From assembly GCF_036898465.1 (NCBI RefSeq), contig NZ_JARUMJ010000001.1, positions 7,006,001 to 7,070,000 on the forward strand: DNA of 64,000 bases, written 5' to 3'. The position numbers and the translations under genes were made by a program. Numbering within the stretch: position 1 is the first letter of the stretch; each line of letters begins with the position of its first letter. Shown piece by piece: positions 1 through 64,000 of the stretch. The notes beneath the pieces are model-generated. The model had not been told where the DNA came from, made no database searches, and saw nothing but the letters and a program-made list of their open reading frames with translations. The DNA is from Streptomyces sp. B21-105. Lineage in GTDB: Bacteria > Actinomycetota > Actinomycetes > Streptomycetales > Streptomycetaceae.

Positions 1-855
1 GTCAAGTCCAACCAGCTGATGCCCAAGCCCAGGCACCTGGCCTGGGAGGAGGCCGCCTCCTTGGGCCTGGTCAACTCCACTGCCTACCGCCAGTTGGTCT
101 CCCGCAACGGCGCCGGCATGAAGCAGGGCGACAACGTGCTGATCTGGGGCGCGAGCGGTGGCCTGGGATCGTACGCGACCCAACTCGCGCTGGCCGGCGG
201 CGCCGTCCCGGTGTGCGTGGTCTCCAGTTCGGAGAAGGCCGAGATCTGCCGTGCCATGGGGGCCGAGGCGGTTATCGACCGCAACGTCGAGGGTTACCGG
301 TTCTGGAAGGACGAGCACACCCAGGACCCGCGGGAGTGGAAGCGCTTCGGTAAACGGATTCGCGATCTGACCGGCGGCGAGGACGTGGACATCGTCTTCG
401 AGCACCCGGGCCGCGAGACCTTCGGGGCCAGCGTCTATGTCGCCCGGAAGGGCGGCACCATCGTGACCTGCGCCTCCACATCGGGCTACACCCATGAATA
501 CGACAACCGGTACCTGTGGATGTCGCTCAAGCGGATAGTCGGCTCACACTTCGCCAACTACCGTGAAGCCTGGGAGGCCAACCGCCTTGTCATGAAGGGC
601 AGGATCCATCCCACACTCTCCAGGACCTACTCCCTGGAGGAGACCGGACAAGCGGCCTATGACGTCCATGGAAACCTGCACCAGGGCAAGGTCGGAGTGC
701 TCTGCCTCGCCCCCCGGGAGGGCCTGGGAGTACGCGACGAGGAACTGCGCACACAGCACCTCGACGCCATCAACCGATTCCGTAAGCCCGCCGAGAGGCT
801 GAGTCTGAGCGAAGGCCCCGCCGCCCAGCCGCGGACCGTGTGCGCAGGGGCCTGA
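1..855 (+). CDS. ccr: Crotonyl-CoA carboxylase/reductase, C-terminal part
   Basis: The gene enters from the left edge, so the N-terminal ~160 residues are missing; 284 residues remain. The protein is an MDR-fold NADPH-dependent enzyme that reductively carboxylates crotonyl-CoA to ethylmalonyl-CoA, supplying the ethylmalonyl-CoA pathway and polyketide extender units. The dinucleotide-binding glycine motif GASGGLGSYATQ lies about 50 residues into the visible part. It is followed by the typical Ccr sequence EHPGRETFGASVYVARKGG and the C-terminal YRKPAERL-like tail, here FRKPAERLS. The frame is open without defects to the TGA at 853-855. The next gene is convergent and separated by a long hairpin. 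The family call is firm; the role in this strain (primary metabolism or antibiotic precursor supply) cannot be told from the visible part. Confidence 0.92.
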   Translation, partial: VKSNQLMPKPRHLAWEEAASLGLVNSTAYRQLVSRNGAGMKQGDNVLIWGASGGLGSYATQLALAGGAVPVCVVSSSEKAEICRAMGAEAVIDRNVEGYRFWKDEHTQDPREWKRFGKRIRDLTGGEDVDIVFEHPGRETFGASVYVARKGGTIVTCASTSGYTHEYDNRYLWMSLKRIVGSHFANYREAWEANRLVMKGRIHPTLSRTYSLEETGQAAYDVHGNLHQGKVGVLCLAPREGLGVRDEELRTQHLDAINRFRKPAERLSLSEGPAAQPRTVCAGA

Positions 856-909
856 CGCCCGAAGGGTTGCGGCACCCGAACCGTGCGCCACCTCGCAACG
901 ACATTCGCC

Positions 910-957
910 TGGGTGTGGTTCGTCTCCGGGAACGTTTCCGGAGACGAACCACACCCA
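910..957. terminator. Bidirectional hairpin terminator
   Basis: Perfect inverted repeat with 20-bp arms (910-929 and 938-957) and an 8-base loop, placed between the convergent ccr and merR-type genes. There is no T-tract, which is common for Streptomyces terminators. Being fully symmetric, it could serve both genes. Confidence 0.8.
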
Positions 958-1028
958 CATCTGCTCACCGACTTCTGCACGGTGGATCCAGGCTCGGGCG
1001 GGTGCGGCCGCCGTCACGGCGGAGACGC

Positions 1029-1961
1029 TCAGCGATCCCTTCGCAAGGCCTGGACGAGCCAGGTGTACACGGGGATCAGGCCCGGTACCACCTGCCAGTC
1101 GTTGACGATCCACACCAGCCGCCAGTACTCGTCCACCCGGGGGTCACAGGCCACTTCGAACTGCTGGGCCATCCAGTCCCGGAATTCCGCGTCAGGGGCG
1201 CGTGTGAACGCCGCGGCGAATCGCTGCACGAGGTCGTCGACGACGGGCGTGGCCTCGTCGCTGAGCGGGTCCAGGCCACACTCCCTGACCTCGGCGAGCT
1301 TCTGACGGGTGAACTCCATCAGTTCGTCGCCGGCTTCGGTCTCGATGCCGAGCGTGTGCTGGTTGGCCTGGTAGCCGGCCGTCCGGCGCATACGGGTCCG
1401 GAAGTCCTCGTCACCGAGCAGCTCGGCGAGCTCCAGCCAGGCGGCGACCTGGTCGGTGGACGGATCCTCCGGAAGATCGGGAGTGGCAGCGCGAACCATG
1501 GCCACCGCACTCGGGTCGGCGCTCTCCGTGCCGAAGGTGCCATCGATGAAATCGTCGATCAGACGGCGGCGCTCCTCGTGGGACAATCGAGTGAGCTTGT
1601 GCATGAGCTTGGTCTCCTTGGGGCTGGATCCGAATCTGGCCGCAGCTCGCAGGACACTCCGGCGCAGTGTCAACATGTGGATCTGGACGTCCACGGCATC
1701 GGCATGCGCCGAGGCGACTTCCGCCATCGAGACTTCGCGGTTCAGCACCCGTTGGACCGTGGGGAGGTCGATCCCCAACTCACGTAGCGTGCGGACGAGT
1801 TCCAGGCGAAGCAGTGCGTCGAGGTCGTACAGCCGGTATCCGGCGGGAGTGCGACTGGTCGGCGCGACCACCTTCGCATCGGAGTAGAACCGGATCGTCC
1901 TTACCGACAAACCGGTGCGCCGGGAGAGTTCCCCGATCGAGTAGAGAGTCGCGCCGTCCAT
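1029..1961 (-). CDS. MerR-family transcriptional regulator
   Basis: 310-residue DNA-binding regulator. The N-terminal MerR winged helix is clear: YSIGELSRRTGLSVRTIRFYSD at residues ~6-27, followed by AGYRLYDLDALLRLELVRTLRELG. The C-terminal ~200 residues form an effector or dimerisation region of a type seen in longer actinobacterial MerR proteins; I see no known ligand-binding motif there. I chose the ATG at 1961 because the alternative GTG at 1988 lies inside the dyad of its own MerR-type promoter (1979-1999), and because GGTAGGAG immediately precedes the ATG. No target gene is adjacent apart from itself, so autoregulation is the only regulatory link the sequence supports. Confidence 0.88.
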   Translation of the reverse strand: MDGATLYSIGELSRRTGLSVRTIRFYSDAKVVAPTSRTPAGYRLYDLDALLRLELVRTLRELGIDLPTVQRVLNREVSMAEVASAHADAVDVQIHMLTLRRSVLRAAARFGSSPKETKLMHKLTRLSHEERRRLIDDFIDGTFGTESADPSAVAMVRAATPDLPEDPSTDQVAAWLELAELLGDEDFRTRMRRTAGYQANQHTLGIETEAGDELMEFTRQKLAEVRECGLDPLSDEATPVVDDLVQRFAAAFTRAPDAEFRDWMAQQFEVACDPRVDEYWRLVWIVNDWQVVPGLIPVYTWLVQALRRDR

Positions 1962-1978
1962 GTCTCCTACCCTGATGT

Positions 1979-1999
1979 CTCCAGTCACTGGAGAGTCAA
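1979..1999 (-). promoter_or_regulatory. MerR-type promoter and operator of the 1029-1961 gene
   Basis: Reading on the minus strand, a TTGACT -35 box (1994-1999) runs directly into the 15-bp dyad CTCCAGTGACTGGAG (1979-1993). A dyad placed in the spacer is the hallmark of MerR-regulated promoters, in which the regulator untwists an over-long spacer. The start codon follows within ~20 bases, so the transcript should have a very short leader. Confidence 0.75.
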
Positions 2000-2158
2000 G
2001 GCTACTTCGAACCGTTTGGACCGAGCCCGCCGATCACCCGGTTGTCCGGAGGACCGATGTGCATCGCCGCCGGTCGCGGATCGCCGTGCGGACGGGAGCG
2101 GTCGGACGGCGGTGACCGGTTCCTCGCCGAGGATGCGGGAACGCGTGCGTGCGGCCGC

Positions 2159-2962
2159 CTACCGCGGTTCCTGGATCAGGGCGAAGCGGGCGCCCTCCGG
2201 GTCGGCGACGACCGCCACGCGCCCGTGCGTGCTGTCCTGGGCAGGCGTGAGGACACGTCCGCCGAGTTCGACCACGCGGACCATCGCCGCGTCCGTGTCG
2301 CCCACCTCGAAGTACGTCGTCCAGTGCGGTCCCTGGTCCCGGGGCAGAGCGGCGCCCACACCGTGCAGGCCGGCCACCGGGTGGCCGCCGACGTGCAGGG
2401 TCACGTAGTCGTGGTCGGGGGACTCCACGGCCTCCTCGGCGTAGCCGAAGACCGTCTCGTAGAACTTGCGGACGCCCGCCGTCTCATAGGTCGTCAGATC
2501 GTTCCAGACGGGGGTTCCGGGCACGCCGGAGACGGTGGCTCCCACGTGGCCCGCGGCCTGCCAGACGCCGAACACCGCGCCGGACGGGTCGGAGCCGATC
2601 GCCAGCCGCCCGGCGTCGGAGGCGTCCAGGGGGCCCACCCCGATCGTCCCGCCGCACAGCCGTACCGTTTCCGCGGTGCTGTCCACGTCGTCGGAGGCGA
2701 AGTAGGGCGTCCACGCGACGGGCAGATGGCGGTCCGGGGGGAGTTGGCCGATTCCGGCGACCTCCTCACCGTCGAGCAGCGCGCGCACATAGGGCCCGAG
2801 CTGTTCCGGGCCGGGCTGGAAGTCCCAGCCGAAGAGCTGCCCGTAGAACTCCTGCGTGGCCGTCAACCCGTGCGCCATGAGACTCACCCAGCAGGGTGTC
2901 CCGGGCGCGTACCGCGCGTGTGTCGCGCCGATCGTGCCGGCCGGCCCGCCTGCCTCGGTCAT
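2159..2962 (-). CDS. Two-domain VOC (glyoxalase/bleomycin-resistance fold) protein
   Basis: 267-residue cytoplasmic protein made of two vicinal-oxygen-chelate modules. The first starts at about residue 14 (GTPCWVSLMAHGLTATQEFYGQLFGW), the second at about residue 140 (GTPVWNDLTTYETAGVRKFYETVFGY); each ends with a PEG/PSG-type strand (DPSGAVFGVWQ, DPEGARFALIQ). This arrangement matches the actinobacterial CFP30B-like hydroxylase/glyoxalase-like family, whose substrates are mostly unknown. The ATG at 2962 is preferred over the GTG at 2983, because GAGAGGGAG is well spaced before it. The gene stands alone, divergent from the rhodanese gene. Confidence 0.85.
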   Translation of the reverse strand: MTEAGGPAGTIGATHARYAPGTPCWVSLMAHGLTATQEFYGQLFGWDFQPGPEQLGPYVRALLDGEEVAGIGQLPPDRHLPVAWTPYFASDDVDSTAETVRLCGGTIGVGPLDASDAGRLAIGSDPSGAVFGVWQAAGHVGATVSGVPGTPVWNDLTTYETAGVRKFYETVFGYAEEAVESPDHDYVTLHVGGHPVAGLHGVGAALPRDQGPHWTTYFEVGDTDAAMVRVVELGGRVLTPAQDSTHGRVAVVADPEGARFALIQEPR

Positions 2963-3179
2963 CGTCTCCCTCTCCTCGGCCACTCGGGGTGTCGTGTCGC
3001 TGCCGCGCTCGGAGGATCCCTGGTGGGGGTGTTCCAGGGTTCACGCGCGGTTGTCGCCGTATGTCGGTCGCCTGTACGGCATGTGCTCGATCCCGCACGC
3101 CTCGTGATCGAGGCTGTCCGGCCGAGCAGAGTAGCCGGACCCGGGCGGCGGGGCCACCCCGTACGCGAGGATGGTGGCC

Positions 3180-4031
3180 ATGAACGCCATCATCACCGCA
3201 TCGGAACTGGCCGGCGACCTGGCGGGGGAGAACCCGCCCGTCGTCCTCGACGTCCGCTGGCAGCTCAGTACGGCGAGGGCGGCCGGCGAGCCGCCCTTCG
3301 ACGGCCGCGCCGCCTACGAGTCCGGGCATGTGCCGGGCGCGGTCTACGTCGACCTGGACCGCGATCTCGCGGGCGCCGCGGGAGCGGCCGGCCGCCACCC
3401 GCTGCCCGGCCTGGGGGAGTTCGGCGCGGCGATGCGCCGTGCGGGCGTCTTCGCCGGCCGGCCGGTGGTGGTGTACGACGGCGGGCAGGGCTGGGCGGCG
3501 GCCCGCGCGTGGTGGCTGCTGCGCTGGACGGGTCACCCGGACGTGCGGGTCCTGGACGGCGGTTTGCCGTCGTGGCAGGGGGAGCTCTCGGTGGACGTCC
3601 CCGCGCGCGTGGAGGGCGATTTCGCGCCGGTCCCGGGCGCCACGGGCCTCCTCGACGCCGGCGGGGCCGCGGCCCTGGCCCGCTCCGGAGTGCTGTTCGA
3701 CGCCCGCGCGGGGGAGCGGTACCGGGGCGAGGTCGAGCCGATCGACCGCGTCGGCGGGCACATCCCGGGCGCCGTCTCCGCGCCGACGAACGACAACGTG
3801 GGCCCGGACGGCCGGTTCCTGCCTCCGGAGGACCTGAGGGACCGCTTCAAGGCGCTGGGGGCGTCCGACGGCGCCGAGGTCGGCGTCTACTGCGGCTCGG
3901 GCGTCTCCGGCGCGCACGAGGTGCTCGCCCTGGCCGTCGCCGGCATCCCCGCGGCTCTGTACGTCGGCTCCTGGTCGGAGTGGTCCTCGGATCCGTCCCG
4001 GCCGGTCGCCGTGGGCCCGGACCCCCAGTGA
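3180..4031 (+). CDS. Thiosulfate/3-mercaptopyruvate sulfurtransferase (rhodanese)
   Basis: 283-residue tandem-rhodanese enzyme that moves sulfane sulfur from thiosulfate or 3-mercaptopyruvate to cyanide or thiol acceptors. The N-terminal inactive domain starts with VVLDVRWQL and contains GHVPGAVYVDLDRDL. The C-terminal domain carries GHIPGAVSAP and the catalytic loop YCGSGVSG, whose cysteine is the persulfide-forming residue. The ATG at 3180 has GAGG nine bases upstream; the in-frame ATG at 3171 would sit directly on that motif. The gene is monocistronic and ends in a strong hairpin. CGSGV resembles the loop of both thiosulfate and mercaptopyruvate subgroups, so substrate preference is left open. 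Confidence 0.92.
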   Translation: MNAIITASELAGDLAGENPPVVLDVRWQLSTARAAGEPPFDGRAAYESGHVPGAVYVDLDRDLAGAAGAAGRHPLPGLGEFGAAMRRAGVFAGRPVVVYDGGQGWAAARAWWLLRWTGHPDVRVLDGGLPSWQGELSVDVPARVEGDFAPVPGATGLLDAGGAAALARSGVLFDARAGERYRGEVEPIDRVGGHIPGAVSAPTNDNVGPDGRFLPPEDLRDRFKALGASDGAEVGVYCGSGVSGAHEVLALAVAGIPAALYVGSWSEWSSDPSRPVAVGPDPQ

Positions 4032-4050
4032 TCCCACCGGGCGGGCAGCA

Positions 4051-4085
4051 CAGGAGGGCCGCACCGAACGGGTGCGGCCCTCCTG
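4051..4085. terminator. Hairpin terminator between convergent genes
   Basis: 15-bp perfect arms (4051-4065 and 4071-4085), GC-rich, with a 5-base loop, located just after the rhodanese stop codon and before the 3' end of sepH. It probably serves both genes. Confidence 0.8.
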
Positions 4086-4159
4086 GTGTGCAGACAGAGC
4101 CGTGTGCGCCGACGTCGGCGCACCGGCGGACGCCCTGAAGGGCCGGCCCGCGGACCCCG

Positions 4160-5200
4160 TCACTCCTGCTTCTTGCGCCGGGTGCCGAACACGATCTCGT
4201 CCCAGCTCGGCACCGCGGCCCGGCGGCCCGGACGGACGCCGTCCGCCTCGGCCTGGCGGTCGGTGGCGCCCACGAGACGGTCGCGGTGGCTGCCGACGGA
4301 ACGCGGCATGAGGACGTCCGCGTAGGCGGAACCCGCCGAGGCGGCGGGCGCGGGCGGCTCCTCGACCTCGGGCTCCTGCTCGTCCGGCTCCTCCGTGACG
4401 GGATCCGCCGGGCGCTCCGGCACGACCATGTCGCCACGGAAGCTCGGCACCGCCTCCAACAGGCTGGTCAGCGAGTCGCGTTCACGCTCGCCGGTCTCCT
4501 CGGCCGGCTCGGACGGCGGGGCCGGCAGGCTGGGCCGCTCCCGGTCGAGGGCGCGGTCCAGCGGCCGGTCGCGCGGCAGCCGGGCGATGCGCGGGACGAA
4601 CGGAAAGCTGGGCTCCGGAGCGGCCAGGTCGTCGGACTCGCCGATCAGCGAACGCGCTTCGTCGTCGACGGCCTGGACGAGCCGCCGGGGCGGGTCGTAC
4701 GTCCAGCTCGCCGAATGCGGTTCGCCCGCGACCAGGTAGACGAGCAGGACCTCCCAGGTGCCGTCGTCGCGACGCCACGAGTCCCACTGGACGGTGTCCT
4801 TGTCGGCGCCGCGCAGCAGCAGCCGTTCCTGGACGGCCTCGCCGAGTTGGGGTCCGGCGTTCTCACCGGGCCGGCGGACCGGAGTCTTCCGGGCCCGCTC
4901 GGCCATGAAGGCGCGCTCGGCCAGCACGGGACCCTCGAAACGGCGCACACGGTCGACGGGGATGCCGGCCATCTGGGCGACTTCTTCCGCGGTGGCACCG
5001 GCACGTATCCGCGCCTGGATGTCGCGGGGGCGGAGATGGCTCTCCACCTCGATCTCGATCTGGCCGAGGCGGGGACGGTCGCCGCGTACGGCGGCGCGCA
5101 GACGCTCATCGATCGGAAGCGTGTACTCCGTGCTGTCCGCAGCCTTCAGCACCAGCCGTGTGCCGTCATTCGAGACGGCCACGACACGCAGTTCGGGCAT
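4160..5200 (-). CDS. sepH: Septation protein SepH
   Basis: 346-residue cell-division regulator of Actinobacteria. In Streptomyces SepH binds FtsZ and promotes its assembly during sporulation septation. The N-terminal DUF3071 region (residues 1-~170) begins MPELRVVAVSNDGTRLVLK and contains the helix-turn-helix-like part RDIQARIRAGATAEEVAQ. It is followed by the conserved DSWRRDDGTWEVLLVY strand. The rest is acidic, proline-rich and probably disordered, ending with a short conserved basic tail (PSWDEIVFGTRRKKQE). The ATG at 5200 is preceded by GGGAGGT at good spacing. The neighbouring rhodanese gene has the same arrangement as recalled from other Streptomyces genomes. Confidence 0.9.
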   Translation of the reverse strand: MPELRVVAVSNDGTRLVLKAADSTEYTLPIDERLRAAVRGDRPRLGQIEIEVESHLRPRDIQARIRAGATAEEVAQMAGIPVDRVRRFEGPVLAERAFMAERARKTPVRRPGENAGPQLGEAVQERLLLRGADKDTVQWDSWRRDDGTWEVLLVYLVAGEPHSASWTYDPPRRLVQAVDDEARSLIGESDDLAAPEPSFPFVPRIARLPRDRPLDRALDRERPSLPAPPSEPAEETGERERDSLTSLLEAVPSFRGDMVVPERPADPVTEEPDEQEPEVEEPPAPAASAGSAYADVLMPRSVGSHRDRLVGATDRQAEADGVRPGRRAAVPSWDEIVFGTRRKKQE

Positions 5201-5805
5201 GGGGACCTCCCGGGTGGTGCCTGCCGACGTCACGTGCGTCGCTGCTTCCGCTAGTCGAGTGTGGCCTGCCCGGGTGCAGCCTGCCACAACCTTGCCGAGT
5301 TGCCCGGCGTGTCGGGCACGGGTCCCGCGCCGCCGTTATGGCACGGTTACCTTTTCTCCACGCTGAGTCACCGAAGCCGTCACCCTGTGCGACCGGTCCC
5401 CCTTCAGGCGGTCCGGCGAGGCCCCGGGCATCCTGGCGGGAGACCGGGGCCAGGGCTCGCAACAGTACTCCATTTGGGCCACGTGCGTGGATTGGCGCGC
5501 CACCCGACTTCCGGCGCGAGGTGGGACTTGGCCCTTCGTGGCGCGCCTTTCGCGATCTTGAAAGTGGTGTACCTCACGCAATCGCCCGAATCGGAACTCC
5601 CGGTTTCGTCCGTACGTCCCCTTCTCGCGTATGTGGCTGATCTCGTGAGGAAAAGTCAGATGAGTTGCCGGTGCCCGTGAAAGGCCGGAAATCGTCGTCG
5701 CGCCCGGGCCGGAAGGCCGCGAACGCGAAGACGAACGCGAAGGCTGAGGCGTTGCGGCGGGCCGGGCTCGTCGGCGATGTCCGCTACCGGGATTCACTCG
5801 CAGTG
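5201..5805. other. Intergenic region with a possible truncated small gene
   Basis: About 600 bases upstream of sepH without a recognisable gene. A GAGGAAAAG ribosome-binding-like motif precedes an ATG at 5659 that opens only a six-codon frame, MSCRCP. From 5673 a Lys/Arg-rich frame (starting VPVKGRKSSSRPGRKAANAK) with G/C-ending codons runs to a TGA at 5827-5829 inside the left palindrome of the TnpB remnant. It could be the 5' end of a gene cut by that element, but I do not recognise it. Confidence 0.35.
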
Positions 5806-5857
5806 CATCGGGCTTCAGGATTCTGCTGAGACCTCAGCAGAATCCTGAAGCCCGATG
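5806..5857. repeat. 25-bp perfect inverted repeat, possible IS200/IS605 left end
   Basis: Two 25-base arms (5806-5830 and 5833-5857) separated by only two bases. The outer part of the arm (GGGCTTCAG) resembles the hairpin at the other end of the TnpB remnant (6382-6401). Subterminal hairpins at both ends are typical of IS200/IS605 elements, which lack ordinary terminal inverted repeats. It could alternatively be an unrelated terminator. Confidence 0.55.
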
Positions 5858-5944
5858 GTGAAGCGAATCCGGTGGTCGCGACGCGAAGCGTCGCGGTGAC
5901 CTTCCGGCGGAGCCGGACAGAGAGGCACTGGCCGCCGGTAGCCG

Positions 5945-6360
5945 GTGACAGCGGTCGCGGTGGAGGACCCGGCGGTCAAAGGACTGGCGCGCACGAGGCC
6001 GGCCAAGAGCGTGCACGACGCGGGCTGGTCACAGTTCGTGACCATGCTCGCGTACAAGGCCGAACGGTACGGCCGCACCTTCATCAAGATCGACCGGTCC
6101 GAGCCGACCGGCCAGGTCTGCTCCGCCTGCGGCCATCGTGACGGTCCCAAACCCCTCGACGTGCGCGAGTGGACCTGCCCCGCCTGCGGGACCTTGCACG
6201 ACCGCGACGTGAACGCCGCGCAGAACGTGAAACAGGCCGCCGGACTGGCGGTGACAGCCTGCGGAGCGCGGGTAAGACGCGGGACTCGTCCCGGCACAGC
6301 GCGAAGAAACAGGAAGCCACGGAATCCCTACAGGAAACTGTGCCGCGTAGCGGCACGGCA
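5945..6360 (+). pseudogene. tnpB: TnpB (IS200/IS605 OrfB) C-terminal remnant
   Basis: Only the last ~130 residues of a ~400-residue RNA-guided nuclease remain. The second RuvC acidic residue survives in AVEDPAVKGLA. Then come the zinc-finger pair CSACG and CPACG, and the third RuvC aspartate in HDRDVNAAQNV. The WED/REC domains and the first RuvC aspartate are missing, and an in-frame TAG lies directly upstream at 5939-5941. The protein therefore cannot cleave DNA. The remnant sits between a 25-bp palindrome and a typical right-end hairpin, so an internal deletion of the element is likely. Confidence 0.85.
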
Positions 6361-6377
6361 CCCCGTCGGGACGGCCG

Positions 6378-6411
6378 GAATCCTCGGGCTTCAGCCCGAG
6401 GAGCATGTCAA
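6378..6411 (+). mobile_element. Right end of the IS200/IS605-like remnant (omega-RNA 3' region)
   Basis: GAATC, the hairpin CCTCGGGCT-TC-AGCCCGAGG (6382-6401) and AGCATGTCAA follow the TnpB frame. This is the layout of IS200/IS605-family right ends, which also form the 3' scaffold of the TnpB guide RNA (omega-RNA). The element ends on the stop codon of the convergent oxidase gene (6408-6410). If anything is transcribed, the guide would lie immediately after 6411. Confidence 0.6.
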
Positions 6412-7727
6412 GCCCCCAGGATCCGGCGCACGTAGTCGTTCTGGAACCGGCGGTCGGGATCGAGCCGGTCCCGCAGCGCCGTGAACTCGCCGAAGCGCGG
6501 GTAGACGGAGGCGAAGTACTCGGCGTCCCGTGTGTGGATCTTGCCCCAGTGCGGTCGGCCCTCGTACGCGGTGAAGATGCGCTCGGCGGCGGTGAAGTAC
6601 GCCGAGTAGGGCGTGCCCTTGACCATGTGCACGGCGATGTACGCGCTGTCGCGTCCCGATGCGGTGGACAGGGTGATGTCGTCCGCCGGCGCGGTGCGCA
6701 CCTCCACGGGGAAACTGACCCGCAGACCGGAGCGGTCGACCATCGCCTTCAGCTCACGCAGCGCCTCGGTGACCGCCTCGCGGGGGAGTGCGTACTCCAT
6801 CTCCAGGAACCGCACCCGGCGCGGGGACGTGTAGACCTTGTAGGGGATGTCCGTGTAGGTGCGCGCGGACAGGGCCTTGCTGGAGATCTTCGCGATGGCC
6901 GGGACCGTGGCGGGCGCCGCCCGCCCGACCCACTGGGCGACCTGGAAGACACCGTTGGAGAGGAGCTCGTCCTCGACGAAGCCGGCGAACCGGCTCACCG
7001 GCTCGCGGGGCCCGGCGCTGCGGTTGTTGCGCTTGGTGTTGGTGCTGCCCGTGTGCGGGAACCAGTAGAACTCGAAGTGCTCGTTCTCGGCCCACAGTTC
7101 GTCGAAGTCGGCGAGGACCCTGTCGAAGGGCATCGGCTCCTCGCGCGCGGTGAGCAGGAAGATCGGCTCCACGGCGAAGGTGATCGCCGTGACGATGCCG
7201 AGGGCGCCCAGCCCGATCCGCGCCGCCGCGAAGACGTCGGGGTTCTCCTTCTCGGAGCAGGTGAGCACCGAGCCGTCGGCCGTCACCAGTTCGAGGCCCT
7301 TGATCTGGGCGGCGATGGAGGCCGACTCGCGGCCCGTGCCGTGGGTGCCGGTGCTGGTGGCGCCCGACACCGTCTGCTCCATGATGTCGCCCATGTTGGT
7401 GAGCGACAGGCCCTCCCGCGCGAGAGCCATGTTGAGCCTCTTGAGCGGCGTGCCGGCCTCGACCGTGACGGTCATGTTCTCCCGGTCGACGCCGCGGATG
7501 CCGGTCAACAGTTGAGGGCGGATCAACACGCCGTCGGTCGCGGCGATCGCAGTGAAGGAGTGGCCGGAGCCGACCGCCTTCACCCTCAGCCCGTCCTCGG
7601 CGGCCCGGCGCACCGCGGCGGCCAGTTCATCGACGGAGGCGGGCGTGACCTCCCGCGCGGGACGTGCGACGACGTTGCCGCCCCAGTTACGCCAGACGGC
7701 GTTCTTCCCGCTCGCTGTGCTGCTCAA
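6408..7727 (-). CDS. FAD-dependent D-arabinono-1,4-lactone oxidase family protein
   Basis: 439-residue flavoprotein of the VAO/PCMH fold and the aldonolactone oxidase family, which oxidises sugar lactones (L-gulono-, D-arabinono-1,4-lactone) or alditols. The FAD-binding half contains VKAVGSGHSFTAIAATDG (residues ~50-67) and TGTHGTGRESASIAAQI. The C-terminal substrate domain ends HTRDAEYFASVYPRFGEF and then DPDRRFQNDYVRRIL, the family's terminal signature. I chose the TTG at 7727 because GGAGG lies six bases upstream; the GTG at 7739 has no such site. The start overlaps the end of the upstream MFS gene by ~40 bases, so the two are probably translationally coupled. Confidence 0.85.
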   Translation of the reverse strand: MSSTASGKNAVWRNWGGNVVARPAREVTPASVDELAAAVRRAAEDGLRVKAVGSGHSFTAIAATDGVLIRPQLLTGIRGVDRENMTVTVEAGTPLKRLNMALAREGLSLTNMGDIMEQTVSGATSTGTHGTGRESASIAAQIKGLELVTADGSVLTCSEKENPDVFAAARIGLGALGIVTAITFAVEPIFLLTAREEPMPFDRVLADFDELWAENEHFEFYWFPHTGSTNTKRNNRSAGPREPVSRFAGFVEDELLSNGVFQVAQWVGRAAPATVPAIAKISSKALSARTYTDIPYKVYTSPRRVRFLEMEYALPREAVTEALRELKAMVDRSGLRVSFPVEVRTAPADDITLSTASGRDSAYIAVHMVKGTPYSAYFTAAERIFTAYEGRPHWGKIHTRDAEYFASVYPRFGEFTALRDRLDPDRRFQNDYVRRILGA

Positions 7728-8928
7728 CGGTGCCTCCACGACCCGGCGCCGGCCTGCTCAGCCGGCGGTACCCGAGGAAACCGACCGCGACCGCGACGGC
7801 CCCGGACACCGCCGGAACCCCGTACCCGGCCCGCGCCCCGGCCGCGTCGATGACCCAGCCGGCGACGGAGGAGCCGATCGCGACGCCGATCGCGAGCCCG
7901 GTGCTGATCCAGGTCATGCCCTCGGTCGATCGCGCGCGTGGTACGTGCTCTTCGATGAGGGACATGGTGGTGATCATCGTGGGAGCGATGGCCAGACCCG
8001 CTACGAACAGCGCCACGGCCAGAAACGGCAAGTTTCCGACCAGTAGGAGGGGGATCATACTCACGGCCATCATGAACACGCCCAACAGCCAGCGCCGCTC
8101 CGCCGGACCCTTCGGGCGCAGCAGTCCGAACACGAGCCCCGCCAGGCAGGAACCCGTCGCGTAGAGCGCCAGGACGACGCTGGCGGCCGCCTGGTGACCC
8201 TGCTCGTCGGCGAACGCGACGGTGACCACGTCGACCGCTCCGAAGATCGCGCCGGTCGCCACGAACGTGGCCACCAGAACCCGCAGTCCCGGTGAGCGCA
8301 GCGCCGAGCCCGTGCCCTGCTGCTCGTCGCGCGGGTGCGGCGCCGGCTCGGTGGCCCGCTGGGCGGTCAGCCAGAAGACCCCGACGGCGAGGAAGCAGGC
8401 CGCGAGCAGCGGTCCGGCCTCCGGGAACCAGGCCGTGGACAGACCGATGGAGATGATCGGCCCGAAGATGAAGCACACCTCGTCGACCACGGACTCGAAG
8501 GAGTACGCGGTGTGCAGCTGGGGAGTGCCCCGGTACAGGGAGGCCCAGCGGGCCCGGATCATCGCGCCGAGACTGGGCACCGTGCCGACGCCGGCGGCGC
8601 ACACGAACAGCACCCAGTCGGGCCACTCGAAGCGCGCGGCCGCCAGCAGTCCGGTCGCGGCGCCGAGGGCGACCAGGGTCGCGGGGCGCAGCACCCTGCG
8701 CTGACCGTGGCGGTCCACCAGGCGCGAGATCCGCGGTCCGAAGACCGCGGCCGCCAGCGCGATGGTCGCCGACAGCGCGCCCGCGAGCCCGTAGCGCCCC
8801 GTGAGCTGCGAGACCATCGTGACCACGCCGATGCCCATCATCGACAGCGGCATCCGGCCCACGAACCCGGCGGCGGAGAAGCTCCTGGAGCCGGGGGCGG
8901 CGAACAGGGCGCGGTACGGGCTGGGCAC
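7687..8928 (-). CDS. MFS transporter
   Basis: 413-residue polytopic membrane protein with about 12 hydrophobic segments and a basic cytoplasmic loop RISRLVDRHGQRRVLRP between helices 2 and 3 (the MFS motif A region). The central linker (residues ~195-215, TEPAPHPRDEQQGTG) is hydrophilic, as in other 12-helix MFS proteins. The substrate cannot be read from the sequence; similar Streptomyces proteins are annotated as drug or sugar efflux pumps. It overlaps and precedes the lactone oxidase gene on the same strand, which suggests one transcript, and perhaps export or import of a compound connected with that oxidase. Confidence 0.85.
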   Translation of the reverse strand: MPSPYRALFAAPGSRSFSAAGFVGRMPLSMMGIGVVTMVSQLTGRYGLAGALSATIALAAAVFGPRISRLVDRHGQRRVLRPATLVALGAATGLLAAARFEWPDWVLFVCAAGVGTVPSLGAMIRARWASLYRGTPQLHTAYSFESVVDEVCFIFGPIISIGLSTAWFPEAGPLLAACFLAVGVFWLTAQRATEPAPHPRDEQQGTGSALRSPGLRVLVATFVATGAIFGAVDVVTVAFADEQGHQAAASVVLALYATGSCLAGLVFGLLRPKGPAERRWLLGVFMMAVSMIPLLLVGNLPFLAVALFVAGLAIAPTMITTMSLIEEHVPRARSTEGMTWISTGLAIGVAIGSSVAGWVIDAAGARAGYGVPAVSGAVAVAVGFLGYRRLSRPAPGRGGTVEQHSEREERRLA

Positions 8929-9160
8929 GAGGGTCTCCGGGAGGTCCGGTCACGCGCGTGTGCGAGGCCGGCGCGGCGTGAGGGAGGCGGCCCGGCAGGG
9001 ACTCGGCGGACGTGCGGGTCCCGGCGGAACCGGTAAGGCGTGAAGCAGCTCATACAGCTGACGAACTTAGGCAACCCTAATGCATCCCGGCGGACGGCCG
9101 TGCTCCCGTCCGGCACCCCGCCCTGCCGCGGCTGTCGGAGGCGGGTGGCAGGATCGACCC

Positions 9161-10288
9161 ATGCGAGACGCGCGAGACGCCACCCCCTACGACGCCCTGC
9201 TCCTGCTCTCCTTCGGCGGCCCCGAAGGACCGGACGACGTGGTTCCGTTCCTGGAGAACGTGACGCGCGGGCGCGGCATCCCCAAGGAACGCCTCAAGGA
9301 GGTCGGGCAGCACTACTTCCTGTTCGGCGGGGTCAGCCCCATCAACGACCAGAACCGCGCCCTCCTGGACGCCCTGCGCAAGGACTTCGCCGAGCACGGC
9401 CTGGACCTGCCGGTCTACTGGGGCAACCGCAACTGGGCCCCGTACCTCACGGACACCCTGCGCAAGATGGTCGCCGACGGCCGCCGGCGCGTTCTCGTCC
9501 TCGCCACCAGCGCCTACGCCTCGTACTCCGGCTGCCGTCAGTACCGCGAGAACCTGGCCGACGCGCTGGCCACCCTGGAGGCCGAGGGCCTGGAGCCGCC
9601 CCGGGTCGACAAGCTGCGCCACTACTTCAACCACCCCGGTTTCGTGGAGCCCATGATCGACGGCGTTCTGCGGTCGCTGGCCGACCTCCCCGAGGACGTC
9701 CGGGACGGCGCGCACCTCGCCTTCTCGACCCACTCGATCCCGATCGCCGCCGCCGACTCCTCCGGCCCGGCCGACGAGCACGGCGACGGCGGCGCGTACG
9801 TGAAGCAGCACCTGGACACCGCCCGGCTCGTCGCGGACGCCGTCCGTGAGCGGACCGGCGTGGACCATCCCTGGCAGCTCGTCTACCAGTCCCGCTCCGG
9901 CGCCCCGCACGTCCCCTGGCTGGAGCCCGACATCTGCGACCACCTCGAGGAACGGCACGCGGCCGGCGTCCCGGCGGTAGTGATGGCCCCGATCGGCTTC
10001 GTCTCCGACCACATGGAGGTCCTCTACGACCTCGACACGGAGGCCACGGCCAAGGCGCGGGAGCTCGGCCTGCCGGTGCGCCGCTCGGCCACCGTGGGCG
10101 CCGACCCGCGCTTCGCCGCCGCGATCCGCGAGCTCGTCCTGGAACGCGCCGCGGCCCAGAGCGGCCTCGAGGTCACCCGGTGCGCCCTGGGCGCGCTGCG
10201 GGCGAGCCACGACCTGTGCCCGGTCGGCTGCTGCCCCGCCCGCGCCCCCAAGCCCGCCGCCGCGGGCGCCGACAGCCCCTACGCGTGA
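9161..10288 (+). CDS. hemH: Ferrochelatase (actinobacterial coproporphyrin-type)
   Basis: 375-residue enzyme that inserts ferrous iron into a porphyrin in haem biosynthesis. Actinobacterial members are known to use coproporphyrin III and are also called CpfC. The N-terminus has [22 protein letters not shown]. The active-site histidine is in [12 protein letters not shown] (residues ~188-199), and the conserved glutamate lies near [16 protein letters not shown]. The C-terminus carries [18 protein letters not shown], whose cysteines together with an internal one fit the [2Fe-2S] ligands of actinobacterial enzymes. The ATG at 9161 has AGGA upstream. The next gene starts nine bases after the stop, so the two probably share a transcript. 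Confidence 0.93.
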
Positions 10289-10296
10289 GGAACGGC

Positions 10297-11112
10297 GTGA
10301 CCGACCCCCTGCACACGGAACTGCTCCGACTCGCCGAGGAGGCCGCCCGCCGCGCCGGTGAGCTGCTGCGCGACGGACGTCCGGCCGACCTCACGGTCGC
10401 CGCCACCAAGTCGAGCCCGATCGACGTCGTCACCGAGATGGACATCGCGGCCGAGAAACTGATCACCTCGCTGATCGCCGAACACCGCCCCGACGACGGC
10501 CTCCTCGGCGAGGAGGGCGCCTCCCACGCGGGCAGCAGCGGCGTCCGCTGGGTGATCGACCCTCTCGACGGCACCGTGAACTACCTGTACGGCCTCCCCA
10601 CCTGGGCCGTCTCCATCGCGGCCGAGCAGGACGGCGAGACCGTCGTCGGGGTCGTCGCGACACCCCTGCGCGGCGAGACGTACCGCGCGGTGCGCGGCGG
10701 CGGGGCCTGGGCGACCGATGCCCGCGGGCACGAGCGGGCCCTGTCCTGCCGACAGGCGGCGCCCCTGGACCAGGCGCTGGTCTCCACCGGCTTCAACTAC
10801 GTCACCGACGTCCGCACCCACCAGGCCGCCGTCGCGCAGCGGCTGATCCCGCTGCTGCGCGACATCCGCCGCGGCGGATCGGCGGCCGTGGACCTGTGCG
10901 ACGTGGCCGCCGGCCGCCTCGACGGCTACTTCGAACGCGGCCTGCACCCCTGGGACCTGGCGGCGGGCGACCTGATCGCCCGGGAGGCGGGCGCGCTGAC
11001 CGGTGGACGGCCAGGAGAGCGACCAGGACGCGATCTGACGATCGCGGCCACCCCCGGCGTCTTCGAGCCCCTGCAGCGCCTGCTGGAGGACTTCGGCGCC
11101 TGGCACGACTGA
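10297..11112 (+). CDS. Inositol monophosphatase family protein
   Basis: 271-residue Mg-dependent phosphatase. The metal-binding motifs are complete: GLLGEEGAS (residues ~67-75), WVIDPLDGTVNY (~87-98) and the C-terminal HPWDLAAGDLIAREAGA. The central GSAAVDLCDVAAGRLDGYFE is also conserved. The family hydrolyses myo-inositol-1-phosphate and related sugar phosphates; the exact substrate is not determined. The GTG at 10297 has GAGG six bases upstream and is preferred over the GTG at 10285, which overlaps the hemH stop. It lies directly behind hemH in one transcription unit that ends in the hairpin at 11145-11185. Confidence 0.88.
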   Translation: MTDPLHTELLRLAEEAARRAGELLRDGRPADLTVAATKSSPIDVVTEMDIAAEKLITSLIAEHRPDDGLLGEEGASHAGSSGVRWVIDPLDGTVNYLYGLPTWAVSIAAEQDGETVVGVVATPLRGETYRAVRGGGAWATDARGHERALSCRQAAPLDQALVSTGFNYVTDVRTHQAAVAQRLIPLLRDIRRGGSAAVDLCDVAAGRLDGYFERGLHPWDLAAGDLIAREAGALTGGRPGERPGRDLTIAATPGVFEPLQRLLEDFGAWHD

Positions 11113-11144
11113 GCCGTCGCACGAGCAGGACGAACACGAGCAGG

Positions 11145-11185
11145 ACGAGGGGGCCCCGGCGCTGGATTCGCCGGGGCCCCCTCGT
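11145..11185. terminator. Strong hairpin terminator
   Basis: Perfect 17-bp GC-rich arms (11145-11161 and 11169-11185) with a 7-base loop, between the convergent phosphatase gene and the small minus-strand gene. Confidence 0.85.
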
Positions 11186-11202
11186 CGTGCCGCGAACTGG
11201 CT

Positions 11203-11376
11203 TCAGACGCTTGTCGCGCCGACCTCCACACCGTGGTCGGCGGCGAGGCGGCGCAGGTCGTCGAGCTCGCCCTGCTCCACCTCGGCGAGGAACTCGTCGC
11301 CCTCGTCGCGAGCCCGCGTCAGGTCGGACTCGGTCGCCCTTATGCGCTGCAGAAGTCCTGCGGTGAATGCGTCCAT
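11203..11376 (-). CDS. Small conserved hypothetical protein (57 aa)
   Basis: 57 residues, MDAFTAGLLQRIRATESDL at the start, rich in Arg, Glu and Asp and probably one long helical hairpin (ESDLTRARDEGDEFLAEVEQGELDDLRRLA). There is no membrane segment or signal. GAGGGGG is well spaced before the ATG at 11376, and codon use is typical of the surrounding genes, so I take it as a real gene although longer upstream frames are open. A protein like this is common next to cutRS in Streptomyces as far as I recall. Function is unknown. Confidence 0.7.
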   Translation of the reverse strand: MDAFTAGLLQRIRATESDLTRARDEGDEFLAEVEQGELDDLRRLAADHGVEVGATSV

Positions 11377-11790
11377 GCTGCGCCCCCTCGTCCTGGGTCG
11401 TGGGTCGTTGGCACGGGGGTGTGCCGGTTGGGAAGGGGCGATCACGTCTCTCACAGGTGCCCGGCGCAGCCCCGCCGGGCGGCGACGGTGCCGGACACCC
11501 ACGCCCACTCTGCGGAAGCGGAACGCGCAGTGCCGCATGGTGCTACGGCACATGCAGAGCGTGATCGCGGGGTGTAAAGCCGTCCTCCCCCCGCGCTCTT
11601 CCACGGAAACCTCGACCCGACGAGAAAATCTCGCATTCCCGGGCCTCACACCCGCTCTTCATCTGGCGCCCACCGCCTTACCGCCGACTTATGGCCGAAA
11701 AGGGCAGGATGGAAGCCCACACCCGCCGGAACCCCTGCCCGCGTGCGCTCGAGTGGCGCTACGCGGGTGGACACAGGAAGGACAAGCGAC

Positions 11791-12444
11791 GTGCGCGTAC
11801 TCGTCGTCGAGGACGAGCAGCTGCTCGCCGATGCGGTGGCCACCGGACTGCGCCGGGAGGCCATGGCCGTCGACGTCGTGTACGACGGTGCGGCCGCCCT
11901 CGAGCGCATCGGCGTCAACGACTACGACGTGGTCGTCCTCGACCGGGACCTCCCCCTCGTGCACGGCGACGACGTCTGCCGCAGGATCGTCGAACTCGGC
12001 ATGCCCACGCGCGTGCTGATGCTCACGGCCTCCGGCGACGTCAGCGACCGCGTCGAGGGACTGGAGATCGGCGCCGACGACTATCTGCCCAAGCCCTTCG
12101 CCTTCAGCGAGCTGATCGCGCGCGTGCGCGCCCTCGGCCGGCGCACCAGCGTGCCGCTGCCGCCCGTCCTGGAGCGGGCCGGCATCAAGCTCGACCCCAA
12201 CCGCCGCGAGGTCTTCCGCGACGGCAAGGAGGTCCAGCTCGCGCCCAAGGAGTTCGCCGTCCTCGAGGTGCTGATGCGCAGCGAGGGGGCGGTGGTGTCC
12301 GCGGAGCAGCTCCTCGAAAAGGCCTGGGACGAGAACACCGACCCGTTCACCAACGTCGTACGCGTGACCGTCATGACGCTGCGCCGCAAGCTGGGCGAAC
12401 CTCCGGTGATCGTCACCGTTCCCGGTTCCGGCTACCGGATCTGA
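11791..12444 (+). CDS. cutR: OmpR-family response regulator CutR
   Basis: 217-residue DNA-binding response regulator. The receiver domain has the acidic pair in VVEDEQLLAD, the phospho-acceptor aspartate in VVVLDRDLPLVHGDDV (~residue 51), the switch threonine in VLMLTASG and the lysine in ADDYLPKPFAF. The C-terminal winged helix runs from LAPKEFAVLEVL to VTVPGSGYRI. The sequence matches CutR as I remember it from S. lividans and S. coelicolor. The GTG at 11791 follows GGAAGGAC. The kinase gene begins six bases after the stop. CutRS has been linked to control of secondary metabolism and, more recently, to envelope or secreted-protein stress. Confidence 0.92.
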   Translation: MRVLVVEDEQLLADAVATGLRREAMAVDVVYDGAAALERIGVNDYDVVVLDRDLPLVHGDDVCRRIVELGMPTRVLMLTASGDVSDRVEGLEIGADDYLPKPFAFSELIARVRALGRRTSVPLPPVLERAGIKLDPNRREVFRDGKEVQLAPKEFAVLEVLMRSEGAVVSAEQLLEKAWDENTDPFTNVVRVTVMTLRRKLGEPPVIVTVPGSGYRI

Positions 12445-12450
12445 TCCGCC

Positions 12451-13692
12451 ATGGCAACGACCCCCACGCCCGTGCAGGCGCCCCCCAAGCCCACCTGGGA
12501 CCCCAGGAGCCCGCAGACCCCCTTCCCGTGGCTGCGGCCGACCATTCGCATACGCCTCACCCTGCTGTACGGCGGGATGTTCCTGATCGCCGGCATCGTG
12601 CTGCTGTCGATCATCTACCTGCTGGCCGCGCAGGCCCTCCACGAGGGCGGCGGCGGCCAGTCCCTCCAGGTGCGCGGGGTCAGTCTGGACGTCACCAGCG
12701 CGTCCTGTCCCGCGGTGAACAGCGCGCCCGAGGCAGAGATCAACGCGGTGCTCAAGCAGTGCGACGCCATCCAGCGGCAGCAGGCTCTGGACGACCTCCT
12801 CAGCCGCTCCCTGCTGGCCCTCCTCGGCCTCGCCGTCATCGCCTTCGCCTTCGGCTACGCCATGGCCGGACGCGTCCTGTCCCCGCTGGGCCGGATCACG
12901 CGCACCGCGCGCGCGGTGGCGGGCTCCGACCTGTCCCGCCGGATCGAGCTGGACGGACCGGACGACGAACTGAAGGAGCTTGCCGACACCTTCGACGACA
13001 TGCTGGAGCGTCTGCAGCGCGCGTTCACCGCCCAGCAGCGTTTCGTGGGCAACGCCTCGCACGAGCTGCGCACACCGCTCGCGATCAACCGCACCCTGCT
13101 GGAGGTGCACCTCTCCGACCCGGGCGCGCCGCCGGAGCTGCAGCAGCTGGGCAAGACGCTGCTGGCCACCAACGAGCGCAGCGAGCAACTGGTCGAGGGG
13201 CTGCTGCTGCTCGCCCGCAGCGACAACCAGATCGTCGAGCGCAAGCCGGTCGACCTGGCCGAGGTGGCCGAGCAGGCCATCGATCAGGTGCACGGGGAGG
13301 CGGCGGCGAAGGGCGTGCTGATCCGCGGGGAGCAGAAGCCCGCGGTCGTCCAGGGCAACGGCGTCCTGCTGGAGCGGATCGCCCTGAACCTCGTCCAGAA
13401 CGCGGTTCGGTACAACGTTCCCGAGGGCGGGTGGGTCGAGGTGACCACCGAGATCCAGCACGGCCAGGCGGTGCTCGTGGTGTCGAACACCGGGCCGGTC
13501 GTGCCGGCGTATGAGATCGACAATCTGTTCGAGCCTTTCCGCCGGTTGCGCACCGAGCGGACGGGTAGCGACAAGGGGGTCGGGCTGGGTCTTTCCATCG
13601 TGCGGTCCGTGGCCCGGGCGCACGGCGGTCACATCGCGGCTCAGCCGCGCGAGGGAGGAGGGCTTGTGATGCGGGTCACTTTGCCCGTCTGA
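12451..13692 (+). CDS. cutS: Sensor histidine kinase CutS
   Basis: 413-residue membrane kinase, partner of CutR. It has two transmembrane segments (residues ~34-58 and ~113-135) flanking a short extracellular loop with two cysteines ~22 residues apart (SASCPAV and LKQCDAIQ), which could form a disulfide. A HAMP domain follows, then the H-box NASHELRTPLAI (phospho-histidine ~residue 203), the N-box LNLVQNAVRYN, and the G-boxes in GSDKGVGLGLSIV. The two cysteines in the sensor loop make redox or disulfide sensing outside the cell plausible. The ATG at 12451 immediately follows cutR; the pair is one operon. Confidence 0.9.
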   Translation: MATTPTPVQAPPKPTWDPRSPQTPFPWLRPTIRIRLTLLYGGMFLIAGIVLLSIIYLLAAQALHEGGGGQSLQVRGVSLDVTSASCPAVNSAPEAEINAVLKQCDAIQRQQALDDLLSRSLLALLGLAVIAFAFGYAMAGRVLSPLGRITRTARAVAGSDLSRRIELDGPDDELKELADTFDDMLERLQRAFTAQQRFVGNASHELRTPLAINRTLLEVHLSDPGAPPELQQLGKTLLATNERSEQLVEGLLLLARSDNQIVERKPVDLAEVAEQAIDQVHGEAAAKGVLIRGEQKPAVVQGNGVLLERIALNLVQNAVRYNVPEGGWVEVTTEIQHGQAVLVVSNTGPVVPAYEIDNLFEPFRRLRTERTGSDKGVGLGLSIVRSVARAHGGHIAAQPREGGGLVMRVTLPV

Positions 13693-14087
13693 GATCATGA
13701 CCCGACACTCGCGGGCTTGTTCGCTTTGCGCGGAATTTTCCTGGGCCTTCCGGGGCTTACCCGTGTGTGATCGATCACAGGGGCGAATATCCGGCCATCT
13801 ACTCTCCGTGATCATGAATGCCATCATAACGCCCGGAAAATCCGGGTTTTCGGGGGTGCTGATCACGGGAAGTACACGGTGAGACGCCTTTGAAGTGCGG
13901 CATTCGGACCGTGTACGGTCCCGATCGCCATCCCAGCCGATCACTCATGAGGAGTTCGGTTGGGTGTCGATTGAGTAACAGACCTTGATGTGAGGCAAAA
14001 TCTCCGCCTCGAGGCGGGCACAAGTCCGGCCTCTCACGCGTTACGTGCGCTGGAGACACCGCAGACACCCAGAGGGGGAGAGGCGAC
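13693..14087. promoter_or_regulatory. 395-bp regulatory region upstream of the DUF4193 gene
   Basis: No gene fits here. It holds the perfect 14-bp palindrome TGTGATCGATCACA (13766-13779), which contains GTG-N6-CAC and resembles a Crp-type site, although the half-site spacing is two bases shorter than in the classical form. It also has a 9-bp inverted repeat GTACACGGT/ACCGTGTAC (13872-13880, 13908-13916) whose right arm overlaps the -10 of a likely vegetative promoter: TTGAAG, 18 bases, TACGGT (13890-13919). The promoter lies ~170 bases before the ATG at 14088. These readings are by eye. Confidence 0.5.
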
Positions 14088-14384
14088 ATGGCCACCGATT
14101 ACGACACCCCACGCAAGACAGATGACGACGTCGATTCAGACAGCCTTGAGGAGCTGAAGGCACGGCGGAACGACAAGTCCGCCTCGGCGGTCGACGTCGA
14201 CGAGTTCGAGGCGGCGGAGGGCCTTGAGCTGCCCGGCGCAGACCTCTCGAACGAGGAGTTGGCCGTCCGGGTGCTGCCGAAGCAGCAGGACGAGTTCACC
14301 TGCATGAGCTGCTTCCTGGTGCACCACCGCAGCCAGCTGGCCCGCGAGAAGAACGGCCAGCCGATCTGCCGCGACTGCGACTGA
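14088..14384 (+). CDS. DUF4193 zinc-ribbon protein
   Basis: 98-residue acidic protein typical of Actinobacteria (the DUF4193 family, with a mycobacterial counterpart beside dut). The N-terminal two thirds are charged and probably disordered. The C-terminus has two CxxC pairs, CMSC and CRDC, about 20 residues apart with FLVHHRSQLA between them, fitting a small zinc ribbon. GGGAGAGG precedes the ATG. It is transcribed from its own long regulatory region and is followed 13 bases later by the next gene. Its molecular role is unknown. Confidence 0.88.
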   Translation: MATDYDTPRKTDDDVDSDSLEELKARRNDKSASAVDVDEFEAAEGLELPGADLSNEELAVRVLPKQQDEFTCMSCFLVHHRSQLAREKNGQPICRDCD

Positions 14385-14397
14385 GGGCGGGTCGGCC

Positions 14398-15372
14398 GTG
14401 ACTGGCTCGACCCCTCCTCGGAAGCGCCGCTTCCCCTTGCGGGGATCGGACAAGGGGCCCGCGCAGGGCCCTCACGGCGTGCGTGACGACGAGCGAGGCT
14501 CATCCGGTTCGGGAGCGGTCCCGACAGGATCGGCCTCGCTCGAACGTGCGACTGGCCGGGCTGACCTCCCGGCGCCGGCACGGAACACCGCCCCCGTCGC
14601 CAAGCGACGGGCGGCGGTCATCCGGGACAAGGCCACCGGTCTGGCCCGGGAGGGCCTCCACAAGAGCGGAAGCCACGCCAGGGCGGGCCTGGCGCATCTG
14701 GCCGACCGGATCATCGACATCGCCCCGCGGGTCCCCGTACGGGACCTCCGGACGCTTCGCGCACATTTCCCCGGTCTCGGGCCCGAGCAGCTCGCGGACA
14801 AGCTCGTGACGGGCGCGGCGAACGCCACGTCCACAGTGGGGGCGGCCATCGGCGCCGCGGCGATGCTGCCGGTGCCGCCGGCGATGCCGACCGAACTGGC
14901 CGCGGAGATCACCGGGGTCGCCGCGATCGAACTGAAGCTGATCGCCGAACTCCACGAGGTCTACGGCCTGCGGCCGCCGGGCGGTCTCAAGGACCGCAGC
15001 ACCGCCTATCTGCGCTCGTGGTCGGGTGAACGCGGAATCGACGTCAGGAAACCGTCCTCGGTCAACTCCGCCCTCGGCGGCCAGATGAAGCGCGAGCTCC
15101 GTCAGCAGATCATGAAGCGCATGGTCCGCAGCCTGCCGAACCTGATGCCCTTCATGGTGGGCGCCGCGGTCGGCGCGCTCATGAACCGGCGGGACACCAG
15201 AAGGGTGGCCGCAAGGATCCGGGCCGACCTGCGGAAGGCGCAGGTGCCGTGGGACGGGCTGGCGGAACTGCCGGCGCTCGAGGAGCCCGCGGAGCCGCTG
15301 CCGATGGGGGAGATCACCCACAACCCGCTGAACCCCGAGGACCCCGACCACCCCGGCGAACCCGGACGCTGA
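14398..15372 (+). CDS. Conserved hypothetical protein with hydrophobic centre
   Basis: 324-residue protein not assigned to a named family. The first ~75 residues are basic and low-complexity (TPPRKRRFPLRG, PVAKRRAAVIRDK). The middle contains small-residue hydrophobic stretches (GAANATSTVGAAIGAAAML and, near residue 265, PFMVGAAVGALMN) that could insert in or lie along the membrane. The part between, ELAAEITGVAAIELKLIAELHEVYG, is helical and acidic and is reminiscent of EcsC-like proteins. Position between the DUF4193 and dut genes is conserved in Streptomyces as I recall. GTG start with GGGCGGG upstream. Confidence 0.75.
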   Translation: MTGSTPPRKRRFPLRGSDKGPAQGPHGVRDDERGSSGSGAVPTGSASLERATGRADLPAPARNTAPVAKRRAAVIRDKATGLAREGLHKSGSHARAGLAHLADRIIDIAPRVPVRDLRTLRAHFPGLGPEQLADKLVTGAANATSTVGAAIGAAAMLPVPPAMPTELAAEITGVAAIELKLIAELHEVYGLRPPGGLKDRSTAYLRSWSGERGIDVRKPSSVNSALGGQMKRELRQQIMKRMVRSLPNLMPFMVGAAVGALMNRRDTRRVAARIRADLRKAQVPWDGLAELPALEEPAEPLPMGEITHNPLNPEDPDHPGEPGR

Positions 15373-15495
15373 GCCTGCAGACGCCTGCTGACGCCTGCCC
15401 AGGCCGGTGGAGCCCGTTGGGGCCGGGGTGGAGCCCGGTGGGGCCAGGCGGGGCCGGTGGAGCCCGGTGGGCTCCGTCAGGACCGCCGCGTGAGG

Positions 15496-15966
15496 CTACG
15501 CCTGCGCCGCGGCCTCGCGCGCCGACTCGATGGCTCGCGCCAGCCGCTCCGGTTCCCGGGTCGACAGGTACAGGTACGGCGTCGGGTCCTGCGGGTCGGT
15601 GACCTCCACCTTCAGCGCGGTGGGGATGTAGGAGCGCAGCAGCAGGAACGCCCTGGTGTCGGCCTTGTGCGTGCGCCAGGCGCGCGCCTCCTCCGCGTCC
15701 AGGACCTCCGCGTCGCCCAGCGCCGTGACCGGGATCTTCGCCTCGCCCGCGATCAGGGAGTCGCCCACCACGCGGATGCGCGGGGACCCGTAGGAGCTGG
15801 CCACGACGGCCGCGGCCGCGGTGCCGCCGACCAGACCGCCGAGCAGCGGCAGGGTGCCGAAGGGCAGCAGGATCAGAGCCATGGAGACGCCCACGAGGAA
15901 CGAGACGAGCCACCACGAGCGGGGGGCGGTGAGGCGTTCTTCGTACGGGGCGGCGGAGAGCTGCAT
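15496..15966 (-). CDS. DUF3093 membrane protein
   Basis: 156-residue protein with two membrane segments near the N-terminus (WWLVSFLVGVSMALILLPF and LLGGLVGGTAAAAVVASSY), then a soluble domain beginning PRIRVVGDSLIAGEAKIP. The domain contains HKADTRAFLLLRSYIPTALKVEV and ends YLYLSTREPERLARAI. This matches the actinobacterial DUF3093 family, whose function is unknown. The ATG at 15966 is chosen because the family starts with a short hydrophilic stretch (SAAPYEERLTAPRSWW). It is divergent from the thioesterase gene and stands next to dut, as in related genomes. Confidence 0.82.
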   Translation of the reverse strand: MQLSAAPYEERLTAPRSWWLVSFLVGVSMALILLPFGTLPLLGGLVGGTAAAAVVASSYGSPRIRVVGDSLIAGEAKIPVTALGDAEVLDAEEARAWRTHKADTRAFLLLRSYIPTALKVEVTDPQDPTPYLYLSTREPERLARAIESAREAAAQA

Positions 15967-16113
15967 GGAGCCAAGCTTGGCACGGTCCCCGGTGCAGGCC
16001 GGGCACAGGGGGGCCGCGTACAGCCCTGCCGGGCACGCTGCCGGGCAAGGGGCCGGGCAAGGGGCCGGGCACGGTGGCGGCGGGCGTCGGGTGGGCGGGT
16101 AAGGTCTGCGGCT

Positions 16114-16698
16114 GTGAGTGGTACTTCCGCAGCTCTCGAGCCTCCGGCCGGGGCCCAGAAACCCGTCCGGCACCCCGACGCTCCCGCGCCCGGCGAACTG
16201 CTCGGCGCCCACTACGAACACTGTTTCGGATGCGGCGACGGGCAGGCCCATGGTCTGCATCTGCAGGCGCGGGCCGGCGAGGGCGTGACCGTCACCGCCG
16301 AGTTCACCGTGCAGCCGGCCCACCAGGGCGCGCCGGGTCTGGCGCACGGGGGGATTCTGGCGTCCGCGCTGGACGAGACGCTCGGCTCGCTGAACTGGCT
16401 GCTGCGGACGATCGCCGTGACCGGACGGCTGGAGACCGACTTCGTCCGGCCCGTGCCCGTCGGCACCGCGCTGCACCTGGAGGCGGAGGTCACCGCCGTC
16501 GCCCGGCGCAAGATCTACTCGACCGCGACCGGTCGGATCGGCGGCCCCGACGGGCCCGTCGCGGTCCGGGCCGACGCCCTCTTCATCGAGGTCGCCGTCG
16601 AACACTTCGTGGATCACGGCCGCGCGGAGGAGATCCAGGCCGCCATGAGCGACCCGGACCAGGTCCGGCGCGCCCGCGCCTTCGAGGTGAACCCGTGA
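16114..16698 (+). CDS. PaaI-type hotdog-fold thioesterase
   Basis: 194-residue acyl-CoA thioesterase-like protein. The hotdog core has HCFGCGDGQAHGLHL, then HQGAPGLAHGGILASALDETLG (residues ~76-97), which includes the HGG turn and the catalytic Asp/Glu region of the PaaI family, and LETDFVRPVPVGTALHLEAEV. CFGCG is a cysteine pair seen in this subgroup. The substrate is not known. The GTG at 16114 is used. Its stop codon overlaps the GTG of dut (GTGA), so the two genes are translationally coupled. Confidence 0.85.
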   Translation: MSGTSAALEPPAGAQKPVRHPDAPAPGELLGAHYEHCFGCGDGQAHGLHLQARAGEGVTVTAEFTVQPAHQGAPGLAHGGILASALDETLGSLNWLLRTIAVTGRLETDFVRPVPVGTALHLEAEVTAVARRKIYSTATGRIGGPDGPVAVRADALFIEVAVEHFVDHGRAEEIQAAMSDPDQVRRARAFEVNP

Positions 16699-17246
16699 GC
16701 CGCGGTCCCCTGGACGTCCTGATCCGGCGCGTCGACCCGGACGTACCGCTTCCGGCGTACGAGCACCCCGGTGACGCGGGAGCCGATCTGCGCACGACGG
16801 AGAGCCGCGAACTGGCGCCGGGGGAGCGGGCCGTGCTGCCCACGGGGGTCCGTGTCGCCCTGCCGGAGGGGTACGCGGCCTTCGTGCATCCCCGGTCGGG
16901 GCTGGCCGCCCGGTGCGGCGTCGCTCTCGTGAATGCCCCGGGGACGGTTGATGCCGGGTACCGTGGGGAGATCAAGGTGATCGTGGTGAATCTCGACCCG
17001 CGCGAGTCGGTGCGGTTCGAGCGCTTCGACCGGATTGCCCAACTGGTCGTCCAGCAGGTCGAGAGGGTCCGCTTCCAGGAGGTCGCGGAGCTTCCCGGGT
17101 CGGCGCGGGCCGCAGGGGGCTTCGGGTCCACCGGCGGCCATGCCGCCGTGGGCGGCGCGAGCGGTACAAGCGGTCAGGCCGCCGACGGCGGCGCGACGGG
17201 TGGGAATCGATACGCTTCGGTCGTATCCGACCGGGAAGGACAGTGA
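16695..17246 (+). CDS. dut: dUTP diphosphatase
   Basis: 183-residue trimeric dUTPase, which hydrolyses dUTP to dUMP and pyrophosphate to keep uracil out of DNA and feed thymidylate synthesis. All five motifs are visible: 1 in HPGDAGADLRT, 2 in PRSGLAARCG, 3 in APGTVDAGYRGEIKV, 4 in RFDRIAQLVVQ, and 5 in AAGGFGSTGGH near the C-terminus. The tail after motif 5 is extended by ~35 Gly/Ala/Ser-rich residues. The GTG at 16695 overlaps the previous stop; GAGGTG gives the ribosome site. DUF3710 follows two bases after the stop. Confidence 0.93.
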   Translation: MSRGPLDVLIRRVDPDVPLPAYEHPGDAGADLRTTESRELAPGERAVLPTGVRVALPEGYAAFVHPRSGLAARCGVALVNAPGTVDAGYRGEIKVIVVNLDPRESVRFERFDRIAQLVVQQVERVRFQEVAELPGSARAAGGFGSTGGHAAVGGASGTSGQAADGGATGGNRYASVVSDREGQ

Positions 17247-17247
17247 C

Positions 17248-18012
17248 GTGTTCGGACGTCGCAACAAGAAGGGTGCCGCCGAGGACGCGGCCGGCGAGGC
17301 CGAGCAGGTCGTCGACAGTGTCGACGCTGAGGCGGACGACGCGGAGGGTGCGCGCGAGCGCGTGCGGCTCGAGCCCGAGCCGCGGCCCGACGGGCCCTGG
17401 GACGACTCGGAGGTGCGCGACCCCGCCGAGGGGCGCGTGGACCTCGGCGGGCTCTTCGTGCCCGGGGTCGACGGCATGGAGCTGCGGGTCGAGGTCGCCG
17501 GCGACGCGATCGTCGCGGCGACGGTCGTGCTGCGCGACAGCGCCATCCAGCTGCAGGCCTTCGCCGCTCCCAAGCGCGAGGGCATCTGGGGCGAGGTGCG
17601 CGAGGAGATCGGCTCCGGCATCACCCAGCAGGGTGGCATCGTCGACGAGGTCGAAGGACCGCTGGGCTGGGAGCTGCGGGCCCAGGTGCCGGTGCAGCTG
17701 CCGGATGGCACGGGCGGCTTCCATGTCGTGCGCTTCGTCGGCGTGGACGGTCCCCGCTGGTTCCTGCGCGGGGTGATCTCGGGTCAGGGCGCGGTGCAGC
17801 CGCAGGCGGCGGGTCTGCTCGAGCAGATCTTCCGGGACACGGTCGTGGTGCGCGGCGAGGGCCCGATGGCGCCTCGCGACCCGATCGTCCTGAAGCTGCC
17901 GAACGACGCTCAGATGGTGCCCGAGGGCGTGCAGCAGCAGGACGAGAGCTCCCGCTTCTCCGGCGGCATGGGCCAGCTGCAGCGCGGACCGGAGATCACC
18001 GAGGTCCGGTAG
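17248..18012 (+). CDS. DUF3710 protein
   Basis: 254-residue actinobacterial protein of unknown function (DUF3710). A short basic start (VFGRRNKKG) is followed by an acidic linker of ~60 residues. The conserved domain then begins at PDGPWDDSEV, continues through RVDLGGLFVPGVDGMELRVEV and QLQAFAAPKREGIWGEVREEI, and reaches RFVGVDGPRWFLRGVISGQGA. The C-terminal tail is Gln/Ser-rich. It is the last gene of the thioesterase-dut-DUF3710 operon; a hairpin follows the stop. A mycobacterial counterpart also lies next to dut, which supports a shared, still undefined role. Confidence 0.88.
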   Translation: MFGRRNKKGAAEDAAGEAEQVVDSVDAEADDAEGARERVRLEPEPRPDGPWDDSEVRDPAEGRVDLGGLFVPGVDGMELRVEVAGDAIVAATVVLRDSAIQLQAFAAPKREGIWGEVREEIGSGITQQGGIVDEVEGPLGWELRAQVPVQLPDGTGGFHVVRFVGVDGPRWFLRGVISGQGAVQPQAAGLLEQIFRDTVVVRGEGPMAPRDPIVLKLPNDAQMVPEGVQQQDESSRFSGGMGQLQRGPEITEVR

Positions 18013-18039
18013 GCGGGCGACGGGCCCCCGACGGCTGAC

Positions 18040-18068
18040 AGGGCCGCATCCCCCACGGGTGCGGCCCT
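18040..18068 (+). terminator. Hairpin terminator after DUF3710
   Basis: Inverted repeat AGGGCCGC..CCC / GGGTGCGGCCCT (18040-18052 with 18057-18068), with one bulged base, 28 bases after the stop codon. Confidence 0.7.
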
Positions 18069-18568
18069 TCGTCGTGCCCGCCTGCGGGTGCCGTCCCGCT
18101 CTCCTCGCCGCGCGCGTTCTCGCGAGGCGGGCCCGAGCCGCCCCCGCCGTCCTCGCCCACCCCGAGGTCGCCGTCTCGGGCGCCCGGCCGGGCTTCGTCG
18201 TCACGGACCACACCGGCAGCAACGCGCCCCGCAGACCGGCTGGGCCGGCCACGCGCTGCCCTGCACCATCGCCTGGGCATCGCGATGAGCGACACCGGGG
18301 CGCCGGCGCGCTGACCCTGCGGAACCGCCCGGCCGCCGCCGACGACCTCCTCGTCGCGCGGGAGACGCCGGCCCGCGGGGGAATCCCGCGTGAACCGATC
18401 CGGGGGCTCGTCCGATGAAAGGGCGAGGGGTGTCGACGGTCGCCGCCGTCGCGTCAGAGCTTCGGCGCCGCCCCTCATCCATCGGATCATCCCATTTGTC
18501 GAGACCGTTGGCCGTAAGGTCGACGCTGCGCCCCGAGCGGCAACCCGTGCGAACCGAAAGGCGGCCTC
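18069..18568. other. 500-bp stretch without a supported gene
   Basis: Open frames exist on both strands, but none has a convincing start, ribosome-binding site or recognisable motif. The 3' end presumably carries the promoter of the degenerate response regulator, with AAAGG just before its ATG. I see nothing else in it. Confidence 0.5.
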
Positions 18569-19279
18569 ATGCCGAGCCAGGCCGGAGGGTCACCCCAGGC
18601 ATCCACGAGGGTGCTCGTCGTCGACGAGCCGCAGATCGTGGCCGCCCTCGTGAGCAACCTCGAGGCCCACGGCTACGAGGTCGACGCGACCCACGACGGT
18701 GCCACCGCCCTCCGGCTCGCCGACGCCCATCACCCCGACGTGGTCGTCCTCGGCCCCGGGTTGCCGGACCTCGCCGGCGTGGCGGTGGTCGAGCGGCTCC
18801 GCGACCGGACCAGGGCGCCGATCCTGGTGCTGCCCGCCCGGCAGTCCTCCGACGAGACGGCCGAGGCACCCGACGCGGGCGCCGACGACCACGTCACCGA
18901 GCCCTACGGCACGGACGGGCTGCTGGCGAGGCTGCGTGCCGCCGTGCGCCGGGCCGAACCCGCCGCGGGCGAGGACGAGACCCTGGTGGAGACCGACGGG
19001 TTCACCGTCGACCTGGTCGCCAAGAAGGTCGACCGGGCCGGGAAGGACGTCCGGCTGACCCCCACGGAGTGGCATCTGCTGGAGGTGCTGGTGCGCAACG
19101 CCGGTCGTCTGGTCGGCCAGAAGCAGTTGCTGCAGGAGGTGTGGGGGCCGTCCTACGGGACGGAGACCAACTATCTGCGGGTGTACATGGCGCAGCTCAG
19201 ACGCAAGCTCGAGGCGGATCCCTCGCACCCCCGGCACTTCCACACGGAACCCGGGGCGGGTTACCGGTTCGAGCGCTGA
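18569..19279 (+). CDS. Orphan OmpR/KdpE-type regulator with a degenerate receiver
   Basis: 236 residues with a full OmpR/KdpE architecture. The C-terminal winged helix is intact (LTPTEWHLLEVLVRNAG, VWGPSYGTETNYLRVYMAQLRRKLE, GAGYRFER) and close to KdpE. The receiver fold is kept, but its chemistry is lost. The phospho-acceptor aspartate is replaced in VVVLGPGLPD, where family members have VLDLGLPD. The switch Thr/Ser position reads ILVLPARQ, and the conserved lysine is Glu in DHVTEPYG. It therefore cannot be phosphorylated in the usual way and should act constitutively or respond to another signal. No kinase gene is adjacent. ATG 18569 follows AAAGG. Confidence 0.85.
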   Translation: MPSQAGGSPQASTRVLVVDEPQIVAALVSNLEAHGYEVDATHDGATALRLADAHHPDVVVLGPGLPDLAGVAVVERLRDRTRAPILVLPARQSSDETAEAPDAGADDHVTEPYGTDGLLARLRAAVRRAEPAAGEDETLVETDGFTVDLVAKKVDRAGKDVRLTPTEWHLLEVLVRNAGRLVGQKQLLQEVWGPSYGTETNYLRVYMAQLRRKLEADPSHPRHFHTEPGAGYRFER

Positions 19280-19357
19280 ACCCGGGACGGGGCCGACGGT
19301 TCGAGCGGGTACGGCGGTGGCTACGGGTCGGAGGGAGCGCCCCGGTACGCTTCCTAC

Positions 19358-19756
19358 ATGAGTGCTGTCCCTCGTTCCGAAAAGCCGGTGGGCCGGTTCC
19401 GGCGCATGCTCGACCGGCTCTCCTCGTCGCAGGAGGACCTGGAGTCCGAGGAGCTGCGCGAGGACACCGAGACGGCCGGCTGCACGCGGATAGGCGACTG
19501 CCAGGACCGACAGATCGTCACGGTTACTGGTACCTTGCGCACGGTCACCCTGCGGCCGCGCGCCGGAGTCCCGGCACTCGAGGCCGAGCTGTTCGACGGC
19601 AGCGCCGCGCTGGACGTGGTGTGGCTGGGCAGGCGCTCCATAGTGGGCATCGAGCCGGGACGCAGGCTCATCGCATCGGGCCGGGTCTCCATGAGCCGGG
19701 GCCGCCGGGTGCTGTTCAACCCCAAGTACGAACTGAGACCCCTGGGTAGGGAGTAG
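19358..19756 (+). CDS. OB-fold nucleic-acid-binding domain protein
   Basis: 132-residue cytoplasmic protein. The N-terminal 50 residues are charged and helical (RFRRMLDRLSSSQEDLESEEL). The rest is an OB fold of the tRNA_anti type: VTVTGTLRTVTLRPRAGVPALEAELFDG, then LDVVWLGRR, IEPGRRLIASGRV and a closing strand VLFNPKYEL. Related actinobacterial proteins are next to DUF3159 and dut. The ligand is unknown; RNA or single-stranded DNA is the family guess. The stop is followed three bases later by the DUF3159 gene, so they form one operon. Confidence 0.85.
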   Translation: MSAVPRSEKPVGRFRRMLDRLSSSQEDLESEELREDTETAGCTRIGDCQDRQIVTVTGTLRTVTLRPRAGVPALEAELFDGSAALDVVWLGRRSIVGIEPGRRLIASGRVSMSRGRRVLFNPKYELRPLGRE

Positions 19757-19759
19757 CCG

Positions 19760-20551
19760 GTGACGTCGCTCGACAAGCCGACCGAAGACACGACCGTGGA
19801 GCAGCCGACCGCGGAGGACACCGCCGCGGCCGACGCTCGGGCGGTGACGGAGGCCGCGCTGTTCGAGGCGTTCGGCGGGATCCGCGGCATGGTCGAGACG
19901 GTGGTGCCCGGCCTGGTCTTCGTCACGATCTTCACGATCAACAAGGACCTGCACATGTCCGCGATCGCCGCGCTCGCGGTGTCGCTGGTCCTGGTCGTGG
20001 TCCGCCTGGCGATGAAGGACACGGTCAAGCACGCCTTCAGCGGGGTCTTCGGCGTCGCCTTCGGCGTCGTCTTCGCGATGATGACCGGCAACGCCAAGGC
20101 CTTCTACCTGCCCGGCATGCTCTACACGCTGGGTCTGGCGCTCGCGTACATCATCACGACGCTGTGCGGGGTGCCGCTGATCGGTCTGATCCTCGGCCCG
20201 GTCTTCAAGGAGAACCTCTCCTGGCGTACCCGCAACCCCGGGCGCAAGACGGCCTACGCCAAGGCCAGCTGGGCCTGGGGTCTGATCCTGCTCGCCAAGT
20301 GCGCGATCCTCTTCCCGCTGTACTGGTGGGCCGACACCACCCAGCTCGGCTGGGTGCTGGTGGCACTGAAGATCCCGCCGTTCCTGCTGGCCGTCTGGCT
20401 GACCTGGGTGTTCCTCGCGAAGGCGCCCGCGCCGATCGACGTGTTCGCGGAGATGGAGGCGGAGGAGAAGGCCGCGGCCGCTGCCGCGGAGGCGTCGGAG
20501 TCGGCGGAGTCGGCGGCGGAGGTCGGCGGGCGGCACCGTGGGGAGGGGTAG
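19760..20551 (+). CDS. DUF3159 membrane protein
   Basis: 263-residue polytopic membrane protein of the actinobacterial DUF3159 family. An acidic Thr-rich head (residues 1-35) precedes the conserved AALFEAFGGIRGMVETVVPGL. Five or six hydrophobic segments follow, including GVFGVAFGVVFAMMTG and LILLAKCAILFPLYWW. The motif NPGRKTAYAKASWAWG lies before the penultimate helix. The tail is Glu/Ala-rich and cytoplasmic. The family is related to intracellular septation protein A-like transporters; function is unproven. GTG start three bases after the OB-fold gene. Confidence 0.87.
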   Translation: MTSLDKPTEDTTVEQPTAEDTAAADARAVTEAALFEAFGGIRGMVETVVPGLVFVTIFTINKDLHMSAIAALAVSLVLVVVRLAMKDTVKHAFSGVFGVAFGVVFAMMTGNAKAFYLPGMLYTLGLALAYIITTLCGVPLIGLILGPVFKENLSWRTRNPGRKTAYAKASWAWGLILLAKCAILFPLYWWADTTQLGWVLVALKIPPFLLAVWLTWVFLAKAPAPIDVFAEMEAEEKAAAAAAEASESAESAAEVGGRHRGEG

Positions 20552-20559
20552 TTCCCGTG

Positions 20560-20660
20560 TCGGGGTGACCGCCCCCGGGGGCCTGCGCCCCCGGACCCCC
20601 GCTTCGGCCCTGAACGGGCCTCGTCCTCAAACGCCGGACGGGCCGAAGGATGCCGACCGG
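20560..20660. repeat. Widespread Streptomyces intergenic repeat
   Basis: GC-rich noncoding sequence ending in TCAAACGCCGGACGGGC, a motif I recall from many intergenic regions in Streptomyces genomes. It is only one copy here, so the repeat status rests on recall and not on this window. Confidence 0.5.
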
Positions 20661-20685
20661 CGCTGAAAGAGGCGACGCAAACTGC

Positions 20686-20721
20686 ATGGGGGGGCCCGGA
20701 GTCTTCCCGGGCGCCCCCCAT
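20686..20721. terminator. Hairpin terminator between convergent genes
   Basis: ATGGGGGG..CCCGG pairs with CCGGGCGCCCCCCAT with a single bulge (20686-20699 with 20707-20721). It is located between DUF3159 and the 3' end of the TrkA-type gene. Confidence 0.7.
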
Positions 20722-20741
20722 CGTCGTCACCCTTTGGCGGC

Positions 20742-21419
20742 TCAGCCGCCGGTGTCGTCCTTCCGGACCGACAGCAGGTCCTCGAGCTGTTCCTCTCTCG
20801 CCTGGGCGGCGACGAAGAGCAGTTCGTCGCCCGCCTCGAGGGAGTCCTCCCGGGTCGGGGTGAGGACCCGGGTGCCGCGGATGATGGTGACCAGCGAGGT
20901 GTCCTCCGGCCATTCCACGTCGCCGACCTGGGTCCCGGCCAGGGCCGACTCCTCCGGAAGCGTCAGTTCGACGAGGTTGGCGTCACCGTGGCTGAAGCGC
21001 AGCAGGCGCACCAGGTCGCCCACGCTCACCGCCTCCTCGACCAGCGCCGACATCAGGCGAGGGGTGGACACGGCCACGTCCACGCCCCAGGACTCGTTGA
21101 AGAGCCACTCGTTCTTCGGGTTGTTGACCCGGGCCACGACGCGCGGGACGCCGTACTCCGTCTTGGCCAGCAGCGAGACGACCAGGTTGACCTTGTCGTC
21201 ACCGGTCGCGGCGATGACGACGTTGCAGCGCTGCAGGGCCGCCTCGTCCAGTGAGGTGATCTCGCAGGCGTCGGCCAGCAGCCACTCCGCCTGGGGGACG
21301 CGCTCGACCGAGATGGCGGTCGGCGCCTTGTCGACGAGGAGGACCTCGTGACCGTTCTCCAGCAGTTCGCCGGCGATCGAGCGGCCGACGGCACCGGCTC
21401 CGGCAATGGCGACCCTCAT
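20742..21419 (-). CDS. TrkA-type potassium-uptake regulatory protein (CeoC-like)
   Basis: 225-residue cytoplasmic RCK protein. TrkA_N: MRVAIAGAGAVGRSIAGELLENGHEVLLVD forms the Rossmann glycine motif plus the acidic residue that selects NAD. The TrkA_C domain spans the last ~75 residues (LVELTLPEESALAGTQVGDVEWPED). Such proteins gate K+ channels or Trk transporters in response to NAD(H) or nucleotides. Its ATG overlaps the stop of the upstream TrkA gene by 4 bp, so both are made from one transcript and probably work as a heteromer, as with mycobacterial CeoB/CeoC. No channel gene is seen nearby. Confidence 0.9.
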   Translation of the reverse strand: MRVAIAGAGAVGRSIAGELLENGHEVLLVDKAPTAISVERVPQAEWLLADACEITSLDEAALQRCNVVIAATGDDKVNLVVSLLAKTEYGVPRVVARVNNPKNEWLFNESWGVDVAVSTPRLMSALVEEAVSVGDLVRLLRFSHGDANLVELTLPEESALAGTQVGDVEWPEDTSLVTIIRGTRVLTPTREDSLEAGDELLFVAAQAREEQLEDLLSVRKDDTGG

Positions 21420-22087
21420 CGGTGACCGTCCTCCTTCGGGCCTTCGGCGAACGCCGCCTCGACCTTGCCGACCTCGTCGGTACGCAGCATCACGTGCACC
21501 AGGTCGCCCTCCTGGAGGACCGTCTGCGAGCTGGGCAGCATGGCCTCGCCGAGCCGGGTCAGGAACGCCACGCGGACACCCGTCTCCTCCTGCATCGTGC
21601 TGATCTTGTGGCCGACCCAGGACGCGGCGGCGTGCACCTCGGCCAGCTGGACGCCCCCGGTGGGGTCGCGCCACAGCGGCTCGGCGCCCGACGGCAGCAG
21701 CCTGCGCAGCATCTGGTCGGCCGTCCAGCGGACGGTGGCGACGGTGGGGATGCCCAGGCGCTGGTAGACCTCCGCGCGGCGCGGGTCGTAGATGCGGGCC
21801 GCGACGTTCTCGATGCCGAACATCTCACGGGCCACCCGGGCGGCGATGATGTTCGAGTTGTCGCCGCTGGAGACGGCCGCGAACGCGCCTGCCTCCTCGA
21901 TGCCGGCCTCACGCAGGGTGTCCTGGTCGAAACCGACCCCGGTGACTCGACGGCCGCCGAAACCGGAGCCCAGTCGTCGGAAGGCGGTGGGGTCCTGATC
22001 GATCACGGCGACCGTGTGCCCCTGATGCTCCAGGGTCTGCGCGAGAGCGGAGCCCACTCTGCCGCAGCCCATGATGACGATGTGCAC
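21416..22087 (-). CDS. TrkA-type potassium-uptake regulatory protein (CeoB-like)
   Basis: 223-residue RCK protein, first of the TrkA pair. The start VHIVIMGCGRVGSALAQTLE gives the NAD-binding glycine motif, with VAVIDQD as the acidic strand end, and DNSNIIAARVAREMFGIENV is typical of TrkA_N. The C-terminal ~80 residues form the TrkA_C ligand domain (LAEVHAAASWVGHKISTMQ). The GTG at 22087 has GGAAGGAC at ideal spacing, whereas the TTG at 22108 has none. A 31-residue membrane peptide is encoded 150 bases upstream on the same strand. Confidence 0.9.
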   Translation of the reverse strand: MHIVIMGCGRVGSALAQTLEHQGHTVAVIDQDPTAFRRLGSGFGGRRVTGVGFDQDTLREAGIEEAGAFAAVSSGDNSNIIAARVAREMFGIENVAARIYDPRRAEVYQRLGIPTVATVRWTADQMLRRLLPSGAEPLWRDPTGGVQLAEVHAAASWVGHKISTMQEETGVRVAFLTRLGEAMLPSSQTVLQEGDLVHVMLRTDEVGKVEAAFAEGPKEDGHR

Positions 22088-22236
22088 GACCGTCCTTCCG
22101 AGGGTCAAGAAGTAAAGAAGTCCATAAATTTCTGGCTTGGCTGGGAACAGCGTCTCAGACCGCCGCCCAAGCTACACAGGCGCGGTCGCCGCAGGGCACC
22201 CCCGTGCACCGTTGCGCCCCTTTGGGCAGAGCGGGA

Positions 22237-22332
22237 TCAGCGTCGGCTGATGCTCCACAGACTCAGGAAGGTGAGAACTCCCAGGCCTACCAAGGCTCCT
22301 ACGGCGCCGATGAGCTCCGCGGTCGTGTGCAT
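22237..22332 (-). CDS. Small single-span membrane protein (31 aa)
   Basis: A 31-codon frame on the minus strand: MHTTAELIGAVGALVGLGV, then LTFLSLWSISRR. One hydrophobic helix of ~20 residues is followed by a positively charged end, so the C-terminus should be cytoplasmic. GGAGGG lies four bases before the ATG at 22332, a strong ribosome-binding site. It lies upstream of the two TrkA genes in the same orientation, in a position suited to a small subunit or regulator of a K+ system, but that link is inference. It is too short for most gene finders. Confidence 0.7.
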   Translation of the reverse strand: MHTTAELIGAVGALVGLGVLTFLSLWSISRR

Positions 22333-22489
22333 GGACCCTCCGAAGGACGGCAGTGGGCACGAAATTGTCATATAGACATGGCGACCGCCGCGGCCGTGCA
22401 ACCCGCAGCCGCAGACCGGCCGAATTCACCCGGGAGGCAGACGCGCCACGCCGTCACCCGGCTGAGCCCGGGGGAGGGTGGGCGGTCCC

Positions 22490-24622
22490 GTGTTCGAAGG
22501 CCTACGATCCTCTGTTGTGTCCAAACTGACCGACGTGCCCAAACGGATTCTGATCGGGCGCGCACTGCGCAGTGATCGGCTCGGAGAAACGCTCCTGCCG
22601 AAGCGCATCGCTCTGCCCGTCTTCGCTTCCGACCCGCTGTCCTCCGTGGCCTACGCGCCTGGGGAGGTACTGCTGGTCCTGTCCATCGCGGGCGTGTCGG
22701 CCTACCACTTCAGCCCGTGGATCGCCCTCGCCGTCGTCGTGCTGATGTTCACGGTGGTCGCCTCCTACCGGCAGAACGTCCACGCCTACCCGAGCGGCGG
22801 TGGCGACTACGAGGTGGCCACCACCAACCTCGGCCCCAAGGCGGGCCTGACCGTGGCGAGCGCGCTGCTCGTCGACTACGTCCTCACGGTGGCCGTCTCC
22901 ATCGCCTCCGGCATCGAGAACCTCGGCTCGGCGATCCCGTTCGTCGTCGAACACAAGGTGGCCTGCGCGGTCGCCGTGATCGTCCTGCTGACGCTGATGA
23001 ACCTGCGCGGCGTCAAGGAGTCCGGCAAGCTCTTCGCCATCCCGACCTACGTCTTCGTCGCGGGCGTCTTCATCATGATCGCCTGGGGAGCCTTCCGCGG
23101 GGTGGTGCTCGGCGACTCCATGCGGGCGCCGACCGCCGAGTACACGATCAAGGCCGAGCACCAGGGCCTGGCCGGTTTCGCCCTGGTCTTCCTGCTGCTG
23201 CGCGCCTTCTCCTCCGGCTGTGCGGCGCTCACCGGCGTGGAGGCGATCTCCAACGGCGTCCCCGCCTTTCGCAAGCCCAAGTCGAAGAACGCGGCGAGCA
23301 CGCTCGCGGCGATGGGCCTGCTGGCCGTCACCATGTTCTGCGGGATCATCGTCCTCGCGCTGGTGACCGACGTCCGGATGGCCGAGAACCCGGCTGCCGA
23401 CCTGCTGCACAACGGCGTCGCCGTCGGCTCCGGGTATGTCCAGAACCCGGTGATCACCCAGGTCGCCGAGGCGGTCTTCGGCAAGGGCAGCTTCCTGTTC
23501 GTCGTGCTCGCCGCGGCCACCGCCCTGGTGCTGTTCCTGGCGGCGAACACCGCCTACAACGGCTTCCCGGTGCTCGGCTCGATCCTCGCCCAGGACCGCT
23601 ACCTGCCCCGCCAGCTGCACACCCGAGGCGACCGCCTCGCCTTCTCCAACGGCATCGTGCTGCTCGCCGGCGCGGCCACCCTGCTGGTCGTCATCTACGG
23701 CGCCGACTCCACCCGGCTGATCCAGCTGTACATCGTCGGCGTGTTCGTGTCCTTCACGCTCAGCCAGACCGGCATGGTCCGGCACTGGAACCGCCTCCTG
23801 GCCACCGAGACCGACCAGGGCAAGCGCCGTCACATGGTCCGCTCGCGGGCGATCAACACCTTCGGCGCCTTCTTCACCGGCCTGGTCCTGGTCGTCGTCC
23901 TCGGCACCAAGTTCACACACGGAGCCTGGGTCGCCCTGCTGGGCATGGTGATCTTCTACGGGACGATGACCGCGATCCGCCGCCACTACGACCGCGTCGC
24001 CGCCGAGATCGCCGCCCCCGAGGGTCCCAGCGACGACAGCGTCCGGCCCTCGCGCGTCCACTCGGTGCTGCTCATCTCCAAGATCCACCGGCCGACGCTG
24101 CGTGCCCTCGCCTACGCCAAGCTGATGCGCTCCGACACCCTGGAGGCGCTGACCGTCAACGTGGACCCGGCCGAGACGAAGACGCTGCGCGACGAGTGGG
24201 AACGGCGCGGGATCGACGTACCGCTGAAGGTCCTGGACTCGCCCTACCGCGAGGTCACCCGGCCGGTCATCGAGTACGTCAAGAGTCTGCGCAGGGAGTC
24301 GCCGCGCGATGCCGTGTCGGTGATCATCCCCGAGTACGTGGTCGGACACTGGTACGAGCACCTGCTGCACAACCAGAGCGCGCTGCGGCTGAAGGGCCGG
24401 CTGCTGTTCACGCCGGGCGTCATGGTCACGTCCATCCCCTACCAGCTGCAGTCCTCCGAGGCGGCGAAGCAGCGGGCACGCAGGCGTTCGGAGTGGAACG
24501 CTCCCGGTTCGGTGCGGCGCGGTCCCCTCCAGGAGGGGCGGCCGAAGGAGCCGGACGCTCCGCGCACCCGGCCGGCCTCCGGCAACGCCGAGAGCGACCC
24601 GGGTCCGGACGCGAAGAACTGA
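22490..24622 (+). CDS. APC-family amino-acid permease with C-terminal soluble domain
   Basis: 710-residue transporter. The APC core starts at FASDPLSSVAYAPGEVLLVLS, the conserved helix-1 motif, and about 12 hydrophobic segments run to residue ~490. A cytoplasmic C-terminal domain of ~200 residues follows (RVHSVLLISKIHRPTLRALAYAKL), and the basic, proline-rich tail is probably disordered. The C-terminal fold is reminiscent of universal-stress or regulatory domains in KUP/APC proteins. The substrate is unknown; amino acids or K+ are both possible for this subgroup. Start: the GTG at 22490 has GGGGAGGG 12 bases upstream; a GTG at 22517 (VSKLTDV) also fits family alignments. It is divergent from the TrkA operon. 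Confidence 0.85.
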   Translation: MFEGLRSSVVSKLTDVPKRILIGRALRSDRLGETLLPKRIALPVFASDPLSSVAYAPGEVLLVLSIAGVSAYHFSPWIALAVVVLMFTVVASYRQNVHAYPSGGGDYEVATTNLGPKAGLTVASALLVDYVLTVAVSIASGIENLGSAIPFVVEHKVACAVAVIVLLTLMNLRGVKESGKLFAIPTYVFVAGVFIMIAWGAFRGVVLGDSMRAPTAEYTIKAEHQGLAGFALVFLLLRAFSSGCAALTGVEAISNGVPAFRKPKSKNAASTLAAMGLLAVTMFCGIIVLALVTDVRMAENPAADLLHNGVAVGSGYVQNPVITQVAEAVFGKGSFLFVVLAAATALVLFLAANTAYNGFPVLGSILAQDRYLPRQLHTRGDRLAFSNGIVLLAGAATLLVVIYGADSTRLIQLYIVGVFVSFTLSQTGMVRHWNRLLATETDQGKRRHMVRSRAINTFGAFFTGLVLVVVLGTKFTHGAWVALLGMVIFYGTMTAIRRHYDRVAAEIAAPEGPSDDSVRPSRVHSVLLISKIHRPTLRALAYAKLMRSDTLEALTVNVDPAETKTLRDEWERRGIDVPLKVLDSPYREVTRPVIEYVKSLRRESPRDAVSVIIPEYVVGHWYEHLLHNQSALRLKGRLLFTPGVMVTSIPYQLQSSEAAKQRARRRSEWNAPGSVRRGPLQEGRPKEPDAPRTRPASGNAESDPGPDAKN

Positions 24623-24767
24623 CCCTGCACGGACCTTGAACGGACCCTGAGCCGGCCTTCGTCCGTGCGTGCGTTCCGGCGCGTGGTGAACGGCCGGACG
24701 GCAGCCACGTAGACTGGTGGGCTGTTGTCCGGCCGTTCCTCGTTCGACGTTGTGGAGTCACCCCGCC

Positions 24768-26108
24768 ATGCAGGCAGAACCGAAGAATCCGCAGGCGGTG
24801 TCGCTCGTCGGGCAGGAATACGAGGTCGAGATCGGCCCCGTCGCCCACGGCGGCCACTGCATCGCCCGGACGGAGGCCGGCCAGGTCCTGTTCGTCCGGC
24901 ACACGCTGCCCGGAGAGCGGGTGGTGGCCCGGGTGACGGAGGGCGAGGAGGGCGCGCGTTTCCTGCGGGCGGACGCCGTGCGGGTCCTTCAGGCGTCCAA
25001 GGACCGCGTCGAGGCTCCCTGCCCCTACGCCGGTCCCGGCCGCTGCGGCGGCTGCGACTGGCAGCATGCCAAGCCTGGCGCGCAACGCCGCCTCAAGGGC
25101 GAGGTCATCGCCGAGCAGCTGCAGCGGCTCGCGGGCCTCACGCCCGAGGAGGCCGGCTGGGACGGCACCGTGATGCCGGCCGAGGGTGACAAGCTGCCGC
25201 CGGGCCAGGTGCCCCAGTGGCGCACCCGCGTGCAGTACGCGGTGGACGCCGACGGCAACGCCGGCCTGCGGCGCCACCGCTCGCACGAGGTCGAGCCGAT
25301 CGAGCACTGCATGATCGCGGCACAGGGCGTCAGCGAGCTGGGCATCGAGGAGCGCGACTGGTCCGGCATGGCCTCCGTCGACGCCATCGCCGCGACGGGC
25401 TCCCAGGACCGCATGGTGATCCTCGAGCCCCGACCCGGCGCCCGCCTGCCCCTCGTCGAGCTCGACAGGCCCGTCTCCGTCATGCGCGTCGAGGAGCACG
25501 ACGGCGGCATCCACCGCGTCCACGGCCGCGGGTTCGTACGGGAGCGGGCCGACGGCCGCACCCACCGCGTCGGCAGCGGCGGCTTCTGGCAGGTCCACCT
25601 GCAGGCCGCGGACACCCTCGTCAAGGCCGTCATGCAGGGCCTGCTGCCGCGCAAGGGCGACATGGCGCTCGACCTGTACTGCGGCGTCGGCCTCTTCGCC
25701 GGAGCGCTCGCCGACCGGATCGGCGACAAGGGCGCGGTCCTCGGCATCGAGTCCGGCAAGCGCGCCGTCGAGGACGCCCGGCACAACCTCGCCGGCTTCG
25801 AGCGGGTGCGGATCGAGCAGGGCAAGGTCGAGAGCGTCCTTCCGCGCACCGGGATCACCGAGGTCGACCTCGTCGTCCTGGACCCGCCGCGCGCGGGGGC
25901 GGGCAAGAAGACGGTGGAACACCTGTCGTCGCTGGGCGCGCGCAAGATCGCCTACGTGGCCTGCGACCCGGCCGCACTGGCCCGGGACGTGGCCTACTTC
26001 CGGGACGGCGGATACCGGGTCCGGACGCTGCGCGCGTTCGACCTGTTCCCGATGACGTCGCACGTGGAGTGTGTGGCGATTCTCGAACCGGCTTCAAAGG
26101 CGCTCTGA
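24768..26108 (+). CDS. TrmA/RumA-type class I SAM RNA methyltransferase with TRAM domain
   Basis: 446-residue enzyme of the RNA uracil-C5 methyltransferase family. The N-terminal TRAM domain (residues ~8-75) contains EIGPVAHGGHCIAR and VRHTLPGERV. A four-cysteine iron-sulfur-type cluster follows (CPYAGPGRCGGCDWQH). The SAM-binding motif is LDLYCGVGLFAGALA. The catalytic nucleophile is the cysteine in YVACDPAALARD, and the terminal motif is LFPMTSHVECVAILEP. The target is probably 23S rRNA or tRNA uridine. The ATG at 24768 has GGAG ten bases upstream. A diverged second copy of its last 69 bases lies at 33962-34030, which suggests that the 3' end has served as an integration site. Confidence 0.9.
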   Translation: MQAEPKNPQAVSLVGQEYEVEIGPVAHGGHCIARTEAGQVLFVRHTLPGERVVARVTEGEEGARFLRADAVRVLQASKDRVEAPCPYAGPGRCGGCDWQHAKPGAQRRLKGEVIAEQLQRLAGLTPEEAGWDGTVMPAEGDKLPPGQVPQWRTRVQYAVDADGNAGLRRHRSHEVEPIEHCMIAAQGVSELGIEERDWSGMASVDAIAATGSQDRMVILEPRPGARLPLVELDRPVSVMRVEEHDGGIHRVHGRGFVRERADGRTHRVGSGGFWQVHLQAADTLVKAVMQGLLPRKGDMALDLYCGVGLFAGALADRIGDKGAVLGIESGKRAVEDARHNLAGFERVRIEQGKVESVLPRTGITEVDLVVLDPPRAGAGKKTVEHLSSLGARKIAYVACDPAALARDVAYFRDGGYRVRTLRAFDLFPMTSHVECVAILEPASKAL

Positions 26109-26711
26109 CCTGCCGTTTTCTTGGACTGCTCAGGTGCGTCGAGGTGTGCCCGACCTGTTTCCCTCAGCCCATCGCGTGGAGTGCGTCGCAGGCTCGCGCC
26201 ACAGGCCTCACCTGCTGCTTCGAACAGCGGGGTGCGGGCGATGAACGCTCTGCCTCGGCTTCGTGAGGGGGCGGTGGGGGACGTGTCTTGACGCTCGTTC
26301 GACGCTGCTTCTGATGGGGCGGCACGCGGCTCGTGCGCCTGAAACAGCAGCGAGGTCAATGATCAAACCTAGACTGCACGCGGGCTCAGGAGTTGGACGC
26401 CGGGCGCGGGTCGAGTCCGTACTGATCCGGCACGCCAAGGTGGCCCCGCAGTGTGCTGGTCTCGTAGTCGCCACGTGACCTCACGGTCAGCGGTCTCGAC
26501 CCGCCTTGTCACATCGGTCGAGAGCTTTCGGATTGCGACCGACAACGCTGGCCGCGGCTCTGGGGTCGGTCTGGAGCCTCGACCGCGCCTGCGGTCCCCT
26601 CGTGTACGGGGCGCGGCGAGATGGTGAGTGACGTGCAGGCCATCAGCGCAACGCGTGCCGTCGATGACAGCGGTGGCGACGGTGGGCGCGGCGACTTTTA
26701 CGGCTGCTGTC
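26109..26711. other. 600-bp noncoding start of the accessory region
   Basis: No supported gene. It contains a TTGACGCTCGTTCGACGCT motif at 26289-26307 that recurs in similar form at 32890-32912 and 33869-33891. The short ATG frame at 26241 reads MNALPRLREGAVGDVS and then stops. This is the left flank of the possible integrated segment that starts behind the RNA methyltransferase gene. Confidence 0.4.
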
Positions 26712-26852
26712 TCAGCACGCGCTCTTGGCGCCGTGCCGGTCGATCAACCAGGCGGTTTCGAGGACGAGCAGGCTCGCCTGCGCGAAGTCGCTGCGTGAGC
26801 GCGCGATGAGCTCCTGCACCACGCCCTCGTCGGCGAGCGTTTTGTCGACGCG
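26712..26852 (-). pseudogene. Acyl-CoA dehydrogenase internal fragment
   Basis: About 47 residues in frame on the minus strand, including LADEGVVQELIARSRSDFAQ and LLVLETAWLIDRHGAKSA. These match the helical C-terminal region of acyl-CoA dehydrogenases, which usually read LADQGVVRERIA..RIEIEQARLLVLKTAWLID. The usual ~60 further residues (the VHGGAG region) are missing after a stop, and the N-terminal part is replaced at ~26853 by the divergent GH30 fragment. It is a leftover from a rearrangement. Confidence 0.75.
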
Positions 26853-28619
26853 ATGCGCCTGCGCTACACCATCCCCCTGCTGAAACAGGCCCGGAAGATC
26901 AACCCGCAGTTGGCCGTCATGGCCACTCCGTGGAGCCCACCCGGGTGGATGAAGACCAGCGACACCATGAACGGCGGCCGGCTCAAGCCGGGCGCCTACC
27001 AGCAACTCGCCGACTACTTCGCGAAGTTCCTCAAGGCATACGCGGCAGCCGGCGTGCCGGTGCGCTACGTCACCCCGCAGAACGAGCCGCTGAACAACAC
27101 GTCCGCCTACCCGAGCATGGGCCTGACGGCGGACGACGCCAAGACCTTCATCAACGACTACCTCGTCCCGACACTGCGCAAGCAGGGTCTGTCCACCGGC
27201 ATTCTGGGCTACGACCACAACTGGGACGTCACCAGCTACCCCGAGACCCTGTACACCGACGCGGCGAGCGCCAAGAACGCCACCGGCACGGCCTGGCACT
27301 GCTACGCCGGCGACGTCTCGGCACAGACCGTCGTCCACAACGACTACCCGGGCAAGCCCGCCTTCCAGAGCGAGTGCTCCGGCGGCAGCTGGGAGGGCAA
27401 CGAGCAGGGCGCCTTCGCCGGTGTGATGGACAACGTCATCAACGGTCCGCGGAACTGGGCCCAGAGCATCATCCGCTGGAACCTCGCCCTGGACTCCAGT
27501 AGCGGTCCCACCAACAACGGCTGCCAGGGCTGCCGCCCTGTGGTGACCGTCTCCCCGAACACCAACGGCACCTGGACCTACACGCCCACGGCCGACTACT
27601 GGGGGCTGGCGCAGGCCAGCAAGTTCGTCCAGCCCGGTGCCCGCCGGGTCGCCTCCAACACCTTCGGCAAGGGCAACGTCGAGGACGTCGCCTTCACCAA
27701 CCCCGACGGCTCCACCGCGCTGGTCACCTACAACGCCGGCAGCACGGCACGCACCTTCACCGTCGGCTGGGGCGACCGCCACTTCACCTACACCCTGGCC
27801 GCGGGAGCAGCCGCGACCTTCACCTGGACCGGCACCCAGCACGGCAGCACCGACGCGGCCGCCATCGGCTCCGTCGACATCCCCTTCAGCAACCCCGACG
27901 GCAGCCAGCCCCTGATCAGCTACGACAGCGGACTGCTCGCCCAGCAGCCCCAGATACGCATCGGCGACCAGTGGCTCGGCTACACCCTGCCCACCGGCGC
28001 CTCCCTCACTCCGCCCACCGGCGAGACAGCCCTGCCCCGCGACGGCTGGCAGGCATCGGCCTCCGCGAGCAGCTCGGACGACCCGCCGTCCAAGGCCATC
28101 GACGGCGACGCGACCACCCGGTGGAGCCTGGGACACGGCATGCAACCGGGTGACTGGTTCCAGGTCGACCTCGGCTCGACCCAGACCTTCGACCAACTTG
28201 TCCTGGACACGAGCGCCTCGTCCGGCGACTTCGTCCGCCAGTACGACGTGTACGCCTCCGACGACGGCACCAGCTGGGGCAAGCCGATCGCCACCGGCCC
28301 CGGCAGAACCGTGAGCCGGATCCTGCTGCCCACCACCACCGCCCGCTACATCCGCGTGGTCAACAAGGCAAGCTCTGGCAGCTGGTGGTCCCTCCACGAC
28401 CTCTCCGTCTTCGCCTCCGACGGCAAGACCATGTCGCCCCCGGCCACGAGCGCCGGCCTCCAGCGCAAGAACGCGACCCTGCCCGACGGCACCAAGCTGC
28501 AGGTGACGTACAACTCCGGCAGCGGGGCTGCCACATTCGACGTCCCGTGGGGCGGCACGACGTACAGCTACCGACTGCCCGCCGACGCCGCCGCGATCCT
28601 CACCGCGCGCGCTGCCTGA
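26853..28619 (+). pseudogene. GH30-type glycosidase with F5/8C (CBM32-like) domain, 5' truncated
   Basis: 588 residues. The catalytic (beta/alpha)8 domain of glycoside hydrolase family 30 starts in the middle at IPLLKQARKINPQLAVMATP. The acid/base glutamate is in YVTPQNEPLN and the nucleophile glutamate in AFQSECSGG, so both catalytic residues are present. The first ~150-200 residues and the secretion signal are missing. Beta-sandwich repeats follow (VEDVAFTNPDGSTALVTYN, SVDIPFSNPDGSQPLISYD). A discoidin-like module comes next (residues ~410-530: WQASASASSSDDPPSKAIDG, TTRWSLGHGMQPGDWF), then a last NPDG-like repeat. Without a signal peptide, secretion and activity are doubtful. Its 5' end abuts an acyl-CoA dehydrogenase fragment. 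Confidence 0.82.
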
Positions 28620-28657
28620 ACGCACGCCTGCGGAAACCGCCAGTATGAAGCCACACA

Positions 28658-28696
28658 GCGAGGGCCCGCGCAGAGGAAATCTGCGCGGGCCCTCGC
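28658..28696 (+). terminator. Hairpin terminator after the GH30 gene
   Basis: Perfect 16-bp arms (28658-28673 and 28681-28696) with a 7-base loop, 38 bases after the stop codon. Confidence 0.85.
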
Positions 28697-28738
28697 CCTC
28701 TTGCGCTCTCAGCTCGGCACTACTACCCGGAGGAACGC

Positions 28739-29071
28739 GTGGAACGAGCCGGCATCGACGAGACCTTTGTCCGTGATCTTGTTCGTGATCAGCACCCGGA
28801 CCTGGCGGACCTCGAGATCCAGCCGGTTCCCTCGGGCTGGGACAACCAACTCTGGCGACCCGGCGACGAACTGGCCGTGCGCCTGCCGATGACCGAACGA
28901 GCCCCCGCGCTCTTGAGTAAAGAGTTCCGGTGGCTCCCCGAACTCGCCAAGCGTCTGCCGCTGCCGGTACCGACGCCCCAGCGCCTCAGCGAGCCGACAC
29001 CACGCTTTCCCTGGCCGTGGGTCATCGCGGCATGGGTTCCTGGCGAACCGGCGGACACCGCCGCAGGCTGA
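28739..29071 (+). pseudogene. Aminoglycoside phosphotransferase N-terminal fragment
   Basis: 110 residues matching the first third of APH-family kinases: VRDLVRDQHPDLADLEIQPV, GWDNQLWRPGDELAVRLP (nucleotide-binding strands) and RWLPELAKRLPLPVPTPQ. It stops at EPADTAAG, where the family continues for ~190 residues through the Brenner motif HGDLHxxN and the DFG-like metal site; both are absent. Start codon GTG 28739 follows GGAGGAAC. It cannot be an active kinase. Confidence 0.8.
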
Positions 29072-29132
29072 GCGAGCGACCATTCCGGCCCACGTTCCTT
29101 GGGGCCGAGAACGCGGCCCGACCGCGCCGCGT

Positions 29133-29151
29133 TGATACCGGTCAGGTATCA
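29133..29151. promoter_or_regulatory. Operator of the toxin-antitoxin operon
   Basis: Inverted repeat TGATACC-GGTCA-GGTATCA (7-bp arms) ending eight bases before the antitoxin ATG. Ribbon-helix-helix antitoxins bind such short palindromes, so autorepression is likely. There is no room for a normal ribosome-binding site, which suggests a leaderless or nearly leaderless transcript. Confidence 0.7.
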
Positions 29152-29158
29152 TCTCTGT

Positions 29159-29353
29159 ATGGCGATGACACTCCGGCTCCCCGACGACCTTGACGCGAAG
29201 CTCACCGAGCGGGCTCGTCGGGAGGGTCGCAGCAAGCAGGAACTTGCCATCGAGGCCATCCGTGACGCCCAGAACCGGGCCGAGCTGAAGGTCGACGACG
29301 TCTTGGCCGAGGTCATGGACAGCGATGCGGAGATCCTGGACTACTTGAAGTGA
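29159..29353 (+). CDS. Ribbon-helix-helix antitoxin
   Basis: 64-residue protein. The N-terminal RHH DNA-binding fold reads AMTLRLPDDLDAKLTERARREGR-SKQELAIEAI. The C-terminal half (KVDDVLAEVMDSDAEILDYLK) is acidic and should neutralise the toxin by wrapping around it. It overlaps the toxin start (GTGA at 29350-29353), giving tightly coupled synthesis with antitoxin first. The operator lies just upstream. No Shine-Dalgarno is visible before either ATG 29159 or 29165. Confidence 0.85.
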   Translation: MAMTLRLPDDLDAKLTERARREGRSKQELAIEAIRDAQNRAELKVDDVLAEVMDSDAEILDYLK

Positions 29354-29742
29354 CCGACATGCGCTGTCTCCAGATCGACGAGATCCTGGCCATCGCCCGC
29401 ACGGTCAACGGTACCGAGCACGGCGTGCGCGACATGGGCCTTCTGGTGTCGGCGATCGAGCGACCCCGGACGAACGTGTTCGGAGCCGAGTTGTATCCCA
29501 CGCTGCACGAGAAGGCTGCGGCGCTGCTGCACTCCGTCGCCCGCAATCACGCGCTGATCGACGGCAACAAGCGCACCGCCTGGCTCGCCATGCGTGTCTT
29601 CCTGCGGTTCAACGGCGTCAGCGCCGGTGCCGTCCCCCCACCCGTCTCCGCTGCCGGCCCGTTCGTCGAGGACGTCGCACAGGACAACATCGACGTACCG
29701 GCCATTGCCAAGCGCCTCTCGACCTGGTTCCCCATTTCCTGA
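29350..29742 (+). CDS. Doc-type (Fic fold) toxin
   Basis: 130-residue Fic-fold protein of the death-on-curing group. Doc kinases phosphorylate elongation factor EF-Tu and stop translation. The active-site motif HALIDGNKRTAW (residues ~60-71) is complete, including the histidine, the acidic residue and the GNKR loop. The N-terminal DEILAIARTVNGTEHGVRDMGLLVSAIERP is also typical of Doc. The GTG start overlaps the antitoxin stop. Both genes look undamaged, unlike most neighbours, so the module is probably functional. Confidence 0.9.
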   Translation: MTDMRCLQIDEILAIARTVNGTEHGVRDMGLLVSAIERPRTNVFGAELYPTLHEKAAALLHSVARNHALIDGNKRTAWLAMRVFLRFNGVSAGAVPPPVSAAGPFVEDVAQDNIDVPAIAKRLSTWFPIS

Positions 29743-29772
29743 CGTTCGGCCTCGTGTGGTGGGGGACGGAAT

Positions 29773-29930
29773 GAGGCCCCGAAAGCGGCACTGGCTCTGC
29801 ACGCCTACCTGCGGTGGCGCAACGCCAACGCCCGCCACCGCGACGTCCTGGCCGCCGAACGCAAGGAACGCGCCCGCATCCAAAGCGAGTAGGGCATCCG
29901 GCGGGGCGGACGCCCGCTCACGACGGCGCC
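29773..29930 (+). pseudogene. Transposase C-terminal fragment (IS630-like)
   Basis: In-frame residues ALALHAYLRWRNANARHRD and VLAAERKERARIQSE match the C-terminus of transposases found in Streptomyces. A TAG (29890-29892) stands where the family has lysine (SEKGIRWGGRPL), after which the family sequence resumes as GIRRGGRPLTTA. It is a small decayed IS relic. Confidence 0.65.
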
Positions 29931-29950
29931 TGACGAAAACGCTCCGCGGG

Positions 29951-30352
29951 TCAGACCACCAGCGCCGCGCGCAGCGCACGGAATGCCTCACGAAGTTCCA
30001 ACGTGGAGATCGGATCGATCTCCATCTGCAAATGGCACACGTCGTCGTCGCCGTTGGGAGTCAGACGCACGAAAAAGGCGAAACCATCTCCGACTGGCTC
30101 CGCCTTCAACCTCAGCGGATTGTTCCGACCGGGAGTCACTGCAGCCGAAAAGCGCACGCCCGGCGAGGGCGCGCGCAAGTGAGAGAGCACGCGGGCCACG
30201 AAGTCCATGACCTCCGCAGCGCTGAGATCCGCAGTGAAGTCAGCTGTCAGCCAGGACGACCAGTCTGCTGTGATCCGCCAGCTGTCCGCACCGATCCGAG
30301 CCAGTTCCAGCCACACATCATCGTTGCCGAGGCGTATCCGATGCTGTTCCAT
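29951..30352 (-). CDS. Hypothetical protein (133 aa)
   Basis: 133-residue soluble protein of alternating beta strands (DDVWLELARIGADSWRITADW, RFSAAVTPGRNNPLRLKAE, GFAFFVRLTPNGDDDVCHL) ending in a helix (LELREAFRALRAALVV). I do not recognise the family; it resembles the small single-domain proteins common in actinobacterial accessory regions. GGAGGG precedes the ATG at 30352. Codon use is somewhat less G/C-biased than in the core genes, consistent with transfer. Confidence 0.65.
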   Translation of the reverse strand: MEQHRIRLGNDDVWLELARIGADSWRITADWSSWLTADFTADLSAAEVMDFVARVLSHLRAPSPGVRFSAAVTPGRNNPLRLKAEPVGDGFAFFVRLTPNGDDDVCHLQMEIDPISTLELREAFRALRAALVV

Positions 30353-30484
30353 CGTCGCCCTCCGGCATCCATGGCCTGGGCTCAAGATCCTATGGTGCGG
30401 ATCTCCATCGTCGGAAGTCGTTGCACGTCATCCACCCTCCCCACCAACCTGCGAACCTTCCCGGTCAGAGCACTGGACCAGCGG

Positions 30485-31513
30485 CTACCGACCCCCGTCG
30501 GTCACTCCGCGCGCGGTCGGTACAGCCGCTTCGGGCTCGTCCGGCACGGGCCCCGCCTCTGCCGTAGTCCGAGCGGTCGCAGTCCCGGAAAGCTCGCTTC
30601 CCCTCGTGCCCGGATTCGTCGTGGCCTCCTGTCCCCGCTCGATCATGCCCAGCGCCACCCCGACGATGATGATCACGCCGCCTGTCACCTGGGCGAGCCG
30701 GATCGACTCCCCGTTGATCACGACGGCGCCGATGACGCCGAAGACCGGTACCAGGTTGAGGATGTTGACCGCGACGCTCGACGCCATCCTGCGCAGGCCG
30801 TAGTTGTAGAGCAGGAAGCCGCCGACCGAGCACGCCACGGCCAGGTAGACCAACAGCGATGAGGCGGTCGCGCCAGGCATCCGCCAGTCGTCGGCCTCCA
30901 GCAGGGACGCGAGCAGGAAGCCGGCCGCGCCCGCCAAGGTCTGGTAGTAGGTGACGCTCGCGGCGTCCTGGCCAGCGCTCGCGCGCTTGCCGAGCACGTT
31001 GTAGCCGGCCCAGGCCAGCCCGCCGAGCAGCAGCAGGATGTCCCCCAGCCAGCGCGAACTGCCGCCGACCTCGGCCCCGTTGCGCACGACGAGGAAGGCG
31101 CCGACGGTGGCCAGCAGCACGCCCGTCACGCGCGGCAGCGGCATCCGGGTGCGGAAGACGAGCAGTTCCACCAGCATGGTCATCAGCGGATACGTGGCCA
31201 CGATCAGGGACGCGTCGGATGCCGTGGACAGGCCGACGCCGACGTTCTCCAGGATGAAGTACACGGTGATGCCGAGGAACCCGCTCAGGTAGAGCTGCCG
31301 CCGTTGCCGGGGGGCTGGACGGGCCGGGCGGTGCCTGCTCAGCCGTACCGTCACGCCCAGGAGTAACGCCGCGAGGGTGAACCTGATGGCGCCGATAGTG
31401 AGCGGGCCGACATCCTCCAGCACCTGCTTGGTCACCGCGTACGAACTGCTCCAGAACAGCGCGGCCGCCATGACCGCACACACCGCCCACACCGTGGGTC
31501 CTTGTTTGCGCAT
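30485..31513 (-). CDS. EamA/DMT-family exporter
   Basis: 342-residue membrane protein with ten transmembrane segments in two EamA repeats. The first begins AAALFWSSSYAVTKQVLED, the second near residue 155 (LLLLGGLAWAGYNVLGKRA); repeat 2 ends NILNLVPVFGVIGAVVINGE, a family signature. The last ~40 residues form a disordered tail. Such carriers export amino acids or metabolites. The divergent Lrp/AsnC gene, separated by 93 bases, is a typical partner and probably controls it. ATG at 31513 with GAGAGGGG upstream. Confidence 0.88.
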   Translation of the reverse strand: MRKQGPTVWAVCAVMAAALFWSSSYAVTKQVLEDVGPLTIGAIRFTLAALLLGVTVRLSRHRPARPAPRQRRQLYLSGFLGITVYFILENVGVGLSTASDASLIVATYPLMTMLVELLVFRTRMPLPRVTGVLLATVGAFLVVRNGAEVGGSSRWLGDILLLLGGLAWAGYNVLGKRASAGQDAASVTYYQTLAGAAGFLLASLLEADDWRMPGATASSLLVYLAVACSVGGFLLYNYGLRRMASSVAVNILNLVPVFGVIGAVVINGESIRLAQVTGGVIIIVGVALGMIERGQEATTNPGTRGSELSGTATARTTAEAGPVPDEPEAAVPTARGVTDGGR

Positions 31514-31606
31514 ACCAAGTCGCCCCTCTCTGCTACCCACTGCCGCCCACCGAAAGTGATGCGAGGAGTCCGAATTACCTTCGGAATCCGGCAGGAAGAG
31601 GCAAGC

Positions 31607-32059
31607 GTGGACGAACTAGATTCGGCGTTGGTGCGGATGCTCCAGGAGGATGGTCGGCGCACCAACCGGGACATGGCCCAGGAACTCGGTATCGCCCCGT
31701 CCACATGTCTGGAGCGAATCCGGTCGCTGCGCAGCAGCGGCATCCTGACGGGATTTCATGCGGAGGCAGACCTCGCGGCGATCGGCCGCGGGCTGCAGGC
31801 GGTGATCGCCGTACGGGTCCGCCCCCCGACACGTGCTGTGATCGAGGCCTTCCAGACCTTCCTGGAGGGGATGCCCGAGGTCGTCTCGATCTTCGTCCTC
31901 ACCGGGAACGACGACTTCCTCGTGCACGTCGCCGTCCGGGACACCGACCATCTGCACGCAGTGGTCCTGGAGAAGCTGGCGAAGCGCCCGGAACTCGCCG
32001 ACGTACGGACGTCGGTGGTCTATGGGCACCTGCGCAAGAAGGTCATCGATCCGGCGTGA
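31607..32059 (+). CDS. Lrp/AsnC-family regulator
   Basis: 150-residue feast/famine regulator. The helix-turn-helix spans DELDSALVRMLQEDGRRTNRDM and ELGIAPSTCLERIRSLRSSG. The RAM ligand-binding domain follows (AVIAVRVRPPTRAVIEAFQTF, EVVSIFVLTGNDDFLVHVAVRDTDHL). It probably senses an amino acid and controls the divergent DMT exporter. GTG at 31607 follows AGGAAGAGG. The shared 93-bp gap must hold both promoters. Confidence 0.9.
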   Translation: MDELDSALVRMLQEDGRRTNRDMAQELGIAPSTCLERIRSLRSSGILTGFHAEADLAAIGRGLQAVIAVRVRPPTRAVIEAFQTFLEGMPEVVSIFVLTGNDDFLVHVAVRDTDHLHAVVLEKLAKRPELADVRTSVVYGHLRKKVIDPA

Positions 32060-32511
32060 CACCGACGCGGACCTCGCTCGCGGCGGGCCACCGGGCCCGT
32101 GGTGCGGTCTCCTTGGCCGCCGCAACGAGCAGGTCGTTCGCCTCGGCCCGGCTCATTGCCCCCCGCAGGCCGCTGCCCGGGGACCGCAGACCAGCGGACC
32201 GCGCCGCTCCCACTCCTGAGCAACCGTCCGAGGCATCGCCCGCGGCAGCCACAGGGCGGCCGCGGGCGCGCGCACGAGGTAGGCCCAGGCTTGCCCCGCG
32301 CCACAGCCGGGGGCGGCTCACACGTCCGCTGTCTCCCAGCAGCGCGCTGGAACAACGGCGTGGCCGACCCGTCGGCACGCTCACGATCGCAACCGCGGCG
32401 ACAGCCGGGCGTGAGCTGCTGCCGGAGTGCTCGCCGCGCTCGCCGCATCATGCCCGTCCTTGGACGTCCGCACCCTGGAGGCCACGGACGAGCGATGCAC
32501 CCCGCACCGCC
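32060..32511. other. 450-bp decayed sequence
   Basis: GC-rich sequence with frames on several strands but no recognisable protein, start or ribosome site. It ends in the aldo/keto reductase remnant, so it is probably degraded coding DNA. Confidence 0.4.
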
Positions 32512-32695
32512 GATCCGCCCGAATCCCACACCATGGAGCAGCTGGAGGCATTCCTGCCGGTTGCCGATGTCACGCTCCCGGCCGACGTGCTCGACGCCAT
32601 CGACGAGATCGTCGCCCCCGGAGTCACGGTCAACCCCCGTCGACAACAGCTACGGAGACTTCGAGCTGCGGGCTGACCGGCGGCGGCGCCGACGT
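32512..32695 (+). pseudogene. Aldo/keto reductase C-terminal fragment with frameshift
   Basis: The sequence HTMEQLEAFLPVADVTLPAD and VLDAIDEIVAPGVTVNP matches the extreme C-terminus of aldo/keto reductases. One extra C at ~32638 shifts the frame; after it the family sequence continues as VDNSYGDFELRADRR. The rest of the enzyme is absent. Confidence 0.75.
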
Positions 32696-32925
32696 GAACC
32701 GGCTCGGCCGGTCATGGCCGATCGAGTCTGGTCACCGTGACGGCATACCGGCCGGGTGATCGGCCCCGGGGCTGCGCCCCGCTCGACCGCCGACTCCCGT
32801 GACAGAGCTGCGTCTCCCCGCCCCTGCACGCGCGGCGGTTAGGTGTGGCGCCTCACAGTAGATCGGCATGCGGCGTCAACGCTGCCCGCCGTGACGCCGA
32901 TTTGACGCTCCGTGCCGCCGATCGC

Positions 32926-33075
32926 TCCTCGAGGGTGACAGGCGCCGACCGGATCGTCGTCATGGAGGTCGGCCGGGTCCGGTCGGTGGGCACCCACGAG
33001 GAACTGGTGGCCCAGGACCGGCTGTACGCGCAGCTGGCTGCCACCCAGCTCCTGACCCCCCTCGCGATGACCTGA
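32926..33075 (+). pseudogene. ABC exporter ATPase C-terminal fragment
   Basis: Residues [20 protein letters not shown] and [20 protein letters not shown] match the end of ABC-type multidrug/lipid exporters, just after the H-loop; the usual AHRLSTVR preceding it is degraded to ADRSSRVT. Walker motifs and the membrane domain are missing. Confidence 0.78.
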
Positions 33076-33177
33076 TCCACCCCACGTAGGGTTGTCCGGC
33101 CGTCCACTGCCCCCATTCCGGCCGGGCAACCCCACGCACCGACACCCACGGAAGACCAAGACCGCGAAAGGCCCCGC

Positions 33178-33705
33178 ATGCACACCGAGTCGGCCATCCC
33201 TTACAGACGTGCGGTGTGGGACTGGCTGGCGCAGCCGACTGCGCTGTTCGGCGGTGTGTACGGGCTCCTGGTGTCGAGTTCGGCCGTCGCCGCGCTCACG
33301 CAGTCCGGCGAGGTGACCCGGGCGGCGCGTATGGACGACGCCCTGTGGGTCCTGTTCACCGCCCTTGCCTCGGCCCTGGCTCATGGTTATGCCCACCAGA
33401 TCGCCTACCGCGATGCCCAGGGCCATACCGGCGTACGGGGTGTGGTGCGTGCCGTGCTCGCCAAATGGCCGCTGGTGCTGGCGGCCCTCCCCACCACACT
33501 GCTGCTGTGGGGGGCGGGCCTCGGCTGGTGGCGTTCCCAGGGCATCGAATACGTCGCCTTCGCAATCAACACCGTCCTGCTGCTGTGCTGGGGCCTGCTC
33601 GCATGCCGGGCTGCAGGCCGCACGTGGGGACGAGCCGTCAGGATCGGCTGCGTCGACGCGCTCTTGGGAGTGGCCGTCGCATTGGTCAGCACACTGCTGA
33701 AGTAG
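33178..33705 (+). CDS. Four-helix membrane protein, hypothetical
   Basis: 175-residue protein with about four hydrophobic helices: ALFGGVYGLLVSSSAVAAL, ALWVLFTALASALAHGYAHQ, WPLVLAALPTTLLLWGAG and VAFAINTVLLLCWGLLACRA. A last one ends LGVAVALVSTLLK. A conserved-looking HGYAHQIAYRDAQGHTG lies in the first cytoplasmic loop. I do not recognise the family. GAAAGG precedes the ATG at 33178. It looks intact among broken neighbours. Confidence 0.72.
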   Translation: MHTESAIPYRRAVWDWLAQPTALFGGVYGLLVSSSAVAALTQSGEVTRAARMDDALWVLFTALASALAHGYAHQIAYRDAQGHTGVRGVVRAVLAKWPLVLAALPTTLLLWGAGLGWWRSQGIEYVAFAINTVLLLCWGLLACRAAGRTWGRAVRIGCVDALLGVAVALVSTLLK

Positions 33706-33955
33706 CGCGGCGACGGTCACTCATGCCGGTGCGGAGGGCCGGACCGATGCGCTGAGCCGCGCACCTGGCCGGCCTCCGTCAGGCGCTGACGGAGGCCTGG
33801 AATTGGTGGCTGACGTCCTGGCGGGAGATGACCGAAGCGATTGAGTGAGGAAGCCGCTTCGGCCAGCCGTGACGCTCGTTTGACGCTCCGAGTGCCAGAA
33901 GGCTCCTCCCGTAGACCGAAAATGGCCGTGACCTGCTGTTATGTCACGTCCCTCG

Positions 33956-34030
33956 TTTCGCGACATCTTTCCGATGACCCACCATGTGGAGTGTGTTGCG
34001 ATCCTTGAGCCTGCGGCAAAGGGCTCCTGA
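33956..34030 (+). pseudogene. Second copy of the RNA methyltransferase 3' end
   Basis: In frame, RDIFPMTHHVECVAILEP is followed by AAKGS and a stop. It corresponds to the terminal residues of the TrmA/RumA-type enzyme at 24768-26108 (LFPMTSHVECVAILEP). The 69-bp segment 33962-34030 matches 26040-26108 at about 50 of 69 bases, with most differences at third codon positions; CCTGC follows both stops. Nothing of the rest of the gene is present. It is best read as a displaced end produced by integration or replacement. Confidence 0.75.
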
Positions 34031-34056
34031 CCTGCAGGTTCGGGTGGTGTGCGTAA

Positions 34057-34575
34057 GAATGGAAGCAGGCCGAGGCCAAGGAGAAGCTGGCCCGGACAGT
34101 CGAGGCATTCCGCCAGTTCCAGCAAGGACAGCTGCCCGCCGGCCCCGGAGCCGACGCTCTCATGGCCACCTTCCGCACCGTCGAGGAGGAGTTGGAGGGG
34201 AATGATCCGGGACCGGCGAAGGTGGTTACCGACCGGCAGGTCGAGCTATTGCTGAAGAAGAAGGCCGCCGTCCTGCATCTGTCCGCCGCGAACTACTGCT
34301 GGTTCGAGGACCCGGCGAAGGCTCTCTGTCTCAAGCTCGCCGGCGCCAAGTCCGCGAGGGCGCCGTTGACGGGGCTGTGTGACAGCGTCCGCTGCCCGCA
34401 GGCCACCCACCATCTCGTCCACCGGCCCATCTGGCAAACGTCAGCCGACAACGGCACTGCATTGCTGAGCAGCCCCCGCATTCCGGCGGGGGAGAGGACT
34501 CGTCTGCGTGCTGAGCATGAGCGTTCGCAGCACGTCCTGGAGGAAATCGACAAGGCCAGCGGAAAGGCGGAATGA
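34057..34575 (+). pseudogene. C-terminal fragment of a large site-specific recombinase (Tn554 TnpB-like)
   Basis: Open from a TAA at 34054. It begins EWKQAEAKEKLARTVEAFRQ, then VTDRQVELLLKKKAAVLHLS, YCWFEDPAKALCLKLAG and LTGLCDSVRCPQATHHLVHR. This is the C-terminal region of the long tyrosine recombinases that occur as a set with a small coiled-coil partner in Tn554-like elements. The catalytic part (R..HxxR..Y) is missing. The next gene encodes the usual small partner, and one base separates them, so the end of such an operon was left here. Confidence 0.7.
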
Positions 34576-34576
34576 C

Positions 34577-35089
34577 GTGGCCCTCACTCCTGAACAGCGT
34601 GAGCAGACCGAACGGCGGATCCGCGCGGCCATCGACCGTCTGCTGGCCGGGCAGATTCCGCCCGGCGGGGCTTGCGACGTCAAGACCCTGGCCCGCGAGG
34701 CCGGTATCTCCCGCGCAGCTCTCTACCGGACCTGGGGACATCTCAAGGACGAGTTCGAGCAACGACGGTCCACCGCCCGGGCCGCCGGCCAGCAGCCCGA
34801 CCCGCGCGAGGCTCGGATCGTCCGCCTGCGAGCACACAACCAGCGACTCACCAGCAAACTCGCCCGCACTCACACCGAACTCGCCCAGCTCAGGGAACGC
34901 CATCAACTGGCCCTGTCGGTCCTGGCCGCCCAGGACGACGAACTCCAGCGGCTCCGCCGCCAGCTGAGCACGATCAGCCCCACCGCCCCTGCAGGCGTCG
35001 TCCCTCTGCCCCCCGATGAACCCCTCCAGCGCGTGCTCAAGAGGGTAGAGAGGTGGTTGTCGTTGAGTGAGAGGACGGGAGTCACGTGA
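34577..35089 (+). CDS. Tn554 TnpC-like / DUF6262 recombinase accessory protein
   Basis: 170 residues. An N-terminal helical region and helix-turn-helix (RRIRAAIDRLLAGQIPPGG, DVKTLAREAGISRAALYRTW) are followed by a coiled coil of ~70 residues (RIVRLRAHNQRLTSKLARTH...). This is the third protein of Tn554-type recombinase operons; it assists orientation or target choice. It starts one base after the recombinase fragment stop. The last ~25 residues differ from what I expect, and the TGA overlaps the GTG of a nitroreductase remnant, so the 3' end may be a junction. Confidence 0.7.
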   Translation: MALTPEQREQTERRIRAAIDRLLAGQIPPGGACDVKTLAREAGISRAALYRTWGHLKDEFEQRRSTARAAGQQPDPREARIVRLRAHNQRLTSKLARTHTELAQLRERHQLALSVLAAQDDELQRLRRQLSTISPTAPAGVVPLPPDEPLQRVLKRVERWLSLSERTGVT

Positions 35090-35446
35090 ACGTGTATGAA
35101 GCTGTGGACAGTCGGCGGGCCGTGCGGGCGTCAGCGATGAGCCCGTACCCACAGAGGTTCTCGAACGAGTGCTGACCGCTGCCACGCGGGCTCCGTCAAG
35201 ATCTCCAGCCGTGGCATGTCTATGTCGTGGCCGGCGATCCCTTGGCCGAACTGAAGAAGCGTGCGACTGCCAGGGCGCTTGCGGGAGACCCGGGCGATGA
35301 GCGGGAGTAACCGATGTATCGGGCCGAGCTACCTTCACCGTATCTGGTCCGCTTTTCCGCCGCGGCCGCCCAGCGGTACCAAGCGCTGGGAATCGAGCGC
35401 GACGACCCGACAGGCCCATGAAGATCGCCGCCTTGAACTCGCAGGC
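35086..35446 (+). pseudogene. Nitroreductase remnant, copy 1 (inverted relative to copy 2)
   Basis: Starts NVYEAVDSRRAVRA, then needs two frameshifts to give SDEPVPTEVLERVLTAATRAPS and LQPWHVYVVAGDPLAELKK. The first part ends DERE followed by TAA. The frame resumes at an ATG (35313) as MYRAELPSPYLVRFSAAAAQ. Similarity to copy 2 stops at ~35446, where an acetyltransferase fragment on the other strand begins. FMN-binding residues of the C-terminal half are absent. Confidence 0.78.
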
Positions 35447-35617
35447 GTCGGCACGCGCCGCGGCACGCCCGCCTGCTCCCGCCACGTGCTCGGAGAGCGC
35501 GACAGCGTCGGCGCGACGGACACCGAAGGCGTCAGGCGAGTCCAGAAGGTACTCAAGGCGTATGGCGCGCAGCTCGCGCCACTCCTCCGCCGTGATCCGG
35601 CGTATGACGTACTTCAT
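35447..35617 (-). pseudogene. GNAT acetyltransferase N-terminal fragment
   Basis: MKYVIRRITAEEWRELRAIR, then LEYLLDSPDAFG, is the first beta-strand and helix of a GCN5-related N-acetyltransferase. It breaks off after ~57 residues at the nitroreductase copy-1 junction; the acetyl-CoA-binding motif is missing. Confidence 0.7.
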
Positions 35618-35640
35618 GGTCCTTACTCTGTTCGGGGCGG

Positions 35641-35874
35641 TCAGGGGCGGCGTGCGGGCACGATGTCCTTCGTCAGTAGCCTGTTGCCGGACCAGCAGAG
35701 CCGGTAGAGGTCCACTTCGTCCAACAGGTCGCGGCCGGAACGGTAGAACTCGCAACGGGCGCCGGGCGGGCGGGATGCTGACCGGGCCTGGTCGGACGGG
35801 TAGGGGTAGGCGCGGGCCGGCAGCAGAGGGGCGAGTTCGGCGCGCGGCCGGCCGGTGGTCAACTCCTCGAACCG
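35641..35874 (-). pseudogene. Unassigned protein fragment
   Basis: About 77 residues open on the minus strand from a TGA, with well-biased codons: FEELTTGRPRAELAPLLP, CEFYRSGRDLLDEVDLYRLC and LLTKDIVPARRP. I do not recognise the family. It has no start codon with a ribosome site and is probably the C-terminal part of a lost gene. Confidence 0.4.
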
Positions 35875-36066
35875 GAATCATGACGAACGGGTACGACCTC
35901 AACAAGGGCCAGCATTCCTCGCCTGCCCCCGTCATGCGGATGCTGCGCGAGTACGACGAGCAGACGGCCCCGGCCGCCGTCGCGCAACCTTCCGCATGTC
36001 GGGGGAACTCAAGGAGCCACAAGGCCAGGGCCAGTGTCTGTCCTGAGGATCTTGATGGCCTAGCGG

Positions 36067-36749
36067 TCACACTCCGATGAAGCTCACTGTTTCTGTCATG
36101 TCCGCCCGCCCGGTGCGCAGCCGTGGCACGTCTTCCTTCTCGAATCCCACCGAGACGCCACAGAACAGCACGAGCCCATCACTGGCTCCGACTGTCTGGC
36201 TGACGGACTTGCGATACATCGTCCACATCACCTGGGGGCAGCTGTGCACCCCTTCCGCCCTTAGCAACAGCATGACCGTCTGCAAGTACATCCCCGCGTC
36301 CCCCCACTGTCCGGGCCCCATCGTCCGGTCGAGGTAGCAGAACAGTACGACCGGCGCCCCGAACGCCTGCGAGTTCAGGGCAGCGATCTTCATGGGTCTG
36401 TCGGGGTCGTCGCGCTCGATCCCCAGCGCCGTGTACCGCTGGGCAGCCGCGGCGGAAAAGCGGTCCAGATACGGCGAGGTCAGTTCGGCCGGGTACATCG
36501 CTACTCCCGCTCGTCACCCGGGTCTCCCCGCAGTGCCCTGGCCGTCGCGTGCCTCTTCAGTTCGGCCAAGGGCTCGCCGGTCACGACATACACGTGCCAC
36601 GGCTGGAGGTTCCCACTCGACGGTGCCCGCGTCGCTGCGGCCAGCACTCGGTCGAGTATGTCTTTGGGTACAGGCTCATCACTGAACGCCCGCACGGCCC
36701 GGCGACTGTCCACGGCTTCATACACATCCACGTTTTCTCGTCCTCTCAT
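36067..36749 (-). pseudogene. Nitroreductase, copy 2, split into two frames
   Basis: A nitroreductase-like flavoprotein. The first frame (36501-36749) has VYEAVDSRRAVRAFSDEPV and SSGNLQPWHVYVVTG, the FMN-binding start of the family. It ends DERE with TAG. The second frame (36067-36498) starts MYPAELTSPYLDRF and holds DAGMYLQTVMLLLRAEG and SVGFEKEDVPRLRTGRA, the rest of the enzyme. Between them GAGTAGCGATG suggests that a single base is lost from GAG-TAC-GCG-ATG. Copy 1 is interrupted at the same codon. Either both inherited the break from a common source, or the two halves are translated separately by coupling. Confidence 0.75.
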
Positions 36750-37041
36750 CCAATGACAGCCACCTCTCTACCGTCCTCAGCACGCAAGAAGGCAACAGAG
36801 GAGGTTAGTGCCGAGGTAAGCCCAAAGCCCTCTTGTCGCCACGCCACCTACCGCACCCGCGAGGCTCCCGAGCGGGTACGCGAAGCCGTTACCGCCCGCG
36901 TTACGCCGTACCGGTCGCCGTGCAGGGCTCCGTCGTTCTCGCGGTCAGCCCGAAGTCGCCAGTATGGGCCCGATACCCCAAGTCGGCGGCGGTGGGCGGT
37001 TCGTACGGGCGGTGGATACGCCTGCAGGCGGCTTCCGGTGA

Positions 37042-37191
37042 TCATGGAGTGTCGAGTTTTTTGAGACAGGCTCCGGCCTTGGACGACAGGTTGACACCCG
37101 CCTCCACCGCATCCGGTCCGCTGCCGGCGTCGACGCCACCGCCGCTGCTGTCGGCGTGGGCTCCCAGCGCCATCGTCCCGCCCGGCGCCAT
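37042..37191 (-). CDS. Small hypothetical protein (49 aa), possibly a fragment
   Basis: 49 codons from ATG 37191 with strong G/C third positions: MAPGGTMALGAHADSSGGG, then VDAGSGPDAVEAGVNLSSKA, then GACLKKLDTP and stop. The C-terminal part is rich in Ser/Thr/Cys/Lys. No clear ribosome-binding site is seen, and a TGA lies eight codons upstream. It may be the tail of a lost gene or a small peptide gene. I do not recognise it. Confidence 0.35.
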   Translation of the reverse strand: MAPGGTMALGAHADSSGGGVDAGSGPDAVEAGVNLSSKAGACLKKLDTP

Positions 37192-37212
37192 CCCGTCGGA
37201 GCCCGCGATCCG

Positions 37213-37647
37213 TCACAGGTCCCGGGCCGGGGAGCGGTACAGTGCTGCGCCACGTTCCGCCGTCCGCGGCGCCGCGCGCTCCTCGGACGGGGCGAGCCAG
37301 AACAGGACGGGCGGAAGGCCGACCTCGATCACCGCGAGCGCGATCTGGAACCACTGCGGCCAGCCGAGGACGGCCAGGGAGATCAGCCGGCCGAGCCCAC
37401 CGAGCAGGAAGGCGGCGGAGAGGGCGCGCACCGCCGTCGCCGGGATCGGCCGCTGCCGGGCGGCCCAGAGCCAGGCCAGTCCGTAGCCGACGAAGCTCGC
37501 CCCCATGAACCGCCCCCAGCTGTCGACGGTCGCCCCGGCAGAGCCCGCGCCCGGGATGGCCGCGTTGCCGAGGGCGACATGGAACAGCCCGATCGCTACA
37601 CACGCCCAGCCCATGAGCTGTACGAGTACGCGCAGAGTCCTGGCCAT
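37213..37647 (-). CDS. DUF4345-like membrane protein
   Basis: 144-residue protein with four hydrophobic helices. Helix 1 is LVQLMGWACVAIGLFHVALG. The conserved region DSWGRFMGASFVGYGLAWLWA follows, then LSAAFLLGGLGRLISLAVLG and ALAVIEVGLPPVLFWLAP. This arrangement matches DUF4345. Function is unknown. It is divergent from the TetR gene, and the two repeats at 37682-37738 lie between them, so it is the likely target of that regulator. Confidence 0.8.
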   Translation of the reverse strand: MARTLRVLVQLMGWACVAIGLFHVALGNAAIPGAGSAGATVDSWGRFMGASFVGYGLAWLWAARQRPIPATAVRALSAAFLLGGLGRLISLAVLGWPQWFQIALAVIEVGLPPVLFWLAPSEERAAPRTAERGAALYRSPARDL

Positions 37648-37681
37648 TGGTCCATCACCCTGTCTTGGTCCGACGTCATAG

Positions 37682-37738
37682 TTGACGTGTGTCTACTAAG
37701 CTCGACCACAGCGTGGCGAGTAAGTAGACGCGTGTCAA
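37682..37738. promoter_or_regulatory. Paired TetR-type operator in the divergent promoter region
   Basis: Two 16-base arms in inverted orientation, TTGACGTGTGTCTACT (37682-37697) and AGTAGACGCGTGTCAA (37723-37738), identical at 13 of 16 positions. They fill most of the gap between the DUF4345 and TetR genes. Both arms begin with TTGAC read outward, so they may also supply -35 elements. Confidence 0.7.
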
Positions 37739-37751
37739 GTAAGCTTTGGCC

Positions 37752-38357
37752 GTGCCTCCCCGCCAGCGCCTCAGCCCCGCCGACCGCCGCGCCCAGCTCC
37801 TCGCCGTCGGCGCGCGGATGTTCGCAGCCCGCCCCTACGAGGACGTGCTGATGGACGACGTCGCCCGGCAGGCCGGCGTCTCACGGGCCCTGCTCTACCG
37901 TTACTTCCCGAGCAAGCACGCGCTCTTCGCCGCGGTCTACCAGCAGGCCGCCGACCGGCTGCTCGCCGAGACGAAGCTCGACCCCGCCGACTCGCTCGTC
38001 GGGCAACTCGTCCAGGGGATGGACATCCACCTCGATTACTTCGTGGCCAACCGCCACACCGTCCTCGCCGCGAACCGGGTGCTCGCGGGCGACCCGGTCC
38101 TCCAGACGATCATGACCGGCGAGCTGGACGCGCTCCGCGCCCGCCTGCTCGCCGTGCTGCCCCTCGCGGACGAGAGCGCGCGCCGAACCGTCTCGGCCGT
38201 ACTGAAGAGCTGGTTGGTCTTCGTCCAGATCCTCGTCGTCGACTGGCTCACCGAGCAGACCTGCTCCCGCACCGAGCTCCGCGACATCTGCATCGGCGCC
38301 GTCCTCGGCGCCCTGCGCCCCCTGCTCCCTGCGGACCGCGTGCCGAACTGGCCCTGA
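37752..38357 (+). CDS. TetR-family regulator
   Basis: 201-residue repressor. The helix-turn-helix spans DRRAQLLAVGARMFAARPYED to VLMDDVARQAGVSRALLYRYFPSKHALF (residues ~10-60). The C-terminal ~130 residues are the helical ligand-binding and dimerisation domain. GTG 37752 is chosen over TTG 37746 because family members begin close to the helix-turn-helix. It probably controls itself and the divergent DUF4345 gene through the paired operator; the hydrolase gene downstream (164 bases) may also belong to the circuit. Confidence 0.88.
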   Translation: MPPRQRLSPADRRAQLLAVGARMFAARPYEDVLMDDVARQAGVSRALLYRYFPSKHALFAAVYQQAADRLLAETKLDPADSLVGQLVQGMDIHLDYFVANRHTVLAANRVLAGDPVLQTIMTGELDALRARLLAVLPLADESARRTVSAVLKSWLVFVQILVVDWLTEQTCSRTELRDICIGAVLGALRPLLPADRVPNWP

Positions 38358-38521
38358 CTCTCGGGTGAGCCGACGGCGGGGTCGGCTTGGGGCCGGGTGC
38401 CGCCGGCGCGGATGGCGGGGACGCTCCAGCCGGGTCGCGGGGAACGTTTCGGCCCGGTCCCGCCTCCTGACATGCCGAAGCGGGCCCGCAGGAGACCCGC
38501 CGCAGGCGAGAGGTGTTTCCC

Positions 38522-39079
38522 ATGACATCGAGCACAACGTCGGCCACGGCCGCCACGAGCAGGCCGCTCCCGAACGCCGAAGGGGCGGAGCATCGCTGGG
38601 TGGATGTGCGCGGCATCCGGCTACATGTCGCCGAGTACGGGACCGGGGCGGCGGTCCTGCTGCTGCATGGCTTCCCGCAGCACTGGTTCGCCTGGCACCG
38701 GGTCGCCGCCCTGTCGGCCGCCGGACCACGGCTGATCTGCCCGGATCTGCGGGGTCTCGGCTGGTCGGAGCAGACCCGGCGCGGCTACGACATCGACAGC
38801 CTGTCCGAGGACATGCTCGCACTGCTGGACGCACTCGGCCTCGACCGCGTGGGCCTGGTCGGTCACGACTGGGGCGCCCACGTCGGTTTCCGGCTGTGCC
38901 TGCGGGCACCGGAGCGGTTCAGCGGCTTCCTGGCGCTCAACATGGCGCACCCGTGGACCCGGCAGCGGGCCATCCTGCCGAACCTGTGGCGGCAGAACTC
39001 CCCGCCCGGCTCGGTCTGGACGTCCAGGGCCTTCGCGGCGCGGGCGTGGCGGGCGCGCATGCGCTGTTCGGTGTCCGGG
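38522..39079 (+). pseudogene. Alpha/beta hydrolase (epoxide-hydrolase-like), 5' half of a split gene
   Basis: The first ~160 residues are an intact alpha/beta-hydrolase start: HVAEYGTGAAVLLLHGFPQH (oxyanion HGFP), W..RVAALSAAGPRLICPDLRG, GLVGHDWGAHVGFRL (nucleophile Asp in HDWG, as in epoxide hydrolases and haloalkane dehalogenases) and LNMAHPW. Similarity stops near LPNLWRQ at ~39000, after which the frame is foreign. The matching cap and C-terminal half lies at ~47441-47866 in the same orientation. The gene was therefore interrupted by ~8.4 kb of inserted DNA. ATG 38522 follows GAGAGG. Confidence 0.82.
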
Positions 39080-39987
39080 TCAGGGGGAGGCGAGTACACC
39101 AGTGATCTCCCGCAACTTGGCGGCGGTCAGGGAGGGTTGGGCGACGGCGTCGGCCGCCTGACTCCAGTGTGGCGCACCGGACGCGGCCAGAAGGACGTCC
39201 GTCACTCCTGGGCATGACGCGACCGCGAGGACGCACGCCTGTGCGGGGGTCAGGCCCGGACGGATGAGGTCGGCGAGCTCTTGGTCGACCATGCCGGGCA
39301 GTTCACCGCCGTGCAGCGGCGCCGACGCCATCACCCGCAGCCTCGCCCCGGCGGCGGCCGGGAGCGGGCCACGGCCGTACAGGGCCTGGACGATCGGCGT
39401 CATCATCACCAGGCTCACCGGCATCTGGACCGCGACCAGGTGGTGCCGACCGCCCGCGGCTTCGGCGGCCAGGGCGAGCAGCTCCCCCACCGTGAACGCC
39501 TCCTCTTCCAGGCCCGCCCACGTGGCAATGCCGTACCCGGCCACCCGCCCGGCTGCCACGGCTTCCTCGAGGACGACGAACGCCTCCCGCATCGCGCGGT
39601 GCAGGGCCAGGCGGTCGCCGGGGTGGGCGCGCTCCGGGTTGTGCAGCAGGACCAGGTCCAGCCGCTCGCGCCCGACTGCTCGCAGTTGCGGCCCATCTGC
39701 CAGCGCACGTACTGCGGGGCGAGGCTGTGCCCGACCACGGCCAGGTCCTCGGTGAGAACGCTGGCGTTCACGGCATCGGCACCGGTGGCCGCGGTGAAGT
39801 ACCCGGCCTTGGTGGAAACCTGCAAGGTCGGGTGGGCGGCCAGGACTGGGGCCAGCAGGGTCTGCGCCTGGCCGGTGGCGTAGTTGGGGGCAGTGTCGAT
39901 CCACTGCGCGCCGGAGGCGGCCGCACGGACGGCCGCCTCCGGGATCGCCCGGCACCGGTAGGTGCCCAGAGCGAGCTGTGCTGTCAC
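39080..39987 (-). pseudogene. Aldo/keto reductase-like protein with frameshift
   Basis: ~300 residues when two frames are joined. The first begins TAQLALGTYRCRAIPEAAVR and holds IDTAPNYATGQAQTLLAPVL and VSTKAGYF. At ~39680 it shifts to the frame that reads RERLDLVLLHNPERAHP, VAGYGIATW and PGLTPAQACVLAVASCPGVT. These are the usual AKR segments (GTxR..DTAPxY, KxG, D+xxxH, GISN-like, P..xAL). The general-acid Tyr of DTAPNY is present. The GTG at 39987 overlaps the stop of the upstream JmjC-type fragment, so the two were an operon. Whether the frameshift is real or a sequencing error should be checked. Confidence 0.75.
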
Positions 39988-40643
39988 AGCAGGCTCCCCA
40001 CCGTCGCGGCCTGCCCGGCAACGAGCTCCTGCACCAGCCCCGCGACGTCCTCCAGGGCGAGGCCGGCTGTTTCGGCGAGCGAGGCCAGGTCCACGGTGCG
40101 GCCGTCGACCAGCGGGCGCAGCACCGCCTCCGCCTCGGGTGCGAACTCGAACGTGCTCCCGGCGGCGGAGAGCGTCACCGCGTCCTCGCCGACCTCCAGC
40201 ACGGCGCGGGCGGTGGTCAGCCGGACCCGCAGAGCGCCGTCGACGAGGAGGCCGTCGCTGTACGGCAGGCTCGGCACCGTCCGGCCGACGGCCTGCCCGT
40301 CCATCGCGGCCCGGTAGCGGGCGAGCAGCGTCGGGTCGTCCAGCAGTTCGGCGAGTCGCTTGCGCATCCCGTCCACGGCGTGGGCCTGGACGTCCGGTGC
40401 GGCGAGCAGCGGCAGGTCGCGCCGCCAGTCCTCGTGCGTGAGCAGCTGCTCGGACACCCACGCCATCAGGTCGGTCGCCGTGTGGGTCTGAAGGCCGCAG
40501 GTGACGTGCAGGGAGCGGGTGCCCTGGTCGGCGGAGACCTCGTGCCACGCCTGAGCCTCGCGTTCGGCTGCCTCCTGCGCGAGACGGCGTCGCGTGTCCT
40601 CGGCACGGCAGGCGAGGGCGGCATCCCGGCGGGGGAAGCTCAT
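39984..40643 (-). CDS. JmjC/cupin-type protein, C-terminal part with winged helix
   Basis: 219 residues. The sequence AWHEVSADQGTRSLHVTCG to LQTHTATDLMAWVSEQLL matches the end of the JmjC (cupin-like) domain of ribosomal-oxygenase-type proteins. Then come the helical dimerisation part (MRKRLAELLDDPTLLARYRA) and a winged helix (AEAVLRPLVDGRTVDLASLA, ETAGLALEDVAGLVQELVAG). The metal-binding HxD motif should lie upstream and is missing, so the gene is probably 5' truncated. It overlaps the AKR gene by 4 bp. I am fairly sure of the fold, not of the function. Confidence 0.6.
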   Translation of the reverse strand: MSFPRRDAALACRAEDTRRRLAQEAAEREAQAWHEVSADQGTRSLHVTCGLQTHTATDLMAWVSEQLLTHEDWRRDLPLLAAPDVQAHAVDGMRKRLAELLDDPTLLARYRAAMDGQAVGRTVPSLPYSDGLLVDGALRVRLTTARAVLEVGEDAVTLSAAGSTFEFAPEAEAVLRPLVDGRTVDLASLAETAGLALEDVAGLVQELVAGQAATVGSLL

Positions 40644-40688
40644 AGCCCAGCCCCCCACCGGCCTATTCCCGACCCCGACCTCCGGTTA

Positions 40689-41375
40689 TCAGCTTTGGAG
40701 TGTTTGGCCGTGTCTGCTGATCCGGAAGTATTGGACTGGATTGAGGCCCAGTTGGAGCACCGTGTCGTCTGTCTGCCGGATAGTGGCCACGGTCATGCCC
40801 TCGGGTTCGCGTAGGCATCGGTACACAGGCGGGTCGCTCTGCTGCCTCGTGCACGGGCGAGGCTCTTCGATCGCACAATGCGGGCTGTCCCACGACAGGG
40901 TCTGTCCGCCGGCGACCAACTGACCCGCTTCCCGCGCGCCCTTCAGGGGGGTGGTGGTGTGCCTGAAGGGGATGGGCGATCCAGGTTGGTCGCCGGCGTT
41001 GAGGATCTCGTCGAGTACGTCGCCCACGTCACCTTGGGCACTGTAGTAGGCAGTGACGTACAGGGTGCAGGACACCTTGTACTCGTTGTCGGCGGTGAAG
41101 GTCCATCCGCCGCCCCCTGTGCATACGTCCTCCAAGGTGAGCAGGCGGAAGGTGAGGGAGGGGACGGCATCGTAGGCGCGGACGATGCTGCGAAGCCGTT
41201 GTTCGGCCGCCTCACGGGCCTGCTGTGCCTGACGCCTTCCGGCGAATCGGCGCACCGTCCTCGGGCGAGTCCTGTTGACGTAGTCGTAGGCGTTGCCGAG
41301 AACGACGACACCAGCGGTGGCGGAAATACGCGCCACGCCCCCCATGGCCTGTTTCGTCCTCGTTTTCCAGCTCAC
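40689..41375 (-). CDS. Hypothetical protein
   Basis: 228 residues. An N-terminal hydrophobic stretch (ISATAGVVVLGNAYDYV) may be a membrane anchor or signal. It is followed by a basic helix (RPRTVRRFAGRRQAQQAREA) and a beta-rich part with several cysteines (EDVCTGGGGWTFTADNEYKVSC). I do not recognise the family. The GTG at 41375 overlaps the stop of the upstream small membrane protein gene by 4 bp, so the two form an operon and may act together at the cell surface. Confidence 0.6.
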   Translation of the reverse strand: MSWKTRTKQAMGGVARISATAGVVVLGNAYDYVNRTRPRTVRRFAGRRQAQQAREAAEQRLRSIVRAYDAVPSLTFRLLTLEDVCTGGGGWTFTADNEYKVSCTLYVTAYYSAQGDVGDVLDEILNAGDQPGSPIPFRHTTTPLKGAREAGQLVAGGQTLSWDSPHCAIEEPRPCTRQQSDPPVYRCLREPEGMTVATIRQTDDTVLQLGLNPVQYFRISRHGQTLQS

Positions 41376-41794
41376 CGCTTTGCCCGGGTACTCGCGGGCA
41401 TGGCAGCCGACTGCACCACGGATGCCGCGGCCGTCACAGCGGTCTGCACGGCCACCCATGCGACGACCGCTCCCAGGGAGGGGTGGGAACCCACGAGATG
41501 GGGAGCGGTGAAGGCCACCCAGACGAAGGCCGAGACAATGACGGCAAGGTGATTGCCTCGCACCCGTACGAGCCTCAGAAGTCCCCACACCGCTACCGGT
41601 ACGAACGCCCAGCCTGCCGCGTTGGCCACAAGGTACTGGCTGGTTCCTGCGAACCACTCCGACTGTCCGGAATCAACTTCGGCGTCGGCAGCGTGATCAG
41701 CCCACACATAGAGGGATTCGAAGAGACGCCATCCGGCCAGCGTAGCTGCGGCAGCCGCGGCAGCTGCTTTCGCTGCACGTATGAAATAGCCCAT
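41372..41794 (-). CDS. Small membrane protein, hypothetical
   Basis: 140 residues with three or four hydrophobic segments (KAAAAAAAATLAGWRLFESL, LVANAAGWAFVPVAVWGLLR, HLAVIVSAFVWVAFTAPHLV, GAVVAWVAVQTAVTAAASVV). A strong GGAGGAGG site precedes the ATG at 41794. The family was not recognised. It is the first gene of a two-gene operon with the 40689-41375 protein. Confidence 0.65.
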   Translation of the reverse strand: MGYFIRAAKAAAAAAAATLAGWRLFESLYVWADHAADAEVDSGQSEWFAGTSQYLVANAAGWAFVPVAVWGLLRLVRVRGNHLAVIVSAFVWVAFTAPHLVGSHPSLGAVVAWVAVQTAVTAAASVVQSAAMPASTRAKR

Positions 41795-41909
41795 GGCCAC
41801 GATCCTCCTCCTGCCTGCGGCCGGGGTGGTATCCGTCAACATACTCATACCGAGGAGCCCGGAGGCGCCGGAAAGGTGTCCGGCGCCCCCGGGCGAGGTG
41901 GGTGGGTCG

Positions 41910-43547
41910 CTACTGTGCGAGAGCTCCCACAAATGCCTTCGCGTAGTTGAGTGTTCCGGAGACTTTCGGATGAAACGACTTCATCGAAGGTTTCGGTGCC
42001 GTCTTGTCCGCCCTGGAGCGCCCCCTGAGGACGATGCCGTGTATCGTTTCGGGGTCACCGCAGATCGCCTGTCCCGCGAACGCCTCACGGGGGTCGGCGA
42101 ATACGCCATTCACCTGGTTCTGCGTGTTGGCGTCGTCGACGGCTCCCTTCATCTCCTGCGCCACGGTGTCGGCCATGCTGTTGAGCCACGGACCCTCTGC
42201 GAGGCCGATGCCGGGCACGCACTGGCCCGAGTTCTCAAGTAGCCTCGGATATCCCATCAGGACGATCTTTGCGTACGGGGCTTGCTTGTGAAGTGCGACC
42301 AGGGTCTTCACGAGCCGGGGCCGGACCGTGTCATGCGCCCAGGCAGGGGCCCAGTCCTTCAGCGCGGGAGTACTGGTGCCGGTCTCGTCACCGGTGTCGG
42401 GGTTTCGCTCATCGATCGACGCATCCTGGCATTTCTGCGTCACGGCCAGCACGCACTTGGTGATGATGTCGGCGAACGCCATGTCGTTCCCGCCGATTGA
42501 CAGGGCGACAAGGGTGGTGTTCTGGTCCAGGTAGCCCTGTTGGATCTGTGGCAGTTCGCCGGCCTGGGATGTGTTGAGGATGTTGTAGTGGCGGGCGCCG
42601 GAGCAGGCGATGAGGTGGTAGTCCATCCGCGCGCTCCATGAGTCGTCCAACTCGCCGGTGGACAGGGCTTCTCCGGGGAGAACCGCCCGCCGTGTCCACG
42701 CGTACTTGGAGCGGTGGCAGTCGTTCCGCACCTTGTCTCCGTCGACCCTTCCAACATAGTCCGACTCCGGGTAGTAGTCGTCCCCTCCCGGATCCGAGGC
42801 GCCTTCGCCAGAAGCATACGAGTCGCCCATGGCGACAACCACATTGTTGGGCTTGCCGGGGAGGGGCTGGAAGGCGACAGCATCCCAGGCGACGTCCTCG
42901 TCTGCTGTGCCGTCGTCAGTGGCGTTGGTGAGGGTGACGCTGGGCGTGCCGGTGAAGTGGAAGGCGCCGAGACTGACCCAGCGGTTCGCGCGCTGCTCCA
43001 CGATCCGGTGAGGGGAGGTGCTGTCGGAGCCGCCGATCACATACGCCGCCTGCCGGGTGTGGGCTCCGGTATCCGGCAGATGCACCAGCACACGGGCCCA
43101 CTCGATGTTCTTGTCGAGGGTCCAGGTGCCTTTGACGGTCATCAGCCCGGAGTCCCCGCCGAGATGCGCTCTGTCGCGGGTGTGGGTGTACCAGAAGTGT
43201 CCGCCGTGCCCGCCGCCGATCTGGTGCAGGTCTCCCTTGGCCTGGTACGGGCCCAGGCCGGGTCCGGTCGATGACGAGTTGGGGTAGAACGTGAACTGGA
43301 AGTGCCCGGAATCGGTGCCGCTTGGCCCGCATTCGTCGTTGTAGGTGTCGATGTTGTCGGGCACGGATTCCACGATCAGCGCCCCAGCCGGGGCAGCGCC
43401 GCACTTCGGGGTGCCGTACTCCAATCGGTACCCCCGGCCCGGTTCCGCGCGCGACGTGGCGTACTTGATGTTCTCGTGGCCGCAATCGTTGGCGCAGTTC
43501 TGCTTCCATGTCACGTTGGATCCGCGCCACCAGTAGGACGCTGCCGG
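41910..43547 (-). pseudogene. Secreted SGNH hydrolase with golvesin-like domain, 5' truncated
   Basis: ~545 residues open to the junction at ~43548. The first part (residues ~1-110) carries cysteines in NCANDCGHE and DTYNDECGPSG. A golvesin/Xly-like jelly roll follows (EWARVLVHLPDTGAHTRQAA, NRWVSLGAFHF, DEDVAWDAVAF). The SGNH esterase domain has the nucleophile block VVAMGDSYASGEGA, then LSIGGNDMAFADI, and HPK near the C-terminus. No signal peptide remains, and the 5' end abuts the oppositely oriented I36-like fragment, so it is probably not exported. Such modules usually belong to very large secreted proteins in Streptomyces. Confidence 0.75.
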
Positions 43548-43548
43548 C

Positions 43549-43935
43549 TTGAACCTCTACGATAACGCGGCGTGCCAGGAGAACTGGGGGGCGTCGAAGT
43601 TCAAGGCCCATCTTTGGTACAACTCAGCCCAGGGCGGAGCGTTTCGCAACATCGGGTACAGCGTGTACGACTTCGGCGCATTGCGCCCGGGTGACGGGCA
43701 CGCACACCCGTTGAGGTACTGCTACTTTGGGGCGAGTTCGCCCTGGCCGGGCTCTAGTCAGAACATCAAGAACAACGCCGCGTCCGGCGAGAACACACAC
43801 TCCAAGTACATGGCACGGATCTATTACGGCAGCGGCTACAAGAAGCCGTACCAGACCATGGGCGCTTATCAGCAAATTGACAAGTTCACGACCGTCTATA
43901 ACGAAAACGCGTCGTTCGCCTGGATCCAGCCGTAG
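43549..43935 (+). pseudogene. Peptidase-inhibitor I36-like protein, signal peptide missing
   Basis: 128 residues with the beta/gamma-crystallin-like pattern of I36 inhibitors: KAHLWYNSAQGGAFRNIGYS, VYDFGALRPGDGHAHPLRYC, NIKNNAASGEN, ARIYYGSGYK and NENASFAWIQP. The only start is a TTG without a ribosome site, and no signal peptide is present, so the gene was cut at its 5' end at the same junction that truncates the SGNH gene. The next gene follows 21 bases later. Confidence 0.68.
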
Positions 43936-43956
43936 GCCGGATAGAAGGAGACTGCA

Positions 43957-44862
43957 GTGAAAACCCTGGGAAAGTCCCTCAAGGTCGCGCTGCCACTGGC
44001 CGCTGCGGCCGCCGTGTGCACTGTCGCCGTCGTCGGCGCGATGTCGTCTGACAACGGTTCATCTCATCCTCATGAGAGGGCTGCTGAATCGAAGGTGGCC
44101 GCCCCGCCGCCAGCCAGGGCGGCAGTGGGAGACCCGAGTAATCCGGCCACCTGGCGGTTACCCGTCGAGGCATACATGCCGGCACCCTCCGCGCGCCTGA
44201 CCATCACGAACGTGCGCGACGACCTGATGGACGCGTGCATGAGCAAGGCGGGCTTCGATAACTGGACGCCTGCCCCGGACCTGCCCAACATCGACGGTGC
44301 GAGCTTCACGGACGGCCGCTACGGGATTTCCGACGCCGAGCAGGTTACGCAGTGGGGCTATCACCGCGACCCGGCGTTGATGCGGTCCTACAACGACGCG
44401 ATGCTCGACGGGGCGGTCGACGAATCCGGAGCGGACGACGCACAAGTGCGCCAGTGCGTACAAGAGGCCGACGGAAGCGTTACGGCGGTCCAGACCGCCC
44501 CGCTCGTCGAGCAGATCGACATCGAGGGCTACAAGACGTCGCTGACGGATCCCGCGGTCAAAGGCGTGTTCGCCAAATGGTCGGCCTGTATGAAGGGCAA
44601 GGGCTACAGCTACGCCACACCCCCGGACGCGCAGGAAGACCCGAAATTCACCGATCCCGAAAAGATCACTCCTGCAGAGATCGCCACCGCGAAAGCCGAC
44701 CTCTCATGCCGTAACCAGTACCCGGTAGTCAAGACCTGGTTCGACACCGAAGTGAAACTGCAACAGGCCGCGATCGCCAAGAACCAGGGCGCCCTGGACG
44801 ACATCCAAGCCACCAACCAAGCGCAGGCCGCAAAGGCCAACAGTCTCGCCCAGGCCCAGTGA
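43957..44862 (+). CDS. Secreted hypothetical protein
   Basis: 301 residues. A signal peptide or anchor (KSLKVALPLAAAAAVCTVAV, residues ~6-27) is followed by a Ser/Pro/Ala linker and a soluble domain with paired cysteines (DDLMDACMSKAGF, DAQVRQCVQEADG, FAKWSACMKGKGY, KADLSCRNQYP). MSKAGF and MKGKGY suggest an internal duplication. The C-terminus is a Gln/Ala-rich helix. GAAGGAG precedes the GTG start. The family is widespread in Streptomyces next to secreted enzymes, but I know no function. The last stop codon lies exactly at the IS insertion point. Confidence 0.75.
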   Translation: MKTLGKSLKVALPLAAAAAVCTVAVVGAMSSDNGSSHPHERAAESKVAAPPPARAAVGDPSNPATWRLPVEAYMPAPSARLTITNVRDDLMDACMSKAGFDNWTPAPDLPNIDGASFTDGRYGISDAEQVTQWGYHRDPALMRSYNDAMLDGAVDESGADDAQVRQCVQEADGSVTAVQTAPLVEQIDIEGYKTSLTDPAVKGVFAKWSACMKGKGYSYATPPDAQEDPKFTDPEKITPAEIATAKADLSCRNQYPVVKTWFDTEVKLQQAAIAKNQGALDDIQATNQAQAAKANSLAQAQ

Positions 44863-45733
44863 GCTTCTTCAGCGTTGCCGCTCCAGCGTGAGGATGGCCT
44901 TGGCGATTGACGTCATGCGATTGGGGCTGCATCGGGACCTGCGGAAGATCCGCCAGGACTTCAGCCTCGCGACGCCGCGTTCGACGGGTACTCGCGCTGC
45001 GGCCAGTGCCTGATTGAGAGTCCTCTCGGTGGGGGTGAGTTCCTGCAGAGGCCTGCGTTTGATGCCGGTGGTCAGCCACGTGCCGGCGCCCTGGTAGGCA
45101 AGATCGGCCAGGATGGGAACGCCTTGGCGCTCGCAGATCCGGATGATCCGGTGGGTGCGGGCTGCAGTCAGGTCATGGGTGCGGCCCGGCAGGGCGGGCG
45201 AGAGCCACAGCAGCTGGCCGCCGGGGTCGGTGACGACCTGCACGTTCACGCCGTGGCGCCGGTGTTTGTGGGAGTAGTCGGCCCGGCCGTCGCCGACCCG
45301 GTCGCACTCGGCGAGGGTGCCGTCGAGCAGGACGAAGTCGGGGTCGTGCTCGCGCAGCGTCTTCAGCAGACCCGGTGCACGTTCGGCCAGCAGGTCGACG
45401 ACCGTGCTGGTGTAGGCGTGGGCGGTGGACTCGCTGATCCCGAACCCCGCGGCGATCTTCGCGAGGGTGGTGTGTTCGCGCAGGTACACCAGTGCCACCA
45501 TCGCGCGCTGGGACGGACGGAGCTTGCAGCGCCGGTCGCCCTCACGGGTGATGAGCAGCATGGTGACCCACTCCACGAGTGCATGCGGCAGGTCGAGTGC
45601 GGCAGGATGGATGACCAACGAGGCCCCCGAGCAGCGTGATTGAGACGTCAGACATCTCGATCAACAGCCCGGGGGCCTCGCTCGTTGCGCTGCACGGCCC
45701 GTCACCCGATCGGTGGCCAACTCGAAGAAGCTC
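44861..45733. mobile_element. IS5-family (ISL2-like) insertion sequence, complete
   Basis: 873 bp bounded by the 10-bp inverted repeats GAGCTTCTTC and GAAGAAGCTC. Both sides carry the 3-bp direct repeat AGT (44858-44860 and 45734-45736), which fits the ANT target duplication of the ISL2 group. It contains a single full-length transposase gene on the minus strand. A palindrome (AACGAGGCCCCCG with CGGGGGCCTCGCTCGTT) sits near the transposase start. Intact ends and frame indicate recent insertion. Confidence 0.85.
44869..45618 (-). CDS. IS5-family transposase (DDE_4 type)
   Basis: 249-residue transposase with an N-terminal HTH region ([20 protein letters not shown]) and the DDE domain. The first acidic residue is in [13 protein letters not shown], the second in [14 protein letters not shown], and the glutamate in [17 protein letters not shown]. 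Motifs [13 protein letters not shown] and [13 protein letters not shown] are typical of this group. It fills the element at 44861-45733; all catalytic residues are present, so it is probably active. Confidence 0.9.
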
Positions 45734-45751
45734 AGTGAACCTCTTTCATCC

Positions 45752-46150
45752 TGAATACGTGCAGGTCATCAGGGTGTGGACGGCTTGGACGATGGTGCCA
45801 ATGCGGCGGGTGGAGCATCTGGCGCGTCGGAGGAGTCGACAGGTCTTCAGCTGTGCGAAGGTGCGTTCTCCGGGAGCCCGCAGTCGGGCGTGATCACGGC
45901 TGAACTGCTGGTAGTGCTCAGGTTGTTCGCGGTGGTGGTAGTAGGGGTGCGGACGGTGGCGCCGGCGCCCTGATAGGCCCGGTCCGCGAGCACGAGGATC
46001 TCCCGGGTCAGGCACGCCTGGACGATGCCGTGGGCTCGCGCGGCGGTCCGATCGTGGGTGCGCCCCGGTGTCGCGCGGGAGAACCAGAGCGGGGCCGTCC
46101 GGCCTGCGATGACCTGGACGTTCATGCCGTGCTGCTTGTGTTTTGGGAGT
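45752..46150 (-). pseudogene. Second IS5-family transposase remnant
   Basis: Two frames together give a DDE_4-type C-terminal half. HKQHGMNVQVIAGRTAPLWF, TPGRTHDRTAARAHGIVQAC and LVLADRAYQGAGATV lie in one frame. After a shift at ~45940, SRDHARLRAPGERTFAQLKT and CRLLRRARCSTRRI follow in another. It is about 50% similar to the intact neighbour, so it belongs to a different element. The N-terminal half is missing. Confidence 0.78.
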
Positions 46151-46538
46151 AGTACGGCTCGTCGACCTTGACGCGGTCGATGGGGTTGCTTTCCACTCGG
46201 TGGACTTGGTGGAATCCGGCGGCACACCTGGTCAAGGGGTCCGCATCGAGTGCACTGCGTCCGATGCACCGTCACCCTCTGTACGCACATCGCCGTGGAT
46301 CGGGCGGGAGTGGCGGCCACTCCGAAGCGCGCCGGTGGAGCGTGCGTTGGGTGGGAGTGCATGGCATCGTCGGCGGGCGCACCGGTGCGCCCGATGCACC
46401 GCACCGAGCGCACCGGATGCCGGGATGTTCCGCACTCCCCCACCGGGTGAAGCGCACCGAGTGGACCGCCCGATCCGCACCACCGTGGTCTCCGCTCCCC
46501 TCCGTGCACGGGCGCGCGGCGGAGTTCACGATGTCCAC
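46151..46538. other. 390-bp noncoding block rich in GCACCG motifs and palindromes
   Basis: No supported gene. It contains the perfect 18-bp palindrome GGGCGCACCGGTGCGCCC (46375-46392), two GATGCACCG copies (46263-46271 and 46392-46400) and many GCGCACCG or CGCACCGA variants between 46250 and 46470. Such clustering could be a protein-binding region of a former plasmid or integrative element, but no replication gene is recognisable beside it. Confidence 0.4.
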
Positions 46539-47455
46539 TCATCCCCGGCGACGGCCCCGCGCGGTGCGCCACGGGTTCGGCCAGCCGCCGGGGTACTGCC
46601 GTGTCCGGGAGCGGCGCCGGGCGGGTGGCGGCACCAGCGACGGGGATAGCGCCATACGCAGCCGGGCCGCGTCGGCGAGCTGCTGCAGGCGCTCGCGCTG
46701 CTCCGGCGAAAGGTGCGGCGGGGTCGAGGGCCTCCGTGCTTGAGGGTCGGTCCCTGGCACCCTCGCCCGCTCCCGGGTGACTTCGGGGGTGGGCGGCCGG
46801 TCGCGTTCCGGCGCCTGGCACGGTGACTTCGTCGTCCGTCCCCCTGTGCGGGCCGCAGGGGGCTTCACGGCCGGAGGCCCTGGCCCTGGCCTTGGCCAGG
46901 ATCGGGCTGCTGGCGCTGCTGCTCGTGCTCCTGGCGGTGCTGGTCGACCGGACTGGCCGGGTCGGCGGCCGGGGCCTTTCGGTCCTCCATGGCGCGGCGG
47001 CGGGTGTCGGCGGCGCGGGTGAGGGCCGCGAGCCGGTCCAGGTTCTTTGGTGTGCGCAGCCACGTCGCCGGGTCGGTCGTGCGGCCCTCCAGGTACTCCT
47101 CGGGCATCGCGGCCTGCTGGTGGGCCTGGACGGCGGCGGCCCGCTGCGCCGGGGTCAGGGCGGCGTCCCGGCCCGGGTGGTCGACGGCGTGCTGCCGGTC
47201 GGATGCCTGGTCGTGGTGCTGGTCGTCGGGGTGCGCGGCGGCTGACGTCGTCGCGGCCGGAGCGTCGTCCCGTCCGGCGGTCGCAGTGCGGGCGGCGCGG
47301 ATCGCGTTGCGTACGGCGAGGCTTGCGACCCGGGCCCGCTCGTAGCAGCTCGACTCCCGCGGCGGCTTGCCGTCGGTGCCGGCGATCCACCAGGGCTCGG
47401 GCTCGGCGAAGTCGGCGGTGTAGTGGTACACCGCCTTCGTCGAGTACCCAGTCAT
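46539..47455 (-). pseudogene. Hypothetical mobile-element-type protein, probably frameshifted
   Basis: A frame from ATG 47455 begins MTGYSTKAVYHYTADFAEPE and contains ALTPAQRAAAVQAHQQAAMP and WLRTPKNLDRLAALTRAADT. It ends in a Gln/Gly-rich tail at 46865. Sequence with protein-like composition continues in other frames to 46539 (SPEQRERLQQLADAARLRMA). Together they look like one long, disordered Arg/Pro-rich tail of a plasmid-type protein. The N-terminal YHYTADFAEPEPWW resembles small antitoxin-like (HicB-type) domains. Its 5' end abuts the hydrolase 3' half, so it marks the right border of the 8.4-kb insert. Not recognised with confidence. Confidence 0.4.
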
Positions 47456-47866
47456 CGGCAGGGCCGTGCTGCGCCACTGGCCTGCGTTCAGTCGCTTCCT
47501 GCTGCGGCACCAGGTCGCCGACCCGTCGGTCTGGCAAGCCGGCGAGCTTGCGGAGTTCAGCGCCGCGGCCCAGGCCGGCGCGCATGCCGGGCAGGCCATG
47601 TTCTGGCAGTACGTGGTCCGAGAGATCCCCGCGCTGCTGCGCGGCACATGGCGCGGGCAGCGGCTGACCGTCCCGACCCTGCTGCTGGGCGGCGAGCGGG
47701 ACAACGTGATCCCGCTATCCATGCTGGCCGGAGGCGAGAGCCACGCAGACGACCTCACCGTACGGATCGTGCCGGGCGTCGGCCACTTCCTGCCTCAGGA
47801 GAGTCCTCAAGTGGTCGCTAAACCCCCGCACTCACCGACCAAGATCAGTCGCAGGTCGGCCCATTA
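47441..47866 (+). pseudogene. Alpha/beta hydrolase, 3' half of the split gene
   Basis: Reads VIGRAVLRHWPAFSRFLLRH, then MFWQYVVREIPALLRGTWRG, VPTLLLGGERDNVIPLSMLA and VPGVGHFLPQESPQVV. These are the cap-end, acid (GERD) and histidine (GVGHFLPQE) regions of epoxide-hydrolase-like enzymes, exactly the parts missing from the fragment at 38522-39079. The last ~20 residues (KPPHSPTKISRRSAH) do not fit the family, so the true end is also altered. The next gene starts 11 bases after its stop. Confidence 0.82.
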
Positions 47867-47877
47867 GGGTCGGTGGC

Positions 47878-48537
47878 ATGACGACATCCCTTGCTAGCAG
47901 TGCCTTCGACTCGCTCCGCCTCGACGCCGTGCCCGATCAGGACGCGTTGCGCCGGGTCTACGAGCTGCCCAAGGACACGGCCGTACGCAAGCAGATGACC
48001 GAACTCACCGAGCAGGCCCGGCGGTTGATCGGCTGCTCTTCGCTGGTCCTGGTCGCGAGCGCGGACGCCGAGGGTAACTGTGACGTTTCCCCGCGCGGCG
48101 GCCCCGCCGGGTTCGTCTCCGTCCTGGACGCGCGGACGGTGGCGATACCGGACGCGACCGGCAACAAGCGTCTGGATACCCTGCAGAACGTCATCGCCAC
48201 CGGACGGGCCGGGCTGCTGTTCGTCATCCCAGGGCGGATAACGACGCTCAGGGTGAACGGCCGGGCCTGCGTCTCCACCCGCCCGGAGCTGCTGTCGCAG
48301 CTGACCGCCGTGGGCAAGCCGCCGGCCAGTGCGCTGGTGCTGGGGATCGAGGAGGTCTACCCGCACTGCCCCAAGTCGCTCCTGCGCAGCGGAGCCTGGA
48401 AGCCGGAGCAGTGGCTGTCGGCGGACGCCCAGCCGACCTCTGCTGAGGTGACGCTGGCCCAGCTGCGGATGCCGGAGCTGACGATCGCTGACATCGAGCA
48501 GGCGGAAGCGGACTCGCTGAAGTACCGGTACGAGTAA
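47878..48537 (+). CDS. Pyridoxamine 5'-phosphate oxidase-family flavoprotein
   Basis: 219-residue split-barrel protein of the FMN-dependent PPOX type (MSMEG_1061-like group). LIGCSSLVLVASADAEGNCDVSPRGGPAGF (given here as the span at residues ~52-81) forms the first strands and the conserved SPRG. NKRLDTLQNVIATGRAGLLF is the FMN-contacting helix region. VNGRACVSTRPELL and PKSLLRSGAWKPEQW close the barrel. Members reduce or bind flavin or F420-type substrates; the actual reaction is unknown. It appears intact and lies directly behind the split hydrolase, probably its old operon partner. Confidence 0.88.
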   Translation: MTTSLASSAFDSLRLDAVPDQDALRRVYELPKDTAVRKQMTELTEQARRLIGCSSLVLVASADAEGNCDVSPRGGPAGFVSVLDARTVAIPDATGNKRLDTLQNVIATGRAGLLFVIPGRITTLRVNGRACVSTRPELLSQLTAVGKPPASALVLGIEEVYPHCPKSLLRSGAWKPEQWLSADAQPTSAEVTLAQLRMPELTIADIEQAEADSLKYRYE

Positions 48538-49044
48538 CGAGCCGACCTGCGCTAACTGAACCACCAGCTCGTCGAATCCCCGGACCAGCACGCCCCCAAG
48601 ACCAATCGCGGGACGGCCCCGGAATACGGGCGGTCGTGCCTGGCAACTCGTAGAGGTTGAGATTCCAAACGCTTCACCCGCACGGATGAACCTCGCCCCG
48701 GCCCACAGCCGAGACACGTGATCTCCGTGTCTTCTACGCCGAGATCACAGCGCGGCCCCTCCCGACGAGACACCACGGAAGGCAGACACGCCCAACGCCG
48801 CGATAATCCAGTGATCCCCGGTTTCGCTAACCGGGGATCCGGTGCTATAAGGCGTCGCCGATGTTTGCGACCGCCGGTCGCAAGGACGGCCGCCACATCG
48901 GCGTGGCGCCCTTGGATAGGCCGCCGAAGCCGTTGCGGTTCCCGGTCGTCCCGGGGGCAACTGCCACGTGGGCCGGGTCGGACTTCTCGCGGTCGGTGCC
49001 GAAGTTGCGATCTTCGGTCGCCCCAAGGACGACCGTCGCCACCG
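48538..49044. other. 500-bp stretch with a hairpin and no supported gene
   Basis: Contains the perfect 11-bp inverted repeat GATCCCCGGTT/AACCGGGGATC (48813-48823, 48829-48839), a possible terminator. A minus-strand frame at 48845-49042 reads ATEDRNFGTDREKSDPAHVA and TPMWRPSLRPAVANIGDA. It is protein-like but unassigned and may be a fragment cut by the RHS segment. Nothing else is seen. Confidence 0.4.
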
Positions 49045-50838
49045 TGATATCCGGTCGACCGCACGTACACCCGTGACGGCGACGGCACCGTGGTGATGTC
49101 CGACGCGGTCACCGAGTCCGTGCAGGGCCAGACGACCAGCCACGCCGGCTGGTCGGACCAGAGCTGCCGGTACGACGCCGCCGGCCGCCTCACCCAGGTC
49201 GACGACACGGTGGAGACGGTCTGCACCCGGCGCACCTACGGCTTCGACAAGCATGCCAACCGCACGTCTCTGACCACGTCCGCCGCGGCCCCCGGTCTGG
49301 ACTGCCCCACCTCCGGAGGAACCAGCAAGACCTCGACGTTCGACAGTGCCGACCGCATCACCGACTCGGGTTACGTGTACGACGCCTTCGGCCGCACCAG
49401 CGCCCTGGCGGGCGGCGTGAGCGTCGGCTACTACACCAACGATCTCGCCTACCAGCAGACCAGCGGCACCAAGCGGCAGACCTGGACCTTCGACGCGGCA
49501 CTGCGCTTCCGCGCGTGGACGGTGGAGACCAACAGCGGCGGCACATGGTCGCCCACCGAGAACAAGCTCAACCACTACGACGGCGACAACGACAATCCGC
49601 GGTGGATCGTCGAGAACACCGCCACCGGTGCCCTGACCCGCAACGTGGGCTCCCTGTCCGGGAACCTCGGCGCGGTCACCAGCGCCACCGGTGACACCGT
49701 GCTCCAGTTCACCGACATCCACGGCGACGTGGCGCTCCAGCTCCCGCTCAACGCGGGCGAGGCGCCGGTCGTCCTGGACACCGACGAGTACGGCAACCCG
49801 CGCGACCGTCAGCAGGCCGTGCGCTACGGCTGGCTGGGCGGAAAGCAGCGCTCCAGCGAGACAGTGGCCGGCTACACCCTCATGGGCGTACGCCAGTACA
49901 ACCCCGCCACCGGCCGCTTCCTGTCGGTCGACCCCCAGCACGGGGGCAACGCCAACGCCTACGAGTACTGCTCGGCCGACCCAGTCAACTGCTTCGACCT
50001 CGACGGCAAATGGGGCTGGAAGAAGATCTTCAAGAGGGCCAAACGCTGGGCCTGGCACAACAAGTGGGACATCGCGCTCACCGCGGCGGGCTTCATCCCC
50101 GGCCTCGGTACCGCCGCGTGGGGCTACCGCGCCTACCGCGGCTACCGTGCCCTGCGAGCGGCCCGCACCATCGCCCGCAGTTGCCGCCGGAACTCCTTCC
50201 TGCCCGAGACGCCGGTCGTCATGGCCGACGGCAGCACCAAGCCGATCAGCCAGGTCGAGGTCGGAGACCTGGTCCAGGCGGTGGACGAGATCACCGGTGA
50301 GACCTCGATCTCCCCGGTCGCAGACGTGATCACCGGTCACGGCACCAAGGACCTCGTCACCTTGTCCGTGGACGCGGACGGCGACGGCACGTCGAAGAAG
50401 ATCACCGCGACCGCCAACCACCCGTTCTTCGTCCAGGGCTGCGGATGGGTCGACGCGGTCCAGCTGAACCCGGGCTCACGCCTGTCGAACCCCAGCGGGA
50501 CCGCACCGAAGGTCACGGCCACCAGCCGCACGCAGGCGGTCCGCACCGTCTTCAACCTGACCGTCGCCGGCACCCACACCTATTACGTGGTGGCTGACGG
50601 ACAGTCCGCGCTCGTCCACAACTGCGCCCGGTACATCCCCAAGAAGCGCAACGTACTGAACTGGTGGCATCCCACCCGATTCAGCAGCAAGGGTGCTGCG
50701 ATCCGCCACGCCAAGCAGGTAGCGCGAACCGGAGGCCGCTGCCGATACCGGGGCCCCTGCGGCTCCGGCAACCACGTGCATGTCGACTTCATCAACCGAT
50801 TCGGACGGATCTTCCGCACGAATCGCTACCGCTGGTGA
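49045..50838 (+). CDS. RHS-repeat protein tip: core, Hint domain and C-terminal toxin
   Basis: ~597 residues open from a TGA at ~49038; the long 5' part of the RHS shell is missing. RHS/YD repeats (SCRYDAAGRLTQVDDTVETV, YVYDAFGRTSALAGG) lead to the RHS core end (GVRQYNPATGRFLSVDPQHG). A short basic hydrophobic link follows. Then comes a Hint domain from NSFLPETPVVMADGSTKPIS through the TANHPFFVQGCGW block to VHNC, the self-cleavage end. The last ~70 residues (ARYIPKKRNVLNWWHPTRFS, CRYRGPCGSGNHVHVDFINR, IFRTNRYRW) are the presumed toxin. It is basic, has an NHVHVD motif, and I cannot assign it. It may be an orphan tip used for recombination or an inactive fragment. Confidence 0.82.
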
Positions 50839-50854
50839 ACCCCTCGGCCATGAA

Positions 50855-50871
50855 GCGAAAGGAGTGACATG
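50855..50871 (+). promoter_or_regulatory. Strong ribosome-binding site without a matching gene
   Basis: GCGAAAGGAGTGACATG lies 17 bases after the RHS toxin stop, where an immunity gene would be expected to start. The frame from ATG 50869 runs straight into the terminator hairpin and is antisense to the next gene, so the original downstream gene appears to have been lost or replaced. Confidence 0.4.
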
Positions 50872-50875
50872 AAGC

Positions 50876-50907
50876 TCGGGGCGGTCAGCACCTGCCGACC
50901 GCCCCGA
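50876..50907. terminator. Hairpin terminator between convergent genes
   Basis: 11-bp arms TCGGGGCGGTC and GACCGCCCCGA (50876-50886, 50897-50907) with a 10-base loop, between the RHS tip and the minus-strand gene. Confidence 0.75.
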
Positions 50908-50927
50908 CTCATGCCGTCCCTATGGCC

Positions 50928-51308
50928 TCAGCAGAATTCCTCGACGTACAGCAGGACACGGCCGTCCTCGGAGCGAAAGTCGAACGCCTGGTACCTCCCC
51001 GACCCGGATGCGTTCAGCTCGTCCTTGATCAGGGTCCATGCCTCCTCGCGTCCGTCGGCCGGCACGGGCCGCAGCACCTCTCCGGCGCCCTCCCCGACGA
51101 TCATCTCGTCCGCGCTGCTCACCAGTCGCCTGATCAGCCGAGCGTCCAGCGGGCCCCTGCTCTTCCGCCACAGACAGCCCTGCTGGTCGACGAGTTCGCC
51201 CGCGCTCGCGGGGGAGAACTGACCGGTGGCCGGTTCAGACCCCTCCCCGGGCTCCAAGGAGGCCATCACCTCGGCGAAACTCTTGTCGGACGTTCGCTTT
51301 TTCGGCAT
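50928..51308 (-). CDS. Hypothetical protein, candidate immunity protein
   Basis: 126-residue soluble, acidic protein. A disordered start (MPKKRTSDKSFAEVMASLEP) precedes a domain with GCLWRKSRGPLDARLIRRLV, ADGREEAWTLIKDELNASGS and the ending RVLLYVEEFC. I do not recognise the family. Size, acidity and position right behind the toxin tip would suit an immunity protein, but it is on the opposite strand, whereas RHS immunity genes normally follow on the same strand. It may simply be an unrelated accessory gene. Confidence 0.6.
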   Translation of the reverse strand: MPKKRTSDKSFAEVMASLEPGEGSEPATGQFSPASAGELVDQQGCLWRKSRGPLDARLIRRLVSSADEMIVGEGAGEVLRPVPADGREEAWTLIKDELNASGSGRYQAFDFRSEDGRVLLYVEEFC

Positions 51309-51423
51309 GAGTCCAGTCTGTCAGCAGACCGTGCGCCGACGACCTGGTTCGGGGGAGGGGCCACCCGTGATGATCTCTCGGCTGGGAATCGAAGAATCGG
51401 AAATGGAGGAAAGGTATCAACCC

Positions 51424-51660
51424 ATGACTGTCCCTGTTGCGCCGAATGAGCTCGTGGCCGCCTTGAAGGAACATGCCGGGGTGATGTCCGGACAGGACGT
51501 CGCGCCCAAAAGGGCTGTCGACGTCATGGAGCGGGTACGTGTCGCCGGTGACGGCTCGGTAACCGCAGACGCCGAGCGCATCAGCATCACGAGCCGCTGG
51601 GACTTCATCGTGACGGACCAGGAGGCATCGTCAGTTCGTCGAGGCCCGCGGCGCCGCATC
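51424..51660 (+). pseudogene. Hypothetical protein, 3' truncated
   Basis: Starts TVPVAPNELVAALKEHAGVM with GGAGGAAAGG well placed upstream, and continues SGQDVAPKRAVDVMERVRVA, DAERISITSRWDFIVTDQEA with coding-type codons. At ~51655 it runs into the 3' end of the convergent DUF262 gene and becomes its antisense strand, so the original gene was cut there. I do not recognise it. The junction marks the left border of the helicase/GmrSD operon. Confidence 0.5.
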
Positions 51661-54229
51661 AGATCACATTTCGGGCGTCCCAGCAGCCACGGAACCACGC
51701 GAGTGTCTCGGCCAGCAACTGGCGGTTGTGGTTCTCTTCCAGAAGGGAGAGACGGAAGTTGGGACGCAGTTCCAGCTTTCCCTCGGGGATGTCGACACCC
51801 TTCAGCTCGTTGAGCCGCCGCAGCAGTTCGGCGCGCAGCCCGCGGTCGGTGAACGGCTCACGCGCGGCGAGGTGCTGGAACACCACCTCGGCCGTGCCAC
51901 CGCGTCCGCCGCCCGGGTAGAGCGTCAGCGGCCAGATGCCGCGGCCCGGTGCCCCGGCCTCTCCGAGCATGAGGAACGCGCTGGTGATGGCCTGCCCGGC
52001 TCCGTGGCCGACCCATCCGCCGAGCTCCTCCCAACGGGTGAGGAGGGCACGGACCGCGTCGACCGTTGCAGGGGAGTCGTCTGCCGCGAGCTGACGGAAG
52101 AACCGGTCGGCGCGCGTCTCCTCGCTCTGGCCTTGCACCGTGCGCTGTGCCGTGTCGCCGTCCGCCTGGGTGTCGTCGACGCCGGTGAGCAGGAGGGCGA
52201 GATCGTCGGCAGTGATGCGTTGGGCCGGATCGGCGGCGCCGTTGACCGTGAAGCGGAGGCCGTCCGCGGTCAACCGGGCGCGGACGTCGCCGCCCTCGCC
52301 CGGGGACGTCCAGCGGAACCCGTCGGAGACCTTGCCGTCGGAGGTGAGCACGCGATGGGCGTTGGCCACGCCCGGGGTGGCGGCCAAATGGTTCCCCACG
52401 GCCTGCGCGCCCGAACCGAGGAATGCGGCGAGGTCACCGTAGGACGTCCAGGTGCCGTGAGGCAGCGCCGCGAGTACCTGATGGGCCAGCTGCCAGTCGC
52501 GGCTGCGCTCTGCCCGGCCGATTCCGCGCAGTGGGGCCGGCCACAGTGAGATCGCCCGCTCCGCGAGATCGTCGGCGCGGGCCAGAATCTCCTGCGCGCC
52601 CCACCGGTCGGTGGCGGCGATGCGTCGGTTCATCTCCAGGTGGCTGCCCTTGAGCAGGTCCTGCTTGCGCTCGAACGGGTGGTTGGACAGTTCCGAGTTG
52701 ACCGCCGTGAGGGTCAGGTTGCCGAGCGTATGCCGGAGCCGCGCGTGCAACTCCTCGGCGGTTTCCGTAGCGGCCGCGTCCTCGCTCAGCATCCGCATCC
52801 ACTCGTCCCCCGCGGACTGGGGCAGCACGTGTTCGATCGTGAGCTGCGCGGAGGCGAAGTCCACCGGTTCGGGGTGCCCATGGCTTTCCTCCAGCCGCTG
52901 GAGCACCATCTTGCGCTGGTGCCACCGCCCGTACTGGTAGAAGGGCGCGCTCCGGATCTTCCCGCGCAACTCGTCGTCGTCCGGCCAGAAGCGATTGTCC
53001 GCGGAGAGCAACTGATGCAGTCCGTCGGCCACGGGTACATCCAGCGGCAGCTGTCCGGGCACGGCCTGAAAAACGCGATTGAGGTTGTTCGTCGGCACCC
53101 GGCAGATCATCCGGCGCACCAGGAAGCTCTCGATGTACGACATCGCTCGGGCGGTGTCCGAGGAGCCGATCTCTCCGCGCTCACGTCGGTCCAGCAGCAG
53201 CATCAGAGCGGGGTAGGTGACCTGGGCCTGCCAGGTGTCCAAACGGCGCAAGTGGGCACGGACGGCGGGGTCCTGCTCCTCCTCGGGGTGGAGCAGGCGA
53301 CGGAACAGCGCGCCGCGGTGGTGCAAGTCCCTGATGTACGCCTCGATCTCCGCTTCGGTGATCTCGCGGCGCTCGAAGTGCTGTTGCTGAGACGCGTACA
53401 GGTCTTGACGGCGCACACGGTCGTCCCCGCCCAGCACCAACTGGAGCCACATGAGCTGTTCGAGTTCGTCGTTGCTCAGGCTGTTCTGCAGCGGCAGCCA
53501 GTAGGTCTCGTAGACGTGCTCGCCACGGGTGGGCATCCGCATGAAGAGGTAGTTGCGCAGCAGGTCGGCTTGGCTGAGCTTGAGACCGGTGTTGTTGAGG
53601 GACTCGAAGATGCGGTGGACGTTGTCGCCGCGTTCGGCGGTCACCGCGACCAGAGTGAGCCTGGACGTGATGGCCTGCTCGATGCGGAACACGTCCTGCG
53701 GGGCGGCCGGATCTTCCGCTTCGAGGAGTTTGCGGCGGAAGAAGCCGTAGGCCGTGCCGACGTTTCCGCCGCCTGCCTGTGTTCCGAGCGGACCACGGAC
53801 GTGCGCGGCGAACTGTGGCCGGTCGGCCTGCGTCGGCAGCAGCCGGAAATGGTCGGTGCCGTTCTTGCGCTTGTTGATCAGGTATTCCTCGTCGATGCGC
53901 TCGGCCTCGTCCGGCTGGGCGTCCGCGATGTGGTCGCGGATCGCGGCCAGAGCGAGTGACAGCGTCGTCAGCCGCTGCTGACCGTCGACGACGAGCCATC
54001 GAGGGAACGTCGCCTCGTTCTGCGGGGAAGGCGCCAGGACGACGGAGCCCAGGAAGTGGGTGCTAGCTCCGTCCCCGGACTCCAGCAGCTCGGCCTGCTC
54101 CAGGATGTCGGCCCACAGCTGTCCGAGTTGCCGCTCGGTCCAGGAGTACGTCCGCTGATAGAGCGGCACCTGGAACTGCTGGGCCCTGCCCTGCACGAGA
54201 TCGGCGAACAGGGTCTCCTTCGCCTGCAT
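51659..54229 (-). CDS. DUF262-DUF1524 (GmrSD-type) protein with alkyltransferase-like domain
   Basis: 856 residues. The DUF262 domain opens with FQVPLYQRTYSW (residues ~19-30) and has the ParB-like nucleotide motif VVDGQQRLTT (~80-89). The DUF1524 HNH-type nuclease domain carries IEHVLPQ (~464-470) and LGNLTLTAVNSELSNHPFERK. GmrSD proteins cleave modified phage DNA using NTP. Uncommonly, a domain like the DNA-binding part of O6-alkylguanine alkyltransferase follows (~585-640: LPHGTWTSYGDLAAFLG, HRVLTSDGKVS) without the catalytic PCHR cysteine. The last ~200 residues are unassigned. ATG 54229 follows GGGGGAC. It is the last gene of the operon, 105 bases after the helicase gene. Confidence 0.88.
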   Translation of the reverse strand: MQAKETLFADLVQGRAQQFQVPLYQRTYSWTERQLGQLWADILEQAELLESGDGASTHFLGSVVLAPSPQNEATFPRWLVVDGQQRLTTLSLALAAIRDHIADAQPDEAERIDEEYLINKRKNGTDHFRLLPTQADRPQFAAHVRGPLGTQAGGGNVGTAYGFFRRKLLEAEDPAAPQDVFRIEQAITSRLTLVAVTAERGDNVHRIFESLNNTGLKLSQADLLRNYLFMRMPTRGEHVYETYWLPLQNSLSNDELEQLMWLQLVLGGDDRVRRQDLYASQQQHFERREITEAEIEAYIRDLHHRGALFRRLLHPEEEQDPAVRAHLRRLDTWQAQVTYPALMLLLDRRERGEIGSSDTARAMSYIESFLVRRMICRVPTNNLNRVFQAVPGQLPLDVPVADGLHQLLSADNRFWPDDDELRGKIRSAPFYQYGRWHQRKMVLQRLEESHGHPEPVDFASAQLTIEHVLPQSAGDEWMRMLSEDAAATETAEELHARLRHTLGNLTLTAVNSELSNHPFERKQDLLKGSHLEMNRRIAATDRWGAQEILARADDLAERAISLWPAPLRGIGRAERSRDWQLAHQVLAALPHGTWTSYGDLAAFLGSGAQAVGNHLAATPGVANAHRVLTSDGKVSDGFRWTSPGEGGDVRARLTADGLRFTVNGAADPAQRITADDLALLLTGVDDTQADGDTAQRTVQGQSEETRADRFFRQLAADDSPATVDAVRALLTRWEELGGWVGHGAGQAITSAFLMLGEAGAPGRGIWPLTLYPGGGRGGTAEVVFQHLAAREPFTDRGLRAELLRRLNELKGVDIPEGKLELRPNFRLSLLEENHNRQLLAETLAWFRGCWDARNVI

Positions 54230-54334
54230 GATGTCCCCCCTGGCGAACCGTGTGTGACGACGTGCGGCAACGACCCTATGACCTCCGCCGGGGCACAGGT
54301 GGGCCAAGGCGGAAACCTGCCCCGGAGCCGGGAG

Positions 54335-56629
54335 TCACCTCCCGCCGCGGTCGGTCTGCGCCCACGAGCTGTCGAGGAACGGGCTGGGCCTGCCGTGCCA
54401 GAAGACGTCCACACTGTCGCGAGCCCGGGTCGCGGCCACGAAGAGCAGGGACCGGGCGCGCTGCATCTCGTGCCGGTAGCGGGCGGGTTCACGGTCACGC
54501 AGTCGGCTCACGTCCTCGCGCGGAACGAGCCCGTCGGTCACGCCCGCGATGATCATCCGCTGGTACTCCAGCCCCTTGAACCGGAACATCGTGCCGATGT
54601 GCACCCCGGTGGAGCCGTTCGGCCCGTCGGAGCGGATCTCCACCGAGTCGACGCCGTGCAGCTTCAGCGTGTACCCCAGCTCGGTCGCCATCTGATTGGT
54701 CGGGACGCACACCGCGATCCGCTCGTGCGGGACAGCCGTGTCCGGGTCCGTGTCCCACTCCGTGATCAGAGCGGCGACACCCTCCCGCTCGGCCTCCCAG
54801 TCCGGGAAGGCGTGCCCGGCCGGGAGGCCGCCGTTGAGCACGGACCGGTATCCGGCGAGGGTCTCCGTGCCGCCGTCGAGATCGTCGTACGTCGTCTCGC
54901 CCAGGACTGCGAGGGCCGAGCGCAGGATCTGCCGCGTGGTGCGGTAGCTGAGGGTCAGCTTCGCGGACCGGCCGCGGATGTTGACGCCCAGACTGCCGAG
55001 CGTCACCTGGTTCTTGTAGATGCGCTGGTGGGTGTCGCCCACCAGGAACAGGTCGTCCGACGTACGGGGGGCCATGGCGCGCAGCATCTTCCAGTGGGCG
55101 GGGCGCAGGTCCTGGGCCTCGTCCACCACGATGTGGCGGTACCGGTAGCGCAGCCGGCCTCCGGAGCCGTCCTGCAGGTGGATGTTGTCGAGGCCACCCG
55201 CTTCCTCCCGCTGCCGCGCGATGTTCCGGATGCGTTGTTCCCGGCCCATCTCCAGGCGCGCCGCGCGCTCCGCCACCTGGTCCCAGGTCTGCCGCCCGAG
55301 CCGGTCGAGCCGCTGGGCGAAGCGTTCGGCGAGCTGCCAGATCTCGGCCCGCTCGCCGCGGCCGACGCTCTTGCCGCGCCCGGCCCGCCGGGCACGGAAG
55401 TAGTCGGTGCGGCTGCCGACCGCCTGGCCGAGGATGACCTGGGTCCACTCCTCGTGCAGGAATTCCGGGTCCCAGGTGTTCTCGCCCAGTTCGTCGAGCA
55501 GTGCGCGCCACTCGCGTACGGCCTGCCCGTCGTCGATGGCCTGCTTGCCGTTGCCGGGTTCGGCCTCGCGGACGACGCGCAGCGCCAACTGGTCGACGTG
55601 ACTCACGTCGACCCGGCCGAGCAGTTCCTCACCGCCCAGCTCCAGCAACCGGGAGCGCAGGTCGGCGGCGAGGTTCTTGTTGTAGGTGGTGAGCAGGACC
55701 GGCTTGTCGTGCCCCGGGGGGAGTTGCCGGACGAGGTGGCGTACCCGGTGCAGGGCGACGACGGTCTTGCCCGTGCCGGGCCCGCCTCCGACCCGTGCCG
55801 GTCCGTTGTAGCGGCGCTCGACGAGTCTGGCCTGAGTGGGGTGCAGGAAGCTCTTCCACCGGCCGAAGTCACCGCTCTCCAGGGCTCCGCGCAGGTCCTC
55901 GTCCGTGGTGGTGACGACCGTGGCCGGTCGCCGGGCGGCGGCCGCGAAGTCGTCCGGGTCGACCGGCTCGGTGGCGGCCACCGGTCGGGTCACCTGGTCG
56001 AGCACGTCGTCGTACGACGCGCCGTCGAACAGGGCGATCAGCACCTCGCCGGTCAGCTGCGGCGCGTACTCGACGAGTCCCAGCAACTGGTCCTCGGTGG
56101 TGAGCGTGCGGATGACCGGCAGCAGGGGTTCCGCGACGCCGAGTTCGGACAACTGAAGGTCGGAGAGGGCCGTGAACAGGGGCTCGGACCGCGACACCGG
56201 GGGGAGCGGTTCGGGGGCGGCCGGCGGGTGCGGTTCGGGCGTGGCGGCCGGTGCCGGGGCGGTCGCGCCGGGCAGCCTGCCCAGGACGCTGTCCTCCACC
56301 ACCTCCAGATCGACGTACTCGATGCCGCCGGTGACCTGGTTGACCCCGTACGAGAGCCGGTTGTAGACGTCCTTGCGGTGCTTGACGGAGACGATCAGCC
56401 AGTCGTCGTCGGCGAGGCGCAGCAGCAGGGCCCGGTACTCGTCGTTGACGCGTGCCGACCACAACCGGTGGTCGCCCTTGAGCTGCTGGAGTTTGAGGCC
56501 GGTGGTGTGCGGGTTCGTCCTGAACTTGTGCTGGAAGTCGAAGAAGGCGCCCTTGACCGTGCGGGGCAGCTTGAGGATCTCCTTGTCGGCCCGGTCGAGC
56601 AGGCGCAGTGTGACGCCGGAGGTGGTCAT
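54335..56629 (-). CDS. UvrD/Rep-type helicase with RelE/ParE-like N-terminus
   Basis: 764 residues. Residues 1-~95 (RLLDRADKEILKLPRTVKGA, LKLQQLKGDHRLWSARVNDE, YRALLLRLADDDWLIVSVKH) have the RelE/ParE toxin-like fold. A Pro/Ala linker and a helical region follow. The superfamily-1 helicase shows Walker A GGGPGTGKTVVA (~279-290), DEAQDL (~503), LTLSYRTTRQI (motif IV), GTMFRFKGLEYQRM (motif V) and FVAATRAR (motif VI). It should unwind or translocate on DNA 3'-5'. Its ATG overlaps the stop of the giant helicase gene by 4 bp, so the two proteins are made together. Confidence 0.88.
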   Translation of the reverse strand: MTTSGVTLRLLDRADKEILKLPRTVKGAFFDFQHKFRTNPHTTGLKLQQLKGDHRLWSARVNDEYRALLLRLADDDWLIVSVKHRKDVYNRLSYGVNQVTGGIEYVDLEVVEDSVLGRLPGATAPAPAATPEPHPPAAPEPLPPVSRSEPLFTALSDLQLSELGVAEPLLPVIRTLTTEDQLLGLVEYAPQLTGEVLIALFDGASYDDVLDQVTRPVAATEPVDPDDFAAAARRPATVVTTTDEDLRGALESGDFGRWKSFLHPTQARLVERRYNGPARVGGGPGTGKTVVALHRVRHLVRQLPPGHDKPVLLTTYNKNLAADLRSRLLELGGEELLGRVDVSHVDQLALRVVREAEPGNGKQAIDDGQAVREWRALLDELGENTWDPEFLHEEWTQVILGQAVGSRTDYFRARRAGRGKSVGRGERAEIWQLAERFAQRLDRLGRQTWDQVAERAARLEMGREQRIRNIARQREEAGGLDNIHLQDGSGGRLRYRYRHIVVDEAQDLRPAHWKMLRAMAPRTSDDLFLVGDTHQRIYKNQVTLGSLGVNIRGRSAKLTLSYRTTRQILRSALAVLGETTYDDLDGGTETLAGYRSVLNGGLPAGHAFPDWEAEREGVAALITEWDTDPDTAVPHERIAVCVPTNQMATELGYTLKLHGVDSVEIRSDGPNGSTGVHIGTMFRFKGLEYQRMIIAGVTDGLVPREDVSRLRDREPARYRHEMQRARSLLFVAATRARDSVDVFWHGRPSPFLDSSWAQTDRGGR

Positions 56630-59600
56630 CGCTTCGGCTCCCCGTCGCTGGTGGTGTCCTTGTTCGGGTCCCGGCCTTCGAGCCGGGCGATCAGCTCGGC
56701 GCTGTCCCAGTCGGCCGCCGTGCGGACCGTCCAGCCGGCCGCTGTGAACGCGCGCTCCTGGTCCTCGGCCTCGTAGTCCGGCTCGTCGCCGGCCGGGCGG
56801 GGGGCGCGGACCACGCCGATCAGGGCGTCCGGCCAGGCGAGATCGGCCTGCCAGCCGTGGCCGTCCAGTTCGTAGCCGTCCCGCGGGAGCGGCACCGCCG
56901 CCGAGGCCAGCGCGTGTGCGAGGGCGGCGAGCCCCGGCTCCTCCGGGTCCAGCAGCTCGATGACCTGGTCCCAGCCGGGGTCCCGGCCGTGGTCCGTGCG
57001 GCCGCGCTGCTCCGCCGCATCCGCTTCCCGCGCGGCGGTGTCGTCGGCGGGGACGGCGGGGACGGCCGGTACGGCGGCGGCTTCCACGGCGGAGGGCTCC
57101 TCCGCGGGCCGGGGCGCCGGGATGCGCGCGGAGGACAACCAGCCCTCTCCGCCGGTCACGGTGAGGACCTCGGGGTCGAAGCCGTCGAGCATGCCCGATG
57201 TCAGCTGCGCGCTGTCACCGCCGCCGTGTTCGAGGAACTGCAGCACATTGCCCCACCAGAGCCAGGCGCGCCAGCGCCGCTTGTGAGCCGGCCCTTCCTC
57301 CAGGGCCGCGGCGCTGTCGTCGAGCACGGCCAGTCCCGTCCACACGGGCGGGGTCCGCCTGCCGTCGGCGGCCAGCACCAGGCGGCAGCCCGAGGCGTCG
57401 GAGCCGTACAGCATCCGCACCGGCCCGGCGGCCCCGGCGGCTACGCCTTCGCGCAGCGCCTCCCGGATGCCCGCTGCGGCCTCGGCGCCGGTGAGGGCGG
57501 CGCCACGGATCCCGGTGGCCCCGCTCATGCCCGCGGCCACCGCTTCCGCCCGCCGTCGCCAGCGTTCGGGATCGGGCGAGCGCAGGTAGGCCAGCAGCAT
57601 CCGGGCCGGGTTGACCCACATGGTCTCGGCGAGTTCGCCGGGCAGCCCGCGGCCCACCCGGTCGTAGTAGTCGCGGGCGCGTTGTCGGCCGGTGGTGTCG
57701 TAGGGCGTCCACACGGAGATGTCCGCGTCGGTCCCCGCGTACCCGGAGTCGTTGATCCGGCGGCGCCACGCCATCACGTCGTGGTAGGTCAGCTGGAACA
57801 CCCGCAGCCCGTCGGCCCGGAGCCGGGTGCGCTTCACGGCGTCGTCCGCGAGCCGGTTGTGTTCGCGGGTGGCGTGGTACGCGTAGCCGTCGAGGTACAG
57901 CGCGACGCGCGGACTCGGGGAGTCCAGCCGCTCCAGGAGTATGTCGGGCCGGGTGCCGTCCAGCGCGCGCTGCTGGGAGACGCGCCAGCTGACGGTGGAG
58001 CCGTCCGGTGCCGTGAGCCGCAGGTCCAGGGCGTAGGTGCCGGCCGAGGTGGTGTAGGCGTCCGCCGCGGCCTTGGATTCCGGGAGCTTGGCCCAGTCCC
58101 GCAACGTCTCGACGAACAAGACCTCGAGGTCGCTCTCGGCCTGCCGCTGAATCGGGATGTCCTGGGTGGTCCTGACCCGTGAGGTGCGCCAGCGTTCTCC
58201 TTCGGCGCCCAGGAGTTCGTCCAGCATCTGCCGGACCTCGTTGCGGCTGACCTTGTCGTAGTCGGCGGCCGGCACCCGCCGCAGCAGGCACTGGTGGCAG
58301 CCGTCCATGCCCTTCTCCTGGCACGGGCAGTGCTCGATGACGTCCCGTGCCCGGAGCAGTACCTCCCGGAAGCCGTCCGCGGAGGCCAGCCGGTGCAGGT
58401 AGCCGGTGCCGCCGGGCAGCCGGTCGTAGACGACCAGGAAGCGCCGGGGCCAGTCGGTCTCCGGGTCGCCCGCGTCGTCGGGCATGGTCGCCTCGGCGAT
58501 GTCGATGTGGTCGGGATCGCCGCCGTAGCGGGCGGCGATCCCCGCGAACAGGGCGGCGGTGAACGACGCGAGGCGCTCCTTGAAGCGGGCCACCGAGGCG
58601 GGCAGCAGGATGCGGACGGCCTCGGTGGTCAGTTCGTGGGCCAGCAGCAGGGGCACGTCCCGGCCCGCGCCCTGCGCTCCGACCGTGCTCGCCGCGGCGC
58701 CACGGATCCGACGGCGCGGGCACCACAGCAGATGGTGCGCCGAGGCCGGGGCGCTCGCCGCGCCGGACTCGGTGAGCGCGTGCTGGGGCACGTCCACCAC
58801 CGGTCTGCCGTCGGCCGTCGCGCCGCCGCAGGAGGTGCAGACGTAGAAGGGGTTGAGGCGGACGTCCTCCCCGGCGAGCGGCACCGTGCTGCTGCCGTCC
58901 TCGCGGTCGAGGCCCAGGTTCAGGGTCCGGATCGTGGCGTGACGCGTGAAGTCCACGCCGAACACGGCCCCGTCGTGCCGCCAGGATCCGGGAACGAGAC
59001 GGTCGGGGTCGATGTCGACGGTGGTGAGGGTCGCGTAGTGCCTGCGGTCGCGTTCGTCGCGGTCGTCGCGCACCCGGGCGTCCTCGCGCCTGTCGCGGGA
59101 CAGCACACGCCGGGGACGCAGCACGTACTGCACGCAGCCCGCGTCGGCGATCTCCCGGCCGCGGCAGCGCGGGCACGGCGTCGTGTCGCGCTCGGCGTTC
59201 TCGGTCCGCACGTAGCCGCAGGCGGGACAGAGCCGCCACACCGACCAGGAGCGCCGGTCGGGGCCGCCGATGTCGAGGGCGCGGACCACGTGCCGGTAGC
59301 CGTTGACGTAGAAGCTGTTGCCGGGGGCGAGTTCGGTCAGGGCCAGGGTGCTGGACCGTTCGTAGTCCCGGGTCTCGCTGCGGTACACCTTGGCCGCGGC
59401 CGGCCGGGCCCCCTCCTCCTGCGGGCCGTCCTCCTCGTCGGGGGTCTGAGACCAGTACAGCGTGGCTTCCAGCCGGGTGGTGGTGTCCGTCAGGCTGTAG
59501 TTCGGCAGCAGGCCGAGGTCCACCAGGGTGGCGTGAGCGGCGGACTGGCTCAGTTCCCGCAGCAGGTCCCCGGCGGCACGGCGCTCGGCCAGCAGTTCGC

Positions 59601-62600
59601 GCCGCTCCCGCTCCTGCGTGTCGTCGGACGAGGCGAGCTGCCCGGCCGCCTCGTCGATCGCCGCGATTCTGCGGCGCACCTCCTCGCGCCGGCCGGTCCA
59701 GTCCTCCTCCGCCTCCTGAAGCACCCGGACGATTCCGCCGGTCGCGTACGCGCGCAGTTCGTCCGCCGCGTGCTCCGAGACGCCCTCCATGTCGGTGTCC
59801 TGGCCGTCGCCGGCGGGGAACAGCGCGAGGAAGTCCTCCACGAGGCGCGTCCCGTGTGTCTGCGCGGCGTCCGCGAGATCCTGGCACCATCCGCCGGTGC
59901 CGAACAGGGCGGACGACAGCCGGGGCACGGGCGGGAGGGTTTCGCCGTCCGAGGTCCGCAGTTCCCCGCGGGCCGCCAGGTCCAAGAGCCGGGCTGTGTA
60001 CTGGCGGCGCAGGATCTCCACGGCCGACAGGTAGCAGCCGGGCGGCAGGATGGTCCCGGCGATCATCTCGCGTGGCTGGTCCAGGTAGTACAGGTCGCGT
60101 GCCCGGCGTCCGCCGAAAGCGACCACCAGCGCGTTGCCGGTGCGTCGTCCGGCCCGCCCCGCCCGCTGCACGTAGTTGGCCGGACCGGCGGGCAGGGAGC
60201 CGAGCAGGACGGCCGACAGGTCGCCGATGTCGATGCCGAGTTCCAGGGTGGGGGTGCACGCCAGGACGTTGGGGTCGGTGTAGTGCGTGCCCGCCTTGAA
60301 GGCGCGCTCGACGCGCTCCCGTTCGGGACGGCTCAGCATGCCGGTGTGCTCGGCCGTCACCACGCGGAACGTGCCGCCCGTCAGGTAGAGGCGCCGGTAG
60401 TAGTCCCGGCGGTAGTCCCGCTCCCGCACGGGCCGTTCGGGGCGGAGGCCTTCGACTCCGGTGGTGGAGATGTCGGGCTGCGGCGCGGTGAGGCGTCCCT
60501 TGCACCGATAGCGGGGGCAGGGGTGGCCGTACCAGCGGGTGCGCCGCTCGGGGACGACGACCTGCTGCCAGCCGCAGTCCTCGCAGGCGACGAAGGCCTT
60601 GTTGACGACGGCGTCGTCGAGCAGTCGTACCTGGATGTGACCGGGCTGGAGCCCGTACACCCGGGTCTGACGGTCGCGGCTGGTGCGCGCCGACAGGACA
60701 CCGGCGTCGGCGAGGTGGGGCAGCAGTCTGCGCAGGTACTCGGTCGCGCCGGCGGCGTCCAGGTCCAGACATCGGCGGGTCCAGTCCTGGTACCAGCCCA
60801 GCCGTCCGGTGACCGCGTCGAACTCGGACCCGTCCTTCTGTCCGTCCAGCAGGAACCGCGGCGGAGCGACGCCCTCGGGGAAGGCGGGCATGCCGTCGGG
60901 TCTGCGCCCGGAGATGAGGTAGCGGTTGACGCCGGCTTCCTTGATCCAGGTGTCGAGCCAGCGGTGCCGCACCGCGCCGCGCTGCCGCAGCCGCTCCAGC
61001 AGACCCCGGAGGTAGGCGAGATAGCGCTCGGGTGTGGGCAGCCCGCCCACGGCCAGCAGCTGGCCGGGCAGGGCCAGGTGAACGTCCCGGGCGAGGTCGG
61101 TGACTCCGTCGGGGTCGGCCACCGTCACCTCGGCCGCCGCGGTCCGGGTCAGTTCCAGGGTGCGGCCCATGCGGCTGCGCAGCCCGAACTCCATGACGGT
61201 CGCGAAGGCCAGCCGCTCGCCGATCAGCCTCCAGGTGCGCGCGTCGCCCGTGCCCCGGCCGGACAGCAGCCGGTCGACGCCCGGCTCGTCGTGGAGGTCG
61301 GGGGGCACGACGGCGGCCAGCGCCTCGGGATCGTCCACCGACTCCAGGACCAGCCCGATCAGGTCGTTGAGCGCCGTCGGAGCCCCGGATTCGTCCAGGT
61401 TGTGCGCGAGCAGCGAGCGCAGGGAGAACTTGTACGAGGCGTTCGCGACGTATCCCGCCCGGTGTGCCGCGTCCTGGGTGGAGTCGTTGAACAGCAGCGT
61501 CTTGCGTTCTTCCGGGACGAGCGCGATGTCGCCGCCGGTGAACAGCTGGGTGACCGTCGCCGAGGCGAGGGCCGCCTGGGCGGTACCGAGGAAGCGGATG
61601 CTGTTGTCGGTGTGGCAGGCCGGGCACCGGTCGTCCTTCGCGGCCCGGTCGGCGCTCTTGCGGTCGAGCACGGCCAGCGCGAACCAGGCGTCGATCAGTT
61701 CCCCGTCGTCCGCGGGGGTGGGCAGTCGGTAGGCGCCCCGTGAGCCGTCCAGGACGACGACGGACAGCGGGTCGACGCCGCCGTCCGAGGGCCGGGCCCC
61801 GGTGAGCGCGTCGAGGGTCTGCCGTCGCTCACCTGGCGTGGCGGCGATGAAGTAGCGCAGGCGCCGCTTGTCCCGGCCGACACCGGCCCGCCAGATGCGG
61901 TCCTGCGCGGTGACGAGCTGCTGCGGATCGGCCTCGGGGGACAGCGCGGCCCATCCGGAGCGTCCGCAGGTGCGGCAGTACACGGCCGGAAGGTGCACCT
62001 GGGCGGGGCGCGGGGCGGTGTCGGCGCCCGGCAGGGGCTGTGGCCGGCGGCTCGACGCGTACGACGGCATGCTTGCGGAGGAGGCGTCCGCGTCCTCCTC
62101 GCCGGGCGGCCCGGCGTTGAGCGCCTCCCGGCGGGCGGCGGTCCGGTCGTCCTCGTACCAGCGGAACTCGGGGGCCGGTCCGACTCCGCGCAGCACGCGG
62201 GTCACGGGCCGCACCCACAGGTGCGCCTCGATGTGCAGCAGCGGCCGGGGGCTGCGCTCGTCGGAGTCCGGGTCGCGGGCGGCGGACAGGAGTGCCACGA
62301 ACCGGGAGAGCGCCTGGAGCGCCAGCCGGGGGTTCTCGCGCGCGGTGCGGCCCCAGGCGTACCCGAACCGGGGGCCGAGCCGGTCGCGCAGCGTCCATTC
62401 GTCCAGTGGTTCGCCGTCGAGCAGCGACAGCACGCCGAGGGTGAAGTCGTGGCGCTTCAGCATCCGTCCGACGCGGAAGACGTCCAGGCCGCTGCGGCCC
62501 AGCAGCCGGGTGGCGAGCGCGTCCAGGTCCAGCAGGTCGGGCCGTGCCTCGACGTCCGGCCCGCCGGACACCGCGACGACCTCCTGCGGGCTCGGCGGTT

Positions 62601-63561
62601 CGGGCAGCTCGTAGTCGACGGCGCCGGTGAACTCGTCGGCGGTCATCCGCTCCTCGCCGACGACCGCGTCCGCGGGGAACGGCATGCCGAAGACCCGCGC
62701 CGCCACGTCGAGGACGCCCCCGGCCTCCTTGCCGGGCGCTCCCTCGCCGAGGGTCGCCGAGGTCGCCACCGGGCAGATCGACCCCAGGGGCCGACCGGGC
62801 CTGGCCGCGCCGGTGGCGGCGGCGAGCCTGCGCAGCAGCATCGCCACGTCGGTGCCCTGCGCGCCGTCGTACGTGTGGAACTCGTCCAGCACGACGTACG
62901 CGGGCTCGGCGCCCTCCCACAGCCCCCGGTCCTCGCCGCGCTGGAGCAGCAGATCGAGCATCTTGTAGTTGGTGATCAGTACGTCGGGCGGTGACAGACG
63001 CATCTCCTCGCGCCGCGTCATCACCCGCCGGAAGTCGGTGTCGGGCCGGTCGCCGATGTACAGCCCCGCCGTGACCTGGGCCAGCTCCGGACGCGCCAGG
63101 TACTCGGCGATGCGTCCCGCCTGGTCGGTGGCGAGCGCGTTCATGGGGTAGAGCAGCACCGCCTTGATCCCGCGCACGCCCTCGGCCTTCCGCCGTCGGC
63201 AGTGGTCCAGCACGGGGACCAGGAAGGACTCGGTCTTGCCGGATCCGGTGCCGGTGGTCACCAGCGTCGGCCGGGCGGGCCCGTGCAGGGTGGACAGCCG
63301 GGCCCACGCCTTGGCCTGATGCCGCCACGGAGCGAACCCGGGGAACCCCGCGGACCACTCCACGTCCCGTCGCCAGCCGTCGCCGGCGACGTGGAACGGT
63401 GTCCGGATCCGCAGGTAGGGGCCGCGGAAGATGCCGGTCTCGGGGTGCCCGAGGAAGCGTTCCAGGGCGCCGCGGGTGGTCTCGTCGGCGAGGGCGTACG
63501 TCGTCGTGAGGTACTGCGTGAGACTGCCGCGCAGCTGCGCGGCGGCCATGGTGGGCTTCAC
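56626..63561 (-). CDS. Giant DEAD-type helicase with DUF1998 and PD-(D/E)XK-like domains
   Basis: 2311 residues. N-terminal superfamily-2 helicase: Walker A TTGTGSGKTESF (~103-113), VLDEFHTYDGAQG (DEFH, ~226-229) and CPVATSATLGEG; then motifs V-VI, LELGIDIGDL and YVQRAGRAGRR, near residue 1107-1150. Between the two helicase lobes is a very large insert with Cys pairs (CRTCG, CPACH, CEDCGW). After them come more zinc clusters (CPACGYV..CPRCRG ~1447; CTSCGG). The MrfA/DUF1998 cysteine cluster is HCPCQEKGMDGCHQCLL (~1740). A PD-(D/E)XK-like core (RPDILLE..RVALYLDGYAYH, ~1877-1900) and an acidic tail follow. The helicase plus DUF1998 pairing is known from MrfA (DNA repair) and DISARM. GTG 63561 follows AAGGGGGA. 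Confidence 0.88.
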   Translation of the reverse strand: MKPTMAAAQLRGSLTQYLTTTYALADETTRGALERFLGHPETGIFRGPYLRIRTPFHVAGDGWRRDVEWSAGFPGFAPWRHQAKAWARLSTLHGPARPTLVTTGTGSGKTESFLVPVLDHCRRRKAEGVRGIKAVLLYPMNALATDQAGRIAEYLARPELAQVTAGLYIGDRPDTDFRRVMTRREEMRLSPPDVLITNYKMLDLLLQRGEDRGLWEGAEPAYVVLDEFHTYDGAQGTDVAMLLRRLAAATGAARPGRPLGSICPVATSATLGEGAPGKEAGGVLDVAARVFGMPFPADAVVGEERMTADEFTGAVDYELPEPPSPQEVVAVSGGPDVEARPDLLDLDALATRLLGRSGLDVFRVGRMLKRHDFTLGVLSLLDGEPLDEWTLRDRLGPRFGYAWGRTARENPRLALQALSRFVALLSAARDPDSDERSPRPLLHIEAHLWVRPVTRVLRGVGPAPEFRWYEDDRTAARREALNAGPPGEEDADASSASMPSYASSRRPQPLPGADTAPRPAQVHLPAVYCRTCGRSGWAALSPEADPQQLVTAQDRIWRAGVGRDKRRLRYFIAATPGERRQTLDALTGARPSDGGVDPLSVVVLDGSRGAYRLPTPADDGELIDAWFALAVLDRKSADRAAKDDRCPACHTDNSIRFLGTAQAALASATVTQLFTGGDIALVPEERKTLLFNDSTQDAAHRAGYVANASYKFSLRSLLAHNLDESGAPTALNDLIGLVLESVDDPEALAAVVPPDLHDEPGVDRLLSGRGTGDARTWRLIGERLAFATVMEFGLRSRMGRTLELTRTAAAEVTVADPDGVTDLARDVHLALPGQLLAVGGLPTPERYLAYLRGLLERLRQRGAVRHRWLDTWIKEAGVNRYLISGRRPDGMPAFPEGVAPPRFLLDGQKDGSEFDAVTGRLGWYQDWTRRCLDLDAAGATEYLRRLLPHLADAGVLSARTSRDRQTRVYGLQPGHIQVRLLDDAVVNKAFVACEDCGWQQVVVPERRTRWYGHPCPRYRCKGRLTAPQPDISTTGVEGLRPERPVRERDYRRDYYRRLYLTGGTFRVVTAEHTGMLSRPERERVERAFKAGTHYTDPNVLACTPTLELGIDIGDLSAVLLGSLPAGPANYVQRAGRAGRRTGNALVVAFGGRRARDLYYLDQPREMIAGTILPPGCYLSAVEILRRQYTARLLDLAARGELRTSDGETLPPVPRLSSALFGTGGWCQDLADAAQTHGTRLVEDFLALFPAGDGQDTDMEGVSEHAADELRAYATGGIVRVLQEAEEDWTGRREEVRRRIAAIDEAAGQLASSDDTQERERRELLAERRAAGDLLRELSQSAAHATLVDLGLLPNYSLTDTTTRLEATLYWSQTPDEEDGPQEEGARPAAAKVYRSETRDYERSSTLALTELAPGNSFYVNGYRHVVRALDIGGPDRRSWSVWRLCPACGYVRTENAERDTTPCPRCRGREIADAGCVQYVLRPRRVLSRDRREDARVRDDRDERDRRHYATLTTVDIDPDRLVPGSWRHDGAVFGVDFTRHATIRTLNLGLDREDGSSTVPLAGEDVRLNPFYVCTSCGGATADGRPVVDVPQHALTESGAASAPASAHHLLWCPRRRIRGAAASTVGAQGAGRDVPLLLAHELTTEAVRILLPASVARFKERLASFTAALFAGIAARYGGDPDHIDIAEATMPDDAGDPETDWPRRFLVVYDRLPGGTGYLHRLASADGFREVLLRARDVIEHCPCQEKGMDGCHQCLLRRVPAADYDKVSRNEVRQMLDELLGAEGERWRTSRVRTTQDIPIQRQAESDLEVLFVETLRDWAKLPESKAAADAYTTSAGTYALDLRLTAPDGSTVSWRVSQQRALDGTRPDILLERLDSPSPRVALYLDGYAYHATREHNRLADDAVKRTRLRADGLRVFQLTYHDVMAWRRRINDSGYAGTDADISVWTPYDTTGRQRARDYYDRVGRGLPGELAETMWVNPARMLLAYLRSPDPERWRRRAEAVAAGMSGATGIRGAALTGAEAAAGIREALREGVAAGAAGPVRMLYGSDASGCRLVLAADGRRTPPVWTGLAVLDDSAAALEEGPAHKRRWRAWLWWGNVLQFLEHGGGDSAQLTSGMLDGFDPEVLTVTGGEGWLSSARIPAPRPAEEPSAVEAAAVPAVPAVPADDTAAREADAAEQRGRTDHGRDPGWDQVIELLDPEEPGLAALAHALASAAVPLPRDGYELDGHGWQADLAWPDALIGVVRAPRPAGDEPDYEAEDQERAFTAAGWTVRTAADWDSAELIARLEGRDPNKDTTSDGEPKR

Positions 63562-63662
63562 GACGGTCCCCCTTGCGATGCCGTGCCCTGGTGATCGGTA
63601 CCACCGTATAGCGGTGACCGACAGGCCGGGTGTTCGGTGTCCGGCCTGGTCAGCCGCCCTGG

Positions 63663-64000
63663 CTACTGCCAGCCCGCCAGTTCGTCGGCGAAGTCGCGGA
63701 ACGAGCGGTTGTTGCCGCTGGGGCGCGCGCTCACGTGGCCGTGCCGGACAGCCTCGTCCATGATCTTCGGAGAGTGGGATTCCCGGTAGGTCGGCTTTCC
63801 GAGATGCCTCTTCAAGTGCTCTTTCGGGTCCGGCAGGAGACCCAGGTCGCGGCGACAGTCCTGGGGACGCATAGCCCAGCCCCGGTTCACTTTGGGAAAG
63901 GCGTCCGGGAACTGCATCAGCCACGCCTCCATCTCGACCGCGGCCAAGGCCAGGGCGGAGTTGCAGGGGAGCCCCGCGCGAAGTTGTGCTGTGACCCGGT
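63663..64000 (-). CDS. DUF4276-like protein, partial at window edge
   Basis: The last ~112 residues of a gene that begins beyond the right edge. They read LALAAVEMEAWLMQFPDAFP, DLGLLPDPKEHLKRHLGKPT and YRESHSPKIMDEAVRHGHVS, and end FRDFADELAGWQ. AxExWL..DP.A, DPK..L and Y+E.+.P are the features I associate with the DUF4276 family, proteins with a TOPRIM-like fold that often sit in defence operons with AAA ATPases. It is in the same orientation as the giant helicase gene, 101 bases upstream of its start, so the operon may continue to the right. Confidence 0.55.
   Translation of the reverse strand, partial: RVTAQLRAGLPCNSALALAAVEMEAWLMQFPDAFPKVNRGWAMRPQDCRRDLGLLPDPKEHLKRHLGKPTYRESHSPKIMDEAVRHGHVSARPSGNNRSFRDFADELAGWQ

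What the first reader, a model, noticed from the sequence alone, without database searches (positions are those of the whole stretch)
51659..64000. Possible new anti-phage or DNA-processing operon: giant MrfA-like helicase-nuclease, ParE-UvrD helicase, and GmrSD-ATL protein
Three very large genes are tightly packed on one strand (4-bp overlap, then a 105-bp gap). Seen directly: an SF2 helicase of 2311 residues with a DUF1998-type cysteine cluster and a PD-(D/E)XK-like segment, an SF1 helicase with a RelE/ParE-like head, and a DUF262-DUF1524 protein. Known: helicase plus DUF1998 occurs in MrfA repair proteins and split between DrmA/DrmB in DISARM; DUF262-DUF1524 is the GmrSD restriction architecture. 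The three together do not match a named system I know. It borders a region full of mobile-element debris, a usual defence-island setting. The operon may include the DUF4276-like gene at the edge.
Basis: partly seen in the sequence, partly recalled or inferred. Interest (0 to 1): 0.88.

Follow-up and report, generated by a model that had tools for sequence, protein, structure and literature searches.

The report
Streptomyces ARMADA phage defence with kinase
The giant helicase-nuclease and the RelE-headed helicase are half of a recently described anti-phage system called ARMADA Type II, whose other two genes lie just outside the window; in most actinobacterial copies examined it has an extra dedicated protein kinase and often a slot where other defence genes are inserted, while the third gene of the finding is only a passenger.

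Summary
The three genes are real, but not a three-gene system. The 2311-aa helicase and the RelE-UvrD helicase are ArmC and ArmD of ARMADA Type II (Bell et al. 2025 preprint, shown anti-phage in E. coli). ArmA (SNF2 helicase) and ArmB (PglX-like methyltransferase) lie 8-17 kb upstream, outside the window. All four match the E. coli ATCC 8739 proteins over most of their length, in the same order; all eight residues mutated in the published work are conserved. GmrSD-ATL is not core: relatives lie in the flanks of 6 of 80 related loci, in varying places and orientations. The DUF4276 gene at the edge is a decayed cassette's remnant.
Two features seem new. (1) A soluble Ser/Thr kinase gene directly precedes armA in 51 of 54 actinobacterial loci where this can be seen; 23 of 25 kinases in a tree form one clade, co-diverge with ArmA and end in a conserved tail. 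E. coli ATCC 8739 has none there; the preprint's main text never mentions a kinase. (2) armB and armC have no gene between them in 29 loci, but in 25 a cargo bay holds Menshen, caspase-helicase, HEC-01 or other genes, usually behind an XRE/HATPase pair. I propose a kinase-gated, cargo-carrying ARMADA variant; its function is inferred, not tested.

The parts
56626..63561 (-). armC: giant YprA/DruE-like SF2 helicase with MZB/DUF1998 and a C-terminal Vsr-like nuclease region (2311 aa)
   Evidence: 29% identity over 2020 columns to E. coli ATCC 8739 ArmC, 621 bits; Walker A K109 and Walker B D226 conserved
62749..63324 (-). armC DEAD domain (RecA1)
   Evidence: Pfam PF00270 E 5.8e-18
60142..60357 (-). 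armC Helicase_C domain (RecA2)
   Evidence: Pfam PF00271 E 3.1e-11
58285..58557 (-). armC MZB/DUF1998 zinc-binding domain
   Evidence: Pfam PF09369 E 1.2e-11
57757..58149 (-). armC Vsr-like PD-(D/E)XK nuclease region (about residues 1805-1935)
   Evidence: E1813, D1873, H1896 each in over 97% of 79 sequences; middling structural match to 3hrl and 3r3p
54335..56629 (-). armD: GajB-like UvrD (SF1) helicase with N-terminal RelE-fold head (764 aa); start overlaps the armC stop by 4 bp
   Evidence: 31% identity over 756 columns to E. coli ArmD, E 1.5e-97; K288 and D503 conserved
56360..56629 (-). armD RelE/ParE-fold head (about residues 1-90)
   Evidence: AlphaFold pLDDT 83, Foldseek to RelE/YoeB
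51659..54229 (-). GmrSD-ATL protein (DUF262-DUF1524-ATL, 856 aa): accessory cargo, not ARMADA core
   Evidence: Pfam; PADLOC Orf5 2.7e-142, HEC-06 3.3e-68; relatives in flanks of 6 of 80 loci
63663..64000 (-). Remnant of a HEC-01B/DUF4276-type gene (runs past the window end, to extended coordinate 64055); only an N-terminal scrap of its AAA-ATPase partner remains upstream. The bay cargo, armB, armA and the kinase lie beyond the window end: see the Full report section for their extended coordinates
   Evidence: intact pair in L022 matches PADLOC HEC-01A and HEC-01B

Best explanation
The locus is an ARMADA Type II anti-phage system (armA-armB-armC-armD) of an actinobacterial sub-type that carries a dedicated Ser/Thr kinase gene upstream of armA and a cargo bay between armB and armC. 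Shown here: orthology and gene order, conservation of the residues tested in E. coli, and linkage and co-divergence of the kinase. Inferred from the E. coli work: it blocks phage directly and non-abortively, and needs all four Arm proteins. Inferred by analogy with Druantia III DruE: ArmC loads on ssDNA-containing phage replication intermediates, translocates and cuts with its Vsr-type nuclease, while ArmA, ArmD and the methyltransferase ArmB help recognise or remodel non-self DNA. Inferred by analogy with Pgl (PglW kinase + PglX methyltransferase): the kinase senses or relays infection and phosphorylates an Arm subunit, most likely ArmB or ArmA, docking through its conserved C-terminal [LIM]RxxY[AT] tail. 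The bay cassettes, and the GmrSD-ATL gene beyond armD, are separate defence modules sharing the island.
For: ArmA-D match E. coli ATCC 8739 ARMADA II in the same order, with ArmC 621 bits against 121 bits for DruE of Druantia III. Eight of eight residues mutated by Bell et al. are conserved in the window and in all aligned homologues (30 ArmA, 39 ArmB, 78 ArmC, 79 ArmD, window included). armD follows armC in 79 of 80 loci, the other contig ending inside armC. A kinase gene is directly upstream of armA on the same strand in 26 of 27 loci and in 25 of 28 further armA loci with upstream sequence. 23 of 25 armA-linked kinases in the tree form one clade (98/99) apart from the 29 rows (27 distinct) of other kinases taken from the window's genome. 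Kinase and ArmA distances correlate (rho 0.83, n=50, 0 of 2000 permutations as high). The C-terminal tail is in 47 of 50 but in only one of 30 own-genome kinase ORFs, the ARMADA one. An annotated S. jietaisiensis plasmid shows kinase-armA-armB-armC-armD in a row, confirmed by tblastn, and its kinase has the tail too.
Against: No function was tested in Streptomyces. ARMADA works in E. coli without a kinase, and some actinobacterial copies lack it (Actinomyces, Rhodococcus and Arthrobacter; Tsukamurella), so it cannot be essential to the core chemistry. The kinase target is unknown. L077, L089 and a second armA at L164 have a kinase without the tail, and in the tree L077 and L089 fall outside the main clade, which shows exchange. 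Kinase-ArmA correlation is expected in part from shared host descent, and many loci are closely related Streptomyces. For the 30 armA loci I did not check linkage to the armC locus one by one. The Vsr assignment rests on residue conservation and a middling fold match.
Confidence: 0.82

Rival explanations
1. One reading: the giant helicase, ParE-UvrD and GmrSD-ATL form one new three-gene defence or DNA-processing system.
For: Tight packing on one strand. A GmrSD-ATL gene also lies beside a ParE-UvrD helicase in four other genomes, L180-L183, so the two families do meet repeatedly.
Against: GmrSD relatives lie in the flanks of only 6 of 80 loci, upstream or downstream and on either strand. The 96% ArmC locus L022 has none in its flanks. 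The GmrSD-ATL genes most similar to the window's (92, 81 and 78%) have no ParE-UvrD in the 1.5-kb flanks. No GmrSD gene is annotated in the 49 kb around E. coli ATCC 8739 ARMADA II, and the E. coli system was reported to need its four genes.
Confidence: 0.04
2. The kinase is not an ARMADA component but a linked regulator or an independent kinase-type defence gene (compare PD-T4-6), kept next to armA for expression or by hitchhiking.
For: PADLOC's best matches are mad6 and PD-T4-6 kinase models. The gap to armA varies from -4 to 258 bp. Other kinases sit downstream of armD in ten loci.
Against: One main clade, co-divergence with ArmA, a clade-specific tail and a fixed position in many actinobacterial genera.
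Confidence: 0.3
3. The operon is a Druantia variant, as the PADLOC hits DruE3/DruE1 suggest.
For: PADLOC DruE3 E 6.7e-84; the preprint places ARMADA YprA homologues closest to those of Druantia.
Against: ArmC matches E. coli ArmC over residues 4-1930 (621 bits), DruE III only over two helicase segments (121 and 78 bits). No DruH, DruABCD or DruMFG hit is among those listed for the neighbours scanned. ArmA, ArmB and ArmD are present.
Confidence: 0.03
4. The locus is DNA repair (MrfA-like) rather than defence.
For: MZB/DUF1998 is named for MrfA, and YprA 6znp is a PDB profile match (E 2e-23).
Against: Four-gene orthology to a tested anti-phage system and neighbouring defence cassettes. The best PDB profile match is a 2108-aa DEAD/DEAH box helicase, 9tu7 (E 1.4e-57).
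Confidence: 0.02

Closest known systems
ARMADA Type II (Bell et al. 2025, PMC12458937; E. coli NCTC 12900 and ATCC 8739)
   Same: Four core genes, same order, homology over most of each protein, tested residues conserved, RelE head on ArmD, nuclease-like C-terminus on ArmC
   Different: Here armB and armC are separated by 8.3 kb of cargo, a kinase gene precedes armA, and no Druantia or Zorya was found among the neighbours scanned
Druantia (DruE)
   Same: Giant YprA-like helicase with MZB/DUF1998 and a C-terminal nuclease-type domain
   Different: Different partner genes; matches E. coli DruE III only in helicase segments
DISARM class 1
   Same: SNF2-type (DrmD-like) helicase, DrmMI-like methyltransferase and helicase/DUF1998 modules
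   Different: Helicase and DUF1998 fused in one protein with a Vsr-like region; ArmD present; no DrmC/PLD hit among genes scanned
Pgl / BREX type 2 (Streptomyces coelicolor; abstract of PMC4365076, passages of PMC12839542)
   Same: A protein kinase (PglW) with a PglX-type methyltransferase
   Different: No PglZ or BrxC/PglY hit among island genes scanned; the kinase here is a soluble protein of about 320-470 aa, PglW is 1400-1600 aa and multi-domain
GmrSD type IV restriction / PADLOC Orf5 and HEC-06
   Same: DUF262 + DUF1524 architecture of the gene at 51659..54229
   Different: Extra ATL-type domain; a passenger in this locus

Membership tests
ARMADA Type II | BrxHII/RapA-like SNF2 helicase ArmA | tested here: met
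   36% identity over 857 columns, E 2.6e-157 to E. coli ArmA
ARMADA Type II | PglX-like methyltransferase ArmB with GxG and NPPW motifs | tested here: met
   34% and 33% identity over two segments; G644 and N1089 conserved
ARMADA Type II | YprA-like helicase ArmC with MZB/DUF1998 | tested here: met
   29% over 2020 columns, 621 bits; Pfam MZB
ARMADA Type II | Vsr-type nuclease at the ArmC C-terminus | tested here: inconclusive
ARMADA Type II | GajB-like UvrD helicase with RelE-like head (ArmD) | tested here: met
   31% over 756 columns; RelE fold
ARMADA Type II | Gene order ArmA-ArmB-ArmC-ArmD on one strand | tested here: met
   met with a cargo interruption between armB and armC
ARMADA Type II | Anti-phage activity needing all four genes | not testable with these tools
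   Shown for E. coli in the preprint; not for this locus
ARMADA Type II | ArmC inside the ARMADA II clade of a YprA family tree | not tested
   Only pairwise scores against E. coli ArmC and DruE III were computed
Druantia | DruE with DruH, DruABCD, DruMFG or DruFL partners | tested here: not met
   Neighbours are ArmA, ArmB, ArmD and cargo; the DruE III match is partial
DISARM | Separate DrmA and DrmB genes plus DrmC PLD nuclease | tested here: not met
   Helicase and MZB in one ORF; no DrmC hit in the listed matches of the genes scanned
Pgl / BREX type 2 | PglZ and BrxC/PglY | tested here: not met
   No such hit listed for the island genes scanned; small ORFs were not all scanned
Three-gene system of the finding | GmrSD-ATL conserved with the other two | tested here: not met
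   6 of 80 loci in flanks

The most novel reading that the evidence does not exclude
In most Actinomycetota examined, ARMADA Type II is a five-component system: a dedicated, co-diverging Ser/Thr kinase with a conserved docking tail acts as infection sensor or switch (a second, independent coupling of kinase signalling to a PglX-type methyltransferase, like PglW-PglX), and the armB-armC junction is a standard docking site in which other complete defence systems (Menshen, EACC1-caspase-helicase, HEC-01) are carried, often behind an XRE/HATPase regulator, making ARMADA a modular multi-layer defence platform.
Probability: 0.55. Interest if true: 0.72.

Novelty: new variant of a known kind. Interest (0 to 1): 0.55.

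Why it matters
It turns an unnamed trio into a named, tested defence system and corrects its limits. If the kinase is a true component, it supplies a candidate trigger for ARMADA, testable with a single deletion or kinase-dead allele in a laboratory Streptomyces, and suggests that phospho-control of PglX-type methyltransferases arose more than once in actinobacterial immunity. The armB-armC bay gives a defined place to mine for further defence cassettes in sequenced actinobacteria. With PADLOC-DB 2.0.0 the giant protein's best match is DruE, so such loci are easily taken for Druantia.

Tried and rejected
Rejected: the three-gene unit; Druantia, DISARM and Pgl membership (see Membership tests). 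Considered: Hma. HmaA is only a secondary PADLOC hit for ArmA (2.4e-48 against DrmD 1.4e-82), and Hma is described as a helicase, an m5C methyltransferase and an ATPase (passages of PMC8565338), so it was not pursued.

Led nowhere: Foldseek on the ArmC C-terminal model gave no hit at E<=0.001. The own-genome DNA search found only short matches elsewhere. MADS literature was not found in the library, so the mad6 comparison rests on the PADLOC label alone. The words 'Hma-embedded' or 'embedded candidate' were met only in a search listing; that this is what HEC stands for is recalled. PADLOC's 'Orf5' label could not be traced. Also recalled, from no call: Menshen as the name behind NsnABC; DUF2397/DUF2398 as Wadjet-type JetA/JetB; the reading of the c78/c79 pair as McrB-like (PADLOC gave REase_II and PDC-S14 for c78 and nothing for c79).

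Unresolved: whether GmrSD-ATL and ParE-UvrD genes associate beyond both being island genes. A ParE-UvrD lies within the flanks of 5 of 22 GmrSD match loci (the window is one of the five) and, from coordinates-14 kb away in three more genomes (G009, G032, G044). The two searches covered different sets (61 and 120 genomes).

Limits: cluster names in the cargo census come from scanning one or two representatives of each cluster; gene calls come from my own codon-usage caller. Two pairs of own-genome kinase rows in the tree were the same ORF taken twice, and 5 of the 35 own-genome kinase matches were not in the tree.

Not done: a full YprA tree; a census beyond the 80 loci returned (558 candidates encoded a relative, the best 80 were kept); metagenome or viral scans; a check that each armA is on the same stretch as the armC locus.
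Full report
WHAT IS THERE. The 2311-aa protein has DEAD, Helicase_C and MZB/DUF1998 domains; the 764-aa protein has UvrD domains and a head that AlphaFold and Foldseek place among RelE/YoeB-type toxins; the 856-aa protein is GmrSD_N-GmrSD_C-ATL. The window ends inside the locus. Adjoining sequence of the same 9.2-Mb genome shows, in transcription order and in extended window coordinates (genome contig C1 minus 7,006,000; gene calls): Ser/Thr kinase 80187-81563 (-), 458 aa; armA, SNF2 helicase, 77069-80101 (-), 1010 aa; armB, PglX-like methyltransferase, 71872-77034 (-), 1720 aa; XRE-DUF5753 regulator 70760-71617 (+); HATPase 70122-70601 (-); EACC1 69593-69976 (-); caspase-AAA helicase 65696-69586 (-), 1296 aa; Beta-family gene 64593-65648 (+); the remnant of an AAA-ATPase/DUF4276 pair ending at 63663; then the three genes of the finding.

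WHAT IT IS. A genome scan with an alignment of the giant protein returned 80 loci, most with 10-kb flanks (558 candidates encoded a relative, the best 80 were kept; all titles are actinobacterial). ParE-UvrD follows the giant in 79 of 80, the other contig ending inside armC. The SNF2 helicase and the methyltransferase precede it, directly or after an interval. This is the gene set and order of ARMADA Type II in Bell et al. 2025 (PMC12458937; I read parts 1-4 of 8, that is through the start of Methods, plus one methods section and the figure legends, and searched the main text for words; the supplement was not available). I fetched the E. coli ATCC 8739 island named there and compared proteins: ArmA 36% over 857 columns, ArmB 34% and 33% over two segments, ArmC 29% over 2020 columns (621 bits, against 121 bits for the Druantia III DruE of the same island), ArmD 31% over 756 columns. 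All eight residues that the authors mutated are present in the window's proteins (ArmA K158, D258; ArmB G644, N1089; ArmC K109, D226; ArmD K288, D503) and in every aligned homologue: 30 ArmA, 39 ArmB, 78 ArmC, 79 ArmD. I therefore file the locus as ARMADA Type II. The weakly tested feature is the Vsr nuclease.

GMRSD-ATL IS A PASSENGER. tblastn finds a GmrSD relative in the flanks of 6 of 80 loci; gene calling clusters five of these with the window's and places them upstream or downstream and on either strand. L022, whose ArmC is 96% identical, has none in its flanks. In 120 genomes, 20, the window's own included, had a GmrSD match at E<=1e-30. The three most similar (92, 81 and 78%) have no ParE-UvrD in the 1.5-kb flanks, while in four genomes (L180-L183) a more distant GmrSD-ATL (47-49%) lies next to a ParE-UvrD-like gene; in the two of these read over 14 kb (L166, L167) there is no ArmC. 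So the two families meet repeatedly in islands, but not as a fixed unit with ArmC.

THE KINASE. Of 27 loci with an armA over 850 aa and a called gene upstream of it, 26 have a kinase-cluster gene directly upstream on the same strand, with gaps of -4 to 258 bp. For 30 loci, mostly ones with armA out of view, I searched their genomes for armA (29 of 30 genomes matched; linkage to armC was not checked one by one). Of the 30 armA loci returned, two start at contig ends; 25 of the remaining 28 have the kinase upstream. Counting L101/L161 once, that is 51 of 54. The three misses are Arthrobacter, Actinomyces and Rhodococcus. Among four named records, the S. jietaisiensis plasmid has kinase-armA-B-C-D in a row, while the Tsukamurella and Haematobacter plasmids and E. 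coli ATCC 8739 lack a kinase there. Outside the position before armA, 16 of 744 other non-core genes are in the kinase cluster (from: 42 of 770 in all). The armA-linked kinases have no strongly hydrophobic segment (19-residue Kyte-Doolittle maximum 1.84), and catalytic motifs are intact in most. In an IQ-TREE tree of 70 rows, 23 of 25 armA-linked kinases, the window's included, form one clade (98/99) apart from 29 rows (27 distinct) of other kinases of the window's genome; L077 and L089 group with one of those instead. Kinase and ArmA distances correlate at rho 0.83 (n=50; highest of 2000 permutations 0.32). The tail [LIM]RxxY[AT] lies within the last 60 residues of 47 of 50 armA-linked kinases (all but L077, L089, L164) and of 1 of 30 own-genome kinase ORFs, namely this one; the S. 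jietaisiensis plasmid kinase ends in it too. 'Kinase' does not occur in the preprint's main text, and two paper searches showed no other report; the supplement could still hold it.

THE CARGO BAY. armB and armC are both in view in 54 of 80 loci: 29 with no called gene between them (28 with gaps of -37 to 9 bp, mostly 4-bp overlaps; L100 has a 2.3-kb gap) and 25 with one to nine genes over 1.1-9.7 kb. An XRE-DUF5753 gene is present in 19 of the 25 and a HATPase in 18. Cassettes recur (named from one representative of each cluster): NsnABC (7-8 loci, plus 4 where armB is out of view), AAA-DUF4276 = HEC-01A/B (6, plus 4), EACC1-caspase-helicase (6) and Beta (6, plus 2). None of these lies downstream of armD in the 80 loci, whereas the Mrr-like, c78/c79 and JetA/B-type clusters appear only there; the flanks seen are at most 10 kb. 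Gene calls come from my own codon-usage caller, so small genes may be missed.

HOW IT LIKELY WORKS. In E. coli, ARMADA II protects directly, without abortive death, and needs all four genes. DruE, a studied relative, loads on 3' ssDNA and cuts long DNA, with nuclease activity tied to higher-order assembly (passages of PMC13192584). By analogy ArmC is the helicase-nuclease effector on phage replication intermediates. Pgl, described in Streptomyces coelicolor, needs PglW kinase activity, with a model in which phosphorylation activates PglX (abstract of PMC4365076). A kinase directly ahead of a SNF2-PglX-like pair suggests the same logic: kinase to ArmB/ArmA to ArmC/ArmD. The kinase step is hypothesis.

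VERDICT. The core system is known since 2025. The kinase-bearing, cargo-carrying actinobacterial form is, as far as these searches reach, an undescribed variant.

Noticed in passing
G000:C1:7973208-7977024 (L165:7209-11025): The window's genome holds a second RelE-UvrD helicase (715 aa, about 42% to an ArmD) directly downstream of a 536-aa kinase and no ArmC in the 16 kb read: a possible stand-alone kinase + ParE-UvrD pair.
   Followed up: partly
L166, L167, L168, L169, L170: Lone ParE-UvrD genes in five other genomes of the same genus lie next to GmrSD-ATL (L166, L167), DISARM drmAB (L168) or the c78/c79 pair (L169, L170); no ArmA-C at E<=1e-20 in the 14 kb read. The helicase seems a general island partner.
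   Followed up: partly
Extended coordinates 81769-84005 (+), outside the window: DUF2397 gene followed by a DUF2398 gene matching only the first 151 of 363 profile positions; no further Wadjet-type gene among the neighbouring ORFs scanned: probably a broken Wadjet-like remnant.
   Followed up: partly
63663..64000 and on to about extended coordinate 64260: An AAA-ATPase/DUF4276 (HEC-01-like) cassette is complete directly before armC in L022, L023, L026, L046, L090 and L095 but decayed here: only an N-terminal Walker-A scrap and the tail of the partner remain.
   Followed up: yes
L038, L040, L041, L044, L045, L048, L051, L084, L085, L096: A different kinase group (87/51 support) sits directly downstream of armD in these ten loci; four of them (L041, L051, and L044 and L084 with copies cut by the locus edge) also have a kinase upstream of armA.
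   Followed up: partly
L194 (Tsukamurella tyrosinosolvens plasmid): A helicase gene and a DUF1998 gene (DISARM drmA/drmB-like by annotation), UvrD genes and ARMADA armA-armB-(split armC)-armD lie head to tail in one run.
   Followed up: no
window 49090..50838: Gene with a pretoxin HINT domain and RHS-like repeats close to the defence locus.
   Followed up: no
L195 (Haematobacter massiliensis plasmid): A WYL-domain gene precedes armA in place of the kinase, and a hypothetical gene sits between armB and armC, so the bay position is used outside Actinomycetota too.
   Followed up: no
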